Shown: positions 1 to 64,000 of the stretch, piece by piece | Position numbering within the stretch: the first letter of the stretch is position 1 | Layout: each line of letters opens with the position of its first letter | DNA from: Sinomonas humi | GTDB lineage: Bacteria > Actinomycetota > Actinomycetes > Actinomycetales > Micrococcaceae | NCBI RefSeq assembly: GCF_000802235.1 | Contig: NZ_JTDL01000002.1 | Coordinates: forward strand, 1-64,000 | DNA: 64,000 nt | Direction of reading: 5' to 3' | Made by a program: the position numbers and the translations under genes | Notes under the pieces: generated by a model | Database searches by the model: none | What the model was told of the DNA's origin: nothing | What the model saw: only the letters and a program-made list of their open reading frames with translations

Positions 1-227
1 ACCTTGTGCAGCGCGTTCACGATCCCCTTGATCCGCGGATGGTCCGGCGCCACCCCGTACCGGATCAGCCCGTACGGGGCCGGATACTGGTCGAACAGGT
101 CGATGCTCACCACCAGCCCCGCATCCCTGACCTCATTCGACTTCGTCAGGATGTCCGCCGCATACACCCCCGCCGGCCCGGCACCGATCACAGCCACCCG
201 CAGAGGACGGACAGAGGCGTTGGTCAC
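1..227 (-). CDS. Ferredoxin/flavodoxin-NADP+ reductase (FprA-like), N-terminal part only
   Basis: The gene runs off the left edge, so only the first 75 codons are visible. The start is a GTG at 225-227 with GAAGGA about 8 nt upstream; the ATG at 233-235 meets a stop after three codons. The peptide begins with an FAD-binding Rossmann motif (VIGAGPAGVYAAD, residues 13-25), followed by the FDQYPAPYGLIRYGVAPDHP stretch typical of the adrenodoxin-reductase/FprA family. These flavoproteins move electrons between NADPH and ferredoxin. It is closely similar to the complete FprA at 9670-11145, so this is a paralogue pair about 10 kb apart. The C-terminal half cannot be assessed. Confidence 0.93.
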   Translation of the reverse strand, partial: MTNASVRPLRVAVIGAGPAGVYAADILTKSNEVRDAGLVVSIDLFDQYPAPYGLIRYGVAPDHPRIKGIVNALHK

Positions 228-289
228 GAGAGCATCCTTCCGGCAGCGAGCGCACCCGGATGGGCACGCAGCCTCTTATTGTAGTTCGG

Positions 290-1039
290 GTGCAGAGTTC
301 GACGCTTCTAGGCCTCGGGCCCGGGGTCGTCGTCGCCGTCGTCCTCCTTACCGCCCTCGCCGCTGCAGTACACCATTGGGCACTCGGCGGCGGCTGGCGC
401 CCACCCATCACGGCGAGCCTTCGCGCCGTCGGCCAGCTCGCCGTCGTCGCCCTCCTCGTCTCGCAGCTCGGCCGGAACCCGGTGCTCGCATTGGCCTTCG
501 CGTTCGCGATGTTCGCTGTGGCTGTCGCGACCTCGGGAAGGCGAGTCGATCCCCACCGGTGGTGGTGGGCCGCCGTGCCAATTGCGGCGGGCGTCCTGCC
601 CGCGGCGCTCATCCTGCTCGTGACGGGAGTGCTGCCGTTCGACGGGCTCGCGCTGATTGCCCTCCTCGGGCAGCAGGTCGGCGGCGCGATGACGACGACG
701 AGCCTCGCTGGGCGGCGCATCTTGGCCGAGCTCGAGGTGCGGCGCGGAGAGGTCGAGGCAGCTGTCGCGCTCGGGTTCGAATGGCGGCCTGCGCGGCTGC
801 TCGTCGCCCAGCACACGGCGAGGGAAGGGCTCCTGCCCATCCTGGACCAGACTCGGACGGTGGGCACTGTGACGCTTCCCGGCGCGTTCGTTGGGATGGT
901 GCTGGGTGGGGCGAGCCCGGTGGAGGCCGCGATCGTGCAACTCGTGGTGCTCGTCTCGCTCGTTGCCGTGGGCGCGATCGCGGCTGCCGTCGCACTCCGC
1001 CTCTGCGCGGCCGGGGCTTGGGGGCGCCGGAATACCTGA
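290..1039 (+). CDS. FetB/YbbM-like (UPF0014) ABC transporter permease
   Basis: A hydrophobic protein of about 249 residues with several membrane segments. Two stretches are diagnostic of the UPF0014/FetB family: DQTRTVGTVTLPGAF near residues 186-200 and GMVLGGASPVEA just after. In Escherichia coli the family member FetB works with the ATPase FetA in iron export. No ATP-binding partner lies next to this copy, so substrate and mechanism are open. I prefer the GTG at 290 because a -10-like TATTGT (277-282) sits 7 nt upstream and the resulting N terminus fits the family; an ATG at 260 would add 10 residues. The gene is divergent from the fprA paralogue on its left. Confidence 0.8.
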   Translation: MQSSTLLGLGPGVVVAVVLLTALAAAVHHWALGGGWRPPITASLRAVGQLAVVALLVSQLGRNPVLALAFAFAMFAVAVATSGRRVDPHRWWWAAVPIAAGVLPAALILLVTGVLPFDGLALIALLGQQVGGAMTTTSLAGRRILAELEVRRGEVEAAVALGFEWRPARLLVAQHTAREGLLPILDQTRTVGTVTLPGAFVGMVLGGASPVEAAIVQLVVLVSLVAVGAIAAAVALRLCAAGAWGRRNT

Positions 1040-1063
1040 CAGGAGCAATGCCGTTGTACGGTC

Positions 1064-2119
1064 GTGACCGTGAAGCCGCCCGCCCAGAACGACGCAAGCC
1101 CCACGAACCCCTCTCGGGATAACCCTGCACACACTGACGGCCCTGCGCACACTGACGGCCCTGCGCACACTGACGCAGCCCAGGCTCGCCGGACTTCTAC
1201 CGGTCTCCTGTACGGCCTCGGCGCCTACGGTCTTTGGGGTCTTCTGCCTCTGTACTTCGTCACCTTGGCTCCGGCAGGGCCCGTCGAGATCGTGTCCGAC
1301 CGGGTCCTCTTCTCGGTTGTCGTCTGCCTCGTGCTCATCGCCGTGACGAAGGCTTGGGGATCGCTCGCCGCGGTGTTCCACTCCGGCCGCGGGTTCGGCA
1401 TCCTGGCGATTGCCGCAGTCCTCATCGCCATCAACTGGCTCACCTACACGTACGCCGTCCTCAGCGGGCAGGCCATCGAAGCATCACTCGGCTACTTCAT
1501 CAACCCGCTTGTGAGTGTGCTTCTGGGTGTCATCGTGCTCAAGGAGCGGCTGCGCCCACTCCAGTGGGCCGCGGTCGGCACCGGTTTCGTGGCCGTGCTC
1601 GTGCTCGCCTTCGCTTACGGTCGCGTGCCGTGGATCGCCCTCATCCTCGCGTTCAGCTTCGGCCTCTACGGCCTCGTCAAGAACCGCGTCGGCGCAACCG
1701 TCGACGCCGTGACGAGCCTGACCATCGAGACGGTCGTGCTCACGCCGCTCGCCCTTGCCGCCGTTACATGGCTCGGCTCGGTTGGCACGCTCACGCTCAC
1801 GGGCAATGGAGCTGGCCACTTCTGGCTCTTGGCGGCGAGCGGCGTAGTCACGGCCACTCCCCTGCTGTTCTTCGGCGCTTCCGCCCGCCGCCTCCCCATG
1901 ACGACGATCGGCATGCTCCAATACATGACCCCGCTGCTGCAGTTCATCATCGCGGTCACGATCCTCGGCGAACGGATGGGCCCCGAGCGATGGGCCGGGT
2001 TCGGGATCGTCTGGCTCGCTCTCGTGGTGCTCACCGTGGACATGCTCATCGCGGCTCGGCGCCGCCGCTCAGCCCGGGTGGCGCGAGCGCGGGGCGCTGC
2101 GGCGTCGCGCGCGGCCTAG
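1064..2119 (+). CDS. rarD: RarD-type EamA family transporter
   Basis: A predicted inner-membrane protein of 351 residues. It has about ten hydrophobic segments arranged as two EamA repeats (roughly residues 45-180 and 190-330), with family-like stretches such as YGLWGLLPLYF and GMLQYMTPLLQF. RarD proteins belong to the drug/metabolite transporter superfamily; their substrate is generally unknown (the name comes from a chloramphenicol-related locus). The start is GTG; an AGGAG at 1041-1045 lies rather far upstream, so the true start may differ by a few codons. The N terminus has a hydrophilic tail with a six-residue repeat (DGPAHT) encoded by an 18-bp minisatellite at 1130-1176. It is convergent with the next gene. 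Confidence 0.87.
   Translation: MTVKPPAQNDASPTNPSRDNPAHTDGPAHTDGPAHTDAAQARRTSTGLLYGLGAYGLWGLLPLYFVTLAPAGPVEIVSDRVLFSVVVCLVLIAVTKAWGSLAAVFHSGRGFGILAIAAVLIAINWLTYTYAVLSGQAIEASLGYFINPLVSVLLGVIVLKERLRPLQWAAVGTGFVAVLVLAFAYGRVPWIALILAFSFGLYGLVKNRVGATVDAVTSLTIETVVLTPLALAAVTWLGSVGTLTLTGNGAGHFWLLAASGVVTATPLLFFGASARRLPMTTIGMLQYMTPLLQFIIAVTILGERMGPERWAGFGIVWLALVVLTVDMLIAARRRRSARVARARGAAASRAA
1130..1176 (+). repeat. 18-bp in-frame minisatellite in rarD
   Basis: About 2.6 tandem copies of CACACTGACGGCCCTGCG. They encode the repeated hexapeptide DGPAHT in the cytoplasmic tail of RarD before the first membrane segment. The unit length is a multiple of three, so changes in copy number would keep the frame. 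Confidence 0.85.
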
Positions 2120-2412
2120 CCAGCCGGGTCGCCGCCGCCCCTCGGAGGCACGGCCGCCCCTCGCAGGCACGGCCGCCTCACCTACACCACCGTCCCTCGG
2201 AGGCGCGCGGCCGCCTCACCTACACCGCCGTCCCTCACCCCAACAGTCGTCCCTCGGCTCCACAGTCGTCCCTCCGAGGCATAACCGTCCGGCATGCGCG
2301 GCGGTTATGCCTTGGAGGGACGGTCATGTCGCCACCGCACGGTCATGTCCACACCACACGGTCAGGTCCACACCGCACGATCGCCTTACCGCAGCACCGT
2401 CGAGACGATCAG
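2120..2412. repeat. Gene-free convergent interval with direct repeats
   Basis: This interval separates rarD (+) from the AbiEi-like gene (-), which face each other. It holds a 28-bp direct repeat with one mismatch (2171-2198 and 2209-2236; core GGCCGCCTCACCTACACC), further short variants with TCCCTCGGAGGC, and the hairpin listed separately. I see no convincing gene in it. Confidence 0.75.
2267..2322. terminator. Bidirectional hairpin between rarD and the AbiEi-like gene
   Basis: A 21-bp inverted repeat with a single mismatch (arms 2267-2287 and 2302-2322; core GAGGCATAACCG) around a 14-nt loop. It lies midway between two convergent genes and could stop transcription from both sides. Neither strand has a clear U-tract, so termination is inferred from position and stem strength. 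Confidence 0.6.
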
Positions 2413-3378
2413 TCAGGCGGCGAGCTTCCGCGCACGATCGAACGCCGCGAGGACTTTGGCAGGAATCGTCCCCGGAACCGACAACTCTGCCCAGCGCGCC
2501 CGGACAAGGGTCCAGCCTTCCGCGATCAGAGCGCTCTCACGACGACGTTCCTCGAGAAGCACTGCCGGAGTGGGGCGGTAGTCGAAGTACTTGGCCTCGC
2601 CGTCGAACTCAAGAATGACCATCACGTCCGGCCATGCGAAGTCGGCTCGAAAGAGACCCTCGGCCGTCGGGATCTCGAACTGGAGCTGTGGGGTCGGGAG
2701 GCCGGCGGCCGCCAGAGCTAGCCGAGTCCGCGTCTCGCCCGGCGACTCCGCGCGCGAATCGAGCAGCGGCAGTAGTCGCTCGATACGGCGGCTCCCGCGG
2801 ACAGCGCCCGTACGCTCCGCGGCTGCTCGTATCCCCTCAACAGAAGCACCGATGCGGAGTGCATGGTCGCCGATCACCGCAGCCCGCTCGAGGTCGAGAA
2901 TCCGGGCGCAGTCTGCAACGGTCCGATGGATGCTCGTTGTCCGCGCCCGGCGACCTGAACTGAGGGCAGCGTCGACGAGATCCCCCTCTGGAAGCACCAG
3001 GCGGTGAGGCTTGACGCCTGGGCTGTGACTGGATGTGGAGGCCGAATAGGAGACCGTGAGATGCACCTCCGACCCGCTGTCCCACACAGTGCAACCCAAT
3101 AGGCGTGCCGCAGAGACATGGCTGTACACCGACCTGCCACCTGTTGCGAGCCAATGGGCTTCGACCTGGAGATGGTCGCGCTCCCACGAACTCATCCCCT
3201 GCCACACGTCGCGCCGCACATACACCCCGCGACGTACGCGTACGAGAATCCCGGCACGCACGGCAGCAGTCACCGCGCGATGGTCCAGACCCGCGACCTC
3301 TAGCTGAGTGTTCGACACAAGTTGTGGTCCGGGCCACCGGGCCGAAACCGTCCGGGCGAGATTCGTGGAGCTCGTCAT
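2413..3378 (-). CDS. AbiEi-type antitoxin-domain / DUF559-like protein
   Basis: Predicted 321 residues from the ATG at 3378; the longer open frame to 3483 adds an unlikely Pro/Arg-rich tail. Residues about 10-60 resemble the N-terminal domain of AbiEi-family proteins (VTAAVRAGILVRVRRGVYVR). The C terminus has a DUF559/Vsr-like segment with VILEFDGEAKY at residues 254-264, resembling the PD-(D/E)XK nuclease core. Proteins of this build are common and mostly uncharacterised in actinobacteria. No AbiEii toxin gene is adjacent, so a working toxin-antitoxin role is not supported here. Confidence 0.8.
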   Translation of the reverse strand: MTSSTNLARTVSARWPGPQLVSNTQLEVAGLDHRAVTAAVRAGILVRVRRGVYVRRDVWQGMSSWERDHLQVEAHWLATGGRSVYSHVSAARLLGCTVWDSGSEVHLTVSYSASTSSHSPGVKPHRLVLPEGDLVDAALSSGRRARTTSIHRTVADCARILDLERAAVIGDHALRIGASVEGIRAAAERTGAVRGSRRIERLLPLLDSRAESPGETRTRLALAAAGLPTPQLQFEIPTAEGLFRADFAWPDVMVILEFDGEAKYFDYRPTPAVLLEERRRESALIAEGWTLVRARWAELSVPGTIPAKVLAAFDRARKLAA

Positions 3379-3553
3379 GCAAAGAAGTCTCACCGAATGG
3401 TGGCTGCCCGCAGGGTGTTCGCGCACGCTATGTGGATAACGCAAACGAGGCCGAGGGGTTCCGTCGGCTTTTCGCGGAGGCACATGACCGTCCGTCAGCC
3501 CCTTGAGCGTCCTTCCGAGGCAAAACCGTCGCTGGTGCCCACCGATCGTGCCT

Positions 3554-3629
3554 CTAACGGACGGTTGTGCCGCTAAGCGACGGTCGTGCCGCTAACGGAC
3601 GGTCGAGCCGCTAACCGACGGTCGAGCCA
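3554..3629 (-). repeat. 19-bp tandem repeat overlapping the 3' end of the osmC gene
   Basis: Four tandem 19-bp units (3554-3572, 3573-3591, 3592-3610, 3611-3629). On the minus strand each ends in TTAG, with a core like CGGCTCGACCGTCCGTTAG. The OsmC stop codon (TAG at 3611-3613) is the edge of the first unit. Because 19 leaves remainder 1 on division by three, successive units place TAG in all three reading frames. The rest of 3379-3553 holds no recognisable gene. Confidence 0.88.
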
Positions 3630-4087
3630 CCAAGCGGCCTCGCCGCCGTCGTCGGAGGCGGCGTCGCCGTCGTCGTCCGAGTGACGATCTCGGCGATCTC
3701 GACGCTCGTGCCCCGCCGCAGGACGCACGCGACGGTAGAGACATCAAAGGTCTCGAGGACAAGCGTCCGCAGTTCGTCCGCGGCCGCCTCGCCGCTGATC
3801 TCCACCGACACCCGGATGCCGGTCGAGGCAGTCATGGTGTCGTCGAAGCCGCCGTCGGCACGCACGGAGACTGGACCGAGCCGCAGCCCCCGCTGGGCCG
3901 CGGCGGTGTGCAGGTCATTGAAGAGGCAGGTCGCCGCCGCCAGATGGAGCACGTGGCCACCCGTCGGCAGTCCGATGGAGACGTGGGCGGCGCCCGTCTT
4001 GTGATGTCGGATGAGGAGGCTTGAGGTCTCCGCGGGCGCACGGTCTCCGCCCGCTTCGGCCGTGGCGATACTGGCCGCGAAGTCCAT
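3611..4087 (-). CDS. OsmC-family protein
   Basis: A 158-residue protein with the OsmC/Ohr layout. It has the two family cysteines, C54 in the helix AAATCLFNDLH and C121 in STVACVLRRG, separated by the usual alpha/beta region. Family members reduce organic hydroperoxides or protect in stress; the substrate cannot be told here. The start at 4087 is chosen over one 20 codons upstream because a -10-like CATGAT lies 6 nt before it, implying a leaderless mRNA. The last residues (STVG) and the stop are encoded by the first unit of the 19-bp repeat at 3554-3629. The tail after about residue 130 is Thr/Pro-rich. Confidence 0.8.
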   Translation of the reverse strand: MDFAASIATAEAGGDRAPAETSSLLIRHHKTGAAHVSIGLPTGGHVLHLAAATCLFNDLHTAAAQRGLRLGPVSVRADGGFDDTMTASTGIRVSVEISGEAAADELRTLVLETFDVSTVACVLRRGTSVEIAEIVTRTTTATPPPTTAARPLGGSTVG

Positions 4088-4121
4088 GGAACTATCATGA
4101 CGCGGCCCGCGTTCAAAAGCG

Positions 4122-5006
4122 CTACCCCAGCGGGCGGGACTCCGCACGCTCGTACTCGAGGGGCACGACGACGAGCGGCACCGGGAGCACCCGCAAGACC
4201 TTGTTCGCGATGGACCCCAGGAACAGCCGCCGCTTCTGGGCGAGCCGGCTCGAACCGATGATCACGAGTTCGCCCGGGAGCCAGTCGACGCTCTCGACCG
4301 CCTCCTCGAACGTGCGCCCGCGCACCACCTCGACGCTCGTTTCGTGGCCCTTGGGCAGGCGCCCCACCGCGTCGCCGAGGACCGTGTCCGCATGCCGATT
4401 GGCTGCGTCGACGCTCCGGCCATGGTCGCCCCGCTCGTCGAGCTCGACGAGGGAGACGAAGCGGAGGGGGACGTCGCGACGCGCCGAGGCGACGAGCGCG
4501 ACGTCGACCGCGGCATCCGCGCCCGGCCCCTGGCCGATGAAGGCGGTGAGCCGCTCGATCGGATCGCTGCGCTTGTAGCCCCTCGGCGCGAGGGCGACAG
4601 GCACGGGGGACGCGTGGAGGAGCGCGTTAGCAACCGTGCCGACCGTGTAGCGCTTGAACAGGCCGTTGCTCGCTGCGCCGACGACGATGAGAGCCGCCTC
4701 GAACTCGACGGCGGTCTCGATGAGGACGGCTGCGGGGGAACTGCCCTCGCGTACGTGGAACTCGACCTCGACATCCTTGGGAACCAATGCGAGGGCCCTC
4801 TGCTGCGCCGTCAGGATCTGCCGCTCTTCGGCGTCGACGCGCCTTCCCGGATGATCCGCCTCGCTGCTCGGGCCCACATAAGGGGCGTCTTCCCCGAGGA
4901 CGAGCATGATGTCGAGCTTGGCACCCTGAGCCCTCGCAATCGCGACGGCGACGGCGACGGCGTCCCCTCCGCGTTCGTCCGATTGGTAGCCGACCACATA
5001 CCGCAT
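4122..5006 (-). CDS. Universal stress protein, tandem UspA domains
   Basis: A 294-residue protein with two UspA domains (about 1-140 and 150-290). The first ends with the ATP-binding signature GAASNGLFKRYTVGTVAN and the second with GSSRLAQKRRLFLGSIAN, each followed by a PVPxxxxP strand. Both look intact for nucleotide binding. Such tandem proteins take part in stress and dormancy responses in actinobacteria. A TAGAGT box 7 nt before the ATG suggests a leaderless transcript. It is on the same strand as osmC, 34 bp upstream of it. Confidence 0.9.
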   Translation of the reverse strand: MRYVVGYQSDERGGDAVAVAVAIARAQGAKLDIMLVLGEDAPYVGPSSEADHPGRRVDAEERQILTAQQRALALVPKDVEVEFHVREGSSPAAVLIETAVEFEAALIVVGAASNGLFKRYTVGTVANALLHASPVPVALAPRGYKRSDPIERLTAFIGQGPGADAAVDVALVASARRDVPLRFVSLVELDERGDHGRSVDAANRHADTVLGDAVGRLPKGHETSVEVVRGRTFEEAVESVDWLPGELVIIGSSRLAQKRRLFLGSIANKVLRVLPVPLVVVPLEYERAESRPLG

Positions 5007-5047
5007 GATTCCGACTCTATGCCATGAAAACGAAGGGCCGAGGTGGC

Positions 5048-5086
5048 GTCGTCGCCGCGCGCGTGGTCCTCGCGCGCGGCGACGAC
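5048..5086 (-). terminator. Hairpin downstream of gabT
   Basis: A perfect 16-bp inverted repeat (5048-5063 and 5071-5086; GTCGTCGCCGCGCGCG) with a 7-nt loop. It begins 19 nt after the gabT stop on the minus strand. A T-rich stretch (TTCGTTTT) follows about 9 nt further on, which supports a factor-independent terminator for the gabT operon. Confidence 0.75.
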
Positions 5087-5104
5087 GGGTAGGGGGAGCT
5101 GCAG

Positions 5105-6463
5105 TCAGGAATTGGCTCGGATGGCGGCCTCGAGGACATCGAGACCGTCCGCCAGGAGCTCATCGCTGATCACGAGCGGCGGGAGCAGGCGGATCACATT
5201 GCCGTACGTGCCGCACGTCAGGATGATGACACCCTCATTGAGGCAGTACTCGGCGATCTTCTTCGTCACCTCGCCGTCGGGCTGCTTTGTGGTTGAAGCG
5301 CTGCCCTTCTTCACGAACTCGATCGCGAGCATCGCGCCACGGCCGCGGATGTCACCGATGATGCCGTCACCGAGCTCATCGCGCAGGTCCCCGAGGCGGC
5401 GCTTGACGGTCGTCTCGATCTGGTGCGCGCGGCCCCTGAGATCCTGGGCGTCCATTGTCTCGATGGCCGCGAGCGCGGCCGCGCACGCAACGGGGTTGCC
5501 GCCATAGGTGCCGCCGAGGCCTCCCCCGTGCACGGCGTCGAGCAGCTCGGCGCGGCCCGTCACAGCGGAGAGGGGCATGCCGCCCGCGATGCCCTTCGCC
5601 GTCGTAATGAGGTCCGGCACGACGCCCTCGTGCTGCACCGCGAACCACTCGCCCGTGCGGCAGAAGCCCGACTGGACCTCGTCAGCGATGAAGACGATCC
5701 GGTTCTCCTTCGCGAACTCGGCAATGCGCGGAAGGAACCCGTCCGCGGGGACGATGAACCCGCCCTCGCCCTGGATGGGCTCGATGATGATCGCCGCGAC
5801 CTGGTCGGCGCCGATCTGCTTCTGGATCATGAGGATGGCGCGCTCGGCGGCCTCCTTGCCCGTGATCTGCGGGTTCTCCTCACGGAACGGGTAGCTCATC
5901 GGCGCGCGGTAGATCTCGCCGGCGAACGGACCGAAGCCGGTCTTGTAAGGCATGGCCTTCGCGGTGAGGCCCATCGTGAGGTTCGTGCGGCCGTGGTAGG
6001 CGTGGTCGAAGGCGACGACGGCGTTGCGGCCCGTGGCGACGCGGGCGATCTTGACAGCGTTCTCGACCGCCTCCGCGCCGGAGTTGAACAGGACCGTCCG
6101 CTTCTCGTGCTCGCCCGGCGTCAGCTGGTTGAGCTTCTCGGCGACGGCCACGTAGCCCTCATACGGGGAGACCATGAAGCACGTGTGCGTGAAATGCTCC
6201 ACCTGCTCCTTGACAGCGCCGACGACGGCGGGATCCGAGGCTCCTACGGTCGTCACCGCGATGCCCGAGCCGAGATCGATGAACGAGTTGCCGTCGACGT
6301 CGTGGATCACTCCGCCGTCGGCGTCGGCGACGTAAACGGGCACGGAGGAGGCGACGCCCTTCGCGACGCTCGCGGCGCGGCGGGCGGCAAGCTCGAGGGA
6401 CTTGGGGCCGGGGAACTCCCCGAGGACCTTGCGCTTCTGCTCGAGGCGGTAGGTGATGTCCAT
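5105..6463 (-). CDS. gabT: 4-aminobutyrate aminotransferase
   Basis: A PLP-dependent class-III aminotransferase of 452 residues that converts GABA plus 2-oxoglutarate to succinate semialdehyde plus glutamate. Visible features are FNSGAEAVENA (126-136), the cofactor aspartate D261 in IADEVQSGF, and the Schiff-base lysine K290 in TTAKGIAGG. The ATG at 6463 has AAAGGAA upstream. It is 54 bp downstream of an aldehyde dehydrogenase on the same strand and so probably in one operon. The divergent PucR regulator beyond it suggests GABA- or polyamine-dependent control. Length is typical of GabT. Confidence 0.94.
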   Translation of the reverse strand: MDITYRLEQKRKVLGEFPGPKSLELAARRAASVAKGVASSVPVYVADADGGVIHDVDGNSFIDLGSGIAVTTVGASDPAVVGAVKEQVEHFTHTCFMVSPYEGYVAVAEKLNQLTPGEHEKRTVLFNSGAEAVENAVKIARVATGRNAVVAFDHAYHGRTNLTMGLTAKAMPYKTGFGPFAGEIYRAPMSYPFREENPQITGKEAAERAILMIQKQIGADQVAAIIIEPIQGEGGFIVPADGFLPRIAEFAKENRIVFIADEVQSGFCRTGEWFAVQHEGVVPDLITTAKGIAGGMPLSAVTGRAELLDAVHGGGLGGTYGGNPVACAAALAAIETMDAQDLRGRAHQIETTVKRRLGDLRDELGDGIIGDIRGRGAMLAIEFVKKGSASTTKQPDGEVTKKIAEYCLNEGVIILTCGTYGNVIRLLPPLVISDELLADGLDVLEAAIRANS

Positions 6464-6517
6464 TGAATTGTTCCTTTCTAAAAGCGTGGTGCGTCCCGAC
6501 GGTGAGGTGGGCCGGCC

Positions 6518-7948
6518 TTACGCGTCCAGGTTGCTCATGACGTGCTTGACGCGCGTGTAGTCCTCGACGGAGTACATCGAGAGGTCCTTGCCGTAGCCGG
6601 ACTGCTTGAAGCCTCCGTGGGGCATTTCAGCGGTGAGCAGGATGTGGGTGTTGATCCAGACGGCGCCGAAGTCGAGGTCGCGGGCAAGTCGCATCGCGCG
6701 GCCGTGGTTGGACGTCCACACGCTCGAGGCGAGCGCGTACTCGACGTCGTTCGCGAGTTCGACCGCCTCGGCCTCGGTCGTGAACTTCTGCACGGTGAGG
6801 ACCGGCCCGAAGGTCTCCTTCTGGACCACGTCGTCGTCTTGGTGCACGCCCGTGACGATGGTGGGCTCGAAGAAGAAGCCCTTCTCCCCTGCCCGGTGGC
6901 CGCCAGTCTCGACGCGCGCGTACTCGGGCAGCGACTCAACTACCCGGCTCACCGCATTGAAGTGGTTGACGTTGTTGAGCGGGCCGAAGTAGTTCTCTTC
7001 GTCGTTCTCGTGCCCGGTCTCAAGCGTCTTCGTGTGCTCGACCATGAGCCGCACGAACTCGTCGTGTGCCTCGTCCTCGACCAGCACGCGCGTGATGGCC
7101 GTGCAGTCCTGGCCCGCGTTGAAGAAGGCGAACTCCGCGATCGCGGCCGCGGACTTCTTCAGGTCCGCATCCGCGAAGACGACGGCGGGCGCCTTGCCGC
7201 CCAGCTCGAGGTGCGAGCGCTTGAGGCCCTTCGCCGCCCCGGTCGCGACCGCGACGCCGGCCCGGACCGAGCCAGTGATGGAGACGAGGCCGGGGACCGG
7301 GTGCTCGACCATGAGCGAGCCCGTGGCCGCGTTGCCGAGGACGACGTTGACGACGCCGGCCGGGAAGATGCCCTGGATGAGCTTGGCGAGGACGAGCGTC
7401 GACTCGGGAGTGGTGTCCGAGGGCTTGAGGACGACCGTGTTCCCCGCCGCGAGGGCGGGCCCGATCTTCCAGATGGCCATGAGGAACGGGTAGTTCCAGG
7501 GCGCGACCTGGGCGACGACGCCGATCGGCTCGCGGCGGACGAACGAGGTGTGCCCTTCGAAGTACTCCCCCGCGGACTTGCCCTCGAGCAGCCGTGCCGC
7601 ACCCGCGAAGAACCGCAGCTGGTCCGCCCCGGCCGCGACCTCCTCCGACGCGATGAGCGAACGCACCTGGCCTGTGTTGCGGTGCTGCGCCTCGACGAGC
7701 TCCTCGCTCGCGGCCTCGACCGCATCCGCAAGGCGGAGCAGGAGGCGCTGGCGCTCACCCGGCGTCGTGCGCTTCCACGTCCGGAAGGCCTGCTCCGCCG
7801 CGGACATCGCGGAATCGACGTCCTCCTTCACGGAGACGGGCGCCTGTGCGACGACTTCCCCGTTCGCGGGGTTGACGATGTCGAGCACCTCGGTGCCCGC
7901 AGGCGCGACGAACTCGCCGCCGATGAAGTTCTGCAAGGTCTGGACCAC
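6518..7948 (-). CDS. Aminobutyraldehyde/aldehyde dehydrogenase
   Basis: A 476-residue NAD(P)-dependent aldehyde dehydrogenase. It has the cofactor-site motif APWNYPF (149-155), the general-base glutamate E248 in LELGGKAP and the nucleophile C282 in FFNAGQDCTAI. Sequence style and partnership with gabT fit 4-aminobutyraldehyde dehydrogenase of putrescine breakdown, giving the GABA that GabT uses; a succinate-semialdehyde or betaine-aldehyde substrate cannot be excluded. GAGGAAAG precedes the ATG. It is transcribed away from the PucR gene across a 150-bp shared control region. Confidence 0.88.
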   Translation of the reverse strand: MVQTLQNFIGGEFVAPAGTEVLDIVNPANGEVVAQAPVSVKEDVDSAMSAAEQAFRTWKRTTPGERQRLLLRLADAVEAASEELVEAQHRNTGQVRSLIASEEVAAGADQLRFFAGAARLLEGKSAGEYFEGHTSFVRREPIGVVAQVAPWNYPFLMAIWKIGPALAAGNTVVLKPSDTTPESTLVLAKLIQGIFPAGVVNVVLGNAATGSLMVEHPVPGLVSITGSVRAGVAVATGAAKGLKRSHLELGGKAPAVVFADADLKKSAAAIAEFAFFNAGQDCTAITRVLVEDEAHDEFVRLMVEHTKTLETGHENDEENYFGPLNNVNHFNAVSRVVESLPEYARVETGGHRAGEKGFFFEPTIVTGVHQDDDVVQKETFGPVLTVQKFTTEAEAVELANDVEYALASSVWTSNHGRAMRLARDLDFGAVWINTHILLTAEMPHGGFKQSGYGKDLSMYSVEDYTRVKHVMSNLDA

Positions 7949-8035
7949 GGTGTCTTTCCTCGTTCGCTGGGATTCTCGAAGCCCTTTGGCTACCCAACGA
8001 GACTAGGCGACCTACGCCACAGCGAGTATGGCCGA

Positions 8036-8067
8036 TTGCACTGGGCAGGAGGTCGATCGTCGTGCAA
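8036..8067. promoter_or_regulatory. Inverted half-sites in the ALDH/pucR divergent region
   Basis: TTGCAC (8036-8041) and its exact reverse complement GTGCAA (8062-8067) lie between the divergent aldehyde dehydrogenase and pucR genes, just upstream of the pucR -10 box. The layout suits a dimeric activator or autoregulator, presumably PucR itself. This is inference from position and symmetry only. Confidence 0.4.
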
Positions 8068-8086
8068 AAGACCAGCGCTCTACGCC

Positions 8087-8092
8087 TATAGT
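8087..8092 (+). promoter_or_regulatory. -10 box of leaderless pucR
   Basis: TATAGT stands 6 nt before the ATG at 8099, with no Shine-Dalgarno sequence between. Transcription would therefore start at or next to the start codon. This is the clearest example of a spacing that recurs throughout the window. Confidence 0.7.
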
Positions 8093-8098
8093 TATCGC

Positions 8099-9532
8099 AT
8101 GGCTCTGACCCTCTCAGCACTGCTCGACGCCCGCGGCCTGGGGCTCACTCTCGTGGGCTCGGCGACGTCGACCCTGCACCGTGAGATCGCATGGGTCGCG
8201 GTCACCGAGCAGGAGAATCCGTCGATGTTCCTGAGCGGCGGGGAGCTCGTGCTCACCACTGGGGTCCGCCAGCGATCAGCCGAGGAGCAGCGCCGCTTCG
8301 TCCGCGTCCTGCAACGCGCGGGCGCCGTGGGCATTGGGTTCGGAGTCGGCCTCGGACACGACGACGTCCCGCCGGCCCTCGTCGCGGAGGCGAACCGCTG
8401 GGGCCTGCCCGTCCTCGAGGTCCCCTACAGGACACCGTTCATGGCGATCAGCCGCCTCGTCGCGGACTCCCACTCCGCCGACCACTACGCCAAGCTCGAG
8501 AAGCTCATCGGGGACCATCAGGTCCTCGCGCGTTCGCTCCTGACCGGGGGCGGACTGGCCGAGCTCCTCAAACACCTCGGCGGGATGCTCGGCACGGACC
8601 TCGTGCTGACCCAGTTCACGGCCGAGCTCTATTCGAGCAGCAAGGACGCCGGGGCGCCCACCATGGACCGCTGGGTCCCGTTCCCCGTGCCGACCGGTCG
8701 TCGCGACGCCTGCACGCTCTGGGCGAGAAAGCCGTTCGACGACACGGGCATCATCGGCTACGCGCAGAACCTCATCAGTGTCGAGCTCAACAACCTCACG
8801 AAGCAGCGCCAGGCCCAGCGAGCGCTGGCCGGGCAGGTGATGGCCGACGTCGTCCGTGGTTCCCTCGACACCGATGAGGCTTCGCGCCGCCTCGCCGGGG
8901 TGGGGGTCAACTCGACCAGGCGGAACGTCGTCCTGCTCGCCGAGTCGGCGGCGCACCACAAGAACCTCCGCGGCACCACGCTGCCGGCCGCGCTCGACAG
9001 AGCGGTGAGCGCGATAGTCGACCGTGACCTCGTCATCGTGATCGAGGACGACGGCGCCGGCGCGCCGAAGCTTGCGAGGAGCCTTGCCGACCATCTCCTC
9101 GAGGCAGGCATCCACGCGACGATCGGCATCGGCGGCAGCTACACGAAACCCAACGGGCTCCGATGGAGCTACTTCGAAGCCAAGGAGGCCGCGGCGCGCG
9201 GGCTCGAGGTCAACGAGCCCGAGCGGCTGAGCCTGACCTCGCTCCTGCTCTCCAGTGAGGACGTCCCGCTTGCAGACATGGCAGGCGAGGCGATCGGGCC
9301 GCTCGTGCGCTTCGACAAGCAGCACGGTTCGGAACTCGTGCACACACTCGAGACCTACCTCAACCTCAACGGGTCGGTCGCCTCAGTGGCGGACGATCTC
9401 AACCTCCACAGGAACACCGTCCGGTACCGGCTCGCGCAGATCGCGGAGCTCACCGGCTACGACCCGGCCGTCACCGCCGACCGCGTGCAGCTCTACCTCG
9501 CGCTCGCGGTGCGACGGGTCGCCCGCGCCTGA
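8099..9532 (+). CDS. PucR-family transcriptional regulator
   Basis: A 477-residue regulator. The N terminus (about 1-120) is a PucR ligand-sensing domain (LSALLDARGLGLTLVG, FLSGGELVLTTG). The centre is a GGDEF-like/CdaR region, and the C terminus (about 410-460) carries the PucR helix-turn-helix (SVADDLNLHRNTVRYRL). A much longer open frame extends 5' across the antisense strand of the dehydrogenase gene, but homology and the TATAGT box place the start at 8099. From its divergent position it probably controls the aldehyde dehydrogenase-gabT operon. As I recall, a PucR-type activator (GabR) controls GABA genes in Corynebacterium glutamicum. Confidence 0.9.
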   Translation: MALTLSALLDARGLGLTLVGSATSTLHREIAWVAVTEQENPSMFLSGGELVLTTGVRQRSAEEQRRFVRVLQRAGAVGIGFGVGLGHDDVPPALVAEANRWGLPVLEVPYRTPFMAISRLVADSHSADHYAKLEKLIGDHQVLARSLLTGGGLAELLKHLGGMLGTDLVLTQFTAELYSSSKDAGAPTMDRWVPFPVPTGRRDACTLWARKPFDDTGIIGYAQNLISVELNNLTKQRQAQRALAGQVMADVVRGSLDTDEASRRLAGVGVNSTRRNVVLLAESAAHHKNLRGTTLPAALDRAVSAIVDRDLVIVIEDDGAGAPKLARSLADHLLEAGIHATIGIGGSYTKPNGLRWSYFEAKEAAARGLEVNEPERLSLTSLLLSSEDVPLADMAGEAIGPLVRFDKQHGSELVHTLETYLNLNGSVASVADDLNLHRNTVRYRLAQIAELTGYDPAVTADRVQLYLALAVRRVARA

Positions 9533-9542
9533 GCCCGGCCCC

Positions 9543-9638
9543 CACCCATCCAAGGGTCACCTAACGACGGTGCGCACCCCTCCAAGCGTCACCTAACGAC
9601 GGTGCGCACCCATCCAAGGGTCACCTAACGACGGTGCG
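9543..9638. repeat. Three tandem copies of a 32-bp repeat between convergent genes
   Basis: Units at 9543-9574, 9575-9606 and 9607-9638 (core CACCTAACGACGGTGCG) with two or three differences. Each carries TAA on the plus strand. Since 32 leaves remainder 2 on division by three, the three copies place TAA in every frame just downstream of the pucR stop. The last copy also forms an 8-bp hairpin (9619-9626 with 9648-9655, GGTCACCT), which may serve as a terminator. Confidence 0.85.
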
Positions 9639-9669
9639 ACCCGCAGAAGGTGACCATCAAACGGGGGGA

Positions 9670-11145
9670 TCACCTCGCGGTGACGGGGGCGCCGTCGCGG
9701 GAGATCCCCACCATCTCCTCGCGGGCCACGACCTTCACGCGCTCGCGCGCGACCGGCCCCTTGTGGGTGGGCGCGTGATCGGCGGCTTCGCCGAGCGAAC
9801 GCTCGTGCGCGTCGAGCGCGAGCCAGCCTTCCCACGTCGTGTACTCGATTCCGCGCCTGTCGAGGAGTTCGACGACGGCGGTCTCCGCCGGCTCGGCGGC
9901 GACGGGAAGGTCCTCGCGGGCGTCGAGCAGGTGCCCGATCGTCTCGAGGGCATCGCCCTTCGTGTGCCCGATGAGCCCGACGGGCCCCCGCTTGATCCAG
10001 CCGGTCGTGTAGACCCCCGGCACGAAGGCGCCGCGGGCATCGAGGACGCGGCCGCCGTCGTTCGGGATGACGCCGCGGCGGTGGTCGAACTCGACGTCCG
10101 GAAGGAGCGAGCCGAAGTAGCCGATCGCCCGGTACACGGCCTGGACCGGGTACTCGAGGATCTCGCCGGTGCCGCGGGCGTTGCCCGTTCCGTCGAGCTC
10201 AGTGCGCTCGAACCGGATCCCTGCGACCTTGCCCGGCGTCTCGGCCGAATCGACGATCTCGACCGGGCTGTGCAGGAAGTGCAGGTGCAGACGGCGCGAG
10301 GCCGTGAGCTCGGAGAGGTCCTCGGGCTGCTCGGCGATCCAGTTCGTCAGCGTGCCGACCATGGTCTTGACCTGGTTGTTCGTCTGGATCTCGCGGTCCG
10401 AAGCCTCGTCGAACTCGAAGTCCTCGGGGTACAGGACGATGTCGACGTCGTGCGAGTGCGAGAGCTCACGGAGCTCGAGCGGCGTGAACTTGACCTGCGC
10501 GGGCCCGCGGCGGCCGAACACGTGGACGTCCGTGACCGGGGATTCCTTGAGGATGCGGTAGACGTTGTCGGGGATCTCTGTGACGAGCAGCTCGTCAGCG
10601 TGCTTGGACAGCACCCGCGCGACGTCGAGGGCGACGTTGCCGTTGCCGATGACCGCGATCTCCTTGGCCTCGAGCGGCCACTCGCGCGGCACGTCCGGGT
10701 GGCCGTCGTACCACGAGACGAAGTCGGCTGCGCCGAACGAGCCCTCGAGCTCGATGCCCGGGATGTTGAGGTCGGCGTCCTTGATCGCGCCCGTCGCGAA
10801 GATCACGGCGTCGTAGTGGCGCTGGAGGTCCTCGAGTGTGAGGTCAGTGCCGTACTCGACGTTGCCGAAGAAACGGATGTCGCCCCGATCCAAGACCTTG
10901 TGGAGCGCATTCACAATCCCCTTGATACGCGGGTGGTCCGGGGCGACGCCGTAGCGGATGAGGCCGTACGGCGCCGGGTAGCGGTCAAAGAGGTCGATGC
11001 TCAGCGCAAGCTCGCCCGAGGCGACGGGAGCGCTCTTCGTCAGCAGGTCGGCGGCGTAGACGCCGGCGGGGCCTGAACCGACGACGGCGACACGCAGCGC
11101 ACGGTCAGCGGTGCCGCGGGCGGGAGCGGGGTTGGTGTTCGACAC
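9670..11145 (-). CDS. fprA: Ferredoxin/flavodoxin-NADP+ reductase FprA
   Basis: A 491-residue flavoprotein of the adrenodoxin-reductase-like family. The FAD motif VVGSGPAGVYAAD is at residues 21-33, the NADP-binding VIGNGNVALDVARVL is mid-protein, and the family end motif includes GWIKRGPVGLIGHTKGDA. It passes electrons from NADPH to ferredoxin. Being last in the sulfur block, it probably supplies reduced ferredoxin to the sulfite reductase. The start is GTG at 11145 with AAGGAA 8 nt upstream. A close paralogue begins at position 227. Confidence 0.92.
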   Translation of the reverse strand: MSNTNPAPARGTADRALRVAVVGSGPAGVYAADLLTKSAPVASGELALSIDLFDRYPAPYGLIRYGVAPDHPRIKGIVNALHKVLDRGDIRFFGNVEYGTDLTLEDLQRHYDAVIFATGAIKDADLNIPGIELEGSFGAADFVSWYDGHPDVPREWPLEAKEIAVIGNGNVALDVARVLSKHADELLVTEIPDNVYRILKESPVTDVHVFGRRGPAQVKFTPLELRELSHSHDVDIVLYPEDFEFDEASDREIQTNNQVKTMVGTLTNWIAEQPEDLSELTASRRLHLHFLHSPVEIVDSAETPGKVAGIRFERTELDGTGNARGTGEILEYPVQAVYRAIGYFGSLLPDVEFDHRRGVIPNDGGRVLDARGAFVPGVYTTGWIKRGPVGLIGHTKGDALETIGHLLDAREDLPVAAEPAETAVVELLDRRGIEYTTWEGWLALDAHERSLGEAADHAPTHKGPVARERVKVVAREEMVGISRDGAPVTAR

Positions 11146-11171
11146 TAGGTGTTCCTTCTGGCTTGGATGGG

Positions 11172-12440
11172 TCAGGGGGTCGGGTGGACAGCTTCCGCAC
11201 TTTGCGGAAGGCCAGTCACAGAGCTTCGAAAGGACGACGGCGCATACGGGCTCACGCGCACGACGTCGCCCACCACGATCACTGCCGGGTTCGCGACCCC
11301 GACGTGCTCGGCCTGCGCCACGATCGTCTCGAGAGTGCCGATCGTGACACGCTGACGATCGGTCCAGCCGCTCTCGACGATCGCCACGGGAGTTCCCGCA
11401 GGGAGCCCGTGGGCGCGGAGATGCTGGACCGAATACGCGAGGCGGCGGACGCCCATGAGCAGCACGATGGTGTGATCCGGCCGAGCAGGGAGCTCGTCGA
11501 GCTCATCGTGCCCGGTCACGACGCTGAAGCCGGTCGCGAGGCCTCGGTGTGTCACGGGGATGCCGGCGGCGGCGGGAACGGAGATAGCGCTCGTCACCCC
11601 GGGCACCACCTCGACGTCGATGCCGTGCTCGCGGCAGAACTCGGCCTCCTCGCCGCCGCGCCCGAGGACGTACGGGTCGCCGCCCTTGAGCCGCACCACG
11701 ATGTGGCCAGCGCGGGCCTCATCGACGAGGATGCGATTGATCTCGTCCTGGGTCGCGGTGTGGGCACCGGGAGCCTTGCCGACCTCGATGATCCGGGGAC
11801 CGCCTGCGGCAGAATCCGGGAGCTCGTCAAGGAGACCGCGGGGTCCGAGCCGGTCCGCGACGACGACATCGGCCTCCGCAAGGAGCTGCCGTCCGCGCAC
11901 GGTGATAAGGCCGGCGTCGCCCGGACCTCCGCCGACGAGTGCCACGCGCCCCGTCCCGGCCCGATGCCTCCGCAGCGGAAGTCGGCCTGTCTTGAGCGCG
12001 AGGACGATGGCGTCCTTGAGCGCCTTCGCGCGCCGTGGGTCTCCCCCGGCGTTCACGGCGACGGTGACGTCATCGACGCGGGCAGAGGCAGGCGTCCACG
12101 CGGCCGAGGCCTCATGATCGCTCGCATTGACACACCAGACCCGGCGTTCCTCGGCCTCTTCCGCAACGCGCGAGTCCACGGAAACAACCCCCGTCGCGGT
12201 CTGAGCGAACCAGACGCCGTCGAGGTCCCCCGTCTCGTAACCGCGGCGCACCCACGTGACGAGTCCCGCCTCGGCCAGCTGGGCGACGTCGTCCGCCGCC
12301 TCCGGAGCGACGACGGTGACGAGCGCCCCCGCGTCGAGCAGCGCCCGCGCACGGCGGCCCGCGACGCGCCCGCCGCCGACAACGAGAACCGGCTTCCCAA
12401 GGAGCCGGAGCGAGGTGGGGAAGAGGTCGCGGCCGCTCAT
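11172..12440 (-). CDS. Siroheme synthase: precorrin-2 dehydrogenase plus uroporphyrinogen-III C-methyltransferase
   Basis: A 422-residue two-domain protein. Residues about 1-150 form a CysG(N)/Met8-like Rossmann domain (VLVVGGGRVAGRRA). Residues from about 150 on are a SUMT domain (VALVGGGPGDAGLIT, VVRLKGGDPYVLGRGGEE) that methylates uroporphyrinogen III to precorrin-2. Together they make sirohydrochlorin; iron insertion could be done by the first domain or by the chelatase-like gene at 20466. Siroheme is the cofactor of the sulfite reductase in this block. The ATG overlaps the upstream permease stop by 4 nt (ATGA), showing translational coupling and ruling out the longer open frame. Confidence 0.9.
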   Translation of the reverse strand: MSGRDLFPTSLRLLGKPVLVVGGGRVAGRRARALLDAGALVTVVAPEAADDVAQLAEAGLVTWVRRGYETGDLDGVWFAQTATGVVSVDSRVAEEAEERRVWCVNASDHEASAAWTPASARVDDVTVAVNAGGDPRRAKALKDAIVLALKTGRLPLRRHRAGTGRVALVGGGPGDAGLITVRGRQLLAEADVVVADRLGPRGLLDELPDSAAGGPRIIEVGKAPGAHTATQDEINRILVDEARAGHIVVRLKGGDPYVLGRGGEEAEFCREHGIDVEVVPGVTSAISVPAAAGIPVTHRGLATGFSVVTGHDELDELPARPDHTIVLLMGVRRLAYSVQHLRAHGLPAGTPVAIVESGWTDRQRVTIGTLETIVAQAEHVGVANPAVIVVGDVVRVSPYAPSSFRSSVTGLPQSAEAVHPTP

Positions 12441-13345
12441 CGCGTCGCCCCCGCGAGGAGCCCGCGGCGGCGCAGGAGCCGCCGCTCGACCGGCCCGAAG
12501 ACGAGCAGCTCGATGAGGATGCCCACGGCAAGAATCGCGATGATCGCCCCCATGACAATGCCCATATCGCTCAGCGTACGGCCCTGATCGAGGAGCGAAC
12601 CCAGGCCGAAGCCGAGGCTTCCGCCCACGGCGATGATCTCGGCGGCCATGAGGGATCGCCACGAGAACGCCCAGCCCTGCTTGAGGCCCGCGACGTAGCC
12701 GGGCAACGCGGCGGGGAGCACGACCTGGAGCGCGAGCTCGAACCGCGACGCCCCGAGGACCTTCGCGACCGAACGGTAGTGCGGCGGGATCTGGTCGACG
12801 CCGGCGATGAGTCCGTTGACGATCGACGGGATCGCGCCCATGAGCACCACGAAGTAGACGGTGGCGTCCGTGAGGCCGAACCAGATGATCGCGGCCGGGA
12901 CCCACGCGACGGAAGGCAAGACCTGGAGGCCCGAGATGAGCGGGCCGAACGCCCGGCGGAGCGGCCGAACCTGCGCGAGCAGGAGGCCAAGCGGCGTGCC
13001 GACGACAATCGATACCGCGAAGCCGAGCAGCCCGCGGGTGAGCGACGTGACGATCGCCTGCTGGACCTGGCCCCCCTGCCACAGCTGGCCGAGGCTCGCG
13101 GCGACGTCGAGCGGCCCGGGCATGAGATCCTGCCGCTTGAGCCCGAGCGAGGCAACAATCTGCCACACAAGGAGGACGACGACGACGGCGCCCAGCGGGA
13201 GCGCGACCCGCCCCCAATCGCGGCGCCGGTGGGAAGCCTCCGACTGAAGCTCGTCGAGGCCAGCCTCGAGGGCCCGGAGTTCTTCGGTCTCGTTCTCGGT
13301 TTCCAGGGCTGGCCCCGGGTCGAGCGCTGTCACGTTACTTGCCAT
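12437..13345 (-). CDS. ssuC: Sulfonate/nitrate/taurine-type ABC transporter permease
   Basis: A 302-residue membrane protein with a roughly 45-residue cytoplasmic N tail and about six membrane segments. It carries the permease coupling loop typical of the SsuC/TauC family (SVAKVLGASRFELALQVVLPAALPG). It should carry aliphatic sulfonates or related organosulfur compounds across the membrane, judged from the family and the sulfur genes around it. Its start overlaps the end of ssuB by 11 bp and its stop overlaps the siroheme synthase start by 4 bp, so these genes form one operon. Confidence 0.88.
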   Translation of the reverse strand: MASNVTALDPGPALETENETEELRALEAGLDELQSEASHRRRDWGRVALPLGAVVVVLLVWQIVASLGLKRQDLMPGPLDVAASLGQLWQGGQVQQAIVTSLTRGLLGFAVSIVVGTPLGLLLAQVRPLRRAFGPLISGLQVLPSVAWVPAAIIWFGLTDATVYFVVLMGAIPSIVNGLIAGVDQIPPHYRSVAKVLGASRFELALQVVLPAALPGYVAGLKQGWAFSWRSLMAAEIIAVGGSLGFGLGSLLDQGRTLSDMGIVMGAIIAILAVGILIELLVFGPVERRLLRRRGLLAGATR

Positions 13346-14060
13346 GGCGGCGGATCTCCTCGCGCAGGCGGGCGGTGATGTCGGCCGTCAGGGCGGCGGC
13401 AGCTGCGGCGTCGTCCTTCACGGCGACGGGCACGTCCCACTCGCTCACCACGCGGCCCGGGCGGGAGGAGAGGAGCAGGACGCGCTGGCCGAGGCGGACC
13501 GCCTCGCGCACGTTGTGGGTGACGAAGATGATGGTTCGGCCGGTCTCACGCCAGATCCGGGTGAGCTCTTCGTGGAGGAGGTCGCGCGTGATCGCGTCGA
13601 GCGCTGCGAACGGCTCATCCATGAGGAGGACCTCGCGGTCCTGGCTCAGCGCGCGGGCCAGAGCCACTCGCTGCCGCATGCCGCCGGAAAGCTCATGCGG
13701 ACGCTTGTCTGCGGCCTCGCCGAGGTGGACGAGCTCGAGCAGCTCTGTTGCGCGGGCCCTGCGCTCCGCCTTTCCGACACCGCGCAGCTTGAGCGCGAGC
13801 TCGATGTTCCCGCGGGCGGTAAGCCACGGATAGAGGGCGGCGTCCTGGAACATGAACGCCGCGCCGTCCGCCGGGACCTCGAGCGCGCCCGAGGTGGGGC
13901 GCTCGAGGCCGGCGATGATGTTGAGCAGGGTCGACTTGCCGCAGCCCGAGGCGCCCAACAGGGCCACGAACTCACCCGCGCCGATGCTGGCATTCACGCC
14001 CTCGAGGATGGGGCCGCCGTCGCCGAAGCGCTTGCCGAGGTTCTCGAGCAGTACGGACAT
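13335..14060 (-). CDS. ssuB: Sulfonate-type ABC transporter ATP-binding protein
   Basis: A 241-residue ABC ATPase with Walker A GASGCGKST (36-44), Q-loop FMFQDAALYPW, signature LSGGMRQ (124-130), Walker B VLLMDEP (144-150) and the H-loop VTHN. All catalytic motifs are intact. It energises the SsuABC importer, lying between the binding protein (9 bp upstream) and the permease (11-bp overlap). Confidence 0.9.
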   Translation of the reverse strand: MSVLLENLGKRFGDGGPILEGVNASIGAGEFVALLGASGCGKSTLLNIIAGLERPTSGALEVPADGAAFMFQDAALYPWLTARGNIELALKLRGVGKAERRARATELLELVHLGEAADKRPHELSGGMRQRVALARALSQDREVLLMDEPFAALDAITRDLLHEELTRIWRETGRTIIFVTHNVREAVRLGQRVLLLSSRPGRVVSEWDVPVAVKDDAAAAAALTADITARLREEIRRHGK

Positions 14061-14069
14061 TTCTCGCTC

Positions 14070-15266
14070 CTACTCCTGGCCGAGTCCGGCCGCGCTGACC
14101 TTGGCCGCGCCGGAGACCCGGTTGAGGATGCTCAGGTCGAAGAGGCCGTGCAGATCCGCCGTCTTCGCAACGCCCGCGTTGACGCCGTCTTGGAGCAGCT
14201 TCGGGTAGGCCCCGGCGAGCGGGTCGGTGGTGAATGTGATGTTGCTGAGGGCGCGTTGGACGACGTTCGTGGGGAGGGCCTGCCCCGCGGCGGCCTTGAG
14301 CCCGTCGTTGACGGCCTGGACCTTTTCGCTCTCGCCGGCCTTGCTGAGCCAGTCGATCGCCGAGGCGTCCCCCTTGACGAGGGCCTCGACCGTCTGCGGG
14401 TGGTCGGCGGCGAACTGCTTGTTCACCACGAGCACGGTGGTCGGGAACAGCCCGGGCTTGCCAGTCTGCGAGCCGTCCCACAGCGTCTTCTCGTCCACGA
14501 GGACGTGCCCGCCGGCCTGGAGCACGAGGCGGGACGCCCAGGGCTCGGGCAGCCACGCGCCGTCGAGCTTGCCTGCCTGGAAGAGCTTGAGGGTCTGGGC
14601 GTTGTCGGTCGGGTCGATCGTGACGTCGCCGGAGCCGTTCGGCGTCGTCTTGTAGCCCTGCTTGGCGAGCCACGCGCGGAGCGCGACGTCCTGGGTGTTG
14701 CCGAGCTGCGGGGTCGCGAGAGTCTTGCCCTCGAGGTCGGCCGCCGAGTTGATGCCCGGCCGTACGACAAGCTGCGCCCCGCCCGCCGCGACGCCCGCCA
14801 CCACGACGAGGGCCTGGCCCTTGCTCTGGGCAAAGGAGTTGATCGCTGGGTTCGGCCCGACGTACGCGGCGTCGATTGCGCCCGCGTTGAGCGCCTCGAT
14901 CTCGGCGGGGCCTGCGTTGAAGACCTGCGTCGTGAGGCTGTTTGTGCCCGCCGCCTTGAGGGCGTCGGCGATGATCCCCTGCTGGACGCCGACGACAGCC
15001 GGGGCGTGCGTGACGTTCGCGAAGTAGCCGAGACGCAGCTGCGGTGCAGGGGTCCCAACCGGGGCGATCGCGGACTGGCTCGCCCGGCTCGCCGTCTGGC
15101 TGGCGTTCGCGGTCGCGAAGGCCGCCCCGACGCCGAGGAGGAGGACGACGGCAGCTCCGATGCCGACCGTGAGGCCACGGCCTCGCTTGGCCCGGGTCGT
15201 GTCAGTCTCGGCGGTTATCCGGATGCGCTGGGGGGTCTCTGTGTCTGGGGTAGGGCTCTTGGTCAT
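14070..15266 (-). CDS. ssuA: ABC transporter substrate-binding protein, aliphatic sulfonate type
   Basis: A 398-residue protein of the SsuA/NMT1 family (LRLGYFANVTHAPAVVGVQQG near residues 80-100, then PGINSAADLEGKTLATPQLG). The ATG at 15266 has AAGGA 9 nt upstream. The N terminus has about 30 hydrophilic residues before one hydrophobic segment (about 31-52), and no lipobox cysteine follows. It is thus secreted by signal peptidase I or held by the uncleaved helix rather than being a lipoprotein. As first gene of ssuABC it starts a sub-operon behind a 375-bp non-coding gap. Confidence 0.86.
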   Translation of the reverse strand: MTKSPTPDTETPQRIRITAETDTTRAKRGRGLTVGIGAAVVLLLGVGAAFATANASQTASRASQSAIAPVGTPAPQLRLGYFANVTHAPAVVGVQQGIIADALKAAGTNSLTTQVFNAGPAEIEALNAGAIDAAYVGPNPAINSFAQSKGQALVVVAGVAAGGAQLVVRPGINSAADLEGKTLATPQLGNTQDVALRAWLAKQGYKTTPNGSGDVTIDPTDNAQTLKLFQAGKLDGAWLPEPWASRLVLQAGGHVLVDEKTLWDGSQTGKPGLFPTTVLVVNKQFAADHPQTVEALVKGDASAIDWLSKAGESEKVQAVNDGLKAAAGQALPTNVVQRALSNITFTTDPLAGAYPKLLQDGVNAGVAKTADLHGLFDLSILNRVSGAAKVSAAGLGQE

Positions 15267-15640
15267 GGTGAGTCCTTGGGTCTCGCTTGAAAAAGGGTCG
15301 GAAGGTCGGGTGGGGCCTAGCGACGAGCCCGACATCGGGGCATTCGCCCGGCGGTGACGAGGCGGGAGGTGCGGACCATGCTTTCCAGCGTAGGGAGGGC
15401 TTACGGGCGGCCAAAGGGGGCGGTCACGCTCGTTCACCGAACGTCATAGGGCGTCACAGAGGTGCGGCGGGGGGAGCGAGCGGGTGCGGCTGCGCTCCAG
15501 CCCGTTTCTCAGGCGTCCGTCCCGTGCCGTGCCTGCGACACGCCGTGTTCTCACCGGTTCGCCCCATCAGAAACGGGCTGGAACGCGACGGCGCCCGCCA
15601 CCAGGAAGGTGACGGGCGCCGTCTGAGCTTGGAAAGCGGG
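15267..15640 (-). promoter_or_regulatory. 374-bp non-coding gap between cysN and ssuA with structured elements
   Basis: No gene is visible here. Next to ssuA lies a candidate operator CGTTCACCGAACG (15431-15443), an inverted repeat with a 3-nt centre, probably in the ssuA promoter region. Further on is a long-range inverted repeat of 18 bp with one mismatch (15492-15509 and 15569-15586; core CCAGCCCGTTTCT) enclosing 59 nt. The cysN terminator follows. The long stem could form in the transcript running on from cysN. Confidence 0.5.
15587..15623 (-). terminator. Hairpin downstream of cysN
   Basis: A perfect 11-bp GC-rich inverted repeat (GACGGCGCCCG, 15587-15597 with 15613-15623) around a 15-nt loop that can pair internally. 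It begins 17 nt after the cysN stop. There is no clear U-tract, so it may terminate weakly or protect the 3' end. Confidence 0.6.
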
Positions 15641-17011
15641 CTAGATCCAGTACCGCTCGTCCTCAGTGTCGCCCGGGTGCTGGCGCACCATGCCGGCGGC
15701 GAGGGTTGCACCGTCCTGCGGGTCGATCACGAGGAAGGCACCCGTGCGGCGATGTGCCGCGTACGGCTCTAACGGGAGCGGCGCAGCAAGCCGGAGCTGA
15801 GCCTCGCCGATGTCGTTGAGTTCTAGGCCGGAGGCGGGGGTCACCTCGAAGGTGTCGAGGTCCAGCTTGCCCGTCACCGAGCGCACGAGCGCACGCACGG
15901 TCGACGTCCCATGCTTCACAAGAACCTTCGCGCCCTCGCGCAACGGCTTCGTCGAGAGCCAGCACAGCGAGCCGTAGAGGTCTGCGGTGCTCTCGGGCAG
16001 CGTGCCAGCCGCCGCGATCGTGTCACCACGCGCAACGTCGAACTCGTCCGCGAGCCGCAGTGCCACCGAAAGCGGCGCTGCGGCCTCCTCGAGCAAGCGA
16101 CCGGCGAGGTCGATCGCCACCACGGTCGTCTCGCGCGCAGATTGGCCAGGGGTCACCACGGAGACGCGGTCGCCCACGCGCACAATGCCCTCCGTGACCT
16201 GACCCGCGTAGGCCCGGTAGTCGCGGAACTCGTCGTCGGAGAGCCCGGGTGCAAGGGCACCCTGCGGCCGGATCACGGTCTGGACGGGGAATCGGAAAGC
16301 CTCTTGAGCGTCATCGAGCTCGTCAGTGCTCGGCAGCCCCTCGAGCAGCTCGAGCAGCGTCGGCCCCGCGTACCACGGGGTGCGGCCCGAGCGGTCAACG
16401 ACGTTGTCGCCGTCGAGCGCCGACACCGGCACGGCGACCGCCTCGCGCAGGCCGAGGTCCGCGGCAACCCGCGCAACATCCGCCGAGATGGAGGAGAACA
16501 CCGGCTCGGAGAAGTCCACGAGGTCGATCTTGTTGACCGCGACCACGACGTGCGGCACCCGCAGCAGCGCGGCGACCGAGAGGTGCCGGCGCGTCTGCTC
16601 GAGCACGCCCTTTCGTGCGTCGATGAGAAGGACGACGGCGTCGGCCGTCGAGGCGCCCGTCACCGTGTTCTTCGTGTACTGCACGTGGCCGGGGCAGTCC
16701 GCGAGGATGAAGGTGCGGCGGTCGGTCGCGAAGTAGCGGTAGGCAACGTCGATCGTGATGCCCTGCTCACGCTCGGCGCGGAGGCCGTCCGTGAGGAGCG
16801 CGAGGTCGAGGCCGCCCTTTTCGCCGCCGAACCCGCGCGCCTCGGAAGTCCGCGCGACGGCGTCCAGCTGGTCGGCGAGGATCGCCTTCGAATCGTGGAG
16901 GAGGCGGCCCACCAAAGTGGACTTGCCGTCGTCCACCGATCCAGCAGTGGCGAACCGGAAGAGCGTCCCCTGTTCGAGGGTGGGCTGGGCGAGAGTTGCT
17001 TCAGCAGTCAT
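15641..17011 (-). CDS. cysN: Sulfate adenylyltransferase subunit 1 (GTPase)
   Basis: A 456-residue translation-factor-like GTPase with G1 GSVDDGKST (24-32), G3 DCPGH (105-109) and G4 NKID (160-163), followed by two beta-barrel domains. With CysD it makes APS from sulfate and ATP. It has no C-terminal CysC (APS kinase) extension, so APS rather than PAPS is the expected product. Its ATG overlaps the cysD stop by one base (TGATG), so it is translationally coupled. Confidence 0.94.
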   Translation of the reverse strand: MTAEATLAQPTLEQGTLFRFATAGSVDDGKSTLVGRLLHDSKAILADQLDAVARTSEARGFGGEKGGLDLALLTDGLRAEREQGITIDVAYRYFATDRRTFILADCPGHVQYTKNTVTGASTADAVVLLIDARKGVLEQTRRHLSVAALLRVPHVVVAVNKIDLVDFSEPVFSSISADVARVAADLGLREAVAVPVSALDGDNVVDRSGRTPWYAGPTLLELLEGLPSTDELDDAQEAFRFPVQTVIRPQGALAPGLSDDEFRDYRAYAGQVTEGIVRVGDRVSVVTPGQSARETTVVAIDLAGRLLEEAAAPLSVALRLADEFDVARGDTIAAAGTLPESTADLYGSLCWLSTKPLREGAKVLVKHGTSTVRALVRSVTGKLDLDTFEVTPASGLELNDIGEAQLRLAAPLPLEPYAAHRRTGAFLVIDPQDGATLAAGMVRQHPGDTEDERYWI

Positions 17012-17955
17012 CAGAAGTACCCGTCCTTCTTGCGGTCTTCCATCGCCGCTTCGGAAATCCTGTCGTCGGCGCGGGTCGCCCCGCGCTCGGTGAGGGTCGA
17101 CGCCGCGACCTCGCGGACGACGTCGGCCACCGTGAAGGCGTCGGAGAGCACGGCGCCCGTGCAGGACATATCACCGACCGTGCGGTACCGGACGGTGCGG
17201 ACGACGACGTCCTCCCCCTCGCGGGGCAGGCTCACCTCGCCGACGGCGCGCCACATGCCGTCGCGCTGGAACACGTCACGCTCGTGCGCGTAGTAGATGC
17301 TCGGCAGCTCGATGCCCTCGCGCTCGATGTACCGCCAGATGTCGAGCTCAGTCCAGTTGCTGATCGGGAACGCCCGAACGTGCTGGCCCACGGTGTGGCG
17401 GCCGTTGTAGAGGTTCCACAGCTCCGGGCGCTGATTGCGGGGATCCCACTGGCCGAACTCGTCGCGCAGGGAGAGGATCCGCTCCTTCGCGCGGGCCTTG
17501 TCCTCGTCGCGGCGGCCGCCGCCGAACACGGCGTCGAACTTGTTGGCCGCGATCGTGTCGAGGAGCGGCACGGTCTGAAGCGGGTTGCGGGTGCCGTCGA
17601 CACGCTCCTGGAGCTCGCCGCGGTCGATGTACTCCTGCACGGAGCCGACCACGAGCTTGAGGCCAAGCCGCGCGACGGTCCGGTCACGGAAGTCCAGCAC
17701 CTCGGGGAAGTTGTGGCCGGTGTCCACGTGCAGCACGGGGAACGGGATCTTCCCCGGCCAGAACGCCTTCGCGGCGAGGTGCAGCATGACCACGGAGTCC
17801 TTGCCGCCCGAGAACAGCATCGCCGGACGCTCGAACTCGGCGACGACCTCGCGGATGATGTGGATCGACTCGGCCTCGAGTGCGTCGAGGAGGCCGAGGG
17901 TGCCGGGCGCCGGGACGACGGCGGGTGCAGGGCTCAGGTCAGTGGGAGCGCTCAT
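17011..17955 (-). CDS. cysD: Sulfate adenylyltransferase subunit 2
   Basis: A 314-residue PP-loop ATP pyrophosphatase with SGGKDS at residues 49-54. The downstream conserved blocks LHVDTGHNFPEVLDFRD and GGGRRDEDKARAKER are present. It carries out the adenylyl transfer step in complex with CysN. I chose the ATG at 17955 because it overlaps the cysH stop (ATGA); an in-frame ATG five codons upstream is possible. Confidence 0.94.
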   Translation of the reverse strand: MSAPTDLSPAPAVVPAPGTLGLLDALEAESIHIIREVVAEFERPAMLFSGGKDSVVMLHLAAKAFWPGKIPFPVLHVDTGHNFPEVLDFRDRTVARLGLKLVVGSVQEYIDRGELQERVDGTRNPLQTVPLLDTIAANKFDAVFGGGRRDEDKARAKERILSLRDEFGQWDPRNQRPELWNLYNGRHTVGQHVRAFPISNWTELDIWRYIEREGIELPSIYYAHERDVFQRDGMWRAVGEVSLPREGEDVVVRTVRYRTVGDMSCTGAVLSDAFTVADVVREVAASTLTERGATRADDRISEAAMEDRKKDGYF

Positions 17956-18656
17956 ACGTGGAGTCCGCATTCTGTCTTGTCAGTGCCGGACCAGCGGCCG
18001 GCTCGGGGGTCTTCTCCTGGGGCTACTGCGCGGGTACAGGGCGAGCAGCCGATCGAGAGGAACCCCTGGGCAAGGAGGGGGTTGACGGGCAGGAGGTTGT
18101 CTTCGGAGTACTGCACGAGCTCGTCGAACGACCATGGTGCGACGGGGTTGACCTTGACGAGTCCGTTCTTCTCGTCGAACGTCACGAGCGGCGTGTTGGT
18201 CCGAGTGGGCGCCTCGTCGCGGCGCACGCCGGTGAACCACAGCTCGTAGCCCTCGAGGGAGCGGTGCAGGGGCTCGACCTTGCGCAGGGCGCAGCATCGG
18301 GCAGGATCGCGAGCGAAGAGGTCCTTGCCCTCGGAAGCGTCCTGCTCGGCAACGGTCTGCTCCGGCAGCACGTCGACCATGTTGACGCGAAGGTTCTCTG
18401 CGACCTCGTTCCTCGTCTTGTACGTCTCAGGGAAGTGGTAGCCCGTGTCGAGGAACAGGACGTCGACTCCTGGCAGTTGGTCAGCGACGAGCGCGGGCAG
18501 TACCGCGTCCGCCATCGAACAGGCGACGGCGGTCGCCTCCGTGGCAAAGTTCCTCGCCACCCAGCCGATCACCTCGTTTGCGGACGCTTCCCAGCCGAGC
18601 TCGGCGGCGCCAGCCTCGGCGAGGGCGCGGAGTTCCTCGACAGATCGCTTGCTCAC
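17952..18656 (-). CDS. cysH: Assimilatory adenylyl-sulfate (APS) reductase
   Basis: A 234-residue CysH-family enzyme. It has the iron-sulfur cysteines C121/C122 (CCALRKVEPL) and C204/C207 (GCSPCTR), and the catalytic C230 in TECGLH near the C terminus. The four cluster cysteines mark the [4Fe-4S] type that reduces APS directly, matching the absence of an APS kinase gene here. It gives sulfite for the sulfite reductase next door. The start is GTG at 18656, overlapping the sulfite reductase stop by 4 nt. Confidence 0.93.
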   Translation of the reverse strand: MSKRSVEELRALAEAGAAELGWEASANEVIGWVARNFATEATAVACSMADAVLPALVADQLPGVDVLFLDTGYHFPETYKTRNEVAENLRVNMVDVLPEQTVAEQDASEGKDLFARDPARCCALRKVEPLHRSLEGYELWFTGVRRDEAPTRTNTPLVTFDEKNGLVKVNPVAPWSFDELVQYSEDNLLPVNPLLAQGFLSIGCSPCTRAVAPGEDPRAGRWSGTDKTECGLHV

Positions 18657-20380
18657 TGGAGCGCCTCTTCCTCGGCCGCGAGGGCCCACTCGGCGAAGCT
18701 CTGGTTCTCGTCGGCGCGCTCGGCGAGGTACCGCCGGGTGACCCGCTCCACGTAGTCGGGAAGATCATCAGTGGTGACCTTGAGGCCCCGAACGGTCCGA
18801 CCGGTACCGGCCTCTTCCCGCGTCTCGGAGGCAAGGCCGCCACCGAGGTGCACCTGGAAACCGGGGGTCTGGCCGCCGTTGCCGTCGGGCAGAAGCTGGC
18901 CCTTGAGCCCGATGTCCGCCGTCTGAATGCGAGCGCACGAGTTCGGGCAGCCGTTGATGTGGAGCGTGAGCGGCTTGAGCAGTTCGTTTGCGCCCCCCTT
19001 CTCGCCCGCAAACCGCTTCTCGAGCTCGGCGATCGCGTCCGTTGCGGTGTCCTTCGTGTCCACGATGGCGAGCTTGCAGAACTCGATGCCGGTGCATGCG
19101 ATCGTCGAGCGGCGCCACGGGCTGGGGTTCGCGTAGAGGCCGAGTTCCTCGAGGCCTGCGACGAGTGAGTCGACGCGGTCCTCCTCTACGTCGAGGACGA
19201 CGACCTTCTGGTGCGGCGTGGTGCGGAGCCTCTGCGAGCCGTGCGCCTCGATGAGGTCGGCGAGCTGCAGCAGGACCTCGCCGGAGACGCGGCCCACGGT
19301 GGGCGTCGCGCCGATGTAGAAGCGGCCGTCCTTCTGGCGGTGCACGCCCACATGGTCGCCCGGCGTCGTCGGCTTCTCGGCAGCTGGGCCGTCGGGAAGC
19401 GGCGACGCGAGGTACTCGGTCTCGAGGATGTGCCGGAACTTCTCGGCGCCCCAGTCCGCCACGAGGTACTTGAGGCGAGCGCGGTTGCGCAGGCGACGGT
19501 AGCCGTAGTCGCGGAAGATGCTGGTCACGCCGACCCAGACCTCGGCGGCCCGTGACGGCTCCACAAACGTGCCGAGACGCACTGCGATATGCGCCGACGT
19601 CGACAGCCCGCCGCCGACCCACAGGTCGTAGCCTGGGCCGAGCTCGGGATGGACCACGCCGACGAGCGCGAAGTCGTTGATCTCGTGGACCACGTCTTGG
19701 CTCGGATGTCCGGTGATCGCCGTCTTGTACTTGCGCGGAAGATTCGCGAAGCTCTCGTCGCCGATGTAGCGGTCGGCGATCTCGCGGATCTGCGGCGTGG
19801 GGTCGAGGATCTCGTCGGCCGCGATGCCGGCCACGGGCGAGCCGAGGATGACGCGCGGCACGTCGCCGCAGGCCTCGGTCGTGCGGAGGCCCACGCCCTC
19901 GAGGCGGCGCCAGATCTCGGGCACGTTCTCAATCTCGACCCAGTGCAGCTGGATGTTCTGACGGTCCGTGATGTCGGCCGTGCCGCGGGCGAAGTCGCGC
20001 GAGATGCCGCCGATGACGCGCAGCTGCTCGGTCGTGAGCGCACCGCCGTCGATCCGGACGCGCATCATGAAGTAGCGGTCCTCAAGCTCTTCTGGTTGCA
20101 GCGTCGCGGTCTTGCCGCCGTCGATCCCGGGCTTGCGCTGGGTGTAGAGGCCCCACCACCGGAAGCGGCCGTGGAGATCCGTGGGATCGATGGAGTCGAA
20201 CCCGCCCTTGGCGTAGATGGTCTCGATCCGCTCGCGGACGCTGAGCCCGCCGTCTTGCTGCTTCCAGACCTCATTGCCGTTGAGCGGCTCGGTTCCGTCG
20301 ACCTTCCACTGCCCATTGGGCTTGGAGGAACGAGGCCGGGCCGGGCGTTCGGTGCGCGCGGCGAGGGCTGTGTCAGTCAT
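18653..20380 (-). CDS. sir: Ferredoxin-dependent sulfite reductase
   Basis: A 575-residue siroheme/[4Fe-4S] reductase with the duplicated ferrodoxin-like and catalytic halves of the family. The cluster ligands are visible: C429-x5-C435 (CTGIEFC) and C478-x3-C482 (CPNSC). It reduces sulfite to sulfide with six ferredoxin electrons. Mycobacterium tuberculosis NirA/SirA is the characterised relative, and nitrite as substrate cannot be excluded from sequence alone, but the cysH-cysD-cysN operon argues for sulfite. A TACCCT box 6 nt before the ATG suggests a leaderless message and a promoter of its own. Confidence 0.93.
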   Translation of the reverse strand: MTDTALAARTERPARPRSSKPNGQWKVDGTEPLNGNEVWKQQDGGLSVRERIETIYAKGGFDSIDPTDLHGRFRWWGLYTQRKPGIDGGKTATLQPEELEDRYFMMRVRIDGGALTTEQLRVIGGISRDFARGTADITDRQNIQLHWVEIENVPEIWRRLEGVGLRTTEACGDVPRVILGSPVAGIAADEILDPTPQIREIADRYIGDESFANLPRKYKTAITGHPSQDVVHEINDFALVGVVHPELGPGYDLWVGGGLSTSAHIAVRLGTFVEPSRAAEVWVGVTSIFRDYGYRRLRNRARLKYLVADWGAEKFRHILETEYLASPLPDGPAAEKPTTPGDHVGVHRQKDGRFYIGATPTVGRVSGEVLLQLADLIEAHGSQRLRTTPHQKVVVLDVEEDRVDSLVAGLEELGLYANPSPWRRSTIACTGIEFCKLAIVDTKDTATDAIAELEKRFAGEKGGANELLKPLTLHINGCPNSCARIQTADIGLKGQLLPDGNGGQTPGFQVHLGGGLASETREEAGTGRTVRGLKVTTDDLPDYVERVTRRYLAERADENQSFAEWALAAEEEALQ

Positions 20381-20407
20381 GATTCGAGGGTACGGATCGC
20401 CCCCGGC

Positions 20408-20448
20408 GTGTCCCCAGAGGGGTGCAACGCGATGTCACCGGGGGACAC
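20408..20448. promoter_or_regulatory. Inverted repeat upstream of sulfite reductase
   Basis: GTGTCCCC (20408-20415) is exactly mirrored by GGGGACAC (20441-20448), 26 to 70 bp upstream of the sir start and in its likely -35 region. It could be an operator for sulfur control of the block or a terminator-like stem after the chelatase gene. No U-tract is seen. Confidence 0.4.
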
Positions 20449-20465
20449 ATTTCTTCGTATTCGCG

Positions 20466-21185
20466 TCACGACCCTTGACCGGGCCAGTCCCCTCCCGACT
20501 TCAGTGCTTCGAGGGCCGCGTCGAAACGATCGACCGCGATCCGGGCGACCTCCGGGGCCGGAAGCAGGGGCGGGGCCACGGCATCGGCGCCGGCCTTCGC
20601 GAGCTGGTCATGGAAGTAGCCCGGCGCGAGCAGGTAGCTCGCGACGACGATCCGGCTCACCTCCTCCGCGCGGAGTTCCGCGACGGCGGCAGGCACGCTT
20701 GGCTCGGCGCTCGCGCCGTAGGCCGGCAGGATCCGGTTCGGAATGAGGTGACGGAGCATGTCGGCGAGGCGCTCGACATCGTCCGCCGCCGCCGGATTGG
20801 ACGAGCCCGCCGCCGCGAGCACGACGGCGTCGTCCGGGCCAAGGCCCGTCTGGGCGAGCCGCGCGGCGAGCACCTGCGCAAGCCGGGGATCGGGGCCGAG
20901 GGGCGCGGCCGCCGTCGTCCGCTCCCGCGACTTGACCGCCCTGCCGATGTCCACCTTCACGTGGTAGCCCACGCTCAGGAGGAGAGGGACGACGACGGCC
21001 GGCGCCTCCGTGGGGAGTCCAGCGACGACCTCGGGAAGCTCCGGGCCGTGGACGTCGACGTAGGCGTCGAGAACCGTGAGGTCCGGTCGGGCGGCACGGA
21101 TCTCCTCGACGACCCCGAGGATCGCGGCCTTGCCCTCGGGGTTGCTGGTTCCGTGGGCGCACGCGACGAGGATCGGCCGGGTCAT
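20466..21185 (-). CDS. CbiX-like sirohydrochlorin chelatase family protein
   Basis: A 239-residue protein with two CbiX-like halves. The N-terminal metal-site histidine H11 is in CAHGTSNPEG, and the second half has VVASYLLAPGYFHDQL. Members insert Co2+ or Fe2+ into sirohydrochlorin. Standing first in the sulfur block, it is most likely a ferrochelatase for siroheme. A TAGGCT box lies 6 nt before the ATG (21192-21197), implying a leaderless transcript. It is divergent from the SUKH-like gene across only 57 bp. Confidence 0.85.
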   Translation of the reverse strand: MTRPILVACAHGTSNPEGKAAILGVVEEIRAARPDLTVLDAYVDVHGPELPEVVAGLPTEAPAVVVPLLLSVGYHVKVDIGRAVKSRERTTAAAPLGPDPRLAQVLAARLAQTGLGPDDAVVLAAAGSSNPAAADDVERLADMLRHLIPNRILPAYGASAEPSVPAAVAELRAEEVSRIVVASYLLAPGYFHDQLAKAGADAVAPPLLPAPEVARIAVDRFDAALEALKSGGDWPGQGS

Positions 21186-21242
21186 AGGTGGAGCCTACCG
21201 GGGCGACCGTCCGTGTCGGGACCGACTGGCTAGGATAAAGGC

Positions 21243-21683
21243 ATGAGCGACATGTTCTTGGATAAGTTCCGCGCGCTTGTCCCCAAGTACCTCGGCGATC
21301 CCTGGAAGCCGAGTGACGGGATCTCCGAGGACGAGCTCGACGAGGCCCTTGAGGAGCACGCCTTCACGGTTCCGCTTGTGCTGCGCGAGTTCTACCTCGC
21401 CCTCGGCAACTCAGAGCTCATGGAGGCGTACCACTACTTCTGGGATCCGGAGGAGCTCGAGATCGACGAGGAGGGCTTCCTCATGTTCCTCGAGGACGAG
21501 GACGAGCAGTTCACGTGGGGTCTCCGCTCCGGGGATCTGCGAGTGCCGGACCCGATTGTCTACCGGAAGAACAATGCCCGGGGCGAGTGGGTGTCCGAGG
21601 ACGGAACGTTCTCCGAGTTCACGTTCGACATGTTCGAGTGGGTCTTCTCAACCGCCGAAGACGACGAAGAGGAGCACGTCTAG
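21243..21683 (+). CDS. SUKH/SMI1-KNR4-like small acidic protein
   Basis: A 146-residue, very acidic protein. The pattern LVLREFYLALGNSELMEAYHYF, then LMFLEDEDEQFTWGL, then FSEFTFDMFEW resembles the SMI1/KNR4 (SUKH) fold, in which many members are immunity proteins for toxins. No toxin or polymorphic-toxin gene is adjacent, so it may be an orphan immunity protein or a household SUKH protein. A TAGGAT box 6 nt before the ATG (21231-21236) implies a leaderless transcript. Family assignment is by pattern only. Confidence 0.7.
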   Translation: MSDMFLDKFRALVPKYLGDPWKPSDGISEDELDEALEEHAFTVPLVLREFYLALGNSELMEAYHYFWDPEELEIDEEGFLMFLEDEDEQFTWGLRSGDLRVPDPIVYRKNNARGEWVSEDGTFSEFTFDMFEWVFSTAEDDEEEHV

Positions 21684-21712
21684 GCGGTTCGTTCCCGAGC
21701 CGCGAAAAAGTA

Positions 21713-21751
21713 TTGACGGCTAGGGGCTAGACATATGACAGATCTGTCATA
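21713..21751 (+). promoter_or_regulatory. Orphan promoter-like site with perfect 18-bp palindrome
   Basis: A -35-like TTGACG (21713-21718) is followed 15 bp later by the perfect palindrome TATGACAGATCTGTCATA (21734-21751), whose first six bases can serve as a -10 box. The palindrome looks like a dimeric repressor operator over a promoter. No protein gene follows; a strong hairpin lies about 50 nt downstream. A second perfect palindrome, AGTGGATCCACT, is at 21760-21771, with a partial copy at 21781-21789. Confidence 0.5.
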
Positions 21752-21796
21752 AGCTTGTTAGTGGATCCACTTCAGCCTCCAGTGGATCCGGGTGCG

Positions 21797-21851
21797 AACG
21801 GAAACGGGCCCTGGGAAGCGACATCTGCCGCCACCCAGGGCCCAATCCGTT
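21797..21851 (+). terminator. Strong hairpin in the gene-free region
   Basis: A stem of GGGCCCTGGG (21806-21815) with CCCAGGGCCC (21834-21843), extended by an outer AACGG/CCGTT pair (21797-21801 with 21847-21851). It could terminate the SUKH-like transcript or a short RNA started at the palindromic promoter just upstream. Confidence 0.6.
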
Positions 21852-21854
21852 AAG

Positions 21855-21988
21855 GCGGGCTCCAGCGCGGACCGTTTGGTGGTGGCCTCTAGCGCTGACC
21901 GTTTCGCGGTGGCCCTTTAGCGGCGGCCGTTTCGCGGTGCCTCTAGCGCCGGCCGTTTCGGGGTGCCTCTAGCGCCGGCCGTTTCGCG
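21855..21988. repeat. 26-28 bp minisatellite
   Basis: Four clear tandem units (21882-21908, 21909-21936, 21937-21962, 21963-21988) plus a diverged leading copy. The consensus is close to GTGCCTCTAGCGCCGGCCG followed by TTTCGCG. Each unit holds a CTAG or TTAG. It lies downstream of the SUKH-like gene and does not look coding. Confidence 0.8.
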
Positions 21989-22137
21989 CGGACCCTTTCG
22001 CGCAGCCGCGCCATTTTGACCCACCGTTCTGCGACGCCCTCCTTCGCCGAAACCCCGGACAACCGCCGAGACCCTAGCTCTTTACCACCGGTTTCGGCGC
22101 TAAGGGGCGTTCGCGAGGCGGGGGGGGGGCGCGAGGC

Positions 22138-22680
22138 GCCAGCCACTTTCCCAAGGCCCAGCCACTTCCCACGAACACGCGCTCCCGCCAGAGTCCCGCA
22201 CCACTCCCTCGCGCGAAACCCCGGACAACTGCCGAGACCCTAGGTCTTTACCGCCGGTCTCGGCGCAAGCCCGGGGTTTCGGCGCTAAGGGGCGTTCGCG
22301 AGGCGGGGGGGTCGAAGGCGCCAGCCACTTGCCCAAGGCCCAGCCACTTCCCGCAAACACGTGCTCCCGCAAAAGTCCCGTACCACTCCTTCGCCGAAAC
22401 CCCGGACAACTGCCGAGACCCTAGCTCTTTACCGCCGGTTTCGGCGCAAGCCCGGGGTTTCGGCGCTAAGGGGCGTTCGCGAGGCGGGGGGTTCGAAGGC
22501 GCCAGCCACTTCCCCAAGGCCCAGCCACTTCCCGCGAACACGCGCTCCCGCCGAGTCCCGCACCACTCCTTCGCCGAAACCCTGGACAACTGCCGAGACC
22601 CTAGCTCTTTACCGCCGGTTTCGGCGCTAGGCAGGGGTTTCGGAGCTAAGGGGCGTTCGCGAGCCGGGGTTTCGGCGCAG
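22138..22680. repeat. 181-bp tandem satellite, three copies
   Basis: Large units start with GCCAGCCACTT at 22138, 22320 and 22501 (period 182 and 181 bp), and a truncated copy lies before the first (about 22021-22137). Each holds CTAGCTCTTTACCGCCGGTT or a close variant. The middle unit has a perfect 14-bp inverted repeat CGCCGAAACCCCGG (22392-22405 with 22452-22465). Copies are nearly identical, implying recent amplification or gene conversion. No open frame looks genuine. Confidence 0.85.
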
Positions 22681-22945
22681 GGCGGGGTTCGCGAGGCGGG
22701 GTTTCGGCGCAAGCCCGGGGTTTCGGCGCAGGGCGGGGTTCGCGCGGCGGGGTTTCGGCGCTAGCCCGGGGTTTCGGCGCTAGGCAGGGGTTTCGGCGCT
22801 AAGGGGCGTTCGCGAGGCGGGGTTTCGGCGCAGGGCGGGGTTCGCGAGGCGGGGTTTCGGCGCAAGCCCGGGGTTTCGGCGGTAAGGGGCGTTCGCGAGG
22901 CGGGGTTTCGGCGCAGGGCGGGGGTTTCGGCGCAGGGCGAAGGCC
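22630..22945. repeat. Dense array of GGGGTTTCGGCGC elements
   Basis: The right arm of the satellite breaks into short interspersed units: GGGGTTTCGG followed by CGCAAGCCC, CGCAGGGCG or CGCTAAGGGGCGTTCGCG. About a dozen copies occur here, all in the same orientation. The remaining gap to 23116 has a pair of direct repeats around CGAACCTTTGCGCGC (about 23025-23062) and no recognisable gene. Confidence 0.8.
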
Positions 22946-23116
22946 CCGAAGGGCGCAGCCGCTTCCCCGAGGGCCGCAGCCGCTCCCCCACCGAAGGCCA
23001 GCTCGAGCGGGTGTTGAACGAGAACGTACCTTCGCGCCAAGAGCGAACCTTTGCGCGCGCTAAAACCTACGCCTTCGCAACAGACATCCGCCCTCGGCGT
23101 CGAGCCAGGCACGGAA

Positions 23117-24217
23117 CTAAGCCTCGCGGTCCACCACAGCGTCCGCGAACGCCGAGAGCGACTGCTTCACCACGCCCTCGGGCAGCGGGGCGAGCGCCGA
23201 CTTCGCCGCCGCGGCCCACTCGCGTGCCGCGTCCCACGACTCCATGGTCACCGGATGCGCGCTCAGCGCCTCGACGGCCTCGGCGAGCGCCTCATCGCTT
23301 GAGAGGTCGCCGTCGATGAGCCGCAGCACATCGCGCGCCGACTCGTCGCCGCCTTCTGCCGCCCTGCGGAGGAGCAGCACCGGCAAGGTGGGCACGCCCT
23401 CCCTCAGGTCGGTCCCCGCCGATTTGCCGGACGTCCCCTTCCCGCCCGTCACGTCGATCACGTCATCGGCAAGCTGGAACGCGACGCCGACGCTCTCGCC
23501 GTACTTGACCAGTACGTCCTCGTACTCGTCAGGCGCACCCGAGAAAATCGCACCCAGCTGCCCAGAGGCCGCGATGAGCGAGCCGGTCTTGTCGGCGAGC
23601 ACCGATAGGTAGTGCTCAACGGGATCCTGGTCCTCGCGCGGGCCCACGGTTTCGTGGAGCTGGCCGAGGCACAGGCGCTCGAACGTCCGAGCCTGGATCG
23701 AGAGGGCCCGCCCGCCCAGCTCGGAGACGAGGATCGAGGCACGCGCGAAGATGAGGTCCCCGGTGAGGATAGCCACCGTGTTGCCCCACACCTCGTGCGC
23801 GGTAGGGGCCCCGCGGCGGTAAGGGGCGGAGTCCATCACGTCGTCGTGATACAGGGTCGCGAGGTGCGTGAGCTCGACGACGGCGGCCGCCTGGAGGACC
23901 TCGGGCCGAGTCCAGTCGCCGAGGTGCGAGCAGAGGAGCGTGAGCAGCGGCCGGATCCGCTTCCCGCCAGCCTCGACGAGGTGCCGACTCGTCGCGTCCG
24001 CGAGGGGATCGGAGTTCGAGATGGCCTCGCGCAGCCGCTTCTCGACCCGGGCCATGCTCGTCATGATCGCGGAACCGAGGTCGGCATCGTCCGCAATTGC
24101 GGCGAATCCGGCGGGCAGCTGGATCCCGGCGGCGATGGCCGTCGTGGTCGGGGCGGGCTCGGCGCTCTCGCGCCTGCCATGCCCCGCCTGGGTCCAGCTG
24201 TGTTCAGTGTTGGTCAC
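23117..24217 (-). CDS. Polyprenyl diphosphate synthase (menaquinone side chain)
   Basis: A 366-residue trans-isoprenyl diphosphate synthase with the first aspartate-rich motif DDVMD (125-129), GGKRIRP (85-91) and the second aspartate motif DDVID (251-255). It elongates isopentenyl diphosphate chains for the menaquinone tail; chain length cannot be read reliably. It follows menJ and menG on the same strand, the order of the grcC1-menJ-menG region of Mycobacterium tuberculosis. The start is GTG at 24217 with TAGGCT exactly 6 nt upstream, inside the end of menJ, so it may also have its own leaderless promoter. Confidence 0.9.
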   Translation of the reverse strand: MTNTEHSWTQAGHGRRESAEPAPTTTAIAAGIQLPAGFAAIADDADLGSAIMTSMARVEKRLREAISNSDPLADATSRHLVEAGGKRIRPLLTLLCSHLGDWTRPEVLQAAAVVELTHLATLYHDDVMDSAPYRRGAPTAHEVWGNTVAILTGDLIFARASILVSELGGRALSIQARTFERLCLGQLHETVGPREDQDPVEHYLSVLADKTGSLIAASGQLGAIFSGAPDEYEDVLVKYGESVGVAFQLADDVIDVTGGKGTSGKSAGTDLREGVPTLPVLLLRRAAEGGDESARDVLRLIDGDLSSDEALAEAVEALSAHPVTMESWDAAREWAAAAKSALAPLPEGVVKQSLSAFADAVVDREA

Positions 24218-24230
24218 GGGTCAAGCCTAA

Positions 24231-25526
24231 CTATTGCGAGTTCTTGGTTGCGGGCGTCAGGGACTCGAGCACGCGGATGGCGCGGTCCTCGAGCCCTCCT
24301 CCGCGCGGTTCGGTGAGGTTCGCGAGCAGACGGACGACGACGCGCATGAGCGCCGGGATGGGCATCCCCGTGCGGAGCGCGAGACGCATGACGGCGGGGC
24401 GACCGATGAGCGCCGCGAATGTGCGGCCGAGGGTGAAGTGGCTTCCCCACTCCTCGCGCACCTGGTCCGCATAGGCCTGGAGGCGACGGTCGACGTCGTC
24501 CTCCGCCGGCCGCGCGCGGCCCGCCGAACGCTGAGCTGCCGCGGCGTCGACAAGGAATTGCGCCGCGTAGCGGCCGGACTCCATGGCGTAGCTGATGCCT
24601 TCCCCGTTGAACGGGCTCACCATGCCGCCCGCGTCGCCGAGGAGAGCCATGCCGGGAACCACGTGAGGCGTGCGGTTGAAGCCCATCGGCAGCGCGGCAC
24701 CCCGGACGGGCCCGGCCTGGTTCTCCTCGGTGAAGCCCCATTCCCCGGGCATCGAGGCGGTCCAGTCGCGGAGCACCTGCCGATAGTCGAGCTTGCCGAA
24801 TTCCTTGGACGAGTTCAGGATGCCGAGCCCGACATTGGATGTCCCGTCGCCGACCCCGAAGACCCAGCCGTACCCGGGCAGGGGCTTGCCGTCGCGGCCG
24901 GGGAGCTCGAGCCAGCCCTCCATCCAGTCGTCTTCATGACGTGGGCTGCGGAAGTATGTGCGGTAGGCAACGCCGAGTGGCCGATCGTCACGCTTCGCGA
25001 GGCCGCGCGAAACAGCCGCGCGGGTCGAGTTGCCGTCGGCGGCGAGGACGACGTCGGCCCGGAAGTCGCGCGTCTGACCCGTCTTCTTGCCCTCCTCGTC
25101 GAGGAGTTGCGCGCGGACACCCACGACGCGCCCGCCGTCGTCCCTGAGCACCTCGGTGACGCTGTGCCCCTCGAGGAGCATCGCACCCGCTGATTCGGCG
25201 TGGCGTGCGAGCTCCTCGTCGAACCCGAGCCGAGTGCGGATGAGGCCGTAGTCCGGGAATTCCCCGCCCGCCGGCCAAGGCAGTTCGACCGTTCGGCCGC
25301 CGGCAATAAGCCGCAGCCCGCGGTTGCGACGCCACCCGTCCGCCTCGCTGTGGGGCAGGCCGAGCAGCTGGATCTCGCGCACGGCGCGCGGGGTGAGACC
25401 GTCGCCGCATACCTTCTCGCGAGGGAAACGCGTCTTCTCGAGCACGGTGACGCCGACGCCGGAACGCGCAAGGTAGTGCGCGGCGGTCGAGCCGGCGGGG
25501 CCGGCACCGACGATCAGGACCTCCAT
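24231..25526 (-). CDS. menJ: Geranylgeranyl-reductase-family menaquinone reductase (MenJ-like)
   Basis: A 431-residue FAD-dependent oxidoreductase with the dinucleotide motif VGAGPAGSTAAHYL (residues 5-18), CGDGLTPRAV and the FAD-binding GDAGGMVSPFNGEGI. MenJ saturates one isoprene unit of menaquinone (established in mycobacteria); the adjoining menG and polyprenyl synthase make that role likely here. The start at 25526 is set by homology; the open frame upstream is antisense shadow. It lies 7 bp after menG. Confidence 0.85.
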   Translation of the reverse strand: MEVLIVGAGPAGSTAAHYLARSGVGVTVLEKTRFPREKVCGDGLTPRAVREIQLLGLPHSEADGWRRNRGLRLIAGGRTVELPWPAGGEFPDYGLIRTRLGFDEELARHAESAGAMLLEGHSVTEVLRDDGGRVVGVRAQLLDEEGKKTGQTRDFRADVVLAADGNSTRAAVSRGLAKRDDRPLGVAYRTYFRSPRHEDDWMEGWLELPGRDGKPLPGYGWVFGVGDGTSNVGLGILNSSKEFGKLDYRQVLRDWTASMPGEWGFTEENQAGPVRGAALPMGFNRTPHVVPGMALLGDAGGMVSPFNGEGISYAMESGRYAAQFLVDAAAAQRSAGRARPAEDDVDRRLQAYADQVREEWGSHFTLGRTFAALIGRPAVMRLALRTGMPIPALMRVVVRLLANLTEPRGGGLEDRAIRVLESLTPATKNSQ

Positions 25527-25533
25527 GCGCCCC

Positions 25534-26307
25534 TCAGCCCGCCGCGCGCCGCGCGCGCCGGATCTTCTCGACCGGACCCGACTGGGCCGCAGCGGGGAGA
25601 GGCTTGGTTGCGCGATGCACGGCGACGATGCCGCCGGAGAGGTTCCGGTACTCGACGTTCTCCCAGCCGTCCTCGCCGATCCACTCTGCGAGGTGGTCCT
25701 GATCGGGCCAAGCCCGGATCGACTCGGCAAGGTACACGTAGGCATCGGGGTTCGAGGAGGCCTTGCGCGCAATCGGGGGAAGCGCCCGCATGAGGTACTC
25801 GATGTACATGGTGCGCCACAGCGGGTTCACCGGCGAGGAGAACTCCGCCACCACGAGCTTGCCTCCCGGCTTCGTGACACGCAGCATCTCCTGGAGAGCC
25901 CGATGCGGGTCACTCACGTTGCGCAGGCCGAACGAGATCGTGACGGCGTCGAACGAGTTGTCGGCGAACGGCAACCGCGTCGCATCCCCCGCGATGAAGT
26001 CGATGTCGGGGCGCCTGCGCTTGCCCACCCGGAGCATGCCGAGCGAGAAATCGCACGCGACAACCTCGATTCCCGCGTCGGCGTAGGGTTCTGCGGACGT
26101 CCCCGTGCCGGCCGCGAGGTCGAGGACCCGCTGTCCCGGCTTCGCCGCCACGGCGTCGAAGACTACCTTGCGCCAGCGGCGCGTCTGGCCGAGCGAGAGC
26201 AGATCATTGACGACGTCGTAGCGGGGCGCCACATCGTCGAACATGCTCGCCACGTCGCCGGGAACCTTCTGAAGCGATGCCCTCTTGCCTGTGCTCACCC
26301 CGCCCAT
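25534..26307 (-). CDS. menG: Demethylmenaquinone methyltransferase
   Basis: A 257-residue class-I SAM methyltransferase of the UbiE/MenG family: [18 protein letters not shown] near the N terminus, SAM motif [30 protein letters not shown] and a C-terminal HRATKP. It adds the ring methyl group in the last step to menaquinone. The ATG at 26307 is used; a GTG at 26298 with CAGAAT 6 nt upstream is a good alternative under the leaderless pattern of this genome. It heads the menG-menJ-polyprenyl synthase set. Confidence 0.92.
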
Positions 26308-26360
26308 TCTGCCAAACTTCGAGCCACCCTCCGCACGCTGCCGCCCAGAGCCCCCCGCGC

Positions 26361-27377
26361 TCAAAAGCGCAGGAGCACCTTCGAGGAACCCGTGCTCCTG
26401 TCCCCAGCGACTCGGAAGGCCTCGATTGCCTCCTCGACCGGGAATTCGTGGGTGAGCATCGGTTCGACGTCCAGGCCCTCGCCGAGGTACGCGAGCGCGG
26501 TGGAGATCTCGTCCACGAAACGGAACGATCCGCGGTAGTCGATCTCGCGGAAGACGAGCTCGGCGAGCGAGACCGCAAGCTCCCCGGCGGGAAGGTTCCC
26601 GACTTGGACCACGATCCCGCCGCGCTTGACGGCGCGGAGGACGCTCGTCACAGCTGCGGGGGCGCCCGAAGCCTCGAAGACGACGTCGGTCGCCGGGAGC
26701 GTACCGCCCTCGGCGAGGTTGACGACGTCGTCCGCCCCCATGCGGCGGGCGATGGCGAGGGATCCCGCAGCGAGATCGCTCGCAATGACCCGACCGGCAC
26801 CAGCCTTCCGCGCGGCCGCGATGACGAGGGCACCGATGGGCCCGGCGCCGTTGACGAGGACGGTCTTGCCTTCGATCGAGCCCGCGCGCCGCACGGCGTG
26901 GATGGCGACGCCGAGCGGTTCCGCGACGGCAGCCTGGCGCGTGCTCACGCCGTCGGGCACTGCGCGGAGCTGGGACGCGGGAACCGCGGTGAGGGCGGCG
27001 AAGGCGCCTTCGGTGTGCGGGTAGTAGGCGGCCGAGCCGAGGTGATGGACGTTGCCGCAGAGGTTCCGGCGCCCTGACGTGCAGAATTCGCACTCGCCGC
27101 ACGCGATCGCGGGATGGATCGCCACCGCCTGGCCTACCTCGAAGCCGGTCACCTCCGAGCCGAGGGCTGCGACGCGCCCGGCCACCTCGTGGCCGAGGAC
27201 CATGGGGTCTTTGAGGATGCTCAGGCCGGCGGCGCCGTGCTTGACGTAGTGGAGGTCGCTCCCGCAGATCCCGCCGTACTCGATCGCCACGAGCGCCTCG
27301 TGGGGGCCGGGTTCGCGCGGTTCGACGGGGTCGAGTCGCAGATCACCGGCTGCGTGGACGACGACGGCCAGACTCAT
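26361..27377 (-). CDS. L-idonate 5-dehydrogenase-like zinc alcohol dehydrogenase
   Basis: A 338-residue MDR-family dehydrogenase. It has catalytic zinc ligands C38 ([10 protein letters not shown]) and H63-E64 (GHE), structural zinc cysteines C93, C96, C99 and C107, and the NAD-binding [11 protein letters not shown]. The overall pattern fits L-idonate 5-dehydrogenase (idonate to 5-ketogluconate), but related sugar or sugar-acid substrates are possible. A strong AGGAGG precedes the ATG at 27377. It is divergent from a GntR regulator that probably controls it. Confidence 0.82.
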
Positions 27378-27422
27378 GGGGTTCCTCCTGAGGGCGGTGG
27401 CTTGGCTTCCCTCCATTCAATC

Positions 27423-27436
27423 ACTGCCATACCAGT
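27423..27436. promoter_or_regulatory. Candidate GntR operator
   Basis: ACTGCCATACCAGT is an imperfect 14-bp palindrome (10 of 14 positions symmetric) in the 113-bp gap between the idonate dehydrogenase and the GntR gene. Size and symmetry suit a FadR-type dimer. Confidence 0.4.
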
Positions 27437-27490
27437 CCTGTCGATCATGGCGTAGCTCGAGACGGCTGCGCCCCCGCCTAATGTTGGACC

Positions 27491-28249
27491 ATGGCCCCGT
27501 CCCTCACCGGCGCGTCGGCGGCGTCGGCCACGCGCCCGCCGTCGAACCGCGACCTCGCCTACGAGCACATCCGCGGGCTCATCGTGCGCGGCGACGAACC
27601 CCCTGGTGCCCTGCTGAGCGAGAACGACCTCGCTCTCCGGCTCGAGCTCAGCCGCACCCCGGTGCGCGAGGCGCTCCTCCTGCTCGCCCAAGAAGGGCTC
27701 GTCGACATCCGTCCCCAGCGCGGAAGCTACGTCTCGCTCATCGATCCCGACATGGTCCGGCAGGCACAGTTCATCCGCGAAGCCATCGAGGTTGCCTCGC
27801 TCGAGGCATGCATCGAGAACTGGGGGGCCGAGCGGGCCGCCGAGGTCGAGGACCTCCTCGACGCGCAGGCTTCGTGCACGACGAGGGAGGAGTTCTACCC
27901 CCTCGACGAGCAGTTCCACCGGACGCTCCTCGCGATCGCCGGGCACGAATTCGCCTGGATGGCAGTGCAGAGCGCGAAGGGCCACCTCGATCGGGCCCGG
28001 TACCTGGGGCTGAGCGGATATCGGCCCATCAGCGAGTACGCCGCGGACCACCGGCGTGTGCGCGAGGCCATCGCCGAGGGCAATCTCGAGGCCGCCCGCG
28101 ACGAACTCCGCGCCCACCTACGCTTCGTCCTCGACGATCTCGAGCAGATTCAGGCTGCCCGCCCCGAGCTCTTCCGGGCACCTGCCGGGCCGGAGCGGCG
28201 CCCTGCACGGCCGGCGCGCAGGCCAGCGCGTACGCTTGACCCATCATGA
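27491..28249 (+). CDS. GntR-family (FadR-type) transcriptional regulator
   Basis: A 252-residue regulator. An N-terminal winged helix-turn-helix (about residues 25-90; SENDLALRLELSRTPVREAL) precedes an all-helical FCD ligand-binding domain (LDEQFHRTLLAIAGH). The tail is Arg/Pro-rich. TAATGT (27479-27484) lies 6 nt before the ATG, indicating a leaderless transcript. It most likely represses the divergent idonate dehydrogenase. Unusually, it overlaps the isochorismate synthase gene by 4 bp, so the menaquinone gene is translated from the same mRNA. Confidence 0.9.
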   Translation: MAPSLTGASAASATRPPSNRDLAYEHIRGLIVRGDEPPGALLSENDLALRLELSRTPVREALLLLAQEGLVDIRPQRGSYVSLIDPDMVRQAQFIREAIEVASLEACIENWGAERAAEVEDLLDAQASCTTREEFYPLDEQFHRTLLAIAGHEFAWMAVQSAKGHLDRARYLGLSGYRPISEYAADHRRVREAIAEGNLEAARDELRAHLRFVLDDLEQIQAARPELFRAPAGPERRPARPARRPARTLDPS

Positions 28250-29547
28250 GCTCCCCTTTGCGCGCCCTCACGGTCGATCTGGGCCCTGTAGAAGCGGGCG
28301 GCACTTTCGACGACCTCGCGAGCGCGCTCAACAGAGCGGAGGCCCTGTGCTGGGTCCGACGCGGCGAGGGACATCTCGGGTTCGGCGAGGCGGCGCGCTT
28401 CACCACGAGAGGCCCGGATCGCTTCATCGAGGCCGAAGCCTGGTGGAAGCAGTTCACGCTCGACGCCGACGTCGAGGATCCGCTGCAGCATCCCGGAACC
28501 GGCCCGCTCGCCTTCGGCTCGTTCGCATTCTCGAAGACGTCCGAGTACGCCTCGCGGCTCGTGGTGCCCGAGATCGTCGTCGGCATCCGGGCCGGCCGCG
28601 CGTGGGCCACCCAGCTCACGGCCGACGGCCGGCGCCCGTCCGAGCGGGAGCTGCGGGCCGCCGTCGGACGTTGGACCGCCAAGCCCGAGCCGGCGGCCTC
28701 GAACGGCGCGCACCTCAGGGTGCGGCCCGGGCGGCTCGGTGAGCAGCGCTGGATGGGCGCGGTTGCGTCCGGGGTTCGGCACATCCGCGCGGGCGAGCTC
28801 GAGAAGCTCGTGCTCGCCCGGGACGTCCTCGTGGAGGACGACGGCGGGATCCCCCGCGAGCGCGTGCTGCGGCGCCTCGCGTCGGCGTACCGGGACTGCT
28901 GGGTGTACGGCGTGGACGGGCTTGTCGGCGCGACGCCCGAGATGTTGATCCAGGTCGAGGGGCGCACGGCGCAGGCGCGCGTGCTCGCCGGGACGCTCGA
29001 CCGGCGCGACGCCGACGGCGCGGGGCCCGGCTACGCGGAGCGCGTCCTCGCCGGCTCGCCCAAGCAGCGCCACGAGCACCAGATCGCGATCGAGTCGCTC
29101 ACGACCGCCCTCGAACCGTTCTCGGAGGCGCTCAACGCGCATGACGAGCCGTTCATCCTCGAGTTGCCGAACGTCTTCCATCTCGCCTCGGACGTCAAGG
29201 CCGAGCTCGCCGAGATCGAGGGGCATGTTCCGACTCCCCTCGCGCTCGTCAACGCCTTGCACCCAACCGCGGCCGTGTGCGGGACGCCCACGAAGGTCGC
29301 GGGAGACCTCATCTTGGAGCTCGAGGAGCTCGATCGGGGCCCGTACGCGGGGCCCGTCGGGTGGCTCGACGGCGCGGGCAACGGCGAGTTCGGCATCGCG
29401 CTTCGAGGCGGCGTCCTCGAGGGCACGACGGCGGCGCGGCTGTACGCGGGCTGCGGGATCGTGGAGGGGTCGCTGCCCGAGGCCGAGCTCGCGGAGACCT
29501 GGGCGAAGTTCCGCCCGATGCTGGAGGCGCTCGGCGTCGAACGCTGA
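28246..29547 (+). CDS. menF: Isochorismate synthase
   Basis: A 433-residue chorismate-binding enzyme with the family core GELEKLVLARDVLVE, the region RVLAGTLDRRDADG and the C-terminal LHPTAAVCGTP and YAGPVGWLDGAGNGEF blocks. It turns chorismate into isochorismate, the entry to menaquinone synthesis; a siderophore role is possible for such enzymes, but menD, menC and menG are all in the window. The ATG overlaps the GntR stop (ATGA). Confidence 0.9.
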   Translation: MSSPLRALTVDLGPVEAGGTFDDLASALNRAEALCWVRRGEGHLGFGEAARFTTRGPDRFIEAEAWWKQFTLDADVEDPLQHPGTGPLAFGSFAFSKTSEYASRLVVPEIVVGIRAGRAWATQLTADGRRPSERELRAAVGRWTAKPEPAASNGAHLRVRPGRLGEQRWMGAVASGVRHIRAGELEKLVLARDVLVEDDGGIPRERVLRRLASAYRDCWVYGVDGLVGATPEMLIQVEGRTAQARVLAGTLDRRDADGAGPGYAERVLAGSPKQRHEHQIAIESLTTALEPFSEALNAHDEPFILELPNVFHLASDVKAELAEIEGHVPTPLALVNALHPTAAVCGTPTKVAGDLILELEELDRGPYAGPVGWLDGAGNGEFGIALRGGVLEGTTAARLYAGCGIVEGSLPEAELAETWAKFRPMLEALGVER

Positions 29548-29638
29548 GACGCGCATGTCCGGGGTCCCAGAAGCTTCCCTCGTCAACAGGGTTGCGCCGG
29601 AGGCCCATCCGTTGTCCAATTGGGAAACGAAAGTTGCA

Positions 29639-29654
29639 TGTGATGCACATCTCA
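29639..29654 (+). promoter_or_regulatory. CRP/GlxR-like site before the amino-acid ABC operon
   Basis: TGTGA-N6-TCTCA matches the CRP/GlxR consensus TGTGA-N6-TCACA with one mismatch. It overlaps a perfect inverted repeat TGCAT-GTG-ATGCA (29635-29647). It sits just upstream of a -10-like TAGGAT (29672-29677), about where the -35 element would be. In Corynebacterium, GlxR sites are common before transport genes. Confidence 0.5.
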
Positions 29655-29728
29655 GCTCCGCCGAAAGGCGGTAGGATGGACGTCGCTCTAGCACCTGACT
29701 GCCAGTACCTCCAAGTAAGGGAAGACAT

Positions 29729-30670
29729 ATGACTTTCTCCGCGAAGCTCGCCGCCAAGGGCGCGGTGGTCCTCGCTGTAAGCGCCCTAGCGCTGACGGCC
29801 TGCACCAACGCATCCGAACAAGGCGCGGGCGCCCAGCCCAGCAGCTCGGGCTCGGCCGCCACCAGCTTCGACCCCACCACGGTGCAGAAGGACGACTCGC
29901 TGGCGTCGCAGGTGCCCGCCGCGATCAAGTCGAAGGGCACGCTCACAGTCGGTTCTGACACGACGTACGCTCCCGCCGAGTTCCTCGGTGGTTCGGACAA
30001 CCACACTCCGATGGGCTACGACGTCGACTTCGCAAAGGCGATCGCCGCGACGCTCGGCCTCAAGGCCGACGTCCAGACCGCCGACTTCACGGGCATCCTC
30101 CCGGCGCTCGGCCCGAAGTACGATCTGGGCATCAGCTCGTTCACGATCACGAACGAACGCCTCAAGGCGGTCAACTTCGTGAGCTACTTCAACGCGGGTG
30201 TCGCGTGGGCCGTCCAGAAGGGCAACCCGAAGAACTTCTCGACCAGCGACGTGTGCGGGAAGACCATCGGCGTCCAGACCGGCACCACCGAGGCTGACGA
30301 GGTGAAGACCCTCAGCGACAAGTGCACCTCCTCGGGCAAGCAGGCGATCAACATCGTCTCCCTCGCGGCGCAGACGGACCTCAACACCCGCCTCGTCAAC
30401 GGAGCCCTCGACGCCATGTCCGCCGATTCGCCGGTGATCAGCTACGCGATCCAGCAGACCAACGGCGCGCTCGAGAAGGTCGGCGACACGACCGAGATGG
30501 CGCCTGAAGGCATCGCCGTTGCCAAGAGCGACACTGCGCTTGCCGATCTCGTCCAGAAGGTGATGACGAAGCTCATCTCCGATGGCACCTACAAGAAGAT
30601 CCTCGACACTTGGAACAACGCCGACGGCGCCGTCACCAAGTCCGAGGTCAACCCGTCCGTCTCCTCGTGA
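29729..30670 (+). CDS. Polar amino-acid ABC transporter substrate-binding lipoprotein
   Basis: A 313-residue lipoprotein with a signal peptide ending in the lipobox LTAC (cysteine C25). A Ser/Gly-rich linker leads to a family-3 solute-binding fold (GTLTVGSDTTYAPAEFLG, GYDVDFAKAIAATLG). It should bind glutamate, glutamine or a related polar amino acid outside the membrane; the exact ligand is not readable. An AAGGGAAG Shine-Dalgarno lies 5 nt before the ATG. It is the first gene of a three-gene importer. Confidence 0.88.
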   Translation: MTFSAKLAAKGAVVLAVSALALTACTNASEQGAGAQPSSSGSAATSFDPTTVQKDDSLASQVPAAIKSKGTLTVGSDTTYAPAEFLGGSDNHTPMGYDVDFAKAIAATLGLKADVQTADFTGILPALGPKYDLGISSFTITNERLKAVNFVSYFNAGVAWAVQKGNPKNFSTSDVCGKTIGVQTGTTEADEVKTLSDKCTSSGKQAINIVSLAAQTDLNTRLVNGALDAMSADSPVISYAIQQTNGALEKVGDTTEMAPEGIAVAKSDTALADLVQKVMTKLISDGTYKKILDTWNNADGAVTKSEVNPSVSS

Positions 30671-31691
30671 CTGTCATGACTGCTCGTCAGGTGGAGACCA
30701 CCGAAGCCACGAAAGGTGGCGCCCCGGAACTGATCAAGGCAGTTCCGGTGCGCCACCCGGGCCGGTGGGTCGCAGCCGCCATCATCCTCATCCTCGCAGC
30801 GCTGGCCATCCAGAGCCTCGCGACCAACCCCCGCTTCGGCTGGGGCACCGTGGCCGCCTACATCATGGACGTCAACGTGGTCCGCGGCGTCGGCTGGACG
30901 CTGCTGCTGACCGTCCTGTCGATGCTCCTGGCGATCATCCTCGCCATCGTGCTCGCCTTCATGCGCCAGTCGGACAACCCGATCCTGCGCTGGTCGAGCT
31001 GGTTCTGGGTCTGGTTCTTCCGCGGAACTCCCATCTACACCCAGCTGATCTTCTGGGGCCTGGTAACCGTGCTCTACCCGAGCATCTCGCTCGGGATCCC
31101 GTTCGGCCCCCAGCTGGCCACGTACATCCTCAGCGACCCGTCCAAGGGCTTCGTTCCCGCCGTGCTGGGCCTGGGCCTCAACGAGTCCGCGTACCTTGCG
31201 GAGATCTTCCGGGCCGGCCTCAAGTCGGTGGACAAGGGCCAGGTCGAGGCTGCTGAGGCCCTTGGCATGCGGGGAACCAAGATCATGTGGCGCATCGTCC
31301 TCCCGCAGGCCATGCGAGTCATCGTGCCCCCGACCGGGAACGAGACGATCGGCATGCTCAAGACGACCTCACTCGTGCTGGCCGTGCCGTTCACCCTCGA
31401 TCTGACGTTCGTCACGAATGCTCTGGCCAACCGCACGTACCAGCCAATCCCGCTGCTGATCGTGGCGGCGGCCTGGTACCTGCTCGTCACGAGCATCCTC
31501 ATGGTCGGCCAGCACTACATCGAGAAGTACTACGGGAGGGGCGTGGACAACCTCGTCGCCGCCGCTACCGTGAATCCGGCGGCGGCCAAGGCCGCGGCGG
31601 CCGGTACCGCAGCCGGCTCCGATACGGGCACCGGAAACACGATCCCTGGCGGCCCGACGACGGCCGGACCCACGATCGAGGAGAGCGGACG

Positions 31692-31695
<4 letters not shown>
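30667..31695 (+). CDS. Polar amino-acid ABC transporter permease
   Basis: A 342-residue HisM/GlnP-type permease. A long N tail precedes about five to six membrane segments, with the coupling loop [23 protein letters not shown] and [11 protein letters not shown]. The C-terminal tail of about 45 residues is Ala/Gly/Thr-rich and of low complexity. The GTG at 30667 overlaps the upstream stop by 4 nt; an ATG at 30676 is the alternative start. A single permease gene probably forms a homodimer here. Confidence 0.88.
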
Positions 31696-32519
<824 letters not shown>

Positions 32520-32549
32520 CCACCGTCAGGAAGTGACCACTCGTGCACC

Positions 32550-32597
32550 GAGATCTGGCCCCTCGTTGGGAAACCCCCCGACGAGGGGCCAGATCTC
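32550..32597 (+). terminator. Terminator of the amino-acid ABC operon
   Basis: A perfect 17-bp inverted repeat GAGATCTGGCCCCTCGT (32550-32566) with its complement at 32581-32597, which can extend inward by a few pairs to a 6-nt loop. It starts 30 nt after the last ABC gene. Only a short TTC follows, but the stem is the strongest in the window. Confidence 0.8.
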
Positions 32598-32739
32598 TTC
32601 CCACGAGCGGGCACACCTCTCACACCGCCGGGCAGCAAAGACGGCCTCTCGCCGGGGAGACGTCTTCAGTGCGTCTCATCCGCTGCAAGGCGTCTCTCGG
32701 CGACAAGGGGGTCAGAGGGCGTACCGGCAACGCTCCAAG

Positions 32740-32832
32740 CCGACGGTATCCGTACCCGAGACGCCTCACGCCGACGATATCCGTACCCGAAACGCCCAGA
32801 GAGGCGATTATCTGTACCCGTAACGGTGTTGG
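32740..32832 (-). repeat. 31-bp tandem repeat overlapping the menD 3' end
   Basis: Three units (32740-32770, 32771-32801, 32802-32832) with core ATCCGTACCCG. The third encodes the last codons of MenD (HRYGYR) and its TAA stop at 32808-32810. The rest of the convergent gap (32598-32739) has no recognisable gene. Confidence 0.85.
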
Positions 32833-34511
32833 GGGGAGACCGATTCCGTCACCGCTGCACGGAGCCGTTCGTGCAGCCCCCGCAGGCCCGAGCGGTCCAC
32901 GCGGGCCTCGATGATCTCCCGTCCCCCCGACCGCGGTGCGGCGAGCGCGGCGGTCGCCTCCGCCGTCGTGCGCACGGCGGTGTGCCGGACGCCGTAAGCC
33001 GCGGCGAGCGCGCGCAAGTCGGCCTTGTGCGGGGTTCCGAAGAGGCGCTCGACGGCGGCGCGAGCGCCCGGGCGGCTCTCATCGCCGCCCACGCGGCCGT
33101 GCTCGAGCAGCCCGAAGATCGCCCCGCCCGCGTCGTTGAGCACGACGATGCGCAGCGAGGGCTCGGCCTCACCGACGCCGAGCAGCAGGCCGCCCGCGTC
33201 GTGGAGAAAGGTGAGGTCCCCGAGGAAGAGCGTGGTCTCGACGCGGTTGCCGAGCCAGAGGCCGGTCGCGCTCGAGACGGTCCCGTCGATGCCGGAGAGG
33301 CCGCGGTTGGCGAAGACGCGCGCGCGGGGCTCGGGGCATGGCGGCGCGGCGAGGTCCACGTCCCGGATACCGTTCGAGGAGCCGAGCATGAGCTGCCCCC
33401 GCGCGTGCTGCCACACGAGCTGCCCGAGCTTCGGCCCTGAGAGCGGGGAACTTGCGAGGAGCCGGTCGACCGCCTCCTGAGCACTCGCGCCCGCAAGGAG
33501 CCACGTGTCGAGCCACCCGTCGGCCCCGCGGCCGGCGAACTCGGAGAGCTCGTCGAGGTCGGCCACGAGCCGCTCGCGCCGGCGCCCCTCCTCGAACCAG
33601 GCCACTGGCCGCGGGTGGTACAGCGCCGTCTCGACGCCCTCCCGGGCCAGCAGGGCCGTCACCGGGCGGCTGAGGGTCGGCCGGCCGAACAGCACCACGC
33701 GCTCGATCCCATCCCCCGGGTGCGCGTCGAGGAGCACGCGGTACGGCCCGACGGCGTGCGAGCCGAAGCGAGCGTTCGACGACGGCTCGGCCAGGAGGGG
33801 GAGCCCGTGCGCGGCGGCAAAGGCCTCGGCCAGCGGGCCGGCTCCGTGGCCCGCGAGGACCACTGTCCGTCGCGGCGGAAGGCCCCCGAGCGCCGCGACG
33901 GCCGGTCGGCGGTACGCGAAACCCTCGGTCGGCGGTTGCTGCCACCCCGCGGCCGCCGGCTCCCACTCCCCCGCGGGAACGAGCGGATCCCGGAAGCATA
34001 CGTTGACCTGGACAGGGCCCGAGGGCACGCCCGGCAGAAGTCCGGAGGCGGCGCTGAGCGCGGTCCGAACGGCCGACGACGGCGATTCCCCCGCCGTGAC
34101 CGAGGTTGCGAAGCGCACGTGCTCGCCGAAGAGGTCGAGCTGCTCTGTGGTCTGGTTCGCTCCCGTGCCGTGGAGCTCTGCGGGCCGGTCCGCCGAGAGG
34201 ACGACGAGCGGCACCTCGGCATGGTTAGCTTCCATCACCGCCGGCAGGAGATTGCCCGCTGCGGTGCCGCTCGTGGTGACCACCGCCGTCGGACGTCCCG
34301 AAGAAAGGGCGGCGCCAAGCGCGGTGAAGCCGCCGGCACGCTCGTCGATGCGGACGACGAGCTCGAGCAGGCCCCGGCCCTCGGCCTCGGCGAGCGCGTA
34401 GGCGAGCGGCGCGCTCCGCGACCCAGGGCAGACCACCACGCGACGGACGCCGCCCGCGAGGAGTCCGGAGACCACTTCGCGGGCGGCATCGAGGGAGCCG
34501 AGAGAAGTCAC
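32808..34511 (-). CDS. menD: 2-succinyl-5-enolpyruvyl-6-hydroxy-3-cyclohexene-1-carboxylate synthase
   Basis: A 567-residue ThDP-dependent enzyme that joins isochorismate and 2-oxoglutarate. The N-terminal Pyr domain carries VVVCPGSRSAPLAYAL and the ThDP-activating glutamate in VRIDERAGGF. The C-terminal PP domain has FLGDLTFLHDAGGLLLG and VVLNDAGGAIFGLLE. The length matches actinobacterial MenD. Its ATG overlaps the DUF488 stop (ATGA), so the two are co-translated. Its final residues come from the 31-bp repeat described separately. Confidence 0.93.
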   Translation of the reverse strand: MTSLGSLDAAREVVSGLLAGGVRRVVVCPGSRSAPLAYALAEAEGRGLLELVVRIDERAGGFTALGAALSSGRPTAVVTTSGTAAGNLLPAVMEANHAEVPLVVLSADRPAELHGTGANQTTEQLDLFGEHVRFATSVTAGESPSSAVRTALSAASGLLPGVPSGPVQVNVCFRDPLVPAGEWEPAAAGWQQPPTEGFAYRRPAVAALGGLPPRRTVVLAGHGAGPLAEAFAAAHGLPLLAEPSSNARFGSHAVGPYRVLLDAHPGDGIERVVLFGRPTLSRPVTALLAREGVETALYHPRPVAWFEEGRRRERLVADLDELSEFAGRGADGWLDTWLLAGASAQEAVDRLLASSPLSGPKLGQLVWQHARGQLMLGSSNGIRDVDLAAPPCPEPRARVFANRGLSGIDGTVSSATGLWLGNRVETTLFLGDLTFLHDAGGLLLGVGEAEPSLRIVVLNDAGGAIFGLLEHGRVGGDESRPGARAAVERLFGTPHKADLRALAAAYGVRHTAVRTTAEATAALAAPRSGGREIIEARVDRSGLRGLHERLRAAVTESVSPQHRYGYR

Positions 34512-35092
34512 AGGTCCATCGTAGGCTCGCGAGGCGGTTGCGCGCGGTCGTAGACGAGCAGCCCGTCATCGCGCAGTCGGGCGCCTGCCGTGGGGTGGTG
34601 CTCGGCGAGGCGGCCGTCGTGTCCCAGATGGAGCACGCGCGCCTGGCGTGCAAGGACGGCGAAGTCGGCGATGATCCGCCGGTGGCATCGCCACCAGACG
34701 GACTCGCTGCACATGACGGCGGTCGGCATCGCGGCCGCTTGGGGAAGCAGTTCGTCCATGGCCGCGAGGAAGTCGGGGCTCCGCGTATAGCCCGCGTACC
34801 CACGGAAGGAGAGGTTCTCCCAGAACGTGTCGGGCGAGTCCGCAGCCACCTTCCGGAACCCGCCGAGCCGCCGTTCCCAGCGGTACCCGATCCCCTCTTC
34901 CGGCAGCCAGCCCTGCAGCGCCTCACGGCCGACGTCCGGATTCCGGCGGCTCCCGGGGGCCGTCCGCACGTCGACTACGGCCTCGACACCCGCGCCGTGC
35001 AGCAACCCCGCGAGTTCTTCGCGCCCGGCGGTGCCGTGACCGAAGGTCAGAAGAGTAACGGGGGTCGTACTCCGTACGGGGTCATACTCCAT
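34508..35092 (-). CDS. DUF488-family protein
   Basis: A 194-residue protein of the DUF488 family. It has TFGHGTAGREELAGLL at the start, VVDVRTAPGSRRNPD, then MCSESVWWRCHRRIIADF, the conserved Cys-x-x-CHR block. The function is unknown; the cysteine/histidine block suggests a nucleotide- or metal-related activity. It is translationally coupled to menD. CATACT stands 6 nt before the ATG (35099-35104), inside the divergent uracil-DNA glycosylase gene. Confidence 0.82.
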   Translation of the reverse strand: MEYDPVRSTTPVTLLTFGHGTAGREELAGLLHGAGVEAVVDVRTAPGSRRNPDVGREALQGWLPEEGIGYRWERRLGGFRKVAADSPDTFWENLSFRGYAGYTRSPDFLAAMDELLPQAAAMPTAVMCSESVWWRCHRRIIADFAVLARQARVLHLGHDGRLAEHHPTAGARLRDDGLLVYDRAQPPREPTMDL

Positions 35093-35104
35093 GGTGTGAG
35101 TATG
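35083..35104. promoter_or_regulatory. Mirror-image leaderless promoters of DUF488 and UDG genes
   Basis: CATACTC (35083-35089) and its exact inverse GAGTATG (35098-35104) flank 8 bp that contain both start codons (ATG at 35092 on the minus strand, GTG at 35096 on the plus strand). Each CATACT can act as a -10 box 6-7 nt before the start of the outward gene, so each promoter lies inside the coding sequence of the other gene. Confidence 0.55.
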
Positions 35105-35872
35105 CGTGGCGAGAGGCCGATGACCGAAGCGAGCGGCTTCCCCGCGGTGACCGCGCCGGAGGCGATGACGATCTCGGCGCTGGACGCCGCCGTGACCACC
35201 TGCCGTGCCTGCCCAAGGCTCGTGGCGTGGCGCGAAGAGGCTGGGCGGATCAAGCGCGCTGCCTTCCGGGACTGGGACTACTGGGCGCGGCCCATCCCGG
35301 GCTTCGGCCCGCCCGATGCCCGGCTCGCCATTGTCGGGCTCGCGCCCGCCGCCCATGGCGGGAATCGGACGGGCCGCGCCTTCACGGGCGATCCGTCCGG
35401 CGACGCCCTGTACAGGGCGCTCTACGACCTCGGGCTTGCCTCACAGCCCACCTCAACCCATGCGGGCGACGGGCTGGAACTGTACGGCGTGCGCATCACC
35501 ATGCCGGTCCACTGCGCCCCGCCGGACAATCGCCCCAGCACCGCGGAACGCGACACCTGCCGCCCATGGCTCACGCGCGAGCTGGAGCTCCTGCGGCCTG
35601 GCCTGCGAGCGATCGTGGTCCTCGGCGGGTTCGGCTGGCAGGCGCTGCTGCCACTCCTGGCCGACGCCGGGTGGCGGGTGCCCCGGCCCCGGCCGGCTTT
35701 CGGGCACGGCGTCGAAGCGCTCATTCCCACCGGGGAGGGCGAACAGGAGGTTCACGTGATCGGCTGCTACCACCCGAGCCAGCGGAACATGTTCACCCGA
35801 ACCCTGACCCCGGCCATGCTCCATGAGGTGCTTGGCCGGGGCGCCGAGGTGGCCGGGCTTCGGGCGGGCTGA
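35096..35872 (+). CDS. Family-5 uracil-DNA glycosylase
   Basis: A 258-residue UdgB-type enzyme. It has four iron-sulfur cysteines (C36 and C39 in CRACP, C140 in PVHCAPP, C155 in DTCRPW), motif A GLAPAAHGGN (81-90) and motif B HPSQRN (225-230). It removes uracil and other deaminated bases from DNA, which matters in GC-rich genomes. The start is uncertain: GTG at 35096 fits a leaderless promoter, while ATGs at 35102 and 35120 are alternatives. The gene is back-to-back with the DUF488 gene with only 3 nt between starts. Confidence 0.88.
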   Translation: MSMRGERPMTEASGFPAVTAPEAMTISALDAAVTTCRACPRLVAWREEAGRIKRAAFRDWDYWARPIPGFGPPDARLAIVGLAPAAHGGNRTGRAFTGDPSGDALYRALYDLGLASQPTSTHAGDGLELYGVRITMPVHCAPPDNRPSTAERDTCRPWLTRELELLRPGLRAIVVLGGFGWQALLPLLADAGWRVPRPRPAFGHGVEALIPTGEGEQEVHVIGCYHPSQRNMFTRTLTPAMLHEVLGRGAEVAGLRAG

Positions 35873-35881
35873 CGCTGCGGG

Positions 35882-37997
35882 CTACTTCTTTGCGTGCTGG
35901 GCGGGGAGCACCTGCACGATGGCAGGCCGAGGCGCGCGCAGGGCACCGGCAGGGACGGCCTTCCCGGCCGCGTCAAGCGCCGGGACGTAATCCGGGAAGT
36001 ACGAGTGGGGCGCCTCGAATGTGCCCTCCTCGCCCGGATGCTGGACTGCCACGAAGACGTGCCGGTCGGCGTCGCGCACCACCGGGCCACAGGTCTCGGC
36101 ATCCCGCGGGACGGACAGGAACTGCTCGACCTTGCCGCGCTCCGGCCCTTCGAGGGTCACGCGGAAGAGGCCGTCGTTGTAGCCGATAGAGCTGGGGGCG
36201 CCGTCGGTGGCCAGCCACATGAAGCCGGACGAGTCGAACGCGACGTTGTCCGGGCAGGAGATGGGCGAGACCTTGTCCGCTGGATAGCCGGCGAAGTAGG
36301 CCGACTTGTTGGTGGCCGGGTCGCCGCACACGAGCAGGAGGTTCCACGAGAAGGCCGTTGCCGTCTGGTCTCCGCCGTCCTCGGTGATTTCCACAATGTG
36401 GCCGTCGCGGTTCTGGCGGCGCGGGTTCGCCTCGTCCACGGGCGGGTTTGCGCCGACTCCGCGGTTCGAGTTGTTCGTGCAGACCACGTAGACCTTGCCG
36501 GTCACCGGATGCGGCTCGACGTCCTCACAGCGGTCCATCTTGGTCGCGCCTGCCTCGTCGGCTGCGAGGCGGGTGTAGACGAGCACTTGCTCGACGCTCA
36601 TTCCGGGCACCGCGGACTTGCCGTCGACTACGAGCGGGAGCCACTCGCCCCGCCCGTCGAACGCCCCGTCCGAGGGCAGCTTCCCGCTTCCGTCGATCTC
36701 GGACGACGGCGAGTTCCCGGCGAAGCGGGCGACGTACAGGTTGCCGTCTGCGAGGAGCGTCTTGTTGTGCTCGCGGTCAGCCTTGCCGGAGCCTGCGCGG
36801 TATGTCCCCTTCGAGACGAACTTGTAGAGGTAGTCGAAACGCTCGTCGTCGCCCGAGTAGGCGACGACGCGGCCGTTCGCGGCGATTCGGACGTTCGCAC
36901 CCTCGTGCTTGAAGCGTCCGAGCGCTGTGTGCTTCTTTGGCGTCGACGTGGGGTCCATCGGATCGATCTCGACGATCCAGCCGAAGCGGTTGGACTCGTT
37001 CGCATAGTCGGGGTTCCGCGTGTCGAAGCGGGCGTCGTCGAGCTCCCAACGTCGGCTCGTGGGCTTGTCGGCGAACCCGTAGCGCTTGTCCTCCTTCGAG
37101 ACGCCGGGCGTCCTGAAGTAGCCGTTGAAGTTCTCCTCGCCCGAAAGGACGGTGCCCCACGGCGTCGTGCCTCCCGCGCAGTTGCCGAGCGTCCCCCTCA
37201 CGGTGCGGCCCGCCCGGCCGTTGGGGTCACCGGCGTTGGCGAGGAGAGCCGAGCCCGCGGCCGGCCCCCGTGAACTCGAACACCGTATCCGTGAGGTAGC
37301 GGCGGTTGAGCGGGGCTCCCTTGACGTAGCGCCAGGCCTGGTTCTTGTTCTGCCGCTCGAGCTCCACGACGCTCATGCCGTGAGCTGCACGGGCGACGGC
37401 GCGCGTGCCGGCGGCGTCGGATGCAACCTGGGCATCGGAGAACATGATCCCCTCGTTCGTGTACTCGTGGTTCGTGACGAGCACCGCGCGTTTCCCCGCT
37501 GAGCCCGCGAGCTCGAGGATGTCCGTGTAGTCGTTGTTGTAGCCGAACTGGCGCGCCTGCGCGGCGGCTGTCTGCGACTCGAGCTTGAAGTCCGGGCTGT
37601 CATGGAAGAGGCCGTCGCCCCACCGGATGATCGGCCGCCACGCGTAGCCCTGGGGCACGGTCAGCTCGTCGACGAGCTTGTCGACAGGCCGGATGGGGGT
37701 GAAGTCGAGCTTGGACTGCGGCAGCTTGGCGGCGGGAGCGAACGACGACGATGCCTCCGCGCGCCCAGCGGGCTGACCGCCTGTGAAGGCAAGCGTGAGG
37801 GCGCCCGCGAGGCCGAGGCCGAGGGCAGAACGGCGTGAGAGCTCGCTCGAGACGACGTCGCGGAAGTAGCTGTTGGACGAGGTGTTGCAGACCTCGCCGA
37901 GGCACGCGTTGTCGCACTTGAGCGCGCACGTGACGGCACTGCGCTTTCCGCGGACGTGGTCGAGCATGGGCAGGAGGAGGCGGCGGGGATCACTCAT
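35882..37997 (-). pseudogene. phoX: PhoX-family alkaline phosphatase, broken by a +1 frameshift
   Basis: Two adjoining frames make one PhoX/DUF839 protein. Codons from 37997 give a Tat-type N terminus (SRRSALGLG near residue 55) and run to a false stop at 37227. From about 37268 the next frame continues with GTLGNCAGGTTPWGTVLSGE and ends at 35882 with the usual PhoX C-terminal half. The break falls in a run of five C (37265-37269) where four would restore a single frame of about 704 residues. The active-site region downstream looks intact. This is either a sequencing error or a real inactivation. The enzyme would be an exported calcium/iron phosphatase induced by phosphate starvation. Confidence 0.87.
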
Positions 37998-38031
37998 GCC
38001 CCCATCTCAGCGGTCACACTGAAAACCCAGC

Positions 38032-38053
38032 TGATTTTCAGGTTAATTTCAGG
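38032..38053. promoter_or_regulatory. Tandem 11-bp direct repeat resembling a PHO box
   Basis: TGATTTTCAGG (38032-38042) and TTAATTTCAGG (38043-38053) are adjacent 11-bp units sharing TTTCAGG. They lie in the 103-bp gap between phoX (-) and the glycosidase (+). PhoP sites in actinobacteria are built from 11-nt direct repeats, and phoX is a typical target. The exact bases are not the Streptomyces GTTCACC form. Confidence 0.45.
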
Positions 38054-38100
38054 AAAACATGCTTGTCAGAACTGTCGGGCCTGCATGGCAGACTGGCGCC

Positions 38101-40794
38101 ATGCCGGATACCGCCGAACACCGCCGCCTCTCCGAGTCGCCCGAGGACTCGGATCCATGGCGCCTCTGGGGCCCCTACCTTGCGGGCCGGCAGTGGGGCA
38201 CGGTCCGGGAGGACTATTCCGGCGACGGAAACGCGTGGGACTTCTTCCCTTTCGACCACGCCCACCGCCGCGCGTACCGCTGGGGTGAGGACGGGATCGG
38301 GGGGCTGTGCGACCGCTTCGGTTTCCTCAACCTCGGCGTTGCCCTGTGGAACGGGCAGGACGACCGTCTCAAGGAGCGCTACTTCGGGCTGACCAATGGC
38401 CAGGGGAACCACGGCGAGGACGTCAAGGAGCACTGGTGGCACCTCGACGCGACCCCGACGCATTCGTGGGCCAAGACGCTGTACCGCTACCCGCACGCCG
38501 CCTACCCCTACGAGGAACTCGTCCGCATCAACGGCTCGCGCTCCCGAGACGAGCCAGAGTACGAGCTCGCTGACACGGGGGTCCTCGCGGAGGACCGGTT
38601 CTTCGATATCGAGACGGTGCATGCCAAAGCCTCGCCTGACGACATCTGCATAACCATCTCGGCCACGAACCACGGGCCAGAGTCCGCACCCCTCGACCTC
38701 GTCGCGCAGCTGTGGTTCCGGAACACGTGGGCGTGGGGCCGCGACGACCGCCGCCCCCACATCCGGCGCCTCCGCGCGCCGGAACTCTCGCCCGGCGGCG
38801 TCGTGGCCGTCGAGGCGACCCACGGGTTCCTCGGCAGGTACGTGCTCGCTGCGGGGGCCGCCGGCTCCTCTTCCGGCGCACCAACACCCGAGGTGCTGTT
38901 CTGCGACAACGAAAGCAACGATGTCGAGCTCTTCGGGGCGCCTTCGAACCCGTCGCCGCATCCTAAGAACGCGATCGACGCCGCGATCGTCCGAGGCGAC
39001 CGCTCGTTGCTCAACCCCTCGGAGGAGGGCACGAAGGCAGCCATCCGCTGGCACTTCCCGGCCATCGCCGCGGGAGCGAGCGTAAGGGTTCGGCTGCGGC
39101 TCACGGGCGAATCGCTCCCCCTCGACCCGTTCGGCATAGGGTTCGACGACGTGCTCGAGGACCGCGAGCGCGAGGCGGACGAGTTCTATGCAGCGGTTGT
39201 TCCCCAAGGTCCCGAGCCGACGGCGAGCCAGGACGCGATCGTGGCCCGCCGCGCGTTTGCCGGGCTCCTGTGGGGCAAACAGCATTACCGCTACTCGGTC
39301 CGGGAGTGGCTCAAGGGAGACCCGGCCTTCCCCGCTCCCCCCGTCGACCGAGAGTCGGTCTGGGGCCGCAACAGCGGCTGGGCCCACCTCGCCCTCGCTG
39401 ACGTCATCTCAATGCCGGACGAGTGGGAGTACCCCTGGTTCGCGTCGTGGGACCTCGCGTTCCACTGCGTGGCGCTAGCGCACGTCGATCCGGACTTCGC
39501 GAAGAATCAGCTCGTGCTGCTGTGCCGTGAGTGGGCGATGCACCCCGACGGGCAGCTCCCCGCGTACGAGTGGGCGTTCGGGGACGTCAATCCTCCCGTC
39601 CACGCATGGGCCGCGTGGCAGGTCTACTGCATCGACGGCTCCCGGGACAAGCACTTCCTCACGAGGGTGTTCGCGAAGCTGCTGCTGAACTTCTCGTGGT
39701 GGGTCAACCGCAAGGACGCGGACGGCTCCAACCTGTTCGAGGGCGGCTTCCTGGGCATGGACAACATCGGGGCCTTCGACCGGTCGAAGGGCCTCCCGCC
39801 CGGGCATCGGCTCGAGCAGTCGGACGCAACGAGCTGGATGGGCTTCTACTGCCTCACGATGATGCGCATCGCCCTCGAACTGGCTCGTGACGACCGCGTC
39901 TGGGACGACCTCGCCACGAAGTTCCTCGAGCATTTCCTTGCGATCGCGCGGGCGATGAACACGTTCGGAAGCGGAGGCGTTTCCCTGTGGGACGAACAGG
40001 ACGGCTTCTTCTATGACGTCCTGTTGGGCGACGAGGGATGTCAGGAGCGGCTCCCGATCCGCAGCATGGTCGGCCTCCTTCCGCTCCTCGCCGTCGCCGT
40101 GACGCCCGATTGGGCTCTCAAGCAGCTTCCGGACTTCGCCCAGAACCTGCATTGGCTCCAGCGCCACCGGGAAGACGAGATGGGCGCGCTTGTCCGCGCG
40201 ACGGACGGCAGCGCGACGGACGGAGCGGATCCGACCCGCGTCACGCTCGCGGTCCTGCACGACGAACGGTTGGTGCGGGTGCTTGCGCGCCTCCTCGATG
40301 AGGCCGAGTTCCTCTCGCCCTATGGCCTCCGCTCCCTCTCGGCGGCGTACCGCGACCCGTTCACGGTCGACGTCGCGGGCCAGCCCATGAGCATCACGTA
40401 TCTCCCGGCCGAGTCCGACTCGGGGCTGTTCGGCGGCAACTCCAACTGGCGCGGTCCAGTGTGGTTCCCGGTGAACGTCCTCGTCGCGGACGCCCTCGCG
40501 GTCTACGCAGAAGGCTCGGGTGCCGACGTCGCAGTCGAGTTCCCGACGGGATCGGGAGTGAAGCTGCCGCTCGGGGATGTCGCTCGGGAGCTCGAGGCGC
40601 GGCTCATAGGCCTCTTCCGCCCCGACGCGAACGGTCGGCGTCCCAGCACCCCGAGGCATCACCCTTCGGGTCCCCTGTGGGATGCCCACCCGACCTTCAG
40701 CGAGTACTTCCACGGAGACACGGGTGCGGGGATCGGGGCATCGCATCAAACCGGGTGGACAGCCCTCGTAGCGCACCTCATCTGCCGCCGCTAG
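38101..40794 (+). CDS. GH63-type glucosidase-like glycoside hydrolase
   Basis: An 897-residue protein, apparently cytoplasmic (no signal peptide). The N-terminal half (about 1-370) is a beta-sandwich-like region with YSGDGNAWDFFPFDHAHRRA. The C-terminal half is an (alpha/alpha)6-barrel-like catalytic region with WFASWDLAFHCVALAH, LPAYEWAFGDVNPPVHAWA, GGNSNWRGPVWFPVN and a C-terminal SHQTGWTALVA. This is the pattern of large bacterial GH63-related glucosidases, whose substrates are mostly unknown. A weak CAGACT lies 6 nt before the ATG. It is divergent from phoX, and its TAG stop falls in the CTAG repeat that follows. Confidence 0.83.
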   Translation: MPDTAEHRRLSESPEDSDPWRLWGPYLAGRQWGTVREDYSGDGNAWDFFPFDHAHRRAYRWGEDGIGGLCDRFGFLNLGVALWNGQDDRLKERYFGLTNGQGNHGEDVKEHWWHLDATPTHSWAKTLYRYPHAAYPYEELVRINGSRSRDEPEYELADTGVLAEDRFFDIETVHAKASPDDICITISATNHGPESAPLDLVAQLWFRNTWAWGRDDRRPHIRRLRAPELSPGGVVAVEATHGFLGRYVLAAGAAGSSSGAPTPEVLFCDNESNDVELFGAPSNPSPHPKNAIDAAIVRGDRSLLNPSEEGTKAAIRWHFPAIAAGASVRVRLRLTGESLPLDPFGIGFDDVLEDREREADEFYAAVVPQGPEPTASQDAIVARRAFAGLLWGKQHYRYSVREWLKGDPAFPAPPVDRESVWGRNSGWAHLALADVISMPDEWEYPWFASWDLAFHCVALAHVDPDFAKNQLVLLCREWAMHPDGQLPAYEWAFGDVNPPVHAWAAWQVYCIDGSRDKHFLTRVFAKLLLNFSWWVNRKDADGSNLFEGGFLGMDNIGAFDRSKGLPPGHRLEQSDATSWMGFYCLTMMRIALELARDDRVWDDLATKFLEHFLAIARAMNTFGSGGVSLWDEQDGFFYDVLLGDEGCQERLPIRSMVGLLPLLAVAVTPDWALKQLPDFAQNLHWLQRHREDEMGALVRATDGSATDGADPTRVTLAVLHDERLVRVLARLLDEAEFLSPYGLRSLSAAYRDPFTVDVAGQPMSITYLPAESDSGLFGGNSNWRGPVWFPVNVLVADALAVYAEGSGADVAVEFPTGSGVKLPLGDVARELEARLIGLFRPDANGRRPSTPRHHPSGPLWDAHPTFSEYFHGDTGAGIGASHQTGWTALVAHLICRR

Positions 40795-40884
40795 CCCGCG
40801 AGAACCGCGAGCCCTCTAGCCCGCGAGGACCGCGAGCCCTCTAGCCCGCGACCCCTCTAGCCCGCGAGCCCGCGAGCCCTCTAG
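40791..40884. repeat. CTAG-bearing tandem repeat covering both convergent gene ends
   Basis: Units begin with CTAGCCCGC at 40791, 40816, 40841, 40857 and 40881 (spacing 25, 25, 16, 24). The palindromic CTAG puts a TAG stop on both strands. The first copy supplies the stop of the glycosidase gene and the last the stop of menC. Spacings cover all three frames on each strand. The unit otherwise reads GAGGACCGCGAGCCCT or close. Confidence 0.9.
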
Positions 40885-41894
40885 CCCGCAAGGACCGCGT
40901 AACACCGACGCAGCCGCTCGAGCCACCATGTACGGCGGTCGCCCGGCGCGGCGTGCTCGGCGAGAAGCGCCGGGTCCGGCACGACCTCGCCCGCCGCCAC
41001 CGGGGCGACCGGCAGGACGCCGCCGCGGGGCACCAAGGGCGAGCGCGCGACGTCGTACGCAAACAGTGCCCCGGTGCCGAGACCGCACGCGTGCGGAAGC
41101 TCCGGGAGCGCGGCAGCGAGCGCAACGCCGGCGGCGAGTCCCACGGAAGTATCGAGCGCCGAGCTGACGACGGCGGGGAGTCCCGCCTCGCGGACGATCT
41201 CAAGCGCGCGGCGCACGCCTCCGAGCGGGGCGGCCTTGACGATTATGAGATCGGCGGCGCCAGCTCTGGCGACGCGCAACGGGTCCTCGGCCTTGCGCAC
41301 GCTCTCGTCGGCGGCAATGGGCACGCGCAGCCCCGAGGCACGAAGCCGGGACCGGACCTCGGCCAGTCCTTCGATCCCTGCCGTTGGCTGCTCGGCGTAT
41401 TCGAGGCCGAACGGCGCGAGGGCGGTCAGGGCCTCCACAGCCTCATCCACGGTCCAGGCCGCATTCGCGTCGACTCGCACATCGGCATGTGGCAGCGCTT
41501 CGCGCACGGCGGCAACACGTGCGAGATCGTCCGCGAGCGTCTGCCCGCGCTCGGCAACCTTGACCTTGACTGCAGAGACGGCGCCGTACTTGGCAAGGAT
41601 CTCTGGCACTCGTTCGGCACCCACGGCCGGCACTGTCCCGTTCACTGGGACGGCTTCCCGGACGGGCGCGGGAAAGCCCTCCCACGCCGCCTCGATCGCC
41701 GAGGCGAGCCAGCGCGAGGATTCGACGTCGTCGTACTCGAGAAAGGGCGCGAACTCGCCCCAGCCAGCTGGCCCCTGCACGAGGAGAGCCTCGCGCTCGA
41801 GTACTCCGCGGAACTTGACGGTCAGGGGAAGGCGGACGACGGCGGCGCTCGCTTCGAGCTCGGCAAGCGGTGGGAGCTGGGACGCGGGGCTCAT
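40881..41894 (-). CDS. menC: o-Succinylbenzoate synthase
   Basis: A 337-residue enolase-superfamily enzyme that dehydrates SHCHC to o-succinylbenzoate in menaquinone synthesis. Visible are the catalytic VKVK pair (K110, K112), metal ligands D142 (RVDAN), E168 (YAEQP) and D196 (AADES), and the base K220 (IVKAAP). The ATG at 41894 overlaps the upstream peptidase gene's stop by 4 nt; the longer open frame is not needed. The last residues (VLAG) and stop lie in the CTAG repeat. Confidence 0.92.
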   Translation of the reverse strand: MSPASQLPPLAELEASAAVVRLPLTVKFRGVLEREALLVQGPAGWGEFAPFLEYDDVESSRWLASAIEAAWEGFPAPVREAVPVNGTVPAVGAERVPEILAKYGAVSAVKVKVAERGQTLADDLARVAAVREALPHADVRVDANAAWTVDEAVEALTALAPFGLEYAEQPTAGIEGLAEVRSRLRASGLRVPIAADESVRKAEDPLRVARAGAADLIIVKAAPLGGVRRALEIVREAGLPAVVSSALDTSVGLAAGVALAAALPELPHACGLGTGALFAYDVARSPLVPRGGVLPVAPVAAGEVVPDPALLAEHAAPGDRRTWWLERLRRCYAVLAG

Positions 41895-42607
41895 GCGGCC
41901 ACCCTCAGGACGAGCCATGCTCCGGCCCCACTGAGCCCGATGACTGCGGCGAACAGCAGGAGCCACACCGCGGCAGGAACCCCGGTCTTCCGGGAGAGGA
42001 TGAACGCGTCGGAGCTCCCGAGCTCCCGGCGCCGGCTCGTGTGGACCGACACGAGATTCCACCAGTCACGCACGGCGCCGAGCACAAGGGCCACCCCAGC
42101 GCCGAGGGCGAGCTGACCCTGGAGACCCGGCGGGACTGCGACGACAAGCAAGCAGGCCACGACGATGGCGCCGAGCAGGATGAGCGCGCCCTGGAGGTTC
42201 CGGATGAAGAGGAAGGTGAGCAAGAGCACGACGACGGCGGCCGACAGGGCTGCGCGACCCCAACCTTGGGACGAAGCCCACACGAGACCCGCCCCGACGA
42301 CGGCCGGCGTGGGGTAGCCCCAGAAGCCGAACCAGACGGCACGGCCCCGTCCCATCCCGAGCGTCGTCCCACCCTGATCCATCCTGAGCGTGATCCCGGT
42401 GACACGCATGCCGGTCGTGAGGCCGGCGAACGCGTGGCCGAGCTCGTGCACGATGGTCACGAAGCGTCCGAAGAACCGCCAGAGGACCGGAACGATGCAC
42501 AGGGCGGCCGCTCCTGCGAGAAGCCACAGAAGCTCCGTGCCCGAGACCGTGAGCGGGGCCGTGCGCGTGAAGCCGTTGACGAAGTCCGTCCACCATTCCT
42601 GAAGCAC
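41891..42607 (-). CDS. M50B-like membrane metallopeptidase
   Basis: A 238-residue membrane protein with about six hydrophobic segments and the zinc motif HELGH at residues 54-58 in a membrane-proximal helix (TIVHELGHAFAGLTTG). This fits the peptidase M50B-like family found widely in actinobacteria, whose substrates are unknown. The start is GTG at 42607; TAGGGT lies 7 nt upstream (42615-42620), so the transcript is probably leaderless. It is translationally coupled to menC. Confidence 0.85.
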   Translation of the reverse strand: MLQEWWTDFVNGFTRTAPLTVSGTELLWLLAGAAALCIVPVLWRFFGRFVTIVHELGHAFAGLTTGMRVTGITLRMDQGGTTLGMGRGRAVWFGFWGYPTPAVVGAGLVWASSQGWGRAALSAAVVVLLLTFLFIRNLQGALILLGAIVVACLLVVAVPPGLQGQLALGAGVALVLGAVRDWWNLVSVHTSRRRELGSSDAFILSRKTGVPAAVWLLLFAAVIGLSGAGAWLVLRVAA

Positions 42608-42674
42608 GCCCTCGACCCTATCGGAGGCGGCTGGGCTTCAGGCCATCCTCAGGGGCGTGTGCAACCCTAGGGGC

Positions 42675-43598
42675 ATGGTTTCCACTCACGAGAGCTCCGG
42701 CACGTCTGCCTCGGCACGGCACGCTGCCTCATTCCGTGAGGTCGTGGCGGGCCCGGGTCTCTTCCTGGCCGCGTCTCTTGCCTCCGCGATCGGCGTGGTG
42801 GGAACCTACTGGTTCTTCGTCCGCACCGTGACGGGCCAGTACATCGACGAATCCGCCCTCGATGAGGCCGTCGCGGTCTACGGCAAGGCAACGAAGGCCG
42901 CGCTGGGCTTCCTCGACGCGCTGCCGACCATCGCCGTCGTCGTCGGATTTGGGGGGCTCCTCTACGCCGCGCTCGTCAAGCGAAGGTGGCAGGGTGCGCT
43001 CATCGCTTTGGCTGGGGCGGGACTCGCCAACATCCTGACCCAGGTGCTCAAGATCTACGTCTTCACGCGCCCGTTCCGGGGCATCCAGACGATTATGGAG
43101 AATTCGCTGCCGTCGGGGCACACGACGGCGGCGGCCTCCGCAGCTGCTGCCGTCTTCCTCGTGTCCTCGCCGGCGAAGCGTCCTTTCGTCGCCTTCGCCG
43201 GGACAACGTTCGCCGTTGCGGCCGGGGCGGCAACCCTCGTCAACCAGTGGCATCGGCCCGCAGACGTCATCGCCGCGTTCCTCGTTGTCTCGGCCTGCAT
43301 GGCTCCGGCCGGTTGGCTCGTGCTGAGGACCGGGACGCGGTGGAACGCGTGGGACGGCTTCGGCAGTACGTGGGCGTCGTCTCGGGTGTGGCTCACCATT
43401 CCCCTGCTCGTGGGCCTCGCGGCAACGGCTCTCGGGGTCGTGATGCTGGTCCGCATCGCGCCCGGTTCCGGGGTCGTCAGCACGACGCATTATTTCTGGA
43501 CCGGGCTCTCGCTCATAGTCATCAGCGGGTACCTTCTCGGCGTCGCTGCGACGTGGCTGTTCGCGGTCGCCGTCCGTCGGAATCCTACTGTGGCGTAA
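42675..43598 (+). CDS. PAP2-family membrane phosphatase
   Basis: About 307 residues with roughly six membrane segments. The phosphatase signature is seen as KIYVFTRPFRG, LPSGHTTAAAS and NQWHRPADVIAAF, matching the KxxxxxxRP, PSGH and SRxxxxxHxxxD motifs (the SR is replaced by NQ). It probably dephosphorylates lipid phosphates such as undecaprenyl or phosphatidyl phosphates. I use the ATG at 42675, because AACCCT lies 6 nt upstream; a GTG at 42657 would add six residues. Confidence 0.86.
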   Translation: MVSTHESSGTSASARHAASFREVVAGPGLFLAASLASAIGVVGTYWFFVRTVTGQYIDESALDEAVAVYGKATKAALGFLDALPTIAVVVGFGGLLYAALVKRRWQGALIALAGAGLANILTQVLKIYVFTRPFRGIQTIMENSLPSGHTTAAASAAAAVFLVSSPAKRPFVAFAGTTFAVAAGAATLVNQWHRPADVIAAFLVVSACMAPAGWLVLRTGTRWNAWDGFGSTWASSRVWLTIPLLVGLAATALGVVMLVRIAPGSGVVSTTHYFWTGLSLIVISGYLLGVAATWLFAVAVRRNPTVA

Positions 43599-43716
43599 CG
43601 AAGACTTCGCAACGCGTGAGGGCGTTGCGCTTGCTGGCGCGGAAAGCTAGCCTTCACTCATCCAGTCATTGGATAAATCCTGATTTGGATCAATGGTTTG
43701 GATCGAGCCGAGGCAA

Positions 43717-43776
43717 CACGGCTGCTATTGGGGGCAGCCGTGCTGCCTGTCGGGCCAAGTGCTGCCTGTCGGGTCA
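43717..43776. repeat. Hairpin and 19-bp direct repeat at the end of the MinD-like gene
   Basis: The hairpin CACGGCTGC (43717-43725) with GCAGCCGTG (43734-43742) may terminate transcription between the convergent PAP2 and MinD-like genes. It runs into two copies of GTGCTGCCTGTCGGG(C/T)CA with a 19-bp period (43740-43757 and 43759-43776). The MinD-like stop (TGA, 43774-43776) is the edge of the second copy. The remaining bases from 43599 are less GC-rich and hold no gene. Confidence 0.7.
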
Positions 43777-45198
43777 GCGGTAACCGTCGACGATCGCGGC
43801 CGCGATCTCCTTGTAGGCCCGACGAGTCTCGGGGCGGACCGCCTCGAGAGACACAAGATCGCCGTCCGCCACAGCCTTGTCGTGGGGGACACTGATGAGC
43901 ATGCGGCACATCCCCGCGAGGGCGGCCTCGATCGCGGCCTTGTCGACGCGCGCCGAGACGTCGTCCTTGTCGGTCACGACGACGATCGCCTCCTTTGCGA
44001 GGCGCTCGAAGCCGTGTGCCGACAGCCAGAGGAGTGTGTCACGCGCCCGCTTTGCTCCGCTCACCGCGAAGCCGGCGGCGACGACGATGTTGTCCGCGTG
44101 CTCGAGGATCCCGCGCATGGCTGGGCGGCTCACCCCGGTTCCGCAGTCGGTGAGCGTCACGCCGTAGTGCCGGGAGACGAGCGAATAGACCCGCTCGTAA
44201 TCCTCGGCGCGGAGGGAGTCGGAGAGGTCTGGGTCCTGCTCGCCGGCCAGCAGTCTCAGGCTCCGGACTTCGTGCAGGTAGGCATCGAGCGCGACGCGTG
44301 AATCGTTGTCGCCGAGTTCGCGGAGCAGTCTCGTGATCGTGAGCTGGCGCTCCGATTCGTATGCGCCCTCGCCGAGGGCCCGCTCGATGAGATCGCCGGC
44401 GTCGGGGTTCGCGTCAATCGCGCACACGCTTCCCGAGCGAACGCTCGCGAGGGTGAGACCGACCCCGACCGTCGTCGATGTCTTCCCGACGCCGCCCTTC
44501 ATCGAGAGCAGCGCGGTGTTGCGGCTGCCGTCGAGACGACGGCGGATACGCCGGTTGAGCTCCGCCTCTTCGCGTTCGGCGGGCGACGGACCAAGGTTCA
44601 AGGCGCCACCCGTGAGACGGTAAAGCCAGCCGCGGAAGCCGCCGCGGGGCGGAGCAGCCTGGGAGGGCTTGATGAAGCCCGCAGGCTGCTCTGTCTGAGA
44701 CGGCGTTGGACGGGTCGGCGTTGGAGGGGCCGGCGCGGGCTCGGGCGCGATCTCGGGCTCGCGCGCGGCCTCAACCAGCGCGGGCTCGCTCACAACCGGC
44801 TCGGGCTCAACTGGCTCAGGCTCACGCACAACTCGCTCGGGCTCAACTGGCTCAGGCTCACGCACAACTCGCTCGGGCTCAACTGGCTCGGGCTCGGGCT
44901 CAACTGGCTCAGGCTCAACCCGTGCGGGTCCAGGCTCACGCTCAACCGGCTCACGCTCAACCACCGGGGGCTCGAACAGTGCAGGCTCAGGCTCGAACAG
45001 CACAGAGCCAGTCAGGCTGCCTCCCGTTTGGGCAAGCCTGGGCTCTGCAGATTCGGCCCTCGCTGGAGATTCGGCCCTCGCAGCCTCCTCGGCTTCCCGC
45101 AGGCGGCGCAGCTCTCGCCGCGTCAGGGGCACGGGCGGGGCCGAGGGGGCGGAAGCACCGCCGTCGTCTGTGCGCTGCTGCGTTCCGTCGTCGGCCAT
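43774..45198 (-). CDS. MinD/ParA-like ATPase with a Pro-Glu-rich spacer
   Basis: A 474-residue protein. The C-terminal domain (from about 220) is a MinD/ParA-type ATPase with deviant Walker A KGGVGKT (234-240), AIDANPDAGDLIERAL and VTDKDD. The N-terminal half is disordered: a charged start and a Pro-Glu-Val-rich segment (about 75-160) with PEPVEP repeats, encoded partly by two exact 36-bp units at 44803-44838 and 44839-44874. Such proteins occur near type VII secretion or cell-division genes in actinobacteria, but no such partner is adjacent. AAAGGGG precedes the ATG. Confidence 0.85.
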   Translation of the reverse strand: MADDGTQQRTDDGGASAPSAPPVPLTRRELRRLREAEEAARAESPARAESAEPRLAQTGGSLTGSVLFEPEPALFEPPVVEREPVEREPGPARVEPEPVEPEPEPVEPERVVREPEPVEPERVVREPEPVEPEPVVSEPALVEAAREPEIAPEPAPAPPTPTRPTPSQTEQPAGFIKPSQAAPPRGGFRGWLYRLTGGALNLGPSPAEREEAELNRRIRRRLDGSRNTALLSMKGGVGKTSTTVGVGLTLASVRSGSVCAIDANPDAGDLIERALGEGAYESERQLTITRLLRELGDNDSRVALDAYLHEVRSLRLLAGEQDPDLSDSLRAEDYERVYSLVSRHYGVTLTDCGTGVSRPAMRGILEHADNIVVAAGFAVSGAKRARDTLLWLSAHGFERLAKEAIVVVTDKDDVSARVDKAAIEAALAGMCRMLISVPHDKAVADGDLVSLEAVRPETRRAYKEIAAAIVDGYR

Positions 45199-45231
45199 CC
45201 CGCCCCTTTCGTACCTGCCCCGCAGGCCACT

Positions 45232-46080
45232 CTAGTGCAGGCTGCTGGCCGCCTTGAGTCGGCTGATGAACAGTCGGGACTGCTCCGGGCCATAGGGAAG
45301 GATCGGGATTGCCTTGGTGGCGTCGTTCGGCGACTCGCGCGTGGCCTGCCGCGCGGAGCGGACGGCGGTCGCCATCGTCTCGGCCATCGTGCGCACCGCG
45401 ACATCGGTGCAGAGCCCGCCGTGGCCCGGCACGAGGTGCTCGTAGCGGTGGCGCAGGGCGGAAATGTGCCGCAGCACGTCGGCCCACTCCTCGGGGTACG
45501 CGTCGCCGAATTCAGGGTAGGAGCCCTCTTCGACGAGATCCCCCGTGAACAGCGTCGTGGAGGTCCCGACGAGCAGGTCGCCGTCCGTGTGGCCGCGGCC
45601 GAGATAGAACAGCGTGACGGACTGGCCGCCGAGGTCAACGAGCACGGGCTGATCGCGCACGATCGCCTGAGGCACGACGATCTCCGTGTGTTCCCCCTGC
45701 CCCTCAGCCATCTCAGGCTCCCGCCCGCCGGCCTCGGCCCTGGCTACCTCGGCGCGGCCTTCCTCCCCGTGCGTCGCGATCGTGAAGGCTGCGTTTTCAT
45801 GTGCCCAGAACTCTGTGACCCCTGCGGCCGCGAACACGGCGTTGCCGAAGTAGTGGTCGTAGTGGGCATGGGTGTTGACGACGACGAGCGGCAGCTCCGT
45901 CTTCTCACGCACCGCGTCAAGAATCTGGCGCGCTTGCCGCGGCCCCTCCCCCGTGTCCACCACGAGAGCCCGCTCGGTGCCGATGACGAGGCCGATGTTC
46001 AGTCGAAGGGGCTCGAGGCTAAGCCAGTAGGTCCCGCCGCCGAGATCGCGCCAGGGAGCCATAGGAGACTGTTCATCCAT
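45232..46080 (-). CDS. MBL-fold metallo-hydrolase
   Basis: A 282-residue metallo-beta-lactamase-fold protein with the metal motif HAHYDH (H71, H73, D75, H76), LGRGHTDGDLLV, GDLVEEGSYPEF and VPGHG. All metal-binding residues are present. Members hydrolyse thioesters, lactones or glyoxalase-type substrates, and the substrate here is not readable. AAGGAC lies about 10 nt before the ATG. It lies between the MinD-like gene and the branched-chain dehydrogenase operon without obvious coupling. Confidence 0.86.
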   Translation of the reverse strand: MDEQSPMAPWRDLGGGTYWLSLEPLRLNIGLVIGTERALVVDTGEGPRQARQILDAVREKTELPLVVVNTHAHYDHYFGNAVFAAAGVTEFWAHENAAFTIATHGEEGRAEVARAEAGGREPEMAEGQGEHTEIVVPQAIVRDQPVLVDLGGQSVTLFYLGRGHTDGDLLVGTSTTLFTGDLVEEGSYPEFGDAYPEEWADVLRHISALRHRYEHLVPGHGGLCTDVAVRTMAETMATAVRSARQATRESPNDATKAIPILPYGPEQSRLFISRLKAASSLH

Positions 46081-46143
46081 ACGCCGTACGTCCTTACTTC
46101 TACGCTGTTCGGGCAGATCGTGCGTTCGATTCTGCCATGACGC

Positions 46144-47727
46144 TCAGAGGTCGGCGAGAATGCTTCCCGGATGTTCGACGGCGTCGGCCACGAAACGCAA
46201 GAAGCCTCCGGCGGTTCCTCCGTCGCATACCCGGTGGTCGAACACGAGCGTCAGCTGGACGATCTTCCGCACGGCAAGCTGGCCTTCCACGGCCCAGGGC
46301 CGGTCGAGGATCCGGCCCACACCGAGGATCGCGGCCTCTGGATAGTTGATGATCGCAGCGCTGCCGTCCACGCCGAAGACCCCGTAGTTGTTGAGCGTGA
46401 AGGTGCTCCCCGAGAGGTCAGCCGGGGCGGCCTTGCCCTCTCGCGCGAGCTCCGCAAGCCGACGGAGCTCGGCGTCGAAGCTCCTGGCGCTCATGCTGTG
46501 GGCGGCCCGGATGTTCGGCACGACGAGGCCGCGCTGGGTCTGGGCCGCAAAGCCCAGGTTCACGCCGTCGAACGCGACGATCTCCTGACTCCCGTCCTCG
46601 GCGGTCTCGATCCTGGTATTGAGCTCTGGGTACCTCGCGAGCCCGGCGAGGACGAAGCGCGCGATGAAGGCAAGAAGGCTCGGCGTGCGCTCAGGCTCTC
46701 GCCGCTTGAGGTCTTCTCGCAGCGCCACGAGCTCGGTTGCGTCGACGTCGACCCACACTGTTGCCTCTGGGATTTCGCTGCGGCTGCGGGACATGGCTTG
46801 GGCAACTGCCTTGCGGACGCCACGGACCGGGGTCCGGGACGCGATCGGGAGGCCAGTGGCTGGGTCCGAGGGGGCGGAAGGCGCGGCTGCTTGCGGAACC
46901 TCCCCGACTTGAGGCTGCGGGTGCGGAGCCTCCCCGGCTTGGGCGAACAGGTTCACGTCGCGGCGCATGATGAGTCCGTCGGGGCCCGATCCCTTCACCG
47001 CGTGGAGGTCGACGCCGAGCTCCCGTGCGAGTCTGCGCACGATCGGCGAGACGACTCTGAGTGCCTCCCTCGGCGCGCTTGGTGAGACTGGGGCGCTCGG
47101 CGGGACTGGGGCGCTCCGTGGAACCAGGGCGCTCCGTGGAACCGGGGCGCTCGCTGGAACCGGGGCGCTCGCTGGAACCGGAGCACCGGAAGAGACGGAG
47201 GCAGTGTGAGCCGACGCCGAGCCGGAGCCCTTTCGGCGCCGCTTCCGGGTGCCGGCCGACGTCGCCGAGGTCCCGTAGCCGATCAGGACGTTCCCCGACC
47301 CCGAGCTGGGTGCCGAAGAGAGCGTGGAAGCAGGCGCCGGGGCCCCCGCCATCGCCGCCACCTTGGCCCCAGCCTGCTCTTCGGCGCGGTATGCCTCCAA
47401 GGCGTCCTCCCCGGCATTGGCTGCACCGGCCGCGCCATTGGCTGCACCGGTTATCCCATGGACCGCACCGGTTACCCCTTCACCGGTGTCGTCGATGCTG
47501 ATGAGCGGCCGGCCGACGTCGACCGTCTGCCCGGGCTCCCCGTGCAGCATGGCGACCACTCCCGCAAAGGGCGAGGGCACCTCGACCACGGCCTTCGCGG
47601 TCTCGACTTCGACAACAGGCTGGTCGACGGCGACGGAATCGCCGACCTCCACGAGCCAACGGACTAGTTCGGCCTCGGTGAGACCCTCCCCGAGATCGGG
47701 CAGCAGGAATTCGCGCGTCATGGTCAT
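46144..47727 (-). CDS. bkdC: Dihydrolipoamide acyltransferase E2 (branched-chain 2-oxoacid dehydrogenase)
   Basis: A 527-residue E2. It has an N-terminal lipoyl domain with the lipoylated lysine K45 (EVETAKAVVEV), an Ala/Pro/Ser linker, an E3-binding domain (RVVSPIVRRLARELGVDL) and a catalytic domain with DHRVCDGG near the C terminus. It transfers the acyl group to CoA. There is only one lipoyl domain. The linker holds an 18-bp minisatellite at 47090-47179. Its ATG overlaps the E1-beta stop by one base. The operon has no E3 gene, so a shared lipoamide dehydrogenase from elsewhere is expected. Confidence 0.92.
   Translation of the reverse strand: MTMTREFLLPDLGEGLTEAELVRWLVEVGDSVAVDQPVVEVETAKAVVEVPSPFAGVVAMLHGEPGQTVDVGRPLISIDDTGEGVTGAVHGITGAANGAAGAANAGEDALEAYRAEEQAGAKVAAMAGAPAPASTLSSAPSSGSGNVLIGYGTSATSAGTRKRRRKGSGSASAHTASVSSGAPVPASAPVPASAPVPRSALVPRSAPVPPSAPVSPSAPREALRVVSPIVRRLARELGVDLHAVKGSGPDGLIMRRDVNLFAQAGEAPHPQPQVGEVPQAAAPSAPSDPATGLPIASRTPVRGVRKAVAQAMSRSRSEIPEATVWVDVDATELVALREDLKRREPERTPSLLAFIARFVLAGLARYPELNTRIETAEDGSQEIVAFDGVNLGFAAQTQRGLVVPNIRAAHSMSARSFDAELRRLAELAREGKAAPADLSGSTFTLNNYGVFGVDGSAAIINYPEAAILGVGRILDRPWAVEGQLAVRKIVQLTLVFDHRVCDGGTAGGFLRFVADAVEHPGSILADL
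47090..47179 (-). repeat. 18-bp minisatellite in the E2 linker
   Basis: Five tandem 18-bp units (consensus GGGGCGCTCCGTGGAACC on the plus strand). They encode the repeated APVPRS-like hexapeptide of the flexible linker between the lipoyl and E3-binding domains. Confidence 0.85.
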
Positions 47728-48815
47728 CAGTCCTCCCACTGGAGATCGTCGAGGGCGTCGAGGATTCGGTCGACGCTCGGCAGGTACCAGTGCTCGAGCT
47801 TTGGCGGCGGGAACGGGATGTCGAAGCCGGCCACGCGGCGCACGGGCGCGGCAAGCGAGTGGAAACAACGCTCTTGCACCCGCGCGACGATCTCGGACGC
47901 CACCGACGCGAAGCTCTGCGCTTCGGCCACGACCACGGCGCGCCCGGTCTTGCGCACAGACGCGACGAGGGTCTCGTCGTCGAACGGGACGATGGTGCGC
48001 AGGTCGATGACCTCGACCGAACGACCCTCCGCGGCCGCGGCGTCGGCGGCAGCAAGCGCGGGCGGGACTGCGGGGCCGTAGGCGATGAGGGTTGCGTCAG
48101 TGCCCGGGCGAACGACGACGGCGCGCCCCTCAGCCTTGTTCGCGCGCTCAGGCCGGTTGGCGTCGGAGACCGTTTCGAAGTCCCTTCGCAGGGCGGCGAG
48201 GTCCACGGCTTCCTTCGACCAGTACAGCTTCTTGGGCTCCATGAAGACGACCGGGTCGTCGCTCGCGATGGCTTCGCGGAGTAGCCGGTAGGCGTCCGCG
48301 ACGGTCGCGGGGGTGAAGACCTTGAGGCCTGGCGTATGCGCGTAGTAAGCCTCGGAAGAGTCACAGTGGTGCTCGACGCCACCGATCCCTCCCGCATACG
48401 GGACACGGATGACCATCGGCAACCGGACGCGCCCTCGAGTCCGGTTGTGCATCTTCGCCACGTGGCTCGCGATCTGCTCGAAGGCAGGGTAGGCGAAGGC
48501 GTCGAACTGCATCTCCACGATGGGACGCATCCCATTCATGGCCATCCCGAGAGCCATCCCGACGATCCCGGACTCGGCGAGCGGCGTGTCGAAGCAGCGC
48601 TTCTCACCGAATTCAGCCATGAGCCCGTCCGTGATTCGGAAGACGCCCCCCAGCTTGGCGACGTCCTCGCCGAAGACGACGACGGCGTCGTCCGCTCGCA
48701 TGGCGTCCGCCATTGCTGTGGTGAGGGCTTTCGCGAAGGTGACGGTCTCGGGTCCTACACCTTCTTGGGTGTTCGCCCCCGCTCGTGCGGCGGCAGCCTC
48801 GGCGACCGTGCTCAT
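47727..48815 (-). CDS. bkdB: 2-Oxoacid dehydrogenase E1 beta subunit
   Basis: A 362-residue transketolase-like beta subunit: FGEDVAKLGGVFRITDGL, CFDTPLAESGIVGMALGMA, MVIRVPYAGGIGGVEHHCDS and a C-terminal PVRRVAGFDIPFP. It forms the alpha2beta2 E1 with the upstream gene and decarboxylates branched-chain 2-oxoacids. One-base overlaps (TGATG) with both neighbours show a tight operon. Confidence 0.93.
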   Translation of the reverse strand: MSTVAEAAAARAGANTQEGVGPETVTFAKALTTAMADAMRADDAVVVFGEDVAKLGGVFRITDGLMAEFGEKRCFDTPLAESGIVGMALGMAMNGMRPIVEMQFDAFAYPAFEQIASHVAKMHNRTRGRVRLPMVIRVPYAGGIGGVEHHCDSSEAYYAHTPGLKVFTPATVADAYRLLREAIASDDPVVFMEPKKLYWSKEAVDLAALRRDFETVSDANRPERANKAEGRAVVVRPGTDATLIAYGPAVPPALAAADAAAAEGRSVEVIDLRTIVPFDDETLVASVRKTGRAVVVAEAQSFASVASEIVARVQERCFHSLAAPVRRVAGFDIPFPPPKLEHWYLPSVDRILDALDDLQWED

Positions 48816-49984
48816 CAGTGCTCCTCCTGCGGCTCGTCGTCGCGCGCCAGCTCATCTGCCAGGAAGGCGGCCTGCTCGCGCAACTGGGGGGTTGGTTCCG
48901 TGAAGACATTGCGGAACAGCTCTTGCGGGTCGAGGCTCACCTCGGCACTGAGTCCGTCGCGGAGCTGCTGTGCAACGTCCTCGGCGTCCCCCGCGAAGGC
49001 TGACTCGACGTCGTCGGTCAGCACACCGGTTGATCGAAGGTATTGGCGCATCCGGTTGAGTGGGTCCTTCGCGGCCCAGGCCTGGACCTCGGCCTCTTGG
49101 CGGTACCGGGTCGCGTCGTCGGCGTTGGTGTGCGCCTGCATGCGATACGTGTTGGCTTCGACGAGGAGAGGTCCCGAACCCGCCCGGGCGAGGGCCACGG
49201 CACGGTCGAGGACTGCGAGGAGGGCGACCATGTCGTTGCCGTCGACCCTCTCCCCCGCCATGCCATATCCGACGGCCTTGTGAGCGAGCGACGGGGCGAC
49301 GGTCTGGTGAGCGAGCGGCACCGAGATCGCGTACTGGTTGTTCTGGACGAAGAACACCACCGGAAGATGGAAGACCGCAGCGAAGTTGAGTGCCTCGTGA
49401 AAGTCACCTTCGCTTGTCGCGCCGTCGCCGCACATCGCGAGCACCACGGTGTCCTCTCCGCGCAGCTTCGCCGCATGGGCGACGCCGACCGCGTGGAGGA
49501 GCTGCGTAGTCAGGGGCGTGCTCTGGATGCCCACGTTGTGCTCGTGAGGGTCATAGCCGCCGTGCCAGTCGCCTCGGAAGAGGGTCATGGCCTCGACCGG
49601 GTCGATCCCTCGGGTCATGACAGCGACGGCATCCCTATAGGTCGGGAACATCCAATCTCCCTCGCGGAGGCAGAGGGCCGCAGCGACTTGGCAGGCCTCC
49701 TGACCATGACTCGACGGGTAGACGGCCAGCCGCCCCTGACGGACCAGCGCCGAGTTCTGGTCGTTCACCCTGCGCCCGACGACTAGCCGGCGATACGCCT
49801 CGAGCAGCTCGGTGTCGCTCGGGACGGGATATTGGTGACCGGGACTCGAGCCGCGCTGATCGTCCGGGAGGATAGTCCCGTCCTCGGAGAGGATCTGGAT
49901 CTGACCGTGCACCGGGAGCATGTAGTCCTCGATGCTGATCCCGAAGCGCTTGATGGCCTCCTCGGCCTCAGCGGGAATCGTCAT
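48815..49984 (-). CDS. bkdA: 2-Oxoacid dehydrogenase E1 alpha subunit
   Basis: A 389-residue ThDP-binding alpha subunit with SSHGQEACQVAAAL, the ThDP motif MCGDGATSEGDFHEALNFA and VQNNQYAISVP. The phosphorylation-loop region RMQAHTNADDATRYR places it in the branched-chain or pyruvate group; the adjacent Lrp-type regulator favours branched-chain oxoacids. The ATG at 49984 has GAGGAGG 7 nt upstream, better than the start six codons earlier. Confidence 0.93.
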   Translation of the reverse strand: MTIPAEAEEAIKRFGISIEDYMLPVHGQIQILSEDGTILPDDQRGSSPGHQYPVPSDTELLEAYRRLVVGRRVNDQNSALVRQGRLAVYPSSHGQEACQVAAALCLREGDWMFPTYRDAVAVMTRGIDPVEAMTLFRGDWHGGYDPHEHNVGIQSTPLTTQLLHAVGVAHAAKLRGEDTVVLAMCGDGATSEGDFHEALNFAAVFHLPVVFFVQNNQYAISVPLAHQTVAPSLAHKAVGYGMAGERVDGNDMVALLAVLDRAVALARAGSGPLLVEANTYRMQAHTNADDATRYRQEAEVQAWAAKDPLNRMRQYLRSTGVLTDDVESAFAGDAEDVAQQLRDGLSAEVSLDPQELFRNVFTEPTPQLREQAAFLADELARDDEPQEEH

Positions 49985-50032
49985 GATGCCTCCTCGCAGC
50001 ATGTCCTGTTCTGATCAGGCTTGTTGCCACAA

Positions 50033-50062
50033 GTATCCACTCGGCTGCTGTTTCGTATCCAC
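50033..50062. promoter_or_regulatory. Repeated sites between bkdA and the Lrp-type gene
   Basis: GTATCCAC occurs at 50033-50040 and 50055-50062, exactly 22 bp apart (two helical turns), each next to ACAAG. The spacing suits cooperative binding of an Lrp-family protein in the divergent bkdA/bkdR region. A -10-like TAATCT for the regulator gene is at 50102-50107. Confidence 0.45.
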
Positions 50063-50149
50063 AAGTCGCCGAAACCTTGGAAAGTTGGAAGCAGAATCGG
50101 CTAATCTGTAGACAAAAGCGCGACCATGACGCGGATCACAGGAGGTCAC

Positions 50150-50578
50150 GTGGACGAAGTGGATCGGTCGATCCTCGCCCAGCTCACCGAGGACGCCCGA
50201 CGCTCGGTCACCACGATCGCCGAGAACGTACACATTTCTCGGGCCCACGCCTACAACCGGGTCGCCAGGCTTCAGGAGCAGGGGATCATCACGAAGTACA
50301 CAGCACTCGTGGATCCGCTCAAAGCTGGGCTCCGCTCGAGCGCCTACGTGACCCTCAAGGTGCGGCAGCACTCATGGCGCGAGCTCCGCGAGCAGCTCAA
50401 GGCGATTCCCGAGGTACACCACATCGCCCTCGTGGGAGGTGACTTCGACGTCATCTTGCTCGTGCGCGCTGTCGACAACACTGACCTCCGCCGCGTCGTC
50501 TTCGACCAGCTCCAGAACATGCCAGGGGTCCTCGACACGCAGACGTTCCTCGTGTTCGAGGATCTCGATACGAGATGA
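50150..50578 (+). CDS. bkdR: Lrp/AsnC-family regulator (BkdR-like)
   Basis: A 142-residue regulator: an N-terminal helix-turn-helix (about 1-55; SVTTIAENVHISRAHAYNRV) and a C-terminal RAM ligand domain (about 65-140; VHHIALVGGDFDVILLVRA). I use the GTG at 50150 because CAGGAGG (50139-50145) lies just before it; an ATG at 50126 would add eight residues. Divergent from the E1-E2 operon, it is likely its regulator, sensing branched-chain amino acids as BkdR does elsewhere. Confidence 0.87.
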   Translation: MDEVDRSILAQLTEDARRSVTTIAENVHISRAHAYNRVARLQEQGIITKYTALVDPLKAGLRSSAYVTLKVRQHSWRELREQLKAIPEVHHIALVGGDFDVILLVRAVDNTDLRRVVFDQLQNMPGVLDTQTFLVFEDLDTR

Positions 50579-50700
50579 GGAGGGCGGACTGGCGCGGGAT
50601 CGTCTGGCAGGAGCCAGCGTGGGACGAGCCCGGCCCGACGCAGCGTCGGCCGGCGCGGCGTCCCGAGGCTCAGCAGGTGCAGGACGAGCCGGGCCGGAGC

Positions 50701-50762
50701 CACCCGGCGCAGCGTCACCCGGCGCAGCGTCACCCGGCGCAGCGTCACCCGGCGCGGCGTCA
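50701..50762 (-). repeat. 15-bp tandem repeat at the 3' end of the DUF222-HNH gene
   Basis: Four units of CACCCGGCGCAGCGT (50701-50760, last unit with one change). On the minus strand every unit reads GCCGGGTGACGCTGC. The HNH stop (TGA, 50760-50762) is immediately followed by further TGA codons in the same frame, because 15 is a multiple of three. The repeat lies between the convergent Lrp-type and HNH genes. Confidence 0.85.
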
Positions 50763-52613
50763 GCCGGCGTAGCGCTCCTCTCGTCCACTTTCGTGTTTTT
50801 GCATGTGTCCCGGATCGGTCCCCTGACTGCTCGAGCCCGGCAACGTCGGCGGAGGCGAGAAGTATTCATGGCCGGTGGGAGTGACGGTAACGATGTCCCC
50901 GCGGGTATCGTCTGGCCCCTCACTCCCGACCACATCCCGGCCCCAGCCCACCGATTCCTTCGCGTGATTGCACGCCTCGCACAGGCCTTGGCCGTTCTCG
51001 ACGCTCGTCTCCCCGCCGGACGCGACCGGCGTCACATGGTCGATGTGCCGAATCGGAGCCTCGCAGTAGGGTGTCCTGCAGACTTGGTCGCGGATCTCGA
51101 TGAACTCGGCGAGCGCCCGAGGGAACCGTCGCAACTTGGAATCCATCGCAGCCAGTTCCCCGGTGCTCGGATCAAGGTACAGGCGGCGGAGCCAAGCCCC
51201 TGCCAGGGAGGCAGCACCGGGAGTCGAGGCAGCACCGGGAGACACGGCAGCACCGGGAGCCGACCGCGCACCGGGAGACACGGCAGTACCGGGAGCCGAC
51301 CGCGCACCGGGAGACACGGCAGCACCGGGAGCCGACCGCGCACCGGGAGACACGGCAGTACCGGGAGCCGACCGCGCACCGGGAGACACGGCAGCACCGG
51401 GAGCCGACCGCGCACCGGGAGACACGGCAGCACCGGGAGCCGACCGCGCACCGGGAGACACGGCAGCACCGGGAGACATGCTGGCTGGCTGCAACGCGGT
51501 ACCTGAGCAGCTCGTTCCCTCGCCGTCCTCGCCGCCCTCCCCGGCCCCGCTTCCTGCTGCCTTGGACATCGAACCGGCAGCCGCGACAACCGTCGCTCTG
51601 GCCTGGCCAGCGGGGATCGTCCCGTACCCCTGAAGCAACGCAGGTTCACGCGCGCCTCCGAAGAGGGCGGAATCTGTCATCACCAGACCCACTCGCAGCG
51701 GCACGGCATCAGCTGTGGCCTGGCCTGTGACGCGCTCAACGAGAGTATCGGCTGCGATCTGCCCCGCTGTCCGCCGGTCCCCCGCCGTCCGCCGGTCCCC
51801 CGCAGCCCTCGCGGTCGCCCCGGCCGCCCTCAGGGCACCAGCCACGGCCGCCGCCTGCGCCACGGGAAGAATGGCGGTGAGTTGCGCCATGGAATCGGGA
51901 AGGCGTCGAACGGTGACCCTACGCTCCCCCTCGGCTTTGCGCACGCGGGCGAGGGCTGCGTCGTCGTCGATCGCATCCACAGCGGCACGAACCGCGTTCT
52001 GGATGCCCCTATCCCCCAAGCCTTCGAGACGGCGCGGATGGCTGGCGAGGTCCTCGTCAACGACGGACCGAGCACTCGGTGAGAGCACCTCGACGCCCTC
52101 GGCCACGAAGATTGCCCGCTCCTCATTGAGCTGGCCCGCCGCCAGCGCACGGAAGGTGTACGGCATCTCGCCCACAAGGCGCTTCGACATAGCAAGAAGT
52201 CGCGCCCCGCGCGCTGGCGACACTTTGCGGGCGAGGGCAACCTGAGCCGATGCGGAGCGCTCGCGCGTCCTCGCGACGCCTCGCCCCGTAGTGGACTCCA
52301 AAGCTGCGGCGCGAGGATCCATCCCCGCCTCGCACAATTCAGCGAAGACCACTTGCACCCTCGCCTGCTCAGCAGCGGCAGCCGCCTTCAACCGCTCGAG
52401 TGCGTCAAGGCGATCTATGAGATCTGGACCCGTCAGATGGTCCGACGCTACGCCGAGACCCAGGCGCGCCAGAAAAGAATTGATGTCCCTCGTCGATGGA
52501 CCTTCCGCCCTGTGCAAGAGGCCGCCGAGCGCAGCCCGCCAATCCTCGCGCGGCTGCCCGGCTTCGCGCGAGCCGACTTCAGCTAGACCAGCTGCATCCC
52601 CCATGCCCTCCAT
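50760..52613 (-). CDS. DUF222 / HNH endonuclease domain protein (13E12 type)
   Basis: A 617-residue protein. A DUF222 region (about 40-350) is followed by a low-complexity block of PGA-rich repeats (about 390-475) and then an HNH nuclease domain (about 505-560) with CRTPYCEAPIRHIDHVTP and LCEACNHAKE. The HNH residues are intact. This is the 13E12-repeat family, abundant in actinobacterial genomes. TAGGCT lies 6 nt before the ATG, with TTGTTT as -35 and an SOS box filling the spacer, so it is probably leaderless and DNA-damage inducible. The repeat block is coded by 36-bp units at about 51221-51480. Confidence 0.9.
   Translation of the reverse strand: MEGMGDAAGLAEVGSREAGQPREDWRAALGGLLHRAEGPSTRDINSFLARLGLGVASDHLTGPDLIDRLDALERLKAAAAAEQARVQVVFAELCEAGMDPRAAALESTTGRGVARTRERSASAQVALARKVSPARGARLLAMSKRLVGEMPYTFRALAAGQLNEERAIFVAEGVEVLSPSARSVVDEDLASHPRRLEGLGDRGIQNAVRAAVDAIDDDAALARVRKAEGERRVTVRRLPDSMAQLTAILPVAQAAAVAGALRAAGATARAAGDRRTAGDRRTAGQIAADTLVERVTGQATADAVPLRVGLVMTDSALFGGAREPALLQGYGTIPAGQARATVVAAAGSMSKAAGSGAGEGGEDGEGTSCSGTALQPASMSPGAAVSPGARSAPGAAVSPGARSAPGAAVSPGARSAPGTAVSPGARSAPGAAVSPGARSAPGTAVSPGARSAPGAAVSPGAASTPGAASLAGAWLRRLYLDPSTGELAAMDSKLRRFPRALAEFIEIRDQVCRTPYCEAPIRHIDHVTPVASGGETSVENGQGLCEACNHAKESVGWGRDVVGSEGPDDTRGDIVTVTPTGHEYFSPPPTLPGSSSQGTDPGHMQKHESGREERYAG
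51221..51480 (-). repeat. 36-bp in-frame minisatellite in the DUF222-HNH gene
   Basis: About six to seven near-identical 36-bp units (two 18-bp halves, with GCACCGGGAGACACGGCAG and GCACCGGGAGCCGACCGC). They encode repeated SPGARSAPGAAV in a spacer between DUF222 and HNH. Copies differ only at single positions (Ala/Thr), which points to recent expansion. Confidence 0.9.
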
Positions 52614-52619
52614 GGTCAG

Positions 52620-52648
52620 AGCCTATCGAATATGTGTTCGAAAAACAA
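52620..52648 (-). promoter_or_regulatory. SOS-box (LexA) promoter of the DUF222-HNH gene
   Basis: Reading the minus strand: -35 TTGTTT (52643-52648), 17-bp spacer, -10 TAGGCT (52620-52625), then 6 nt to the ATG. The spacer contains TCGAATATGTGTTCGA (52626-52641, plus-strand reading), which matches the actinobacterial LexA consensus TCGAAC-N4-GTTCGA with one change. A repressor bound there would block RNA polymerase. Confidence 0.8.
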
Positions 52649-52719
52649 ACAAGCAATCAAATAAGTATTCGACAAGCAGGCGGGTGAGCATAGGGAACAG
52701 GACCGGCGGAAGCGGAAGC

Positions 52720-54138
52720 CTAGTGATGGAAGGCCGGTGCATGTCCCGGGTCAGGGAACGGGGCATCGGCCGAATCGAGGAACTCGACCGCGTTGCGCAA
52801 GTCTTCGAGGAAGCTCGCCGCGAGATCCCGCGTAAAGCCATTGCGCACGACAATCCGCTGCACGGTCAGACCCTCGAGCCCGGCTGGCATGGGATACGCC
52901 GGTACGAGCCACCCCTCCATGCGAAGACGATCCGAGAGGTGGTGCAGGTTCCACTTGTCCGTGTGTCCCTCGCGCAGGCTCCAGGCGAAGACTGGGATAT
53001 CGGAACCGTCATTCCACAGCTCGAACGGCTCCATGGCCCCGATCTCCCGAGCCAAGTACTCAGCGACGTCACGGCACGCTGCGTGAACGGCCCGATACCC
53101 CTCGACCCCCAGCCGCAGGAACAGGTAGTACTGCAGGAGCACCTGGGCGCCCGGCCGGGAGAAGTTGAGAGCGAACGTGGGCATGTCGCCGCCGAGGTAG
53201 CTCACGTGGAACACAAGGTCCTCGGGCAATGCCTTTGTCTCCCGCCATACGACCCAACCGAGTCCCGGGTATACGAGCCCGTACTTGTGCCCCGAGGTGT
53301 TGATCGAGGCGACCCGCGGCAGCCGGAAGTCCCAGACGAGGTCGGGCTGGAGGAACGGAGCGATCATCGCCCCCGAGGCGCCGTCGACATGGATCGGAAC
53401 GTCGAGCCCAGTTGAGGCCTGAATCGCGTCGAGAGCCTCGGAGATCTTCTGCACGGGCTCGTACATTCCGGTGTACGTCACGCCCATGATCGCAACGACG
53501 CCGATCGTGTTCTCATCGACGTAGTCTTCGAGGCCGTGCCCGTCGAGCACGCGGTGCTCCTCGGAAATCGGCACGTAGCGCGCTTCGACCTCGAAGTAGT
53601 TGCAGAACTTCTCCCAGCACACCTGAACAGCGGAGCTCATGATGAGGTTTGGCCGCTCGGTCGGCTTCCCCGCTGCGCGCCGGGCCTGCTGCCAGCGGCG
53701 CTTGAGCGCAAGGCCCGCGAGCATGCACGCCTCGGAGGAACCGACCGTGGACGTGCCGATCGTGTCCCCGGGATCCGGTGCGTTCCAGAGGTCCGCGAGC
53801 ATACGCCAGCAGCGGTGCTCGATCTCCGCCGTCTTCGGGTACTCGTCGCGGTCGATCATGTTCTTGTCGACCGTCTCGGCATACAGCTTGCCGGCCTCGG
53901 GCTCCATCCAGGTCCCCACGAAGGTCGCGAGGTTGAGCCGAGCATTGCCGTCGAGCATCGCGTCGTCGTGGACGATCTGGTATGCCGTCGAGGGCAGGGA
54001 CTCGCCCTCCGGAACCGTGAAGCGTGGGAACACCGAAGCCTCGCCGGGCCGGCTGAACAGCGGGTTCAGCTCGACGTTGACCGACGTGTCGTTGTGAGAG
54101 GCGGGGGAATGGTGAGAAGCTCTGCTAGAGGCGGTCAC
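52720..54138 (-). CDS. gadB: Glutamate decarboxylase
   Basis: A 472-residue PLP enzyme of the GadA/GadB type that converts glutamate to GABA and CO2, consuming a proton. The cofactor residues are D252 in HVDGASGAMIAPF and lysine K285 in TSGHKYGLVYPGLGWVVWR. The C terminus ends in FHH, recalling the C-terminal histidine that closes the E. coli GadB active site at neutral pH. The start is GTG at 54138; TAGGGT lies 6 nt upstream (54145-54150), so its promoter overlaps the end of the enoyl-CoA hydratase gene. No GABA antiporter is adjacent; gabT at 5 kb could use the product. Confidence 0.93.
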   Translation of the reverse strand: MTASSRASHHSPASHNDTSVNVELNPLFSRPGEASVFPRFTVPEGESLPSTAYQIVHDDAMLDGNARLNLATFVGTWMEPEAGKLYAETVDKNMIDRDEYPKTAEIEHRCWRMLADLWNAPDPGDTIGTSTVGSSEACMLAGLALKRRWQQARRAAGKPTERPNLIMSSAVQVCWEKFCNYFEVEARYVPISEEHRVLDGHGLEDYVDENTIGVVAIMGVTYTGMYEPVQKISEALDAIQASTGLDVPIHVDGASGAMIAPFLQPDLVWDFRLPRVASINTSGHKYGLVYPGLGWVVWRETKALPEDLVFHVSYLGGDMPTFALNFSRPGAQVLLQYYLFLRLGVEGYRAVHAACRDVAEYLAREIGAMEPFELWNDGSDIPVFAWSLREGHTDKWNLHHLSDRLRMEGWLVPAYPMPAGLEGLTVQRIVVRNGFTRDLAASFLEDLRNAVEFLDSADAPFPDPGHAPAFHH

Positions 54139-54163
54139 GCGGCCACCCTACTCCCCCACCCGG

Positions 54164-54946
54164 TCACCTCCCTGAGAACAGCGGCTTCCGCTTCTCCTGG
54201 AATGCCTTGAACCCCTCCCGGTAGTCCGCCGAGTCGCACAGCGCGGCCTGCGCCTTGTTCTCGGCGTCCATCGACTCCCACAGCCCCAAGCGACGGTCGC
54301 GGATCTGCGCGACGAGCTCCTTGGACGCCATGTACGCGCCCGTGGCACCCCGGGCCACCCGGCGCACAGTCTCCCGCGTCCGCTCGAGGAGTTCGTCGGA
54401 CGGGAAGGCCCGGCTGAACAGCCCCGACCGCACCGCCTCGGCGCCGCTCATGAGGTCGCCCGTGTAGATGAGGTCGAGCGTGCGATGAAGGCCGAGCCGT
54501 TCGGTGAAGTACCAGTGGCCCCCCGAGTCGAGGGTCGCACCCAGATTGGCGAACGGCGAGCCGATCTTCGCGTTCTCGGCCACGTAGACGACGTCGGTCG
54601 CAAGCAGGAGCCCGAGTCCCACCCCGAGCGTGGCCCCCTGGGCGGCCGCGAAGGTCGGGGCAGGGAACGCTGCCATCTTATGCATGAGCGGCGTGACGAG
54701 CCCGCCGAGGTATCCGAGCACGTCGTCGTCCGCGGGGTCGACGCCGGAGATGTCCCGTCCCGCGCAGAAGGCGCGGCCCTCGCCGCGCAGGAGCAGCGCC
54801 CGCACCTCGCCGCGCGAGGCGGCGGCAGCGGCGTCGTCGTACGCCTGGGTGAGCTCGGCGAGCGCCTCGGGGTCGACGGCGTTGAGCTTCCCGGGTGCGT
54901 CGAGCACCACTTCGGCGATGTCGTCGGCGATGGTGAGCGAGATCAA
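54164..54946 (-). CDS. Enoyl-CoA hydratase/isomerase (phenylacetate pathway)
   Basis: A 260-residue crotonase-fold protein with the oxyanion-hole segment EGRAFCAGRDISG and GATLGVGLGLLLATDVV. The glutamate usual for hydration at the second position appears replaced in the SPFANLGATLDSGG region, where D/G residues stand, so an isomerase (PaaG-like) role is as likely as hydratase (PaaF). It follows paaE by 50 bp on the same strand. Confidence 0.83.
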   Translation of the reverse strand: MISLTIADDIAEVVLDAPGKLNAVDPEALAELTQAYDDAAAAASRGEVRALLLRGEGRAFCAGRDISGVDPADDDVLGYLGGLVTPLMHKMAAFPAPTFAAAQGATLGVGLGLLLATDVVYVAENAKIGSPFANLGATLDSGGHWYFTERLGLHRTLDLIYTGDLMSGAEAVRSGLFSRAFPSDELLERTRETVRRVARGATGAYMASKELVAQIRDRRLGLWESMDAENKAQAALCDSADYREGFKAFQEKRKPLFSGR

Positions 54947-54996
54947 GGATGGCTCCTCGTAGGGTCAGGCGTCATTTGGGTCAGGGCGTCATTGGG

Positions 54997-56178
54997 TCAG
55001 GCGTCGAAGTCGACAGACACGGCGTCCGAGGTGGGCCGGGACTGGCACGTCAGGACGTACCCGCGCTCAAGCTCGTCGGGTTCGAGGGCGTAGTTCTCGG
55101 CCATGTCGACGGTGCCCTTGACGAGTTTGGCACGGCACGTGCCGCACACGCCGCCGGCACACGCGAACGGGACATCCGGGCGCACACGCAAGGCCGCGTT
55201 GAGGATCGTCTCGTTCGCCGCGGCCGGGCTCTTGACGACCCCGGACAGGCCATCGAGACGGAACTCGATGTCGAAGTTCTTGCCCGATTCGTCCTCCACG
55301 ATGGGGCGCCCGATGTTCCCCTCGAGGTTGGTCGGCGTGCCCGTCGTGAAGAGCTCGAAGCGCACCTTCTCCGGCTCGACGCCCCGTGCCGCCAGCGTGT
55401 CCCGCACGAGCTGGACGAGTTCGAACGGCCCGCAGAGGAACCACTCGTCGACGTCGTCGGCGTGGATCACCGTGTTGAGCAGCGTGGTGAGCTTCTCGGC
55501 GTCGACCCGGCCCGAGAGCAGAGGCGAGATGCGCTGCTCTCGCGAGAGGACGTGGTGAAGCGCGAACCGCGAGGGGTACTTGTCCTTGAGGTCGGCGAGC
55601 TCCTCGACGAACATGACGTCCATCGCCGCCTTGTTCGCGTAGACCAAGTCGAAGCGGACGTTCTCGTTCGCCGCGAGGACCGTCTTCGCGATCGCGATGA
55701 CCGGCGTGATCCCCGAGCCCGCCGCGACCGCGACGAACGTGTGCTCGCGCTCGGTGTCGATGCTCGTCGGGTCGTTGAGGCCGGTCATCTTGTGCTTCGA
55801 GATGAAGGCACCGGCCGGGCTCATGACGTCGAGCGTGTCCCCTGGCGCGAGGTGCTCGTTGGCCCACGTCGAGAACACGCCACCGAGGTCCTTCTTGATC
55901 GCGACCCGGATCTCGCTGCTGCCGTCCTCGAAACGCTGCGGGACCGCGCAGATCGAGTAGCTCCGGCGGACCTCCGCGTCGCTGCCCGGCAGCTGGGCGC
56001 GCAGCGCGACGTACTGCCCAGGGATGTAGTCGTACTCGTCGGCGAGCGCGGGCGGGACGGCGAACGTCACCTCGATCGCGTCATTCGTGAGACGCCGCAC
56101 CTCGCTCACCTCGAGTGGGTGGAAGGACGCACGACGGCGCCCGGTCGCCTCGGCGCCCTCGGTCAGCTGGTCTGTCAT
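54997..56178 (-). CDS. paaE: Phenylacetyl-CoA epoxidase reductase subunit
   Basis: A 393-residue FNR-type reductase: FAD-binding domain (RRSYSICAVPQRF), NADPH domain (AAGSGITPVIAIAKTVL, FLCGPFELVQ) and a C-terminal plant-type [2Fe-2S] ferredoxin domain with CAGGVCGTC and a later CQSRP cysteine. It hands electrons to the di-iron epoxidase PaaAC. The ATG at 56178 is set by homology. It lies 20 bp after paaD. Confidence 0.93.
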   Translation of the reverse strand: MTDQLTEGAEATGRRRASFHPLEVSEVRRLTNDAIEVTFAVPPALADEYDYIPGQYVALRAQLPGSDAEVRRSYSICAVPQRFEDGSSEIRVAIKKDLGGVFSTWANEHLAPGDTLDVMSPAGAFISKHKMTGLNDPTSIDTEREHTFVAVAAGSGITPVIAIAKTVLAANENVRFDLVYANKAAMDVMFVEELADLKDKYPSRFALHHVLSREQRISPLLSGRVDAEKLTTLLNTVIHADDVDEWFLCGPFELVQLVRDTLAARGVEPEKVRFELFTTGTPTNLEGNIGRPIVEDESGKNFDIEFRLDGLSGVVKSPAAANETILNAALRVRPDVPFACAGGVCGTCRAKLVKGTVDMAENYALEPDELERGYVLTCQSRPTSDAVSVDFDA

Positions 56179-56198
56179 AGGGAGCACCTCGAAGTCAT

Positions 56199-56684
56199 TT
56201 ACAGCACCTTGAAGTAGTCGAAGGGTTCGTGGCAGTCCTGGCACACGTAGAGCGCCTTGCAGGACGTCGAGCCGAAGCGGGAGAGCTCGCGGGTGTTGAG
56301 CGAGTGGCAGCGGGGGCACTTGACGGCTAGGCCGAGCCGGATGGGACCGGCGGCAGCGTGACCCGTCGGAGGCGCGATCCCGTACTCCTCGAGCTTGGCC
56401 TTGCCCTCCTCGGTCATCCAGTCAGTGGTCCACGCTGGAGAGAGGACGAGATCGACCACGACCTTCTCGTACCCGGCGTCGTGGAAGACGCGCTGAAGGT
56501 CGTCGCGGATCGCGTCCATCGCAGGGCAGCCCGAATAGGTCGGGGTGATGGTGAGGCGGACGGTGCCGTCGGCGTCAACGCGCCCGTCCCGGAGGATCCC
56601 GAGGTCCCGGATGCTCAGCACGGGAATCTCGGGGTCGTTCACGGTCGCGGCGAGGGCGACGACGTCGTCATCGGTCCTGATCAC
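56199..56684 (-). CDS. paaD: Phenylacetyl-CoA epoxidase maturation protein PaaD
   Basis: A 161-residue protein with a MIP18-like (DUF59) domain: VNDPEIPVLSIRDLGIL and TPTYSGCPAMDAI. A C-terminal zinc ribbon follows (CPRCHSLNTRELSRFGSTSCK, CQDC), with four cysteines visible. PaaD is thought to help assemble the iron-sulfur or di-iron centres of the epoxidase. It lies between paaC and paaE. Confidence 0.92.
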   Translation of the reverse strand: MIRTDDDVVALAATVNDPEIPVLSIRDLGILRDGRVDADGTVRLTITPTYSGCPAMDAIRDDLQRVFHDAGYEKVVVDLVLSPAWTTDWMTEEGKAKLEEYGIAPPTGHAAAGPIRLGLAVKCPRCHSLNTRELSRFGSTSCKALYVCQDCHEPFDYFKVL

Positions 56685-56695
56685 GGAAGGCTCCT

Positions 56696-57565
56696 CTACC
56701 AGGTTGCGCCCGGGTGCTTGCGGGCGAGCACCTGCATCTCGGCGAGCAGGTAGCCGAGGTGCTCGGTGTGCTCGCCCCGGCGGCCGCCGCCGCTTGCGCG
56801 GGGAACTGCGGGCAAGGCGAGCGTTGCCTCATCGAGGACGGCACGGATCTCGGCGTCGAACTCGCCGCGGAGCGTTGAGGGGCGCACGCCGGCATCTCCG
56901 ACCCGCTCGGTCAGCTCGTCGTCGTCGAACAGCTCATCCACGTAAGGCCACATGAGCTCGATCGCCGCCTGCATGCGGCGGTGGGATTCGTCGGTGCCGT
57001 CGCCGAGGCGGAGCGTCCACTGGATCGCGTGGTCCCGGTGGTAGTCGACCTCTTTGAGCGCCTTCGCCGCGATCGCGGCGATCGTGCTGTCGGCCGATTC
57101 CACGAGCCGCGAATAGAGCAGACGCTGGTAGATGGCGACGACGAGCTGCCGCGCGATCGTCACCCCGAAATCGCCGTTCGGCTGCTCGAAGATCCATGCG
57201 GAACGGAACTCGTCCTCCTCGCGCCAGTACGCGAGGTCGTCCTCGGTCTTGCCCCACGCGTGGCCCGCGTAGGTGAGGAACGAGCGGGCGTGGCCGAGGA
57301 GGTCGAGCGCGATGTTGCCGAGAGCGATGTCCTCCTCGATCTCCGGCCCGCGCGAGATCCAATGGCCGAGCCGCTGCGCGAGGATGAGCGAATCGTCCCC
57401 GAGTCGCAGCGCGTACTGCGCGACGTCCTCGCTGGGGCGCACCGTCTGGATCGCGATGTCCTCAGGGCGAAGCGCATTGCCGGGGGTCACCCGAGTGGCC
57501 GACGCCGCGGCGTCGCCGAAGCTGTCGAGGGAGTGGTCTGCATGGGCAGGCGTAGGCGCATTCAC
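56696..57565 (-). CDS. paaC: Phenylacetyl-CoA epoxidase subunit PaaC
   Basis: A 289-residue ferritin-like structural partner of PaaA: DDSLILAQRLGHWISRGPEIEEDIALGNIALDLLG-type helices and KALKEVDYHRDHAIQW. The GTG at 57565 overlaps the paaB stop by 4 nt. The first 30 residues are a poorly conserved tail. It forms the core of the multicomponent epoxidase. Confidence 0.92.
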   Translation of the reverse strand: MNAPTPAHADHSLDSFGDAAASATRVTPGNALRPEDIAIQTVRPSEDVAQYALRLGDDSLILAQRLGHWISRGPEIEEDIALGNIALDLLGHARSFLTYAGHAWGKTEDDLAYWREEDEFRSAWIFEQPNGDFGVTIARQLVVAIYQRLLYSRLVESADSTIAAIAAKALKEVDYHRDHAIQWTLRLGDGTDESHRRMQAAIELMWPYVDELFDDDELTERVGDAGVRPSTLRGEFDAEIRAVLDEATLALPAVPRASGGGRRGEHTEHLGYLLAEMQVLARKHPGATW

Positions 57566-57882
57566 AGGTGCTTCACGCCCTCGCTCTTCGTGTAGTACGT
57601 CGCGTGCCGGTAGTCCTTGCCCTGAGGAGACTCGAAGAACGAGCCCTTCGCGTCCGGGTCGGACGCCATGATCGCCTCGGACGGCACGACCCAGATCGAG
57701 ACTCCCTCGTTCCGACGCGTGTACAGGTCGCGGGCGTTGCGCAGCGCCATCTCCGCATCGGGCGCGTGGAGCGAGCCGGCATGGACGTGGGAGAGGCCGC
57801 GGCTCGAACGGACGAAGACCTCCCAGAGGGGCCAGACGTTGGCCTGCTGGCCCGCTGCCTGGCCTTCGTTCTCCTGGCTCAT
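57562..57882 (-). CDS. paaB: Phenylacetyl-CoA epoxidase subunit PaaB
   Basis: A 106-residue protein with the typical core WPLWEVFVRSSRGLSHVHAG and ALRNARDLYTRRNEGVSIWV. PaaB holds the PaaAC complex together. Its ATG overlaps the paaA stop by one base, and its stop overlaps the paaC start. Confidence 0.93.
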   Translation of the reverse strand: MSQENEGQAAGQQANVWPLWEVFVRSSRGLSHVHAGSLHAPDAEMALRNARDLYTRRNEGVSIWVVPSEAIMASDPDAKGSFFESPQGKDYRHATYYTKSEGVKHL

Positions 57883-58901
57883 CACGCCGCACCTGCCTTC
57901 TGCATCTGCTTCTCGCGCTGCTTCCCTGCGTAAGCGCGTGCCGCCTCGCGCACCCACGCACCGTTCGCGTGGGCCTCGCGGCGCCGCGCAAGACGCTGGG
58001 CATTGCACGGGCCGCGGCCCGCGATGACGTCCTTGAATTCCTGCCAGTCGAGCTCCATGTGGATCCACTTGCCCGTCTCCTCGTCGAACCGGAGCTCCGG
58101 GTCGGGGAGAGTGAGCCCGAGGACCTTGACCTGCTCCGCGATCATCCCGACGAAGCGCTGGCGCAGCTCGTCGTTGGAGAACCGCTTGATGTTCCAGGCC
58201 ATGGACTGCTTCGAGTTGGGCGAATCGTCGTCCGGGGGCCCGAACATCATGAGTGCGGGCGCGTAGAAGCGGTTGACGGCGTCCTGCGCCATCTCCTTCT
58301 GCTCGGGTGTGCCGTGGGAGAGCTCGAGAAGGATCTCGAAGCCCTGCCGCTGGTGGAACGACTCCTCCTTGCAGATGCGCACCATCGCACGTCCGTAGGG
58401 GCCGTAGCTTGCCCGGCACAGCGGGACCTGGTTCGCGATCGCAGCGCCGTCGACGAGCCAGCCGATCGCGCCCATATCCGCCCAGCTGCGAGCCGGATAG
58501 TTGAAGATCGAGGAGTATTTGGCCTTGCCGTCCAGCAGCTGCTGGTTCAGGACGTCGCGGGGCGTGCCGAGCGTCTCGGCAGCGGAGTAGAGGTAGAGCC
58601 CGTGGCCCGCCTCGTCCTGGACCTTCGCCATGAGGATCGACTTGCGCTTGAGGCTCGGGGCGCGCGTGATCCAGTTGGCCTCCGGCTGCATTCCGATGAT
58701 CTCTGAGTGCGCATGCTGGGAGATCTGCCGCGTGAGCGTCTTGCGGTACGCCTCCGGCATCCAGTCCTTGGGTTCGATGCGGGAGTCGTCAGCGATGATG
58801 CGGTCAAAATATGCCTGGCCAGCGCGGGTCTCTGGGGACACGGATGCGTCCTGGTCCTCAGGTCGCGGCGCGGGCACGGACTGCAGGGGTGCAGCTGCCA
58901 T
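57882..58901 (-). CDS. paaA: Phenylacetyl-CoA epoxidase catalytic subunit PaaA
   Basis: A 339-residue ferritin-like di-iron oxygenase subunit. Iron-ligand motifs are seen in [17 protein letters not shown] and [13 protein letters not shown] (E-x-x-H type). It epoxidises the ring of phenylacetyl-CoA with O2. A good GAGGAGG precedes the ATG at 58901. It is the first gene of paaABCDE; paaK, paaZ and a PaaR regulator are not in this window. Confidence 0.95.
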
Positions 58902-58920
58902 AGCTCCTCCTCAAATAATT

Positions 58921-58941
58921 ACCGACCGTTCGTTCAGAATA
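58921..58941 (-). promoter_or_regulatory. Candidate PaaR operator and -10 box of the paa operon
   Basis: ACCGACCGTTCGTT (58921-58934) is an imperfect palindrome like the TetR-type PaaR sites (ACCGACC/GGTCGGT half-sites) reported before paa operons. It lies directly downstream of a -10-like TATTCT (minus strand, 58936-58941), where a repressor would block transcription. Confidence 0.5.
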
Positions 58942-59037
58942 TGTGGACGGGCGGATAGGCGTCAAGCCGTCCGTGCCAGCCACGGAGGCACTCGCACGGC
59001 CGCCCTCCGTGCTCTTCTCCCCTGCTACCTTCGCCGC

Positions 59038-59880
59038 ATGGCCCCCCACCGGCAGCGAAAGACGATGCCCACCTGGCTGCGTTTCGTGGCCCATGCCTTG
59101 GTGGCCCTCCTCGTGGTCTCGCTCGTTCAGGCATTCTTCGTGAAGCTCTATCGCGTGCCTTCCGCCTCCATGGAACCAACGCTCCACGGCAGCCCTCGCG
59201 GCGGCGACTGGATCCTCGCCGACCGCCTCTCCATGCGGCTCGGCAACGCGCCCGCGGTGGGCGACGTCGTCGTCGTGGTCCGGCCAGCGGGATGGGACGG
59301 AGAGAGGAGCGACGACGGCGCTCCTTCCGGCGGGGGCGCTCCTGCCAGCGGCGGCGCTCCTGCCAGCGGCGGCGCTCCTGCCGGCGACGGCGCTCCTGCC
59401 AGCGGCGGCGCACCTGCCAGCGCCCCACCTTCCAGCGGCGGCCTCCCCGAGTGGATTGGCAACGCGGCGCGGGTCTTCGGGGATGTCACGGGCATCGGGC
59501 CCACGAGTCAGAGCTATCTCGTCAAGCGGATCGTCGCCCAGGGTGGCCAGACGATTGCGTGCTGCGACGCGGCGGGCCGGCTCGAGCGTGACGGCCTCGG
59601 CGTCGACGAACCGTACGTCGCGCTCGACCTTCCCTTCGTGCCCGGTCGGCTCGACTGCACGACGACGCCGCGTTCCTCCCGCTGCTTCCGCGCCTTCAAG
59701 GTCCCAGAGGGCGAGCTCGTGCTGCTCGGCGACCACCGCTCGGCGTCCGCCGACTCGTCGCTGGCCTGCCGGGTCCCATCCGCGCCGGATCCCTGCATGC
59801 GGACGGTGCCAGCCTCGGCGGTTGTCGGGCGGGTAGCCCTTCGCATCTGGCCCATTTGGCGGATCGGGGTGCTAGCGTGA
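59038..59880 (+). CDS. lepB: Type I signal peptidase
   Basis: A 280-residue membrane protease with one N-terminal membrane segment (about 15-36), the nucleophile S44 in PSASMEPTLHG, the lysine general base K163 in YLVKRIVAQGG and the late box GELVLLGDHRSASADS. It removes signal peptides at the outer face. Between boxes lies a Gly/Ala/Pro-rich insert (about 94-130) encoded by an 18-bp minisatellite. TACCTT (59026-59031) lies 6 nt before the ATG, indicating a leaderless transcript. It is probably a specialised paralogue given its place beside envelope genes. Confidence 0.92.
   Translation: MAPHRQRKTMPTWLRFVAHALVALLVVSLVQAFFVKLYRVPSASMEPTLHGSPRGGDWILADRLSMRLGNAPAVGDVVVVVRPAGWDGERSDDGAPSGGGAPASGGAPASGGAPAGDGAPASGGAPASAPPSSGGLPEWIGNAARVFGDVTGIGPTSQSYLVKRIVAQGGQTIACCDAAGRLERDGLGVDEPYVALDLPFVPGRLDCTTTPRSSRCFRAFKVPEGELVLLGDHRSASADSSLACRVPSAPDPCMRTVPASAVVGRVALRIWPIWRIGVLA
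59317..59424 (+). repeat. 18-bp minisatellite in lepB
   Basis: Six tandem 18-bp units with consensus GGCGCTCCTGCCAGCGGC, encoding GAPASG repeats. They lie in a surface loop between the catalytic serine and lysine boxes, where such an insert is tolerated. Confidence 0.9.
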
Positions 59881-59884
59881 AGCG

Positions 59885-60580
59885 ATGAGCGACGGAACTC
59901 CTTTCCGCATCCTCACCGTCTGCACCGGGAACATCTGCAGGTCTCCTCTGGCCGAGCGGCTGCTTCAGTCCGGCCTCGACGAGGCAGCCCCAGGGGTTTT
60001 CAGCGTCACGAGTGCCGGCGTTCGAGCGCTTGCGGGGCAGCCAGCCCATCCAAGGTCAGCGGAGATCGCCGAGCGGCTCGGCTCGAGCCTCGAGGCGTTC
60101 GAAGCCCAGCAGCTCGCGCAGCAGCACGTAGCGGAGGCAGACCTCGTGCTGATCATGGCCGAGGAGCACCGCGGTCCGCTCCTGGCGGTCTCCCCCTCGG
60201 CCCTCAAGCGCACGTTCACCCTGCGCGAGTTCGCCCGCCTCATCGAGATCCTGCCCGGTCCCTCGACACGGGAGAGCGTGCAGGACGCGTGGCGGCGGTA
60301 TGTGGCCGACGGCGACAAGATCCGCCATCAGGTGCGCCTCGACGAGCCTGGCCTCAACGACGTCGCCGACCCCTTCGGACTCGATGCCTCCGCCTACGAT
60401 CGCATGGCCGAGGAGCTCGTTCCGGCCGTCAGCACCCTGATCCGTGCCGCCCTTCCCCGCCGGCGTCGCCGTGCACTCTCCGGCGAGAGCCGCGCCGCGC
60501 TGCGGGAAGCAGAACGACGTCAGCTCGCCGAGCGCCTGCCCCTGAACGCGGGCACGGGCTCAGGGGCCGAAGACGCCTGA
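59885..60580 (+). CDS. Low-molecular-weight protein tyrosine phosphatase
   Basis: A 231-residue enzyme with the active-site loop CTGNICRSP (nucleophile C13, R19) and a likely general-acid aspartate in DVADPFG. The C terminus has an Arg/Glu-rich tail of about 50 residues beyond the usual 150-180. Wzb-type members dephosphorylate BY-kinases in polysaccharide export systems. TAGCGT (59873-59878) lies 6 nt before the ATG, so it may be leaderless even though it follows lepB by only 4 bp. Its last 61 bp overlap the end of the facing tyrosine-kinase gene. Confidence 0.9.
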   Translation: MSDGTPFRILTVCTGNICRSPLAERLLQSGLDEAAPGVFSVTSAGVRALAGQPAHPRSAEIAERLGSSLEAFEAQQLAQQHVAEADLVLIMAEEHRGPLLAVSPSALKRTFTLREFARLIEILPGPSTRESVQDAWRRYVADGDKIRHQVRLDEPGLNDVADPFGLDASAYDRMAEELVPAVSTLIRAALPRRRRRALSGESRAALREAERRQLAERLPLNAGTGSGAEDA

Positions 60581-62046
60581 CCTCCCCCTTGTCCTCCTTG
60601 TCGTGCCTTGCGGCGATCGGGTCCGCTCGGGTACGTGCCGTAGTAGCCGTAGCCGTACGTGTCCGGCCCCTTGGGCGGGACGCAATTGAGGATGACGCCG
60701 AGGACCCGCCCGCGCACGCGCCCCAGATTCCCGAGCGCCCGCTGGAGACTGTCCGTCGTCGTCTTGCGCGCCCGCGCGACCACGAGCGTGCCGTCCGCCG
60801 CCCGGGAGAGGACCGCCGCGTCGGTGACTGGCAGGAGCGGCGGGGTGTCGATGAGCACGACGGCCCGCTCTGAGAGCTCCTCGAGGAGATGCTGCATCGC
60901 CCGCGATCCCAGCAGCTCTGACGGGTTCGGCGGGATACGCCCCGCGGCCAGGATCTTGAGCTGGGGCATGGGCCCCCACTCCTGAAGGACCTCGTCGATG
61001 CTCGCCCGGCCGGTCAGGATGTCGGTCATGCCGACGTCGCCGATCACGCCGAAGACCTTGTGCGCTGTCGGCCTGCGAAGGTCGGCGTCGACGACGATGA
61101 CCTCCTCGCCCGCGGCGGCAATGGTTGCCGCAAGGTTCCCGATGACAGTGGACTTGCCCTCGGACGGCAGCGAGCTGGTGACCAGGAGCACCCGCGGCGG
61201 GCTGTCGACGTCGATGAAGTGCAGATTCGTCCGCAGTTCCCGGAGCGCCTCGCCCATCGCGTGCCCAGCGCCGGTCCCGTGCAGGTCGAGGACCCGTGTC
61301 TCGCCGACGAGGCGTTTGTCCCGCGGGAGCGTTCCCACGACGGGCACCCGGAAGCGCCTCTCGATCTCGGCGGCCGCACGGATGCGGCGGTCGAGGAGAT
61401 TGCGCACGAGCGCATAGCCGAAGCCGAGAACCAGGCCGCCTGCAGCGCCAGCGCCGAGCGCGAGCCGAAGGTTCGGAGAGATGGGCGAGGTCGGGACCGT
61501 GGCCTTCGCTAGCGGCACGACCTTCGTGGCAGGTTCGGAGCCCGTGCTCGACATCGATTTCTCGATCTCGTAGACCTGCGCCGCGAGGGCCGAAACCCAC
61601 GCATCCGCGACCTCCTTCGCCTGCACAGGGTTGGCGGAAGTGGCGACGACCTGGAGCTCGGACGAATCGACCGGGACCGTGACTTTGACCGTGCCCGCGA
61701 TCGCCTGAGGCGAGGTGCTCAGGCCGAGGTCCTTGACGACGCGCTCGGCCACGAGGAGCGAGTCCGCGAGCGAGCGGTAGCTCTTCGCCTTCGACTTCGA
61801 GAGGTTGTCCCCAGCGAGGGAGAGGTTGAGGTTCTCCGAGCCGCCGGTCACGACCATCCCGTTCGACTGCGCCTCGTAGACGCGGGGCTGCACGAGGTAC
61901 CAGCCGAAGGCGCCGGCCGTCGCGACCGCCGCAAAGAGCAGGATCCCGAGCCAATACCTTCGGGCCACCGAGAGGTAGTCCGCGAGGCTCATGCCCTGCC
62001 GATCCGCGGCGTTGTCGTCTAGGAATGAATTTTGCACAAGGTTCAT
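60520..62046 (-). CDS. BY-type tyrosine kinase with Wzz-like chain-length domain
   Basis: A 508-residue fusion. The N-terminal Wzz domain has two membrane segments (about 33-52 and 194-214). The cytoplasmic kinase domain has Walker A SSLPSEGKST (291-300), Walker A' VVVDADLRRP (317-326) and Walker B VVLIDTPP (396-403). A C-terminal tyrosine cluster YGYGYYGTY (464-472) is the likely autophosphorylation site. Such proteins control polysaccharide chain length and export. It lies 17 bp after the HprK-like gene and is its probable operon partner. Confidence 0.9.
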   Translation of the reverse strand: MNLVQNSFLDDNAADRQGMSLADYLSVARRYWLGILLFAAVATAGAFGWYLVQPRVYEAQSNGMVVTGGSENLNLSLAGDNLSKSKAKSYRSLADSLLVAERVVKDLGLSTSPQAIAGTVKVTVPVDSSELQVVATSANPVQAKEVADAWVSALAAQVYEIEKSMSSTGSEPATKVVPLAKATVPTSPISPNLRLALGAGAAGGLVLGFGYALVRNLLDRRIRAAAEIERRFRVPVVGTLPRDKRLVGETRVLDLHGTGAGHAMGEALRELRTNLHFIDVDSPPRVLLVTSSLPSEGKSTVIGNLAATIAAAGEEVIVVDADLRRPTAHKVFGVIGDVGMTDILTGRASIDEVLQEWGPMPQLKILAAGRIPPNPSELLGSRAMQHLLEELSERAVVLIDTPPLLPVTDAAVLSRAADGTLVVARARKTTTDSLQRALGNLGRVRGRVLGVILNCVPPKGPDTYGYGYYGTYPSGPDRRKARQGGQGGGQASSAPEPVPAFRGRRSAS

Positions 62047-62063
62047 CTAAACCCCGGCCCACC

Positions 62064-63287
62064 TCAGCTCCGTGTGAGCACTCCGTAGTCAACCAGTAGC
62101 TCGACCGCGCGTGAGAGTGCCTCCTCGTGACCGGACGGGAGCCCCACCTCCGGCGCAATCCGCGCGGCGAGGTCCTCGAACCTGGCTGGCGAGCCCACGG
62201 CGCGCCAGAGCGCCGGGACGATTCCACCGAGCCGAAGGACCCGCTGGCCGACCATCACGAGCAGCTCGCTCCCTCCCCCGGGGATCGCGATCTCGACGGC
62301 GTCGACAACGTCGCCCCGGCGCAGATGGCCGGGCGCCGCCGAACCCGGCGGCAGGCAACCCGGCGGCAGGCAACCCGGCGGCAGGCAACCCGGCGGCAGG
62401 TCGCCGTCGTCCGCTCGGGGGAGAGGCACGACGGCGGGGGCCCACCCTCCCGCGACGGGCGGACGGGCAAGGAGGCCGGGGATGAGGCCCGCGAGGTCCT
62501 CGGCCTCCCTGTAGGCGACGCTCACGCCGCCACCGCACGCGTCGAGGAGCTCGCAGAGCAGCTGGAGTGGGCGGCGCAGCTTCCCGAGGGACGAAGTGTG
62601 CGGCGCGAGCCCGACGATGGCCTCAGCATGACTGAGCGGGCGCACCTCTGCTGCGCGCCCGCTTCCGGCCGGCGAACGCTCACGCTCGAGGAGGACGACG
62701 GCGCCGAGGCTCCCCGGGGTCGGCGCGGCGCGCAGCCCGAGCGCGTCGGGACCGAGCTGTCGTTTCGGGTCCGGCGGCTCGTCGACGATGACCGAGAGCG
62801 GCTTCGGATACGGGACGACCGAGCCGCCTGGTTCGATGCCGACCGTCTCGTCACTCACGTAGCCCAGGCCACGGGCGAGCACGCGGGTAGCGGTCGTCTT
62901 GCCGATTCCGGACGGCCCCACGAGCGCTGCGGTGCGGCCCGTGCGCGGATCCGAGAGGCCAGAGGCGTGCAGCATGAGCAGCTCGCCGCCCCGCTGCTCG
63001 ATCGCGGCCAAGGTCAGGGCGCTCGTGAGCTCTGCAGCGAAGCCCTCGAAGGTCACGCCCGAGACCGGTACGACGGCGGCGCCCCGCAGGATCCGCGCGC
63101 GGAAGGGCGGCGTGCTGCCATCGTCATCGACCGGGCTGTTGCGACCCGTGCTGGTGCAGTCAATGGCCAGGTCCTCCCCCTCCTCGAGGCACCTCGACCA
63201 GGCTCGGCGCAGCTCGGCCCGCTGGGCAGCGCTCACCCCCGAGTCGAAGATGACCGATACGGACGCACCCAGGATCCGGAGCCTCAC
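62064..63287 (-). CDS. HprK-like P-loop kinase with PqqD-like C terminus
   Basis: A 407-residue protein. The centre has an HprK-related P-loop ALVGPSGIGKTTATRVLA (G124-T132) followed by YVSDETVGI with acidic D146-E147. The C-terminal 75 residues (QRVLRLGGIVPALWRAVG to LLVDYGVLTRS) read like a second PqqD-type winged helix. Between them is a PPGCL repeat (about 298-315) encoded by a 15-bp minisatellite. It is not a true HPr kinase. HprK-related proteins paired with PqqD-family proteins are known computationally (the HPr-rel-A type, as I recall) but not biochemically. Its start overlaps the PqqD stop by 4 nt. Confidence 0.72.
   Translation of the reverse strand: MRLRILGASVSVIFDSGVSAAQRAELRRAWSRCLEEGEDLAIDCTSTGRNSPVDDDGSTPPFRARILRGAAVVPVSGVTFEGFAAELTSALTLAAIEQRGGELLMLHASGLSDPRTGRTAALVGPSGIGKTTATRVLARGLGYVSDETVGIEPGGSVVPYPKPLSVIVDEPPDPKRQLGPDALGLRAAPTPGSLGAVVLLERERSPAGSGRAAEVRPLSHAEAIVGLAPHTSSLGKLRRPLQLLCELLDACGGGVSVAYREAEDLAGLIPGLLARPPVAGGWAPAVVPLPRADDGDLPPGCLPPGCLPPGCLPPGSAAPGHLRRGDVVDAVEIAIPGGGSELLVMVGQRVLRLGGIVPALWRAVGSPARFEDLAARIAPEVGLPSGHEEALSRAVELLVDYGVLTRS
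62344..62403 (-). repeat. 15-bp minisatellite in the HprK-like gene
   Basis: Four tandem units of CCCGGCGGCAGGCAA (62344-62403, the last diverged at its end), encoding PPGCL repeats with regularly spaced cysteines. Confidence 0.9.
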
Positions 63288-63577
63288 CGCGTGCTCTCCC
63301 GTGCCGGCTGCTCCACGAGCCCCTGCTCGGCGAGCTGGCCGAGGAATGCGGCGAGCTGCACTTCGAGATCGGATGGCGCCTCCGTCCCATACTCGTCACG
63401 CAGTTCGGCGAGTATGTCGCCCTCGCTGCGGACGCCGTCGACAAGGGACCAGATCACCATCGCCGAACCCTTCAGGACAAGAGGCCGGTTCGCGCGGAGA
63501 TTGAGCAACGCGACCCATTCGCCTCCGTGCCCGAGGACCTCGGCAACCAAGCCACTTCTGCGCCAGATCGGCATCAT
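63284..63577 (-). CDS. PqqD-family protein
   Basis: A 97-residue winged-helix protein with the PqqD pattern LNLRANRPLVLKGSAMVIWSLVDG and a helical C terminus (SDLEVQLAAFLGQLAEQGLVE). PqqD proteins bind and present peptides to modifying enzymes, but PqqD-like proteins also occur in polysaccharide clusters. The ATG at 63577 has GGAAGGG just upstream; the open frame continues 31 codons further to an ATG pair at 63670. It is translationally coupled to the HprK-like gene. Confidence 0.82.
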   Translation of the reverse strand: MMPIWRRSGLVAEVLGHGGEWVALLNLRANRPLVLKGSAMVIWSLVDGVRSEGDILAELRDEYGTEAPSDLEVQLAAFLGQLAEQGLVEQPARESTR

Positions 63578-63668
63578 TTCCCTTCCGCCAAAACCGTCGA
63601 ACGACTCCCAGCCAGCCGTCAGGGCACACTGATACTGCCCGCCGCCCAGCCACGAAAAGTGAGACATC

Positions 63669-64000
63669 ATGACCGCGTCCGCCCCGCCGACCCGTTCGAG
63701 AAGGAAGAGGAAGCGAACGGCTGCGTTCGTCCTGCTGGGTGCCCTGCTCGTCGTCGTTCTCGCCGCCGTGGCCGCAATTGTCTATCTGGGCAGTCTCTCC
63801 CAGAGCTTCGACACCAACACCAAGAAGATCCCGAACGCGTTCCCCCAGGAATCATCTCGCCCTGCGGAGCCGGCTCCGGGGCCGGACGGCAAGCGGCCGG
63901 TGAACATCCTGCTCGTCGGTTCCGACAGCCGCGGCGCCACCGGCGCGATCGCGGAGTCGGGGGCGCCATCGGACCAGCGCTCCGACACCATGATGCTCGT
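63669..64000 (+). CDS. LytR-CpsA-Psr (LCP) family protein, N-terminal part
   Basis: The gene runs off the right edge; 110 codons are visible. A basic start (RSRRKRKR) leads to one membrane segment (about 19-41), then a Pro-rich stretch and the beginning of the LCP domain with NILLVGSDSRG (79-89) and RSDTMMLV. LCP enzymes attach polysaccharides or teichoic acids to peptidoglycan outside the membrane. Its ATG overlaps, on the other strand, the ATG of the possible longer PqqD frame. Confidence 0.9.
   Translation, partial: MTASAPPTRSRRKRKRTAAFVLLGALLVVVLAAVAAIVYLGSLSQSFDTNTKKIPNAFPQESSRPAEPAPGPDGKRPVNILLVGSDSRGATGAIAESGAPSDQRSDTMML

Follow-up and report, generated by a model that had tools for sequence, protein, structure and literature searches.

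A shared predicted export leader with a conserved serine as the candidate substrate of an HprK-like and PqqD module in Sinomonas humi and related actinomycetes

What might a kinase-like protein and a PqqD-family protein act upon when the two are encoded side by side among envelope genes? The question arises at one end of a 64,000-nt window (the whole stretch of DNA analysed: Sinomonas humi assembly GCF_000802235.1, NZ_JTDL01000002.1, positions 1 to 64,000 of the forward strand), where a first-pass annotation had proposed a peptide- or protein-directed kinase module feeding polysaccharide assembly. The computational analysis described here supports the first part of that proposal, a kinase-like module with PqqD domains that is kept across genomes and tied to envelope genes. 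The second part, the feeding of polysaccharide assembly, stands unproven and is probably mistaken about the substrate; the candidates with the closest linkage are a set of exported proteins that carry a common leader. This leader and a PF14907 nucleotidyltransferase are two partners that the annotation had overlooked.

The cassette and its protein families

The three core genes follow one another as first described: pqqD overlaps the HprK-like gene by 4 nt (GTGA), and 17 bp separate the stop codon of the latter from the start of the BY-kinase gene (Table 1). Pfam matches likewise confirm the signal peptidase, tyrosine phosphatase and LytR-CpsA-Psr (LCP) genes that surround them. The pqqD frame has an alternative upstream start at 63670, the gene for the low-molecular-weight protein-tyrosine phosphatase (LMW-PTP) is convergent with that for the BY-kinase, the two ORFs overlapping, and the LCP gene extends past the window end to about 64718 (1670–2719 of L002). 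The BY-kinase has a Tyr-rich tail (DTYGYGYYGTYPSG), and the signal peptidase, from the motifs that it carries, is presumably of the Ser/Lys type.

Table 1. Coordinates of the cassette and its flanking features within the window
Feature	Position	Strand	Length	Match or remark
Signal peptidase I	59065..59880	+		PF10502, 75.1 bits; reads SASM...LVKRI
LMW-PTP	59885..60580	+		PF01451, 90.4 bits
BY-kinase / polysaccharide co-polymerase	60520..62046	-		TIGR01007, 163.5 bits (cut-off 108.05)
HprK-related kinase-like protein with C-terminal RRE-like domain	62064..63287	-	407 aa	GTG start
In-frame 15-bp tandem repeat	62342..62400	-	3.9 copies	Encodes LPPGC repeats
Discrete PqqD-family protein	63284..63577	-	97 aa	ATG start; PF05402, 43.1 bits (cut-off 23.4)
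LCP protein, divergent	63669..64000	+		PF03816, 162.3 bits

Gene order is largely kept in seven further loci of the genus and, of 297 genomes from the order, 58 contain the kinase-like family (E ≤ 1e-40, a threshold that drops nine of the 67 matching genomes), so the cassette is more than a chance arrangement. Across 81 loci, with cluster identities taken from a Pfam check of one representative each, the neighbouring gene clusters include BY-kinase (60), LMW-PTP (33), priming glycosyltransferase (20) and LCP (13). A discrete PqqD was clustered in at least 20 of the 81, a lower bound because a single cluster was counted. A PADLOC search gave two weak P-loop matches and nothing else.

The P-loop of the HprK-like protein, GPSGIGKT, occupies residues 124–131. 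Throughout the 43 family sequences H107, G127, G129, K130, T132, D146, E147, K162 and P163 are invariant; they include an HprK-type set (H107, K130, D146 and E147), presumably catalytic from its position, in which the second acid is Glu and not Asp. The concern that this might be an unrelated GTPase is eased at the family level, since TIGR04352 (HprK-related kinase A) is matched at E ≤ 0.001 by 37 of the 43 members, although the protein of the window is not among them. The 200-bit cut-off of this model was reached in none of 198 genomes of a phylum sample. A scan of the same sample with TIGR04352 picked out 39 genomes, many of them through other HprK relatives or short P-loop matches, and was set aside. 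The window protein has no Pfam HprK match, and ABC transporters, similar to it in the P-loop, dominate its matches to solved structures. When remote HprK_rel members are included in the profile, HprK structures are matched (1ko7, 3.1e-7; 1knx, 1.5e-5; 1jb1, 6.9e-5).

The discrete PqqD protein is predicted to be a RiPP-recognition element (RRE) that would bind a WxxP leader. The best solved relatives of its profile (A2) are TbiB1 (5v1u, 4.7e-8), LppB (9x8z, 2.5e-5) and PbaB1 (9x90, 4.6e-5). Where the Trp-preferring PbaB1 has Q79 and LppB has D70, the window protein has Gln, as do 15 of 19 distinct PqqD proteins; at a second discriminating pocket position (Gly42 in PbaB1, Asn33 in LppB) these proteins have neither residue. 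The best NCBIfam match is TIGR04353 (PqqD chaperone), at 25.9 bits against a cut-off of 35.

The further PqqD domain that had been suspected at the C-terminal end of the HprK-like gene product has support from the family: PF05402 is matched by 10 of the 43 members (best 1.9e-14, counting a match anywhere in the protein), and the C-terminal part of a 13-member profile matches solved RREs (LppB 9x8z, 1.2e-4; TbiB1, 0.0016; PbaB1, 0.0049). Such support is absent for the window protein alone, the C-terminal part of which has no Pfam match on its own. The LPPGC repeats form the linker that joins the kinase-like and RRE parts.

The pairing recurs in other genomes, as the first-pass annotation had expected. 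Relatives were counted as kinase-positive at E < 1e-30, which holds for 15 of the 34 genomes with a match. All of these positives but G027 have PF05402 at E ≤ 0.001 (14 of 15), as do 7 of 43 negatives. The PF14907 nucleotidyltransferase is found in all 15 of these positives against 3 of the 43 negatives and, over the order, in 51 of 58 kinase-positive against 39 of 239 other genomes, the remaining seven positives having no match at E ≤ 0.001. Its cluster occurs in 36 of the 81 loci (representative checked), and in S. humi the gene (56.5 bits) lies on a different contig from the cassette.

A predicted export leader that accompanies the kinase-like gene

A leader of 30 residues, RRx6AWxxPx[ILV]x6Px4S, heads unrelated exported proteins. 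It was collected with a pattern that allowed Trp or Tyr and constrained W+5 to W+16 by mean hydrophobicity only, a first pattern having proved too strict (2 of 81 loci) and hence been loosened. After removal of two matches with the stretch NNQDAGYASP (L099 and L110), 42 leaders were found in 37 of the 81 loci. All 42 have Trp, although Tyr was allowed; all have Ser or Thr at W+17, a position left free in the pattern, and twin Arg at W-9, the pattern having asked for two R/K/Q residues and not for that place. I, L or V at W+5 is also constant, aided by the hydrophobicity filter, and Pro stands at W+12 in 41. Ser occupies W+17 in all 29 leaders from the relatives' genomes, a set of 30 from which L185 (a weak G054 match with an early stop) was removed; the leader profile itself includes this Ser. 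The leader alignment (A4) holds 22 pattern matches picked for diversity, L102, with Thr, being excluded. An AxA ends one or two residues ahead of the Ser in 39 of the 42 leaders and in 26 of the 29 from relatives, and one leader with no AxA (L179, from G051) yet has Ser at W+17.

Twin Arg, a hydrophobic stretch and AxA are Tat-like features, of which basic residues and hydrophobicity were required by the search pattern. That the leader is simply a generic Tat signal is ruled out by its distribution: its profile matches only 2 of the 198 genomes of the phylum sample, both of which carry the kinase-like gene, and within the genus it is found in all eight kinase-positive and none of the seven kinase-negative genomes. 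A crude control, in which Ser followed AxA in 6 of 175 N-terminal hydrophobic stretches, was not relied on because those stretches are full of membrane helices. Other small conserved ORFs, among the groups listed, appeared by eye to be mostly antisense frames or to belong to genes already known.

The leader is present in 15 of 15 kinase-positive relatives against 2 of 43 negatives. Across the 297 genomes of the order, in many of which part of the candidates was scored (six each for the kinase-like protein, up to 27 for the leader), 53 have both, five the kinase only, five the leader only and 234 neither. Counted over the 94 genera, the figures are 21, 1, 0 and 72, respectively. In the leader-only genomes (G045, G301, G315, G328 and G446) all candidates were scored and there is no kinase-like match. 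Related genomes are non-independent samples in these counts, and some species are common to both collections. Physical linkage is also evident, with 48 of 150 leader matches among those listed lying no more than 10 kb from a kinase-like gene, where about one would be expected. For the 27 leaders co-oriented with the kinase-like gene, the set in which distances to pqqD were measured, the stop of the leader gene lies -3 to +26 bp from the start of a discrete pqqD in 11 cases, taking starts as first in-frame start codons.

The S. humi genome encodes four leader proteins of 198 to 540 residues, one with RCC1 repeats over the cut-off, one with a weaker RCC1-like match and one with a weak Ig-like match; none of six leader proteins compared with NCBIfam matches a model over its cut-off. 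The four genes are dispersed and none is close to the cassette, there being no pattern match between 52000 and 64000 of the window or in the 10 kb beyond. The conserved partner gene that the first-pass annotation had suggested seeking in the neighbourhood exists in relatives, but none was seen to the right of 64000 in S. humi. No description of the leader, or of its link to PqqD, HprK-like and PF14907 genes, was found in the parts of the open-access literature covered, most subscription journals lying outside that scope.

A proposed route of marking and its alternatives

Comparison of sequences and analogy with characterised systems make it reasonably probable that an RRE-guided kinase and NTP-transferase system marks the leader Ser on several exported proteins. 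We infer its binding, phosphorylation, second modification, export route, cleavage and purpose as follows. Two RREs, one being PqqD itself and the other the C-terminal domain of the kinase-like protein, would hold the shared N-terminal leader. With the client protein held in this way in the cytosol, the HprK-like domain would place a phosphate on the residue at W+17, a Ser or in rare cases a Thr, and the PF14907 nucleotidyltransferase may add a nucleotidyl or sugar group onto the phosphate, as has been proposed for PsmN. The twin-arginine-like leader would export the client and a type I signal peptidase, for which the enzyme encoded beside the cassette is a candidate, would cleave next to the Ser, so that the modified residue would be at or near the N terminus. 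The surrounding envelope genes (BY-kinase, LCP and priming glycosyltransferase) suggest that the mark may tie or adapt client proteins to the cell's polysaccharide.

The sharing by likely clients of one start sequence ending in Ser suggests a previously unrecognised marking of secreted proteins. If so, a substrate, a site and a determinant of specificity can be predicted for the trio of HprK-related protein, PqqD and nucleotidyltransferase, and its function becomes directly testable by mass spectrometry. A wider and more tentative proposal is that, in many actinomycetes, a RiPP-style leader doubles as an export signal and steers a cytosolic kinase and nucleotidyltransferase to the future N-terminal Ser of several secreted proteins, giving surface proteins with a phospho-linked N terminus that possibly bears sugar or polysaccharide. 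If true, this would be an N-terminal, pre-export system for protein marking or capsule anchoring, with a logic analogous to that of sortase or exosortase.

Maturation chaperones hold Tat signals, and an HprK-like ATPase with RREs could be a chaperone or proofreading pair for special exported proteins, with no phosphorylation and with the Ser as a cleavage-site preference. The constancy of the twin Arg and the closeness of AxA to the Ser would suit such a role, as would the nature of RREs as binding domains, kinase activity here being predicted from sequence. However, all 43 family sequences keep the HprK-type His, Lys, Asp and Glu, the co-occurrence of PF14907 fits a modification path, and L179 keeps its Ser where there is no AxA; we consider this role unlikely.

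It is rather improbable that the kinase-like protein acts instead in polysaccharide assembly, the role first proposed, with a sugar, a lipid carrier, a glycosyltransferase or the BY-kinase as its target and with the leader proteins reflecting a shared capsule-producing lifestyle. Such a target would account for the wealth of BY-kinase, LMW-PTP, priming glycosyltransferase and LCP clusters across the 81 loci and for the BY-kinase as immediate neighbour in the window, but the co-occurrence of leader and kinase is far tighter than lifestyle suggests. Moreover, a leader gene adjoins pqqD in 11 loci and the leader bears a known RRE-binding motif, PqqD domains being peptide binders.

The size of the four S. 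humi leader proteins, and the RCC1, RCC1-like and Ig-like matches within them, make it very unlikely that this is a RiPP system in which the leader proteins are trimmed to a short mature peptide, as happens in lasso or linear polyphosphorylated peptide (LPP) clusters, even though the core enzymes (RRE, HprK-like kinase, NTP transferase and nearby signal peptidase) are as in LPP. An ordinary HPr kinase/phosphorylase or unrelated GTPase, for which the 1ko7 profile match could be cited, is disfavoured to the point of dismissal by the lack of a Pfam HprK match, the probable extra C-terminal RRE and the TIGR04352 matches of 37 of 43 members.

Comparison with known systems

An RRE-guided marking of the leader Ser, the reading preferred here, can be set beside four known systems. 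With the HPr kinase/phosphorylases (1ko7, 1jb1 and 1knx), the His, P-loop and acidic pair are held in common in the alignment with remote HprK_rel members, whereas the present protein has no Pfam match and has a probable extra RRE domain. The NCBIfam HPr-rel-A system (TIGR04352 and TIGR04353) shares the family-level TIGR04352 matches and provides, in TIGR04353, the best match for PqqD, but the present proteins fall below its curated cut-offs.

Published accounts of the remaining two systems contradict the statement of the first-pass annotation that no biochemical function is known for such proteins, since HprK homologues that phosphorylate Ser have been described (PMC8498205, PMC9266682, PMC13381572). 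Those of lasso clusters, PadeK, ThcoK, SyanK and PsmK, phosphorylate a C-terminal Ser and need a His-Lys-Asp-Asp motif (PMC8498205, PMC9266682). As here, they combine an HprK homologue with an RRE (B1), and the PsmN nucleotidyltransferase gene has its likeness in PF14907. They differ in modifying a C-terminal Ser in the company of a cyclase and a B2 protease, whereas the candidate Ser here follows the leader, and in having Asp where the invariant, presumably catalytic set here has Glu.

The LPP systems of Bacillota (LppA/B/K/N/S) resemble the present one in that their loci, likewise polysaccharide loci, encode a discrete RRE, an HprK-like kinase, an NTP transferase and a signal peptidase. In the precursors of lasso peptides and LPPs, the motif bound by discrete RREs is [Y/W]xxPx[LVIFA], and the target of LppK is Ser3 of the linear core, 18 residues past the motif's Tyr (PMC13381572). 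The aromatic-xxP leader with a conserved Ser is therefore shared, at a spacing of 18 residues in the LPP consensus against 17 here, but the LPP precursor reads YxxPxVLxHQxIxFETxxS, whereas the leader here, WxxPx[ILV]x6Px4S, lies within what looks like a twin-Arg export signal. LppS is a SipW-like Ser-His-Asp signal peptidase, unlike the cassette-adjacent enzyme, and no MsbA-like exporter, an LPP feature, was noticed by eye beside the cassette. In the present system a probable second RRE is fused to the kinase, and among the likely clients are entire secreted proteins encoded at scattered sites in the genome. LPPs and paeninodins are described as restricted to Bacillota (PMC13381572), whereas the present system is found in Actinomycetota. 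If the proposed marking is right, RRE-guided phosphorylation would reach beyond the small peptides of Bacillota and take in entire secreted proteins of Actinomycetota.

The cassette and its two recognition-like domains

The gene anatomy described in the first-pass annotation for the right end of the window, from signal peptidase to LCP protein, is accurate (Table). A survey for glycosyltransferases to the right of position 64000 had been proposed; in the 18 kb on that side, with ORFs judged by eye, no cluster of them was noticed. The left neighbour of the cassette (54997-58901) we take to resemble a phenylacetate-degradation (paa) operon; relatives of its genes also border the cassette at some loci of Arthrobacter and in other members of Sinomonas. 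The signal peptidase I gene contains tandem repeats of 18 bp and 54 bp (59316-59440), which encode Gly-Ala-Pro-Ala-Ser-rich units.

Table. Features of the cassette and of leader-related genes in the window's genome (4.4 Mb, 156 contigs); C numbers are contigs
Feature	Position	Strand	Remarks
Signal peptidase I	59065-59880	+	left of, and convergent with, the minus-strand trio
Low-molecular-weight tyrosine phosphatase	59885-60580	+	left of, and convergent with, the minus-strand trio
BY-kinase gene	60520-62046	-	17 bp beyond HprK-like gene
HprK-like gene	62064-63287	-	4-nt overlap with pqqD
pqqD	63284-63577	-	at right end of window
LCP protein	63669 to ~64718	divergent	right side of pqqD
198-aa leader protein	C88:246078-246674		beside priming glycosyltransferase (PF02397) and epimerase-like gene
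499-aa leader protein	C88:135983-137482		RCC1-like domain, weak match (4.7e-9)
540-aa leader protein	C65:3489-5111		RCC1-like domain over cut-off
217-aa leader protein	C60:53884-54537		weak Ig-like match
PF14907 member	C88:228759-229649		only one in the genome

Judged from its sequence, the HprK-like protein is divergent. Alone, the window's protein matched no HprK family in profile searches, but HprK-related kinase A is matched at E<=0.001 by 37 of the 43 members of its family. Alignment of the 43 shows little or no variation at His107, in the P-loop, at Asp146-Glu147 and in a KPLS segment. A profile mixing the HprK-like protein with remoter HprK_rel proteins matches HPr kinases (1ko7, 1knx and 1jb1) along 60-80 residues, but scores as good or better come from ABC transporters and RecA, mostly around the P-loop. 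The C terminus is likely to form a second domain resembling a RiPP-recognition element (RRE), with support at the family level, since 10/43 members match PF05402 and the family profile matches LppB in this part. The kinase-like and RRE parts are seemingly split into neighbouring frames in a number of genomes in the order-wide profile matches (G051, G397, G256, G486, G466 and others), where a stop codon is marked inside the first match and a second, to the C-terminal part, lies beside it. The gene also carries a perfect 15-bp tandem repeat (62342-62400, 3.9 copies) coding LPPGC units, possibly a length-variable linker.

The discrete PqqD belongs to PF05402. The nearest solved relatives of its profile are the lasso RRE TbiB1 (4.7e-8), LppB (2.5e-5) and PbaB1 (4.6e-5), with the PqqD structures of PQQ synthesis behind them (5sxy, 2.1e-4; 5vrd, 0.0018; 3g2b, 0.025). 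Trp-preferring RREs such as PbaB1 have Gln where the Tyr-binding LppB has Asp, according to PMC13381572, and Gln occupies this pocket position in the window's PqqD and in 14/18 other PqqD proteins; at a second discriminating position (PbaB1 Gly42, LppB Asn33) these proteins have neither residue.

Gene neighbourhoods in other genomes

The pairing of PqqD with the HprK-like protein recurs beyond the window, as the earlier proposal required. Seven loci of the genus (G009, G006, G010, G007, G002, G014, G003) largely share the order LCP, PqqD, HprK-like, BY-kinase, tyrosine phosphatase, signal peptidase. Gene picking returned no phosphatase for G002 and overlooked the discrete PqqD of G010, which a separate PF05402 search found. 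A scan of named genomes, a collection sharing three Sinomonas genomes with the set of 58 relatives, listed 80 of 105 confirmed loci, and among the matches listed are Arthrobacter, Pseudarthrobacter, Rathayibacter, Microbacterium, Herbiconiux, Phycicoccus, Flexivirga, Tessaracoccus and others. In these 80 loci plus the window's own, clustered neighbours include BY-kinase (at least 60), a ~306-aa nucleotidyltransferase (at least 36), tyrosine phosphatase (at least 33), discrete PqqD, priming glycosyltransferase and VanZ-like proteins (at least 20 each), signal peptidase (at least 17) and LCP (at least 13), all lower bounds because divergent copies land in other clusters. Each cluster is identified by one Pfam-checked representative; matches over cut-off were PF14907, PF02397, PF04892, PF01451, PF10502, PF05402 and PF03816, with Wzz plus AAA_31 for the BY-kinase.

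The single PF14907 gene of the window's genome adjoins genes judged by eye to resemble glycosyltransferases and a polymerase, and lies ~16 kb from the gene for the 198-aa leader protein. A 138-aa ORF without a Pfam match precedes it on the same strand (9303-9719 of the fetched stretch L168). PF14907 is present in 15/15 relatives with a strong HprK-like match versus 3/43 others, and across 297 genomes of the order in 51/58 kinase-positive versus 39/239 kinase-negative genomes, though many of those 39 have longer, higher-scoring members, which may belong to other systems.

A shared leader with a fixed serine

A search for a conserved precursor gene led to exported proteins whose genes precede pqqD or follow the kinase-like gene and which share an N-terminal stretch, the ‘leader’ (RRx6AWxxPx8Px4S). 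A six-frame pattern combining two basic residues with [WY]xxP and, after it, a hydrophobic stretch of 12 residues gave 42 leaders in 37/81 loci once two unrelated matches were dropped. Trp is present in all 42, with Tyr permitted by the pattern. Seventeen residues after it (W+17), at a position outside every pattern condition, stands Ser in 41 and Thr in one. Pro at W+12 (41/42) lies inside the hydrophobic stretch, and Ile, Leu or Val at W+5 (42/42) is favoured by the hydrophobicity filter. In 39/42 the W+17 site has an AxA shortly before it, ending at a distance of one or two residues. Ser is also found at W+17 in 29/29 leaders from relatives (30 loci fetched, one dropped), and the G051 leader, which has no AxA, retains it. 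In 11 of 27 same-strand leaders the leader gene stops -3 to +26 bp from the start of discrete pqqD, in the layout leader-pqqD-hprK-BY-kinase(-PF14907).

Four leader proteins are found in the window's genome. On inspection by eye, and in sharing the weak Pfam match, the 217-aa protein is similar to leader proteins adjoining the kinase-like gene in Arthrobacter (L071-L073). Because the mature parts of leader proteins differ, the leader itself is a module. Arrays of four to six leader matches lie near the HprK-like gene at G342:C3:367093-374259, G256:C16:73866-76997 and G369:C13:100299-102557; elsewhere a genome may hold up to 12 (G302).

A 30-position profile built on 22 leaders finds the leader in 15/15 kinase-positive relatives (E<1e-30) and 2/43 negative ones, namely G045 and, weakly (E 0.004), G054; within the genus the figures are 8/8 and 0/7. 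Among the 297 genomes of the order (kinase-positive at E<=1e-40), 53 have both, five the kinase only, five the leader only and 234 neither (Fisher 1e-46, relatedness ignored); counted per genus, these become 21, 1, 0 and 72. Across a phylum-wide sample only 2/198 genomes, both kinase-positive, have the leader, which is therefore not a common export signal. With all candidates scored, the HprK-like gene was not found in the leader-bearing G045, G301, G315, G328 and G446. These five are a genuine exception to the link; their leaders may be relics, may be served by other enzymes, or may have a role that does not depend on the kinase.

A model for leader-guided modification

The genomes supply the gene families, the leader, its fixed Ser, the co-occurrence and the operons from which a model can be built. 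According to PMC13381572, the linear polyphosphorylated peptides (LPPs) of Bacillota are made at capsule loci by a discrete RRE that binds [Y/W]xxPx[LVIFA], an HprK-like kinase, LppK, that phosphorylates Ser3 of the core, an NTP transferase, a SipW-like signal peptidase and a transporter. Phosphorylation followed by hexose addition has a precedent in PsmK and PsmN (PMC9266682). These features, together with the pocket comparison for PqqD, suggest that the RREs would hold the leader while the HprK-like protein phosphorylates Ser or Thr at W+17, after which the PF14907 nucleotidyltransferase would act and the protein would be exported by Tat and cleaved. The leader proteins may also be tied in some way to polysaccharide.

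No description of this combination of leader with PqqD, HprK-like and PF14907 proteins appeared among the papers listed in searches of the open-access literature, a scope outside which most subscription journals lie. LPPs and paeninodins are stated in PMC13381572 (Nat Commun 2026) to be restricted to Bacillota. Up to the phosphorylation step the present system probably works like LPP. What would be new in it is the phylum, Actinomycetota, the use of an export signal as leader and several whole secreted proteins as clients. Since the leader consensus and the type of the adjacent peptidase also differ, it is not filed as LPP. In the LPP consensus given in PMC13381572 (YxxPxVLxHQxIxFETxxS) the Ser lies 18 residues after Tyr, and in the leader described here it lies 17 after Trp.
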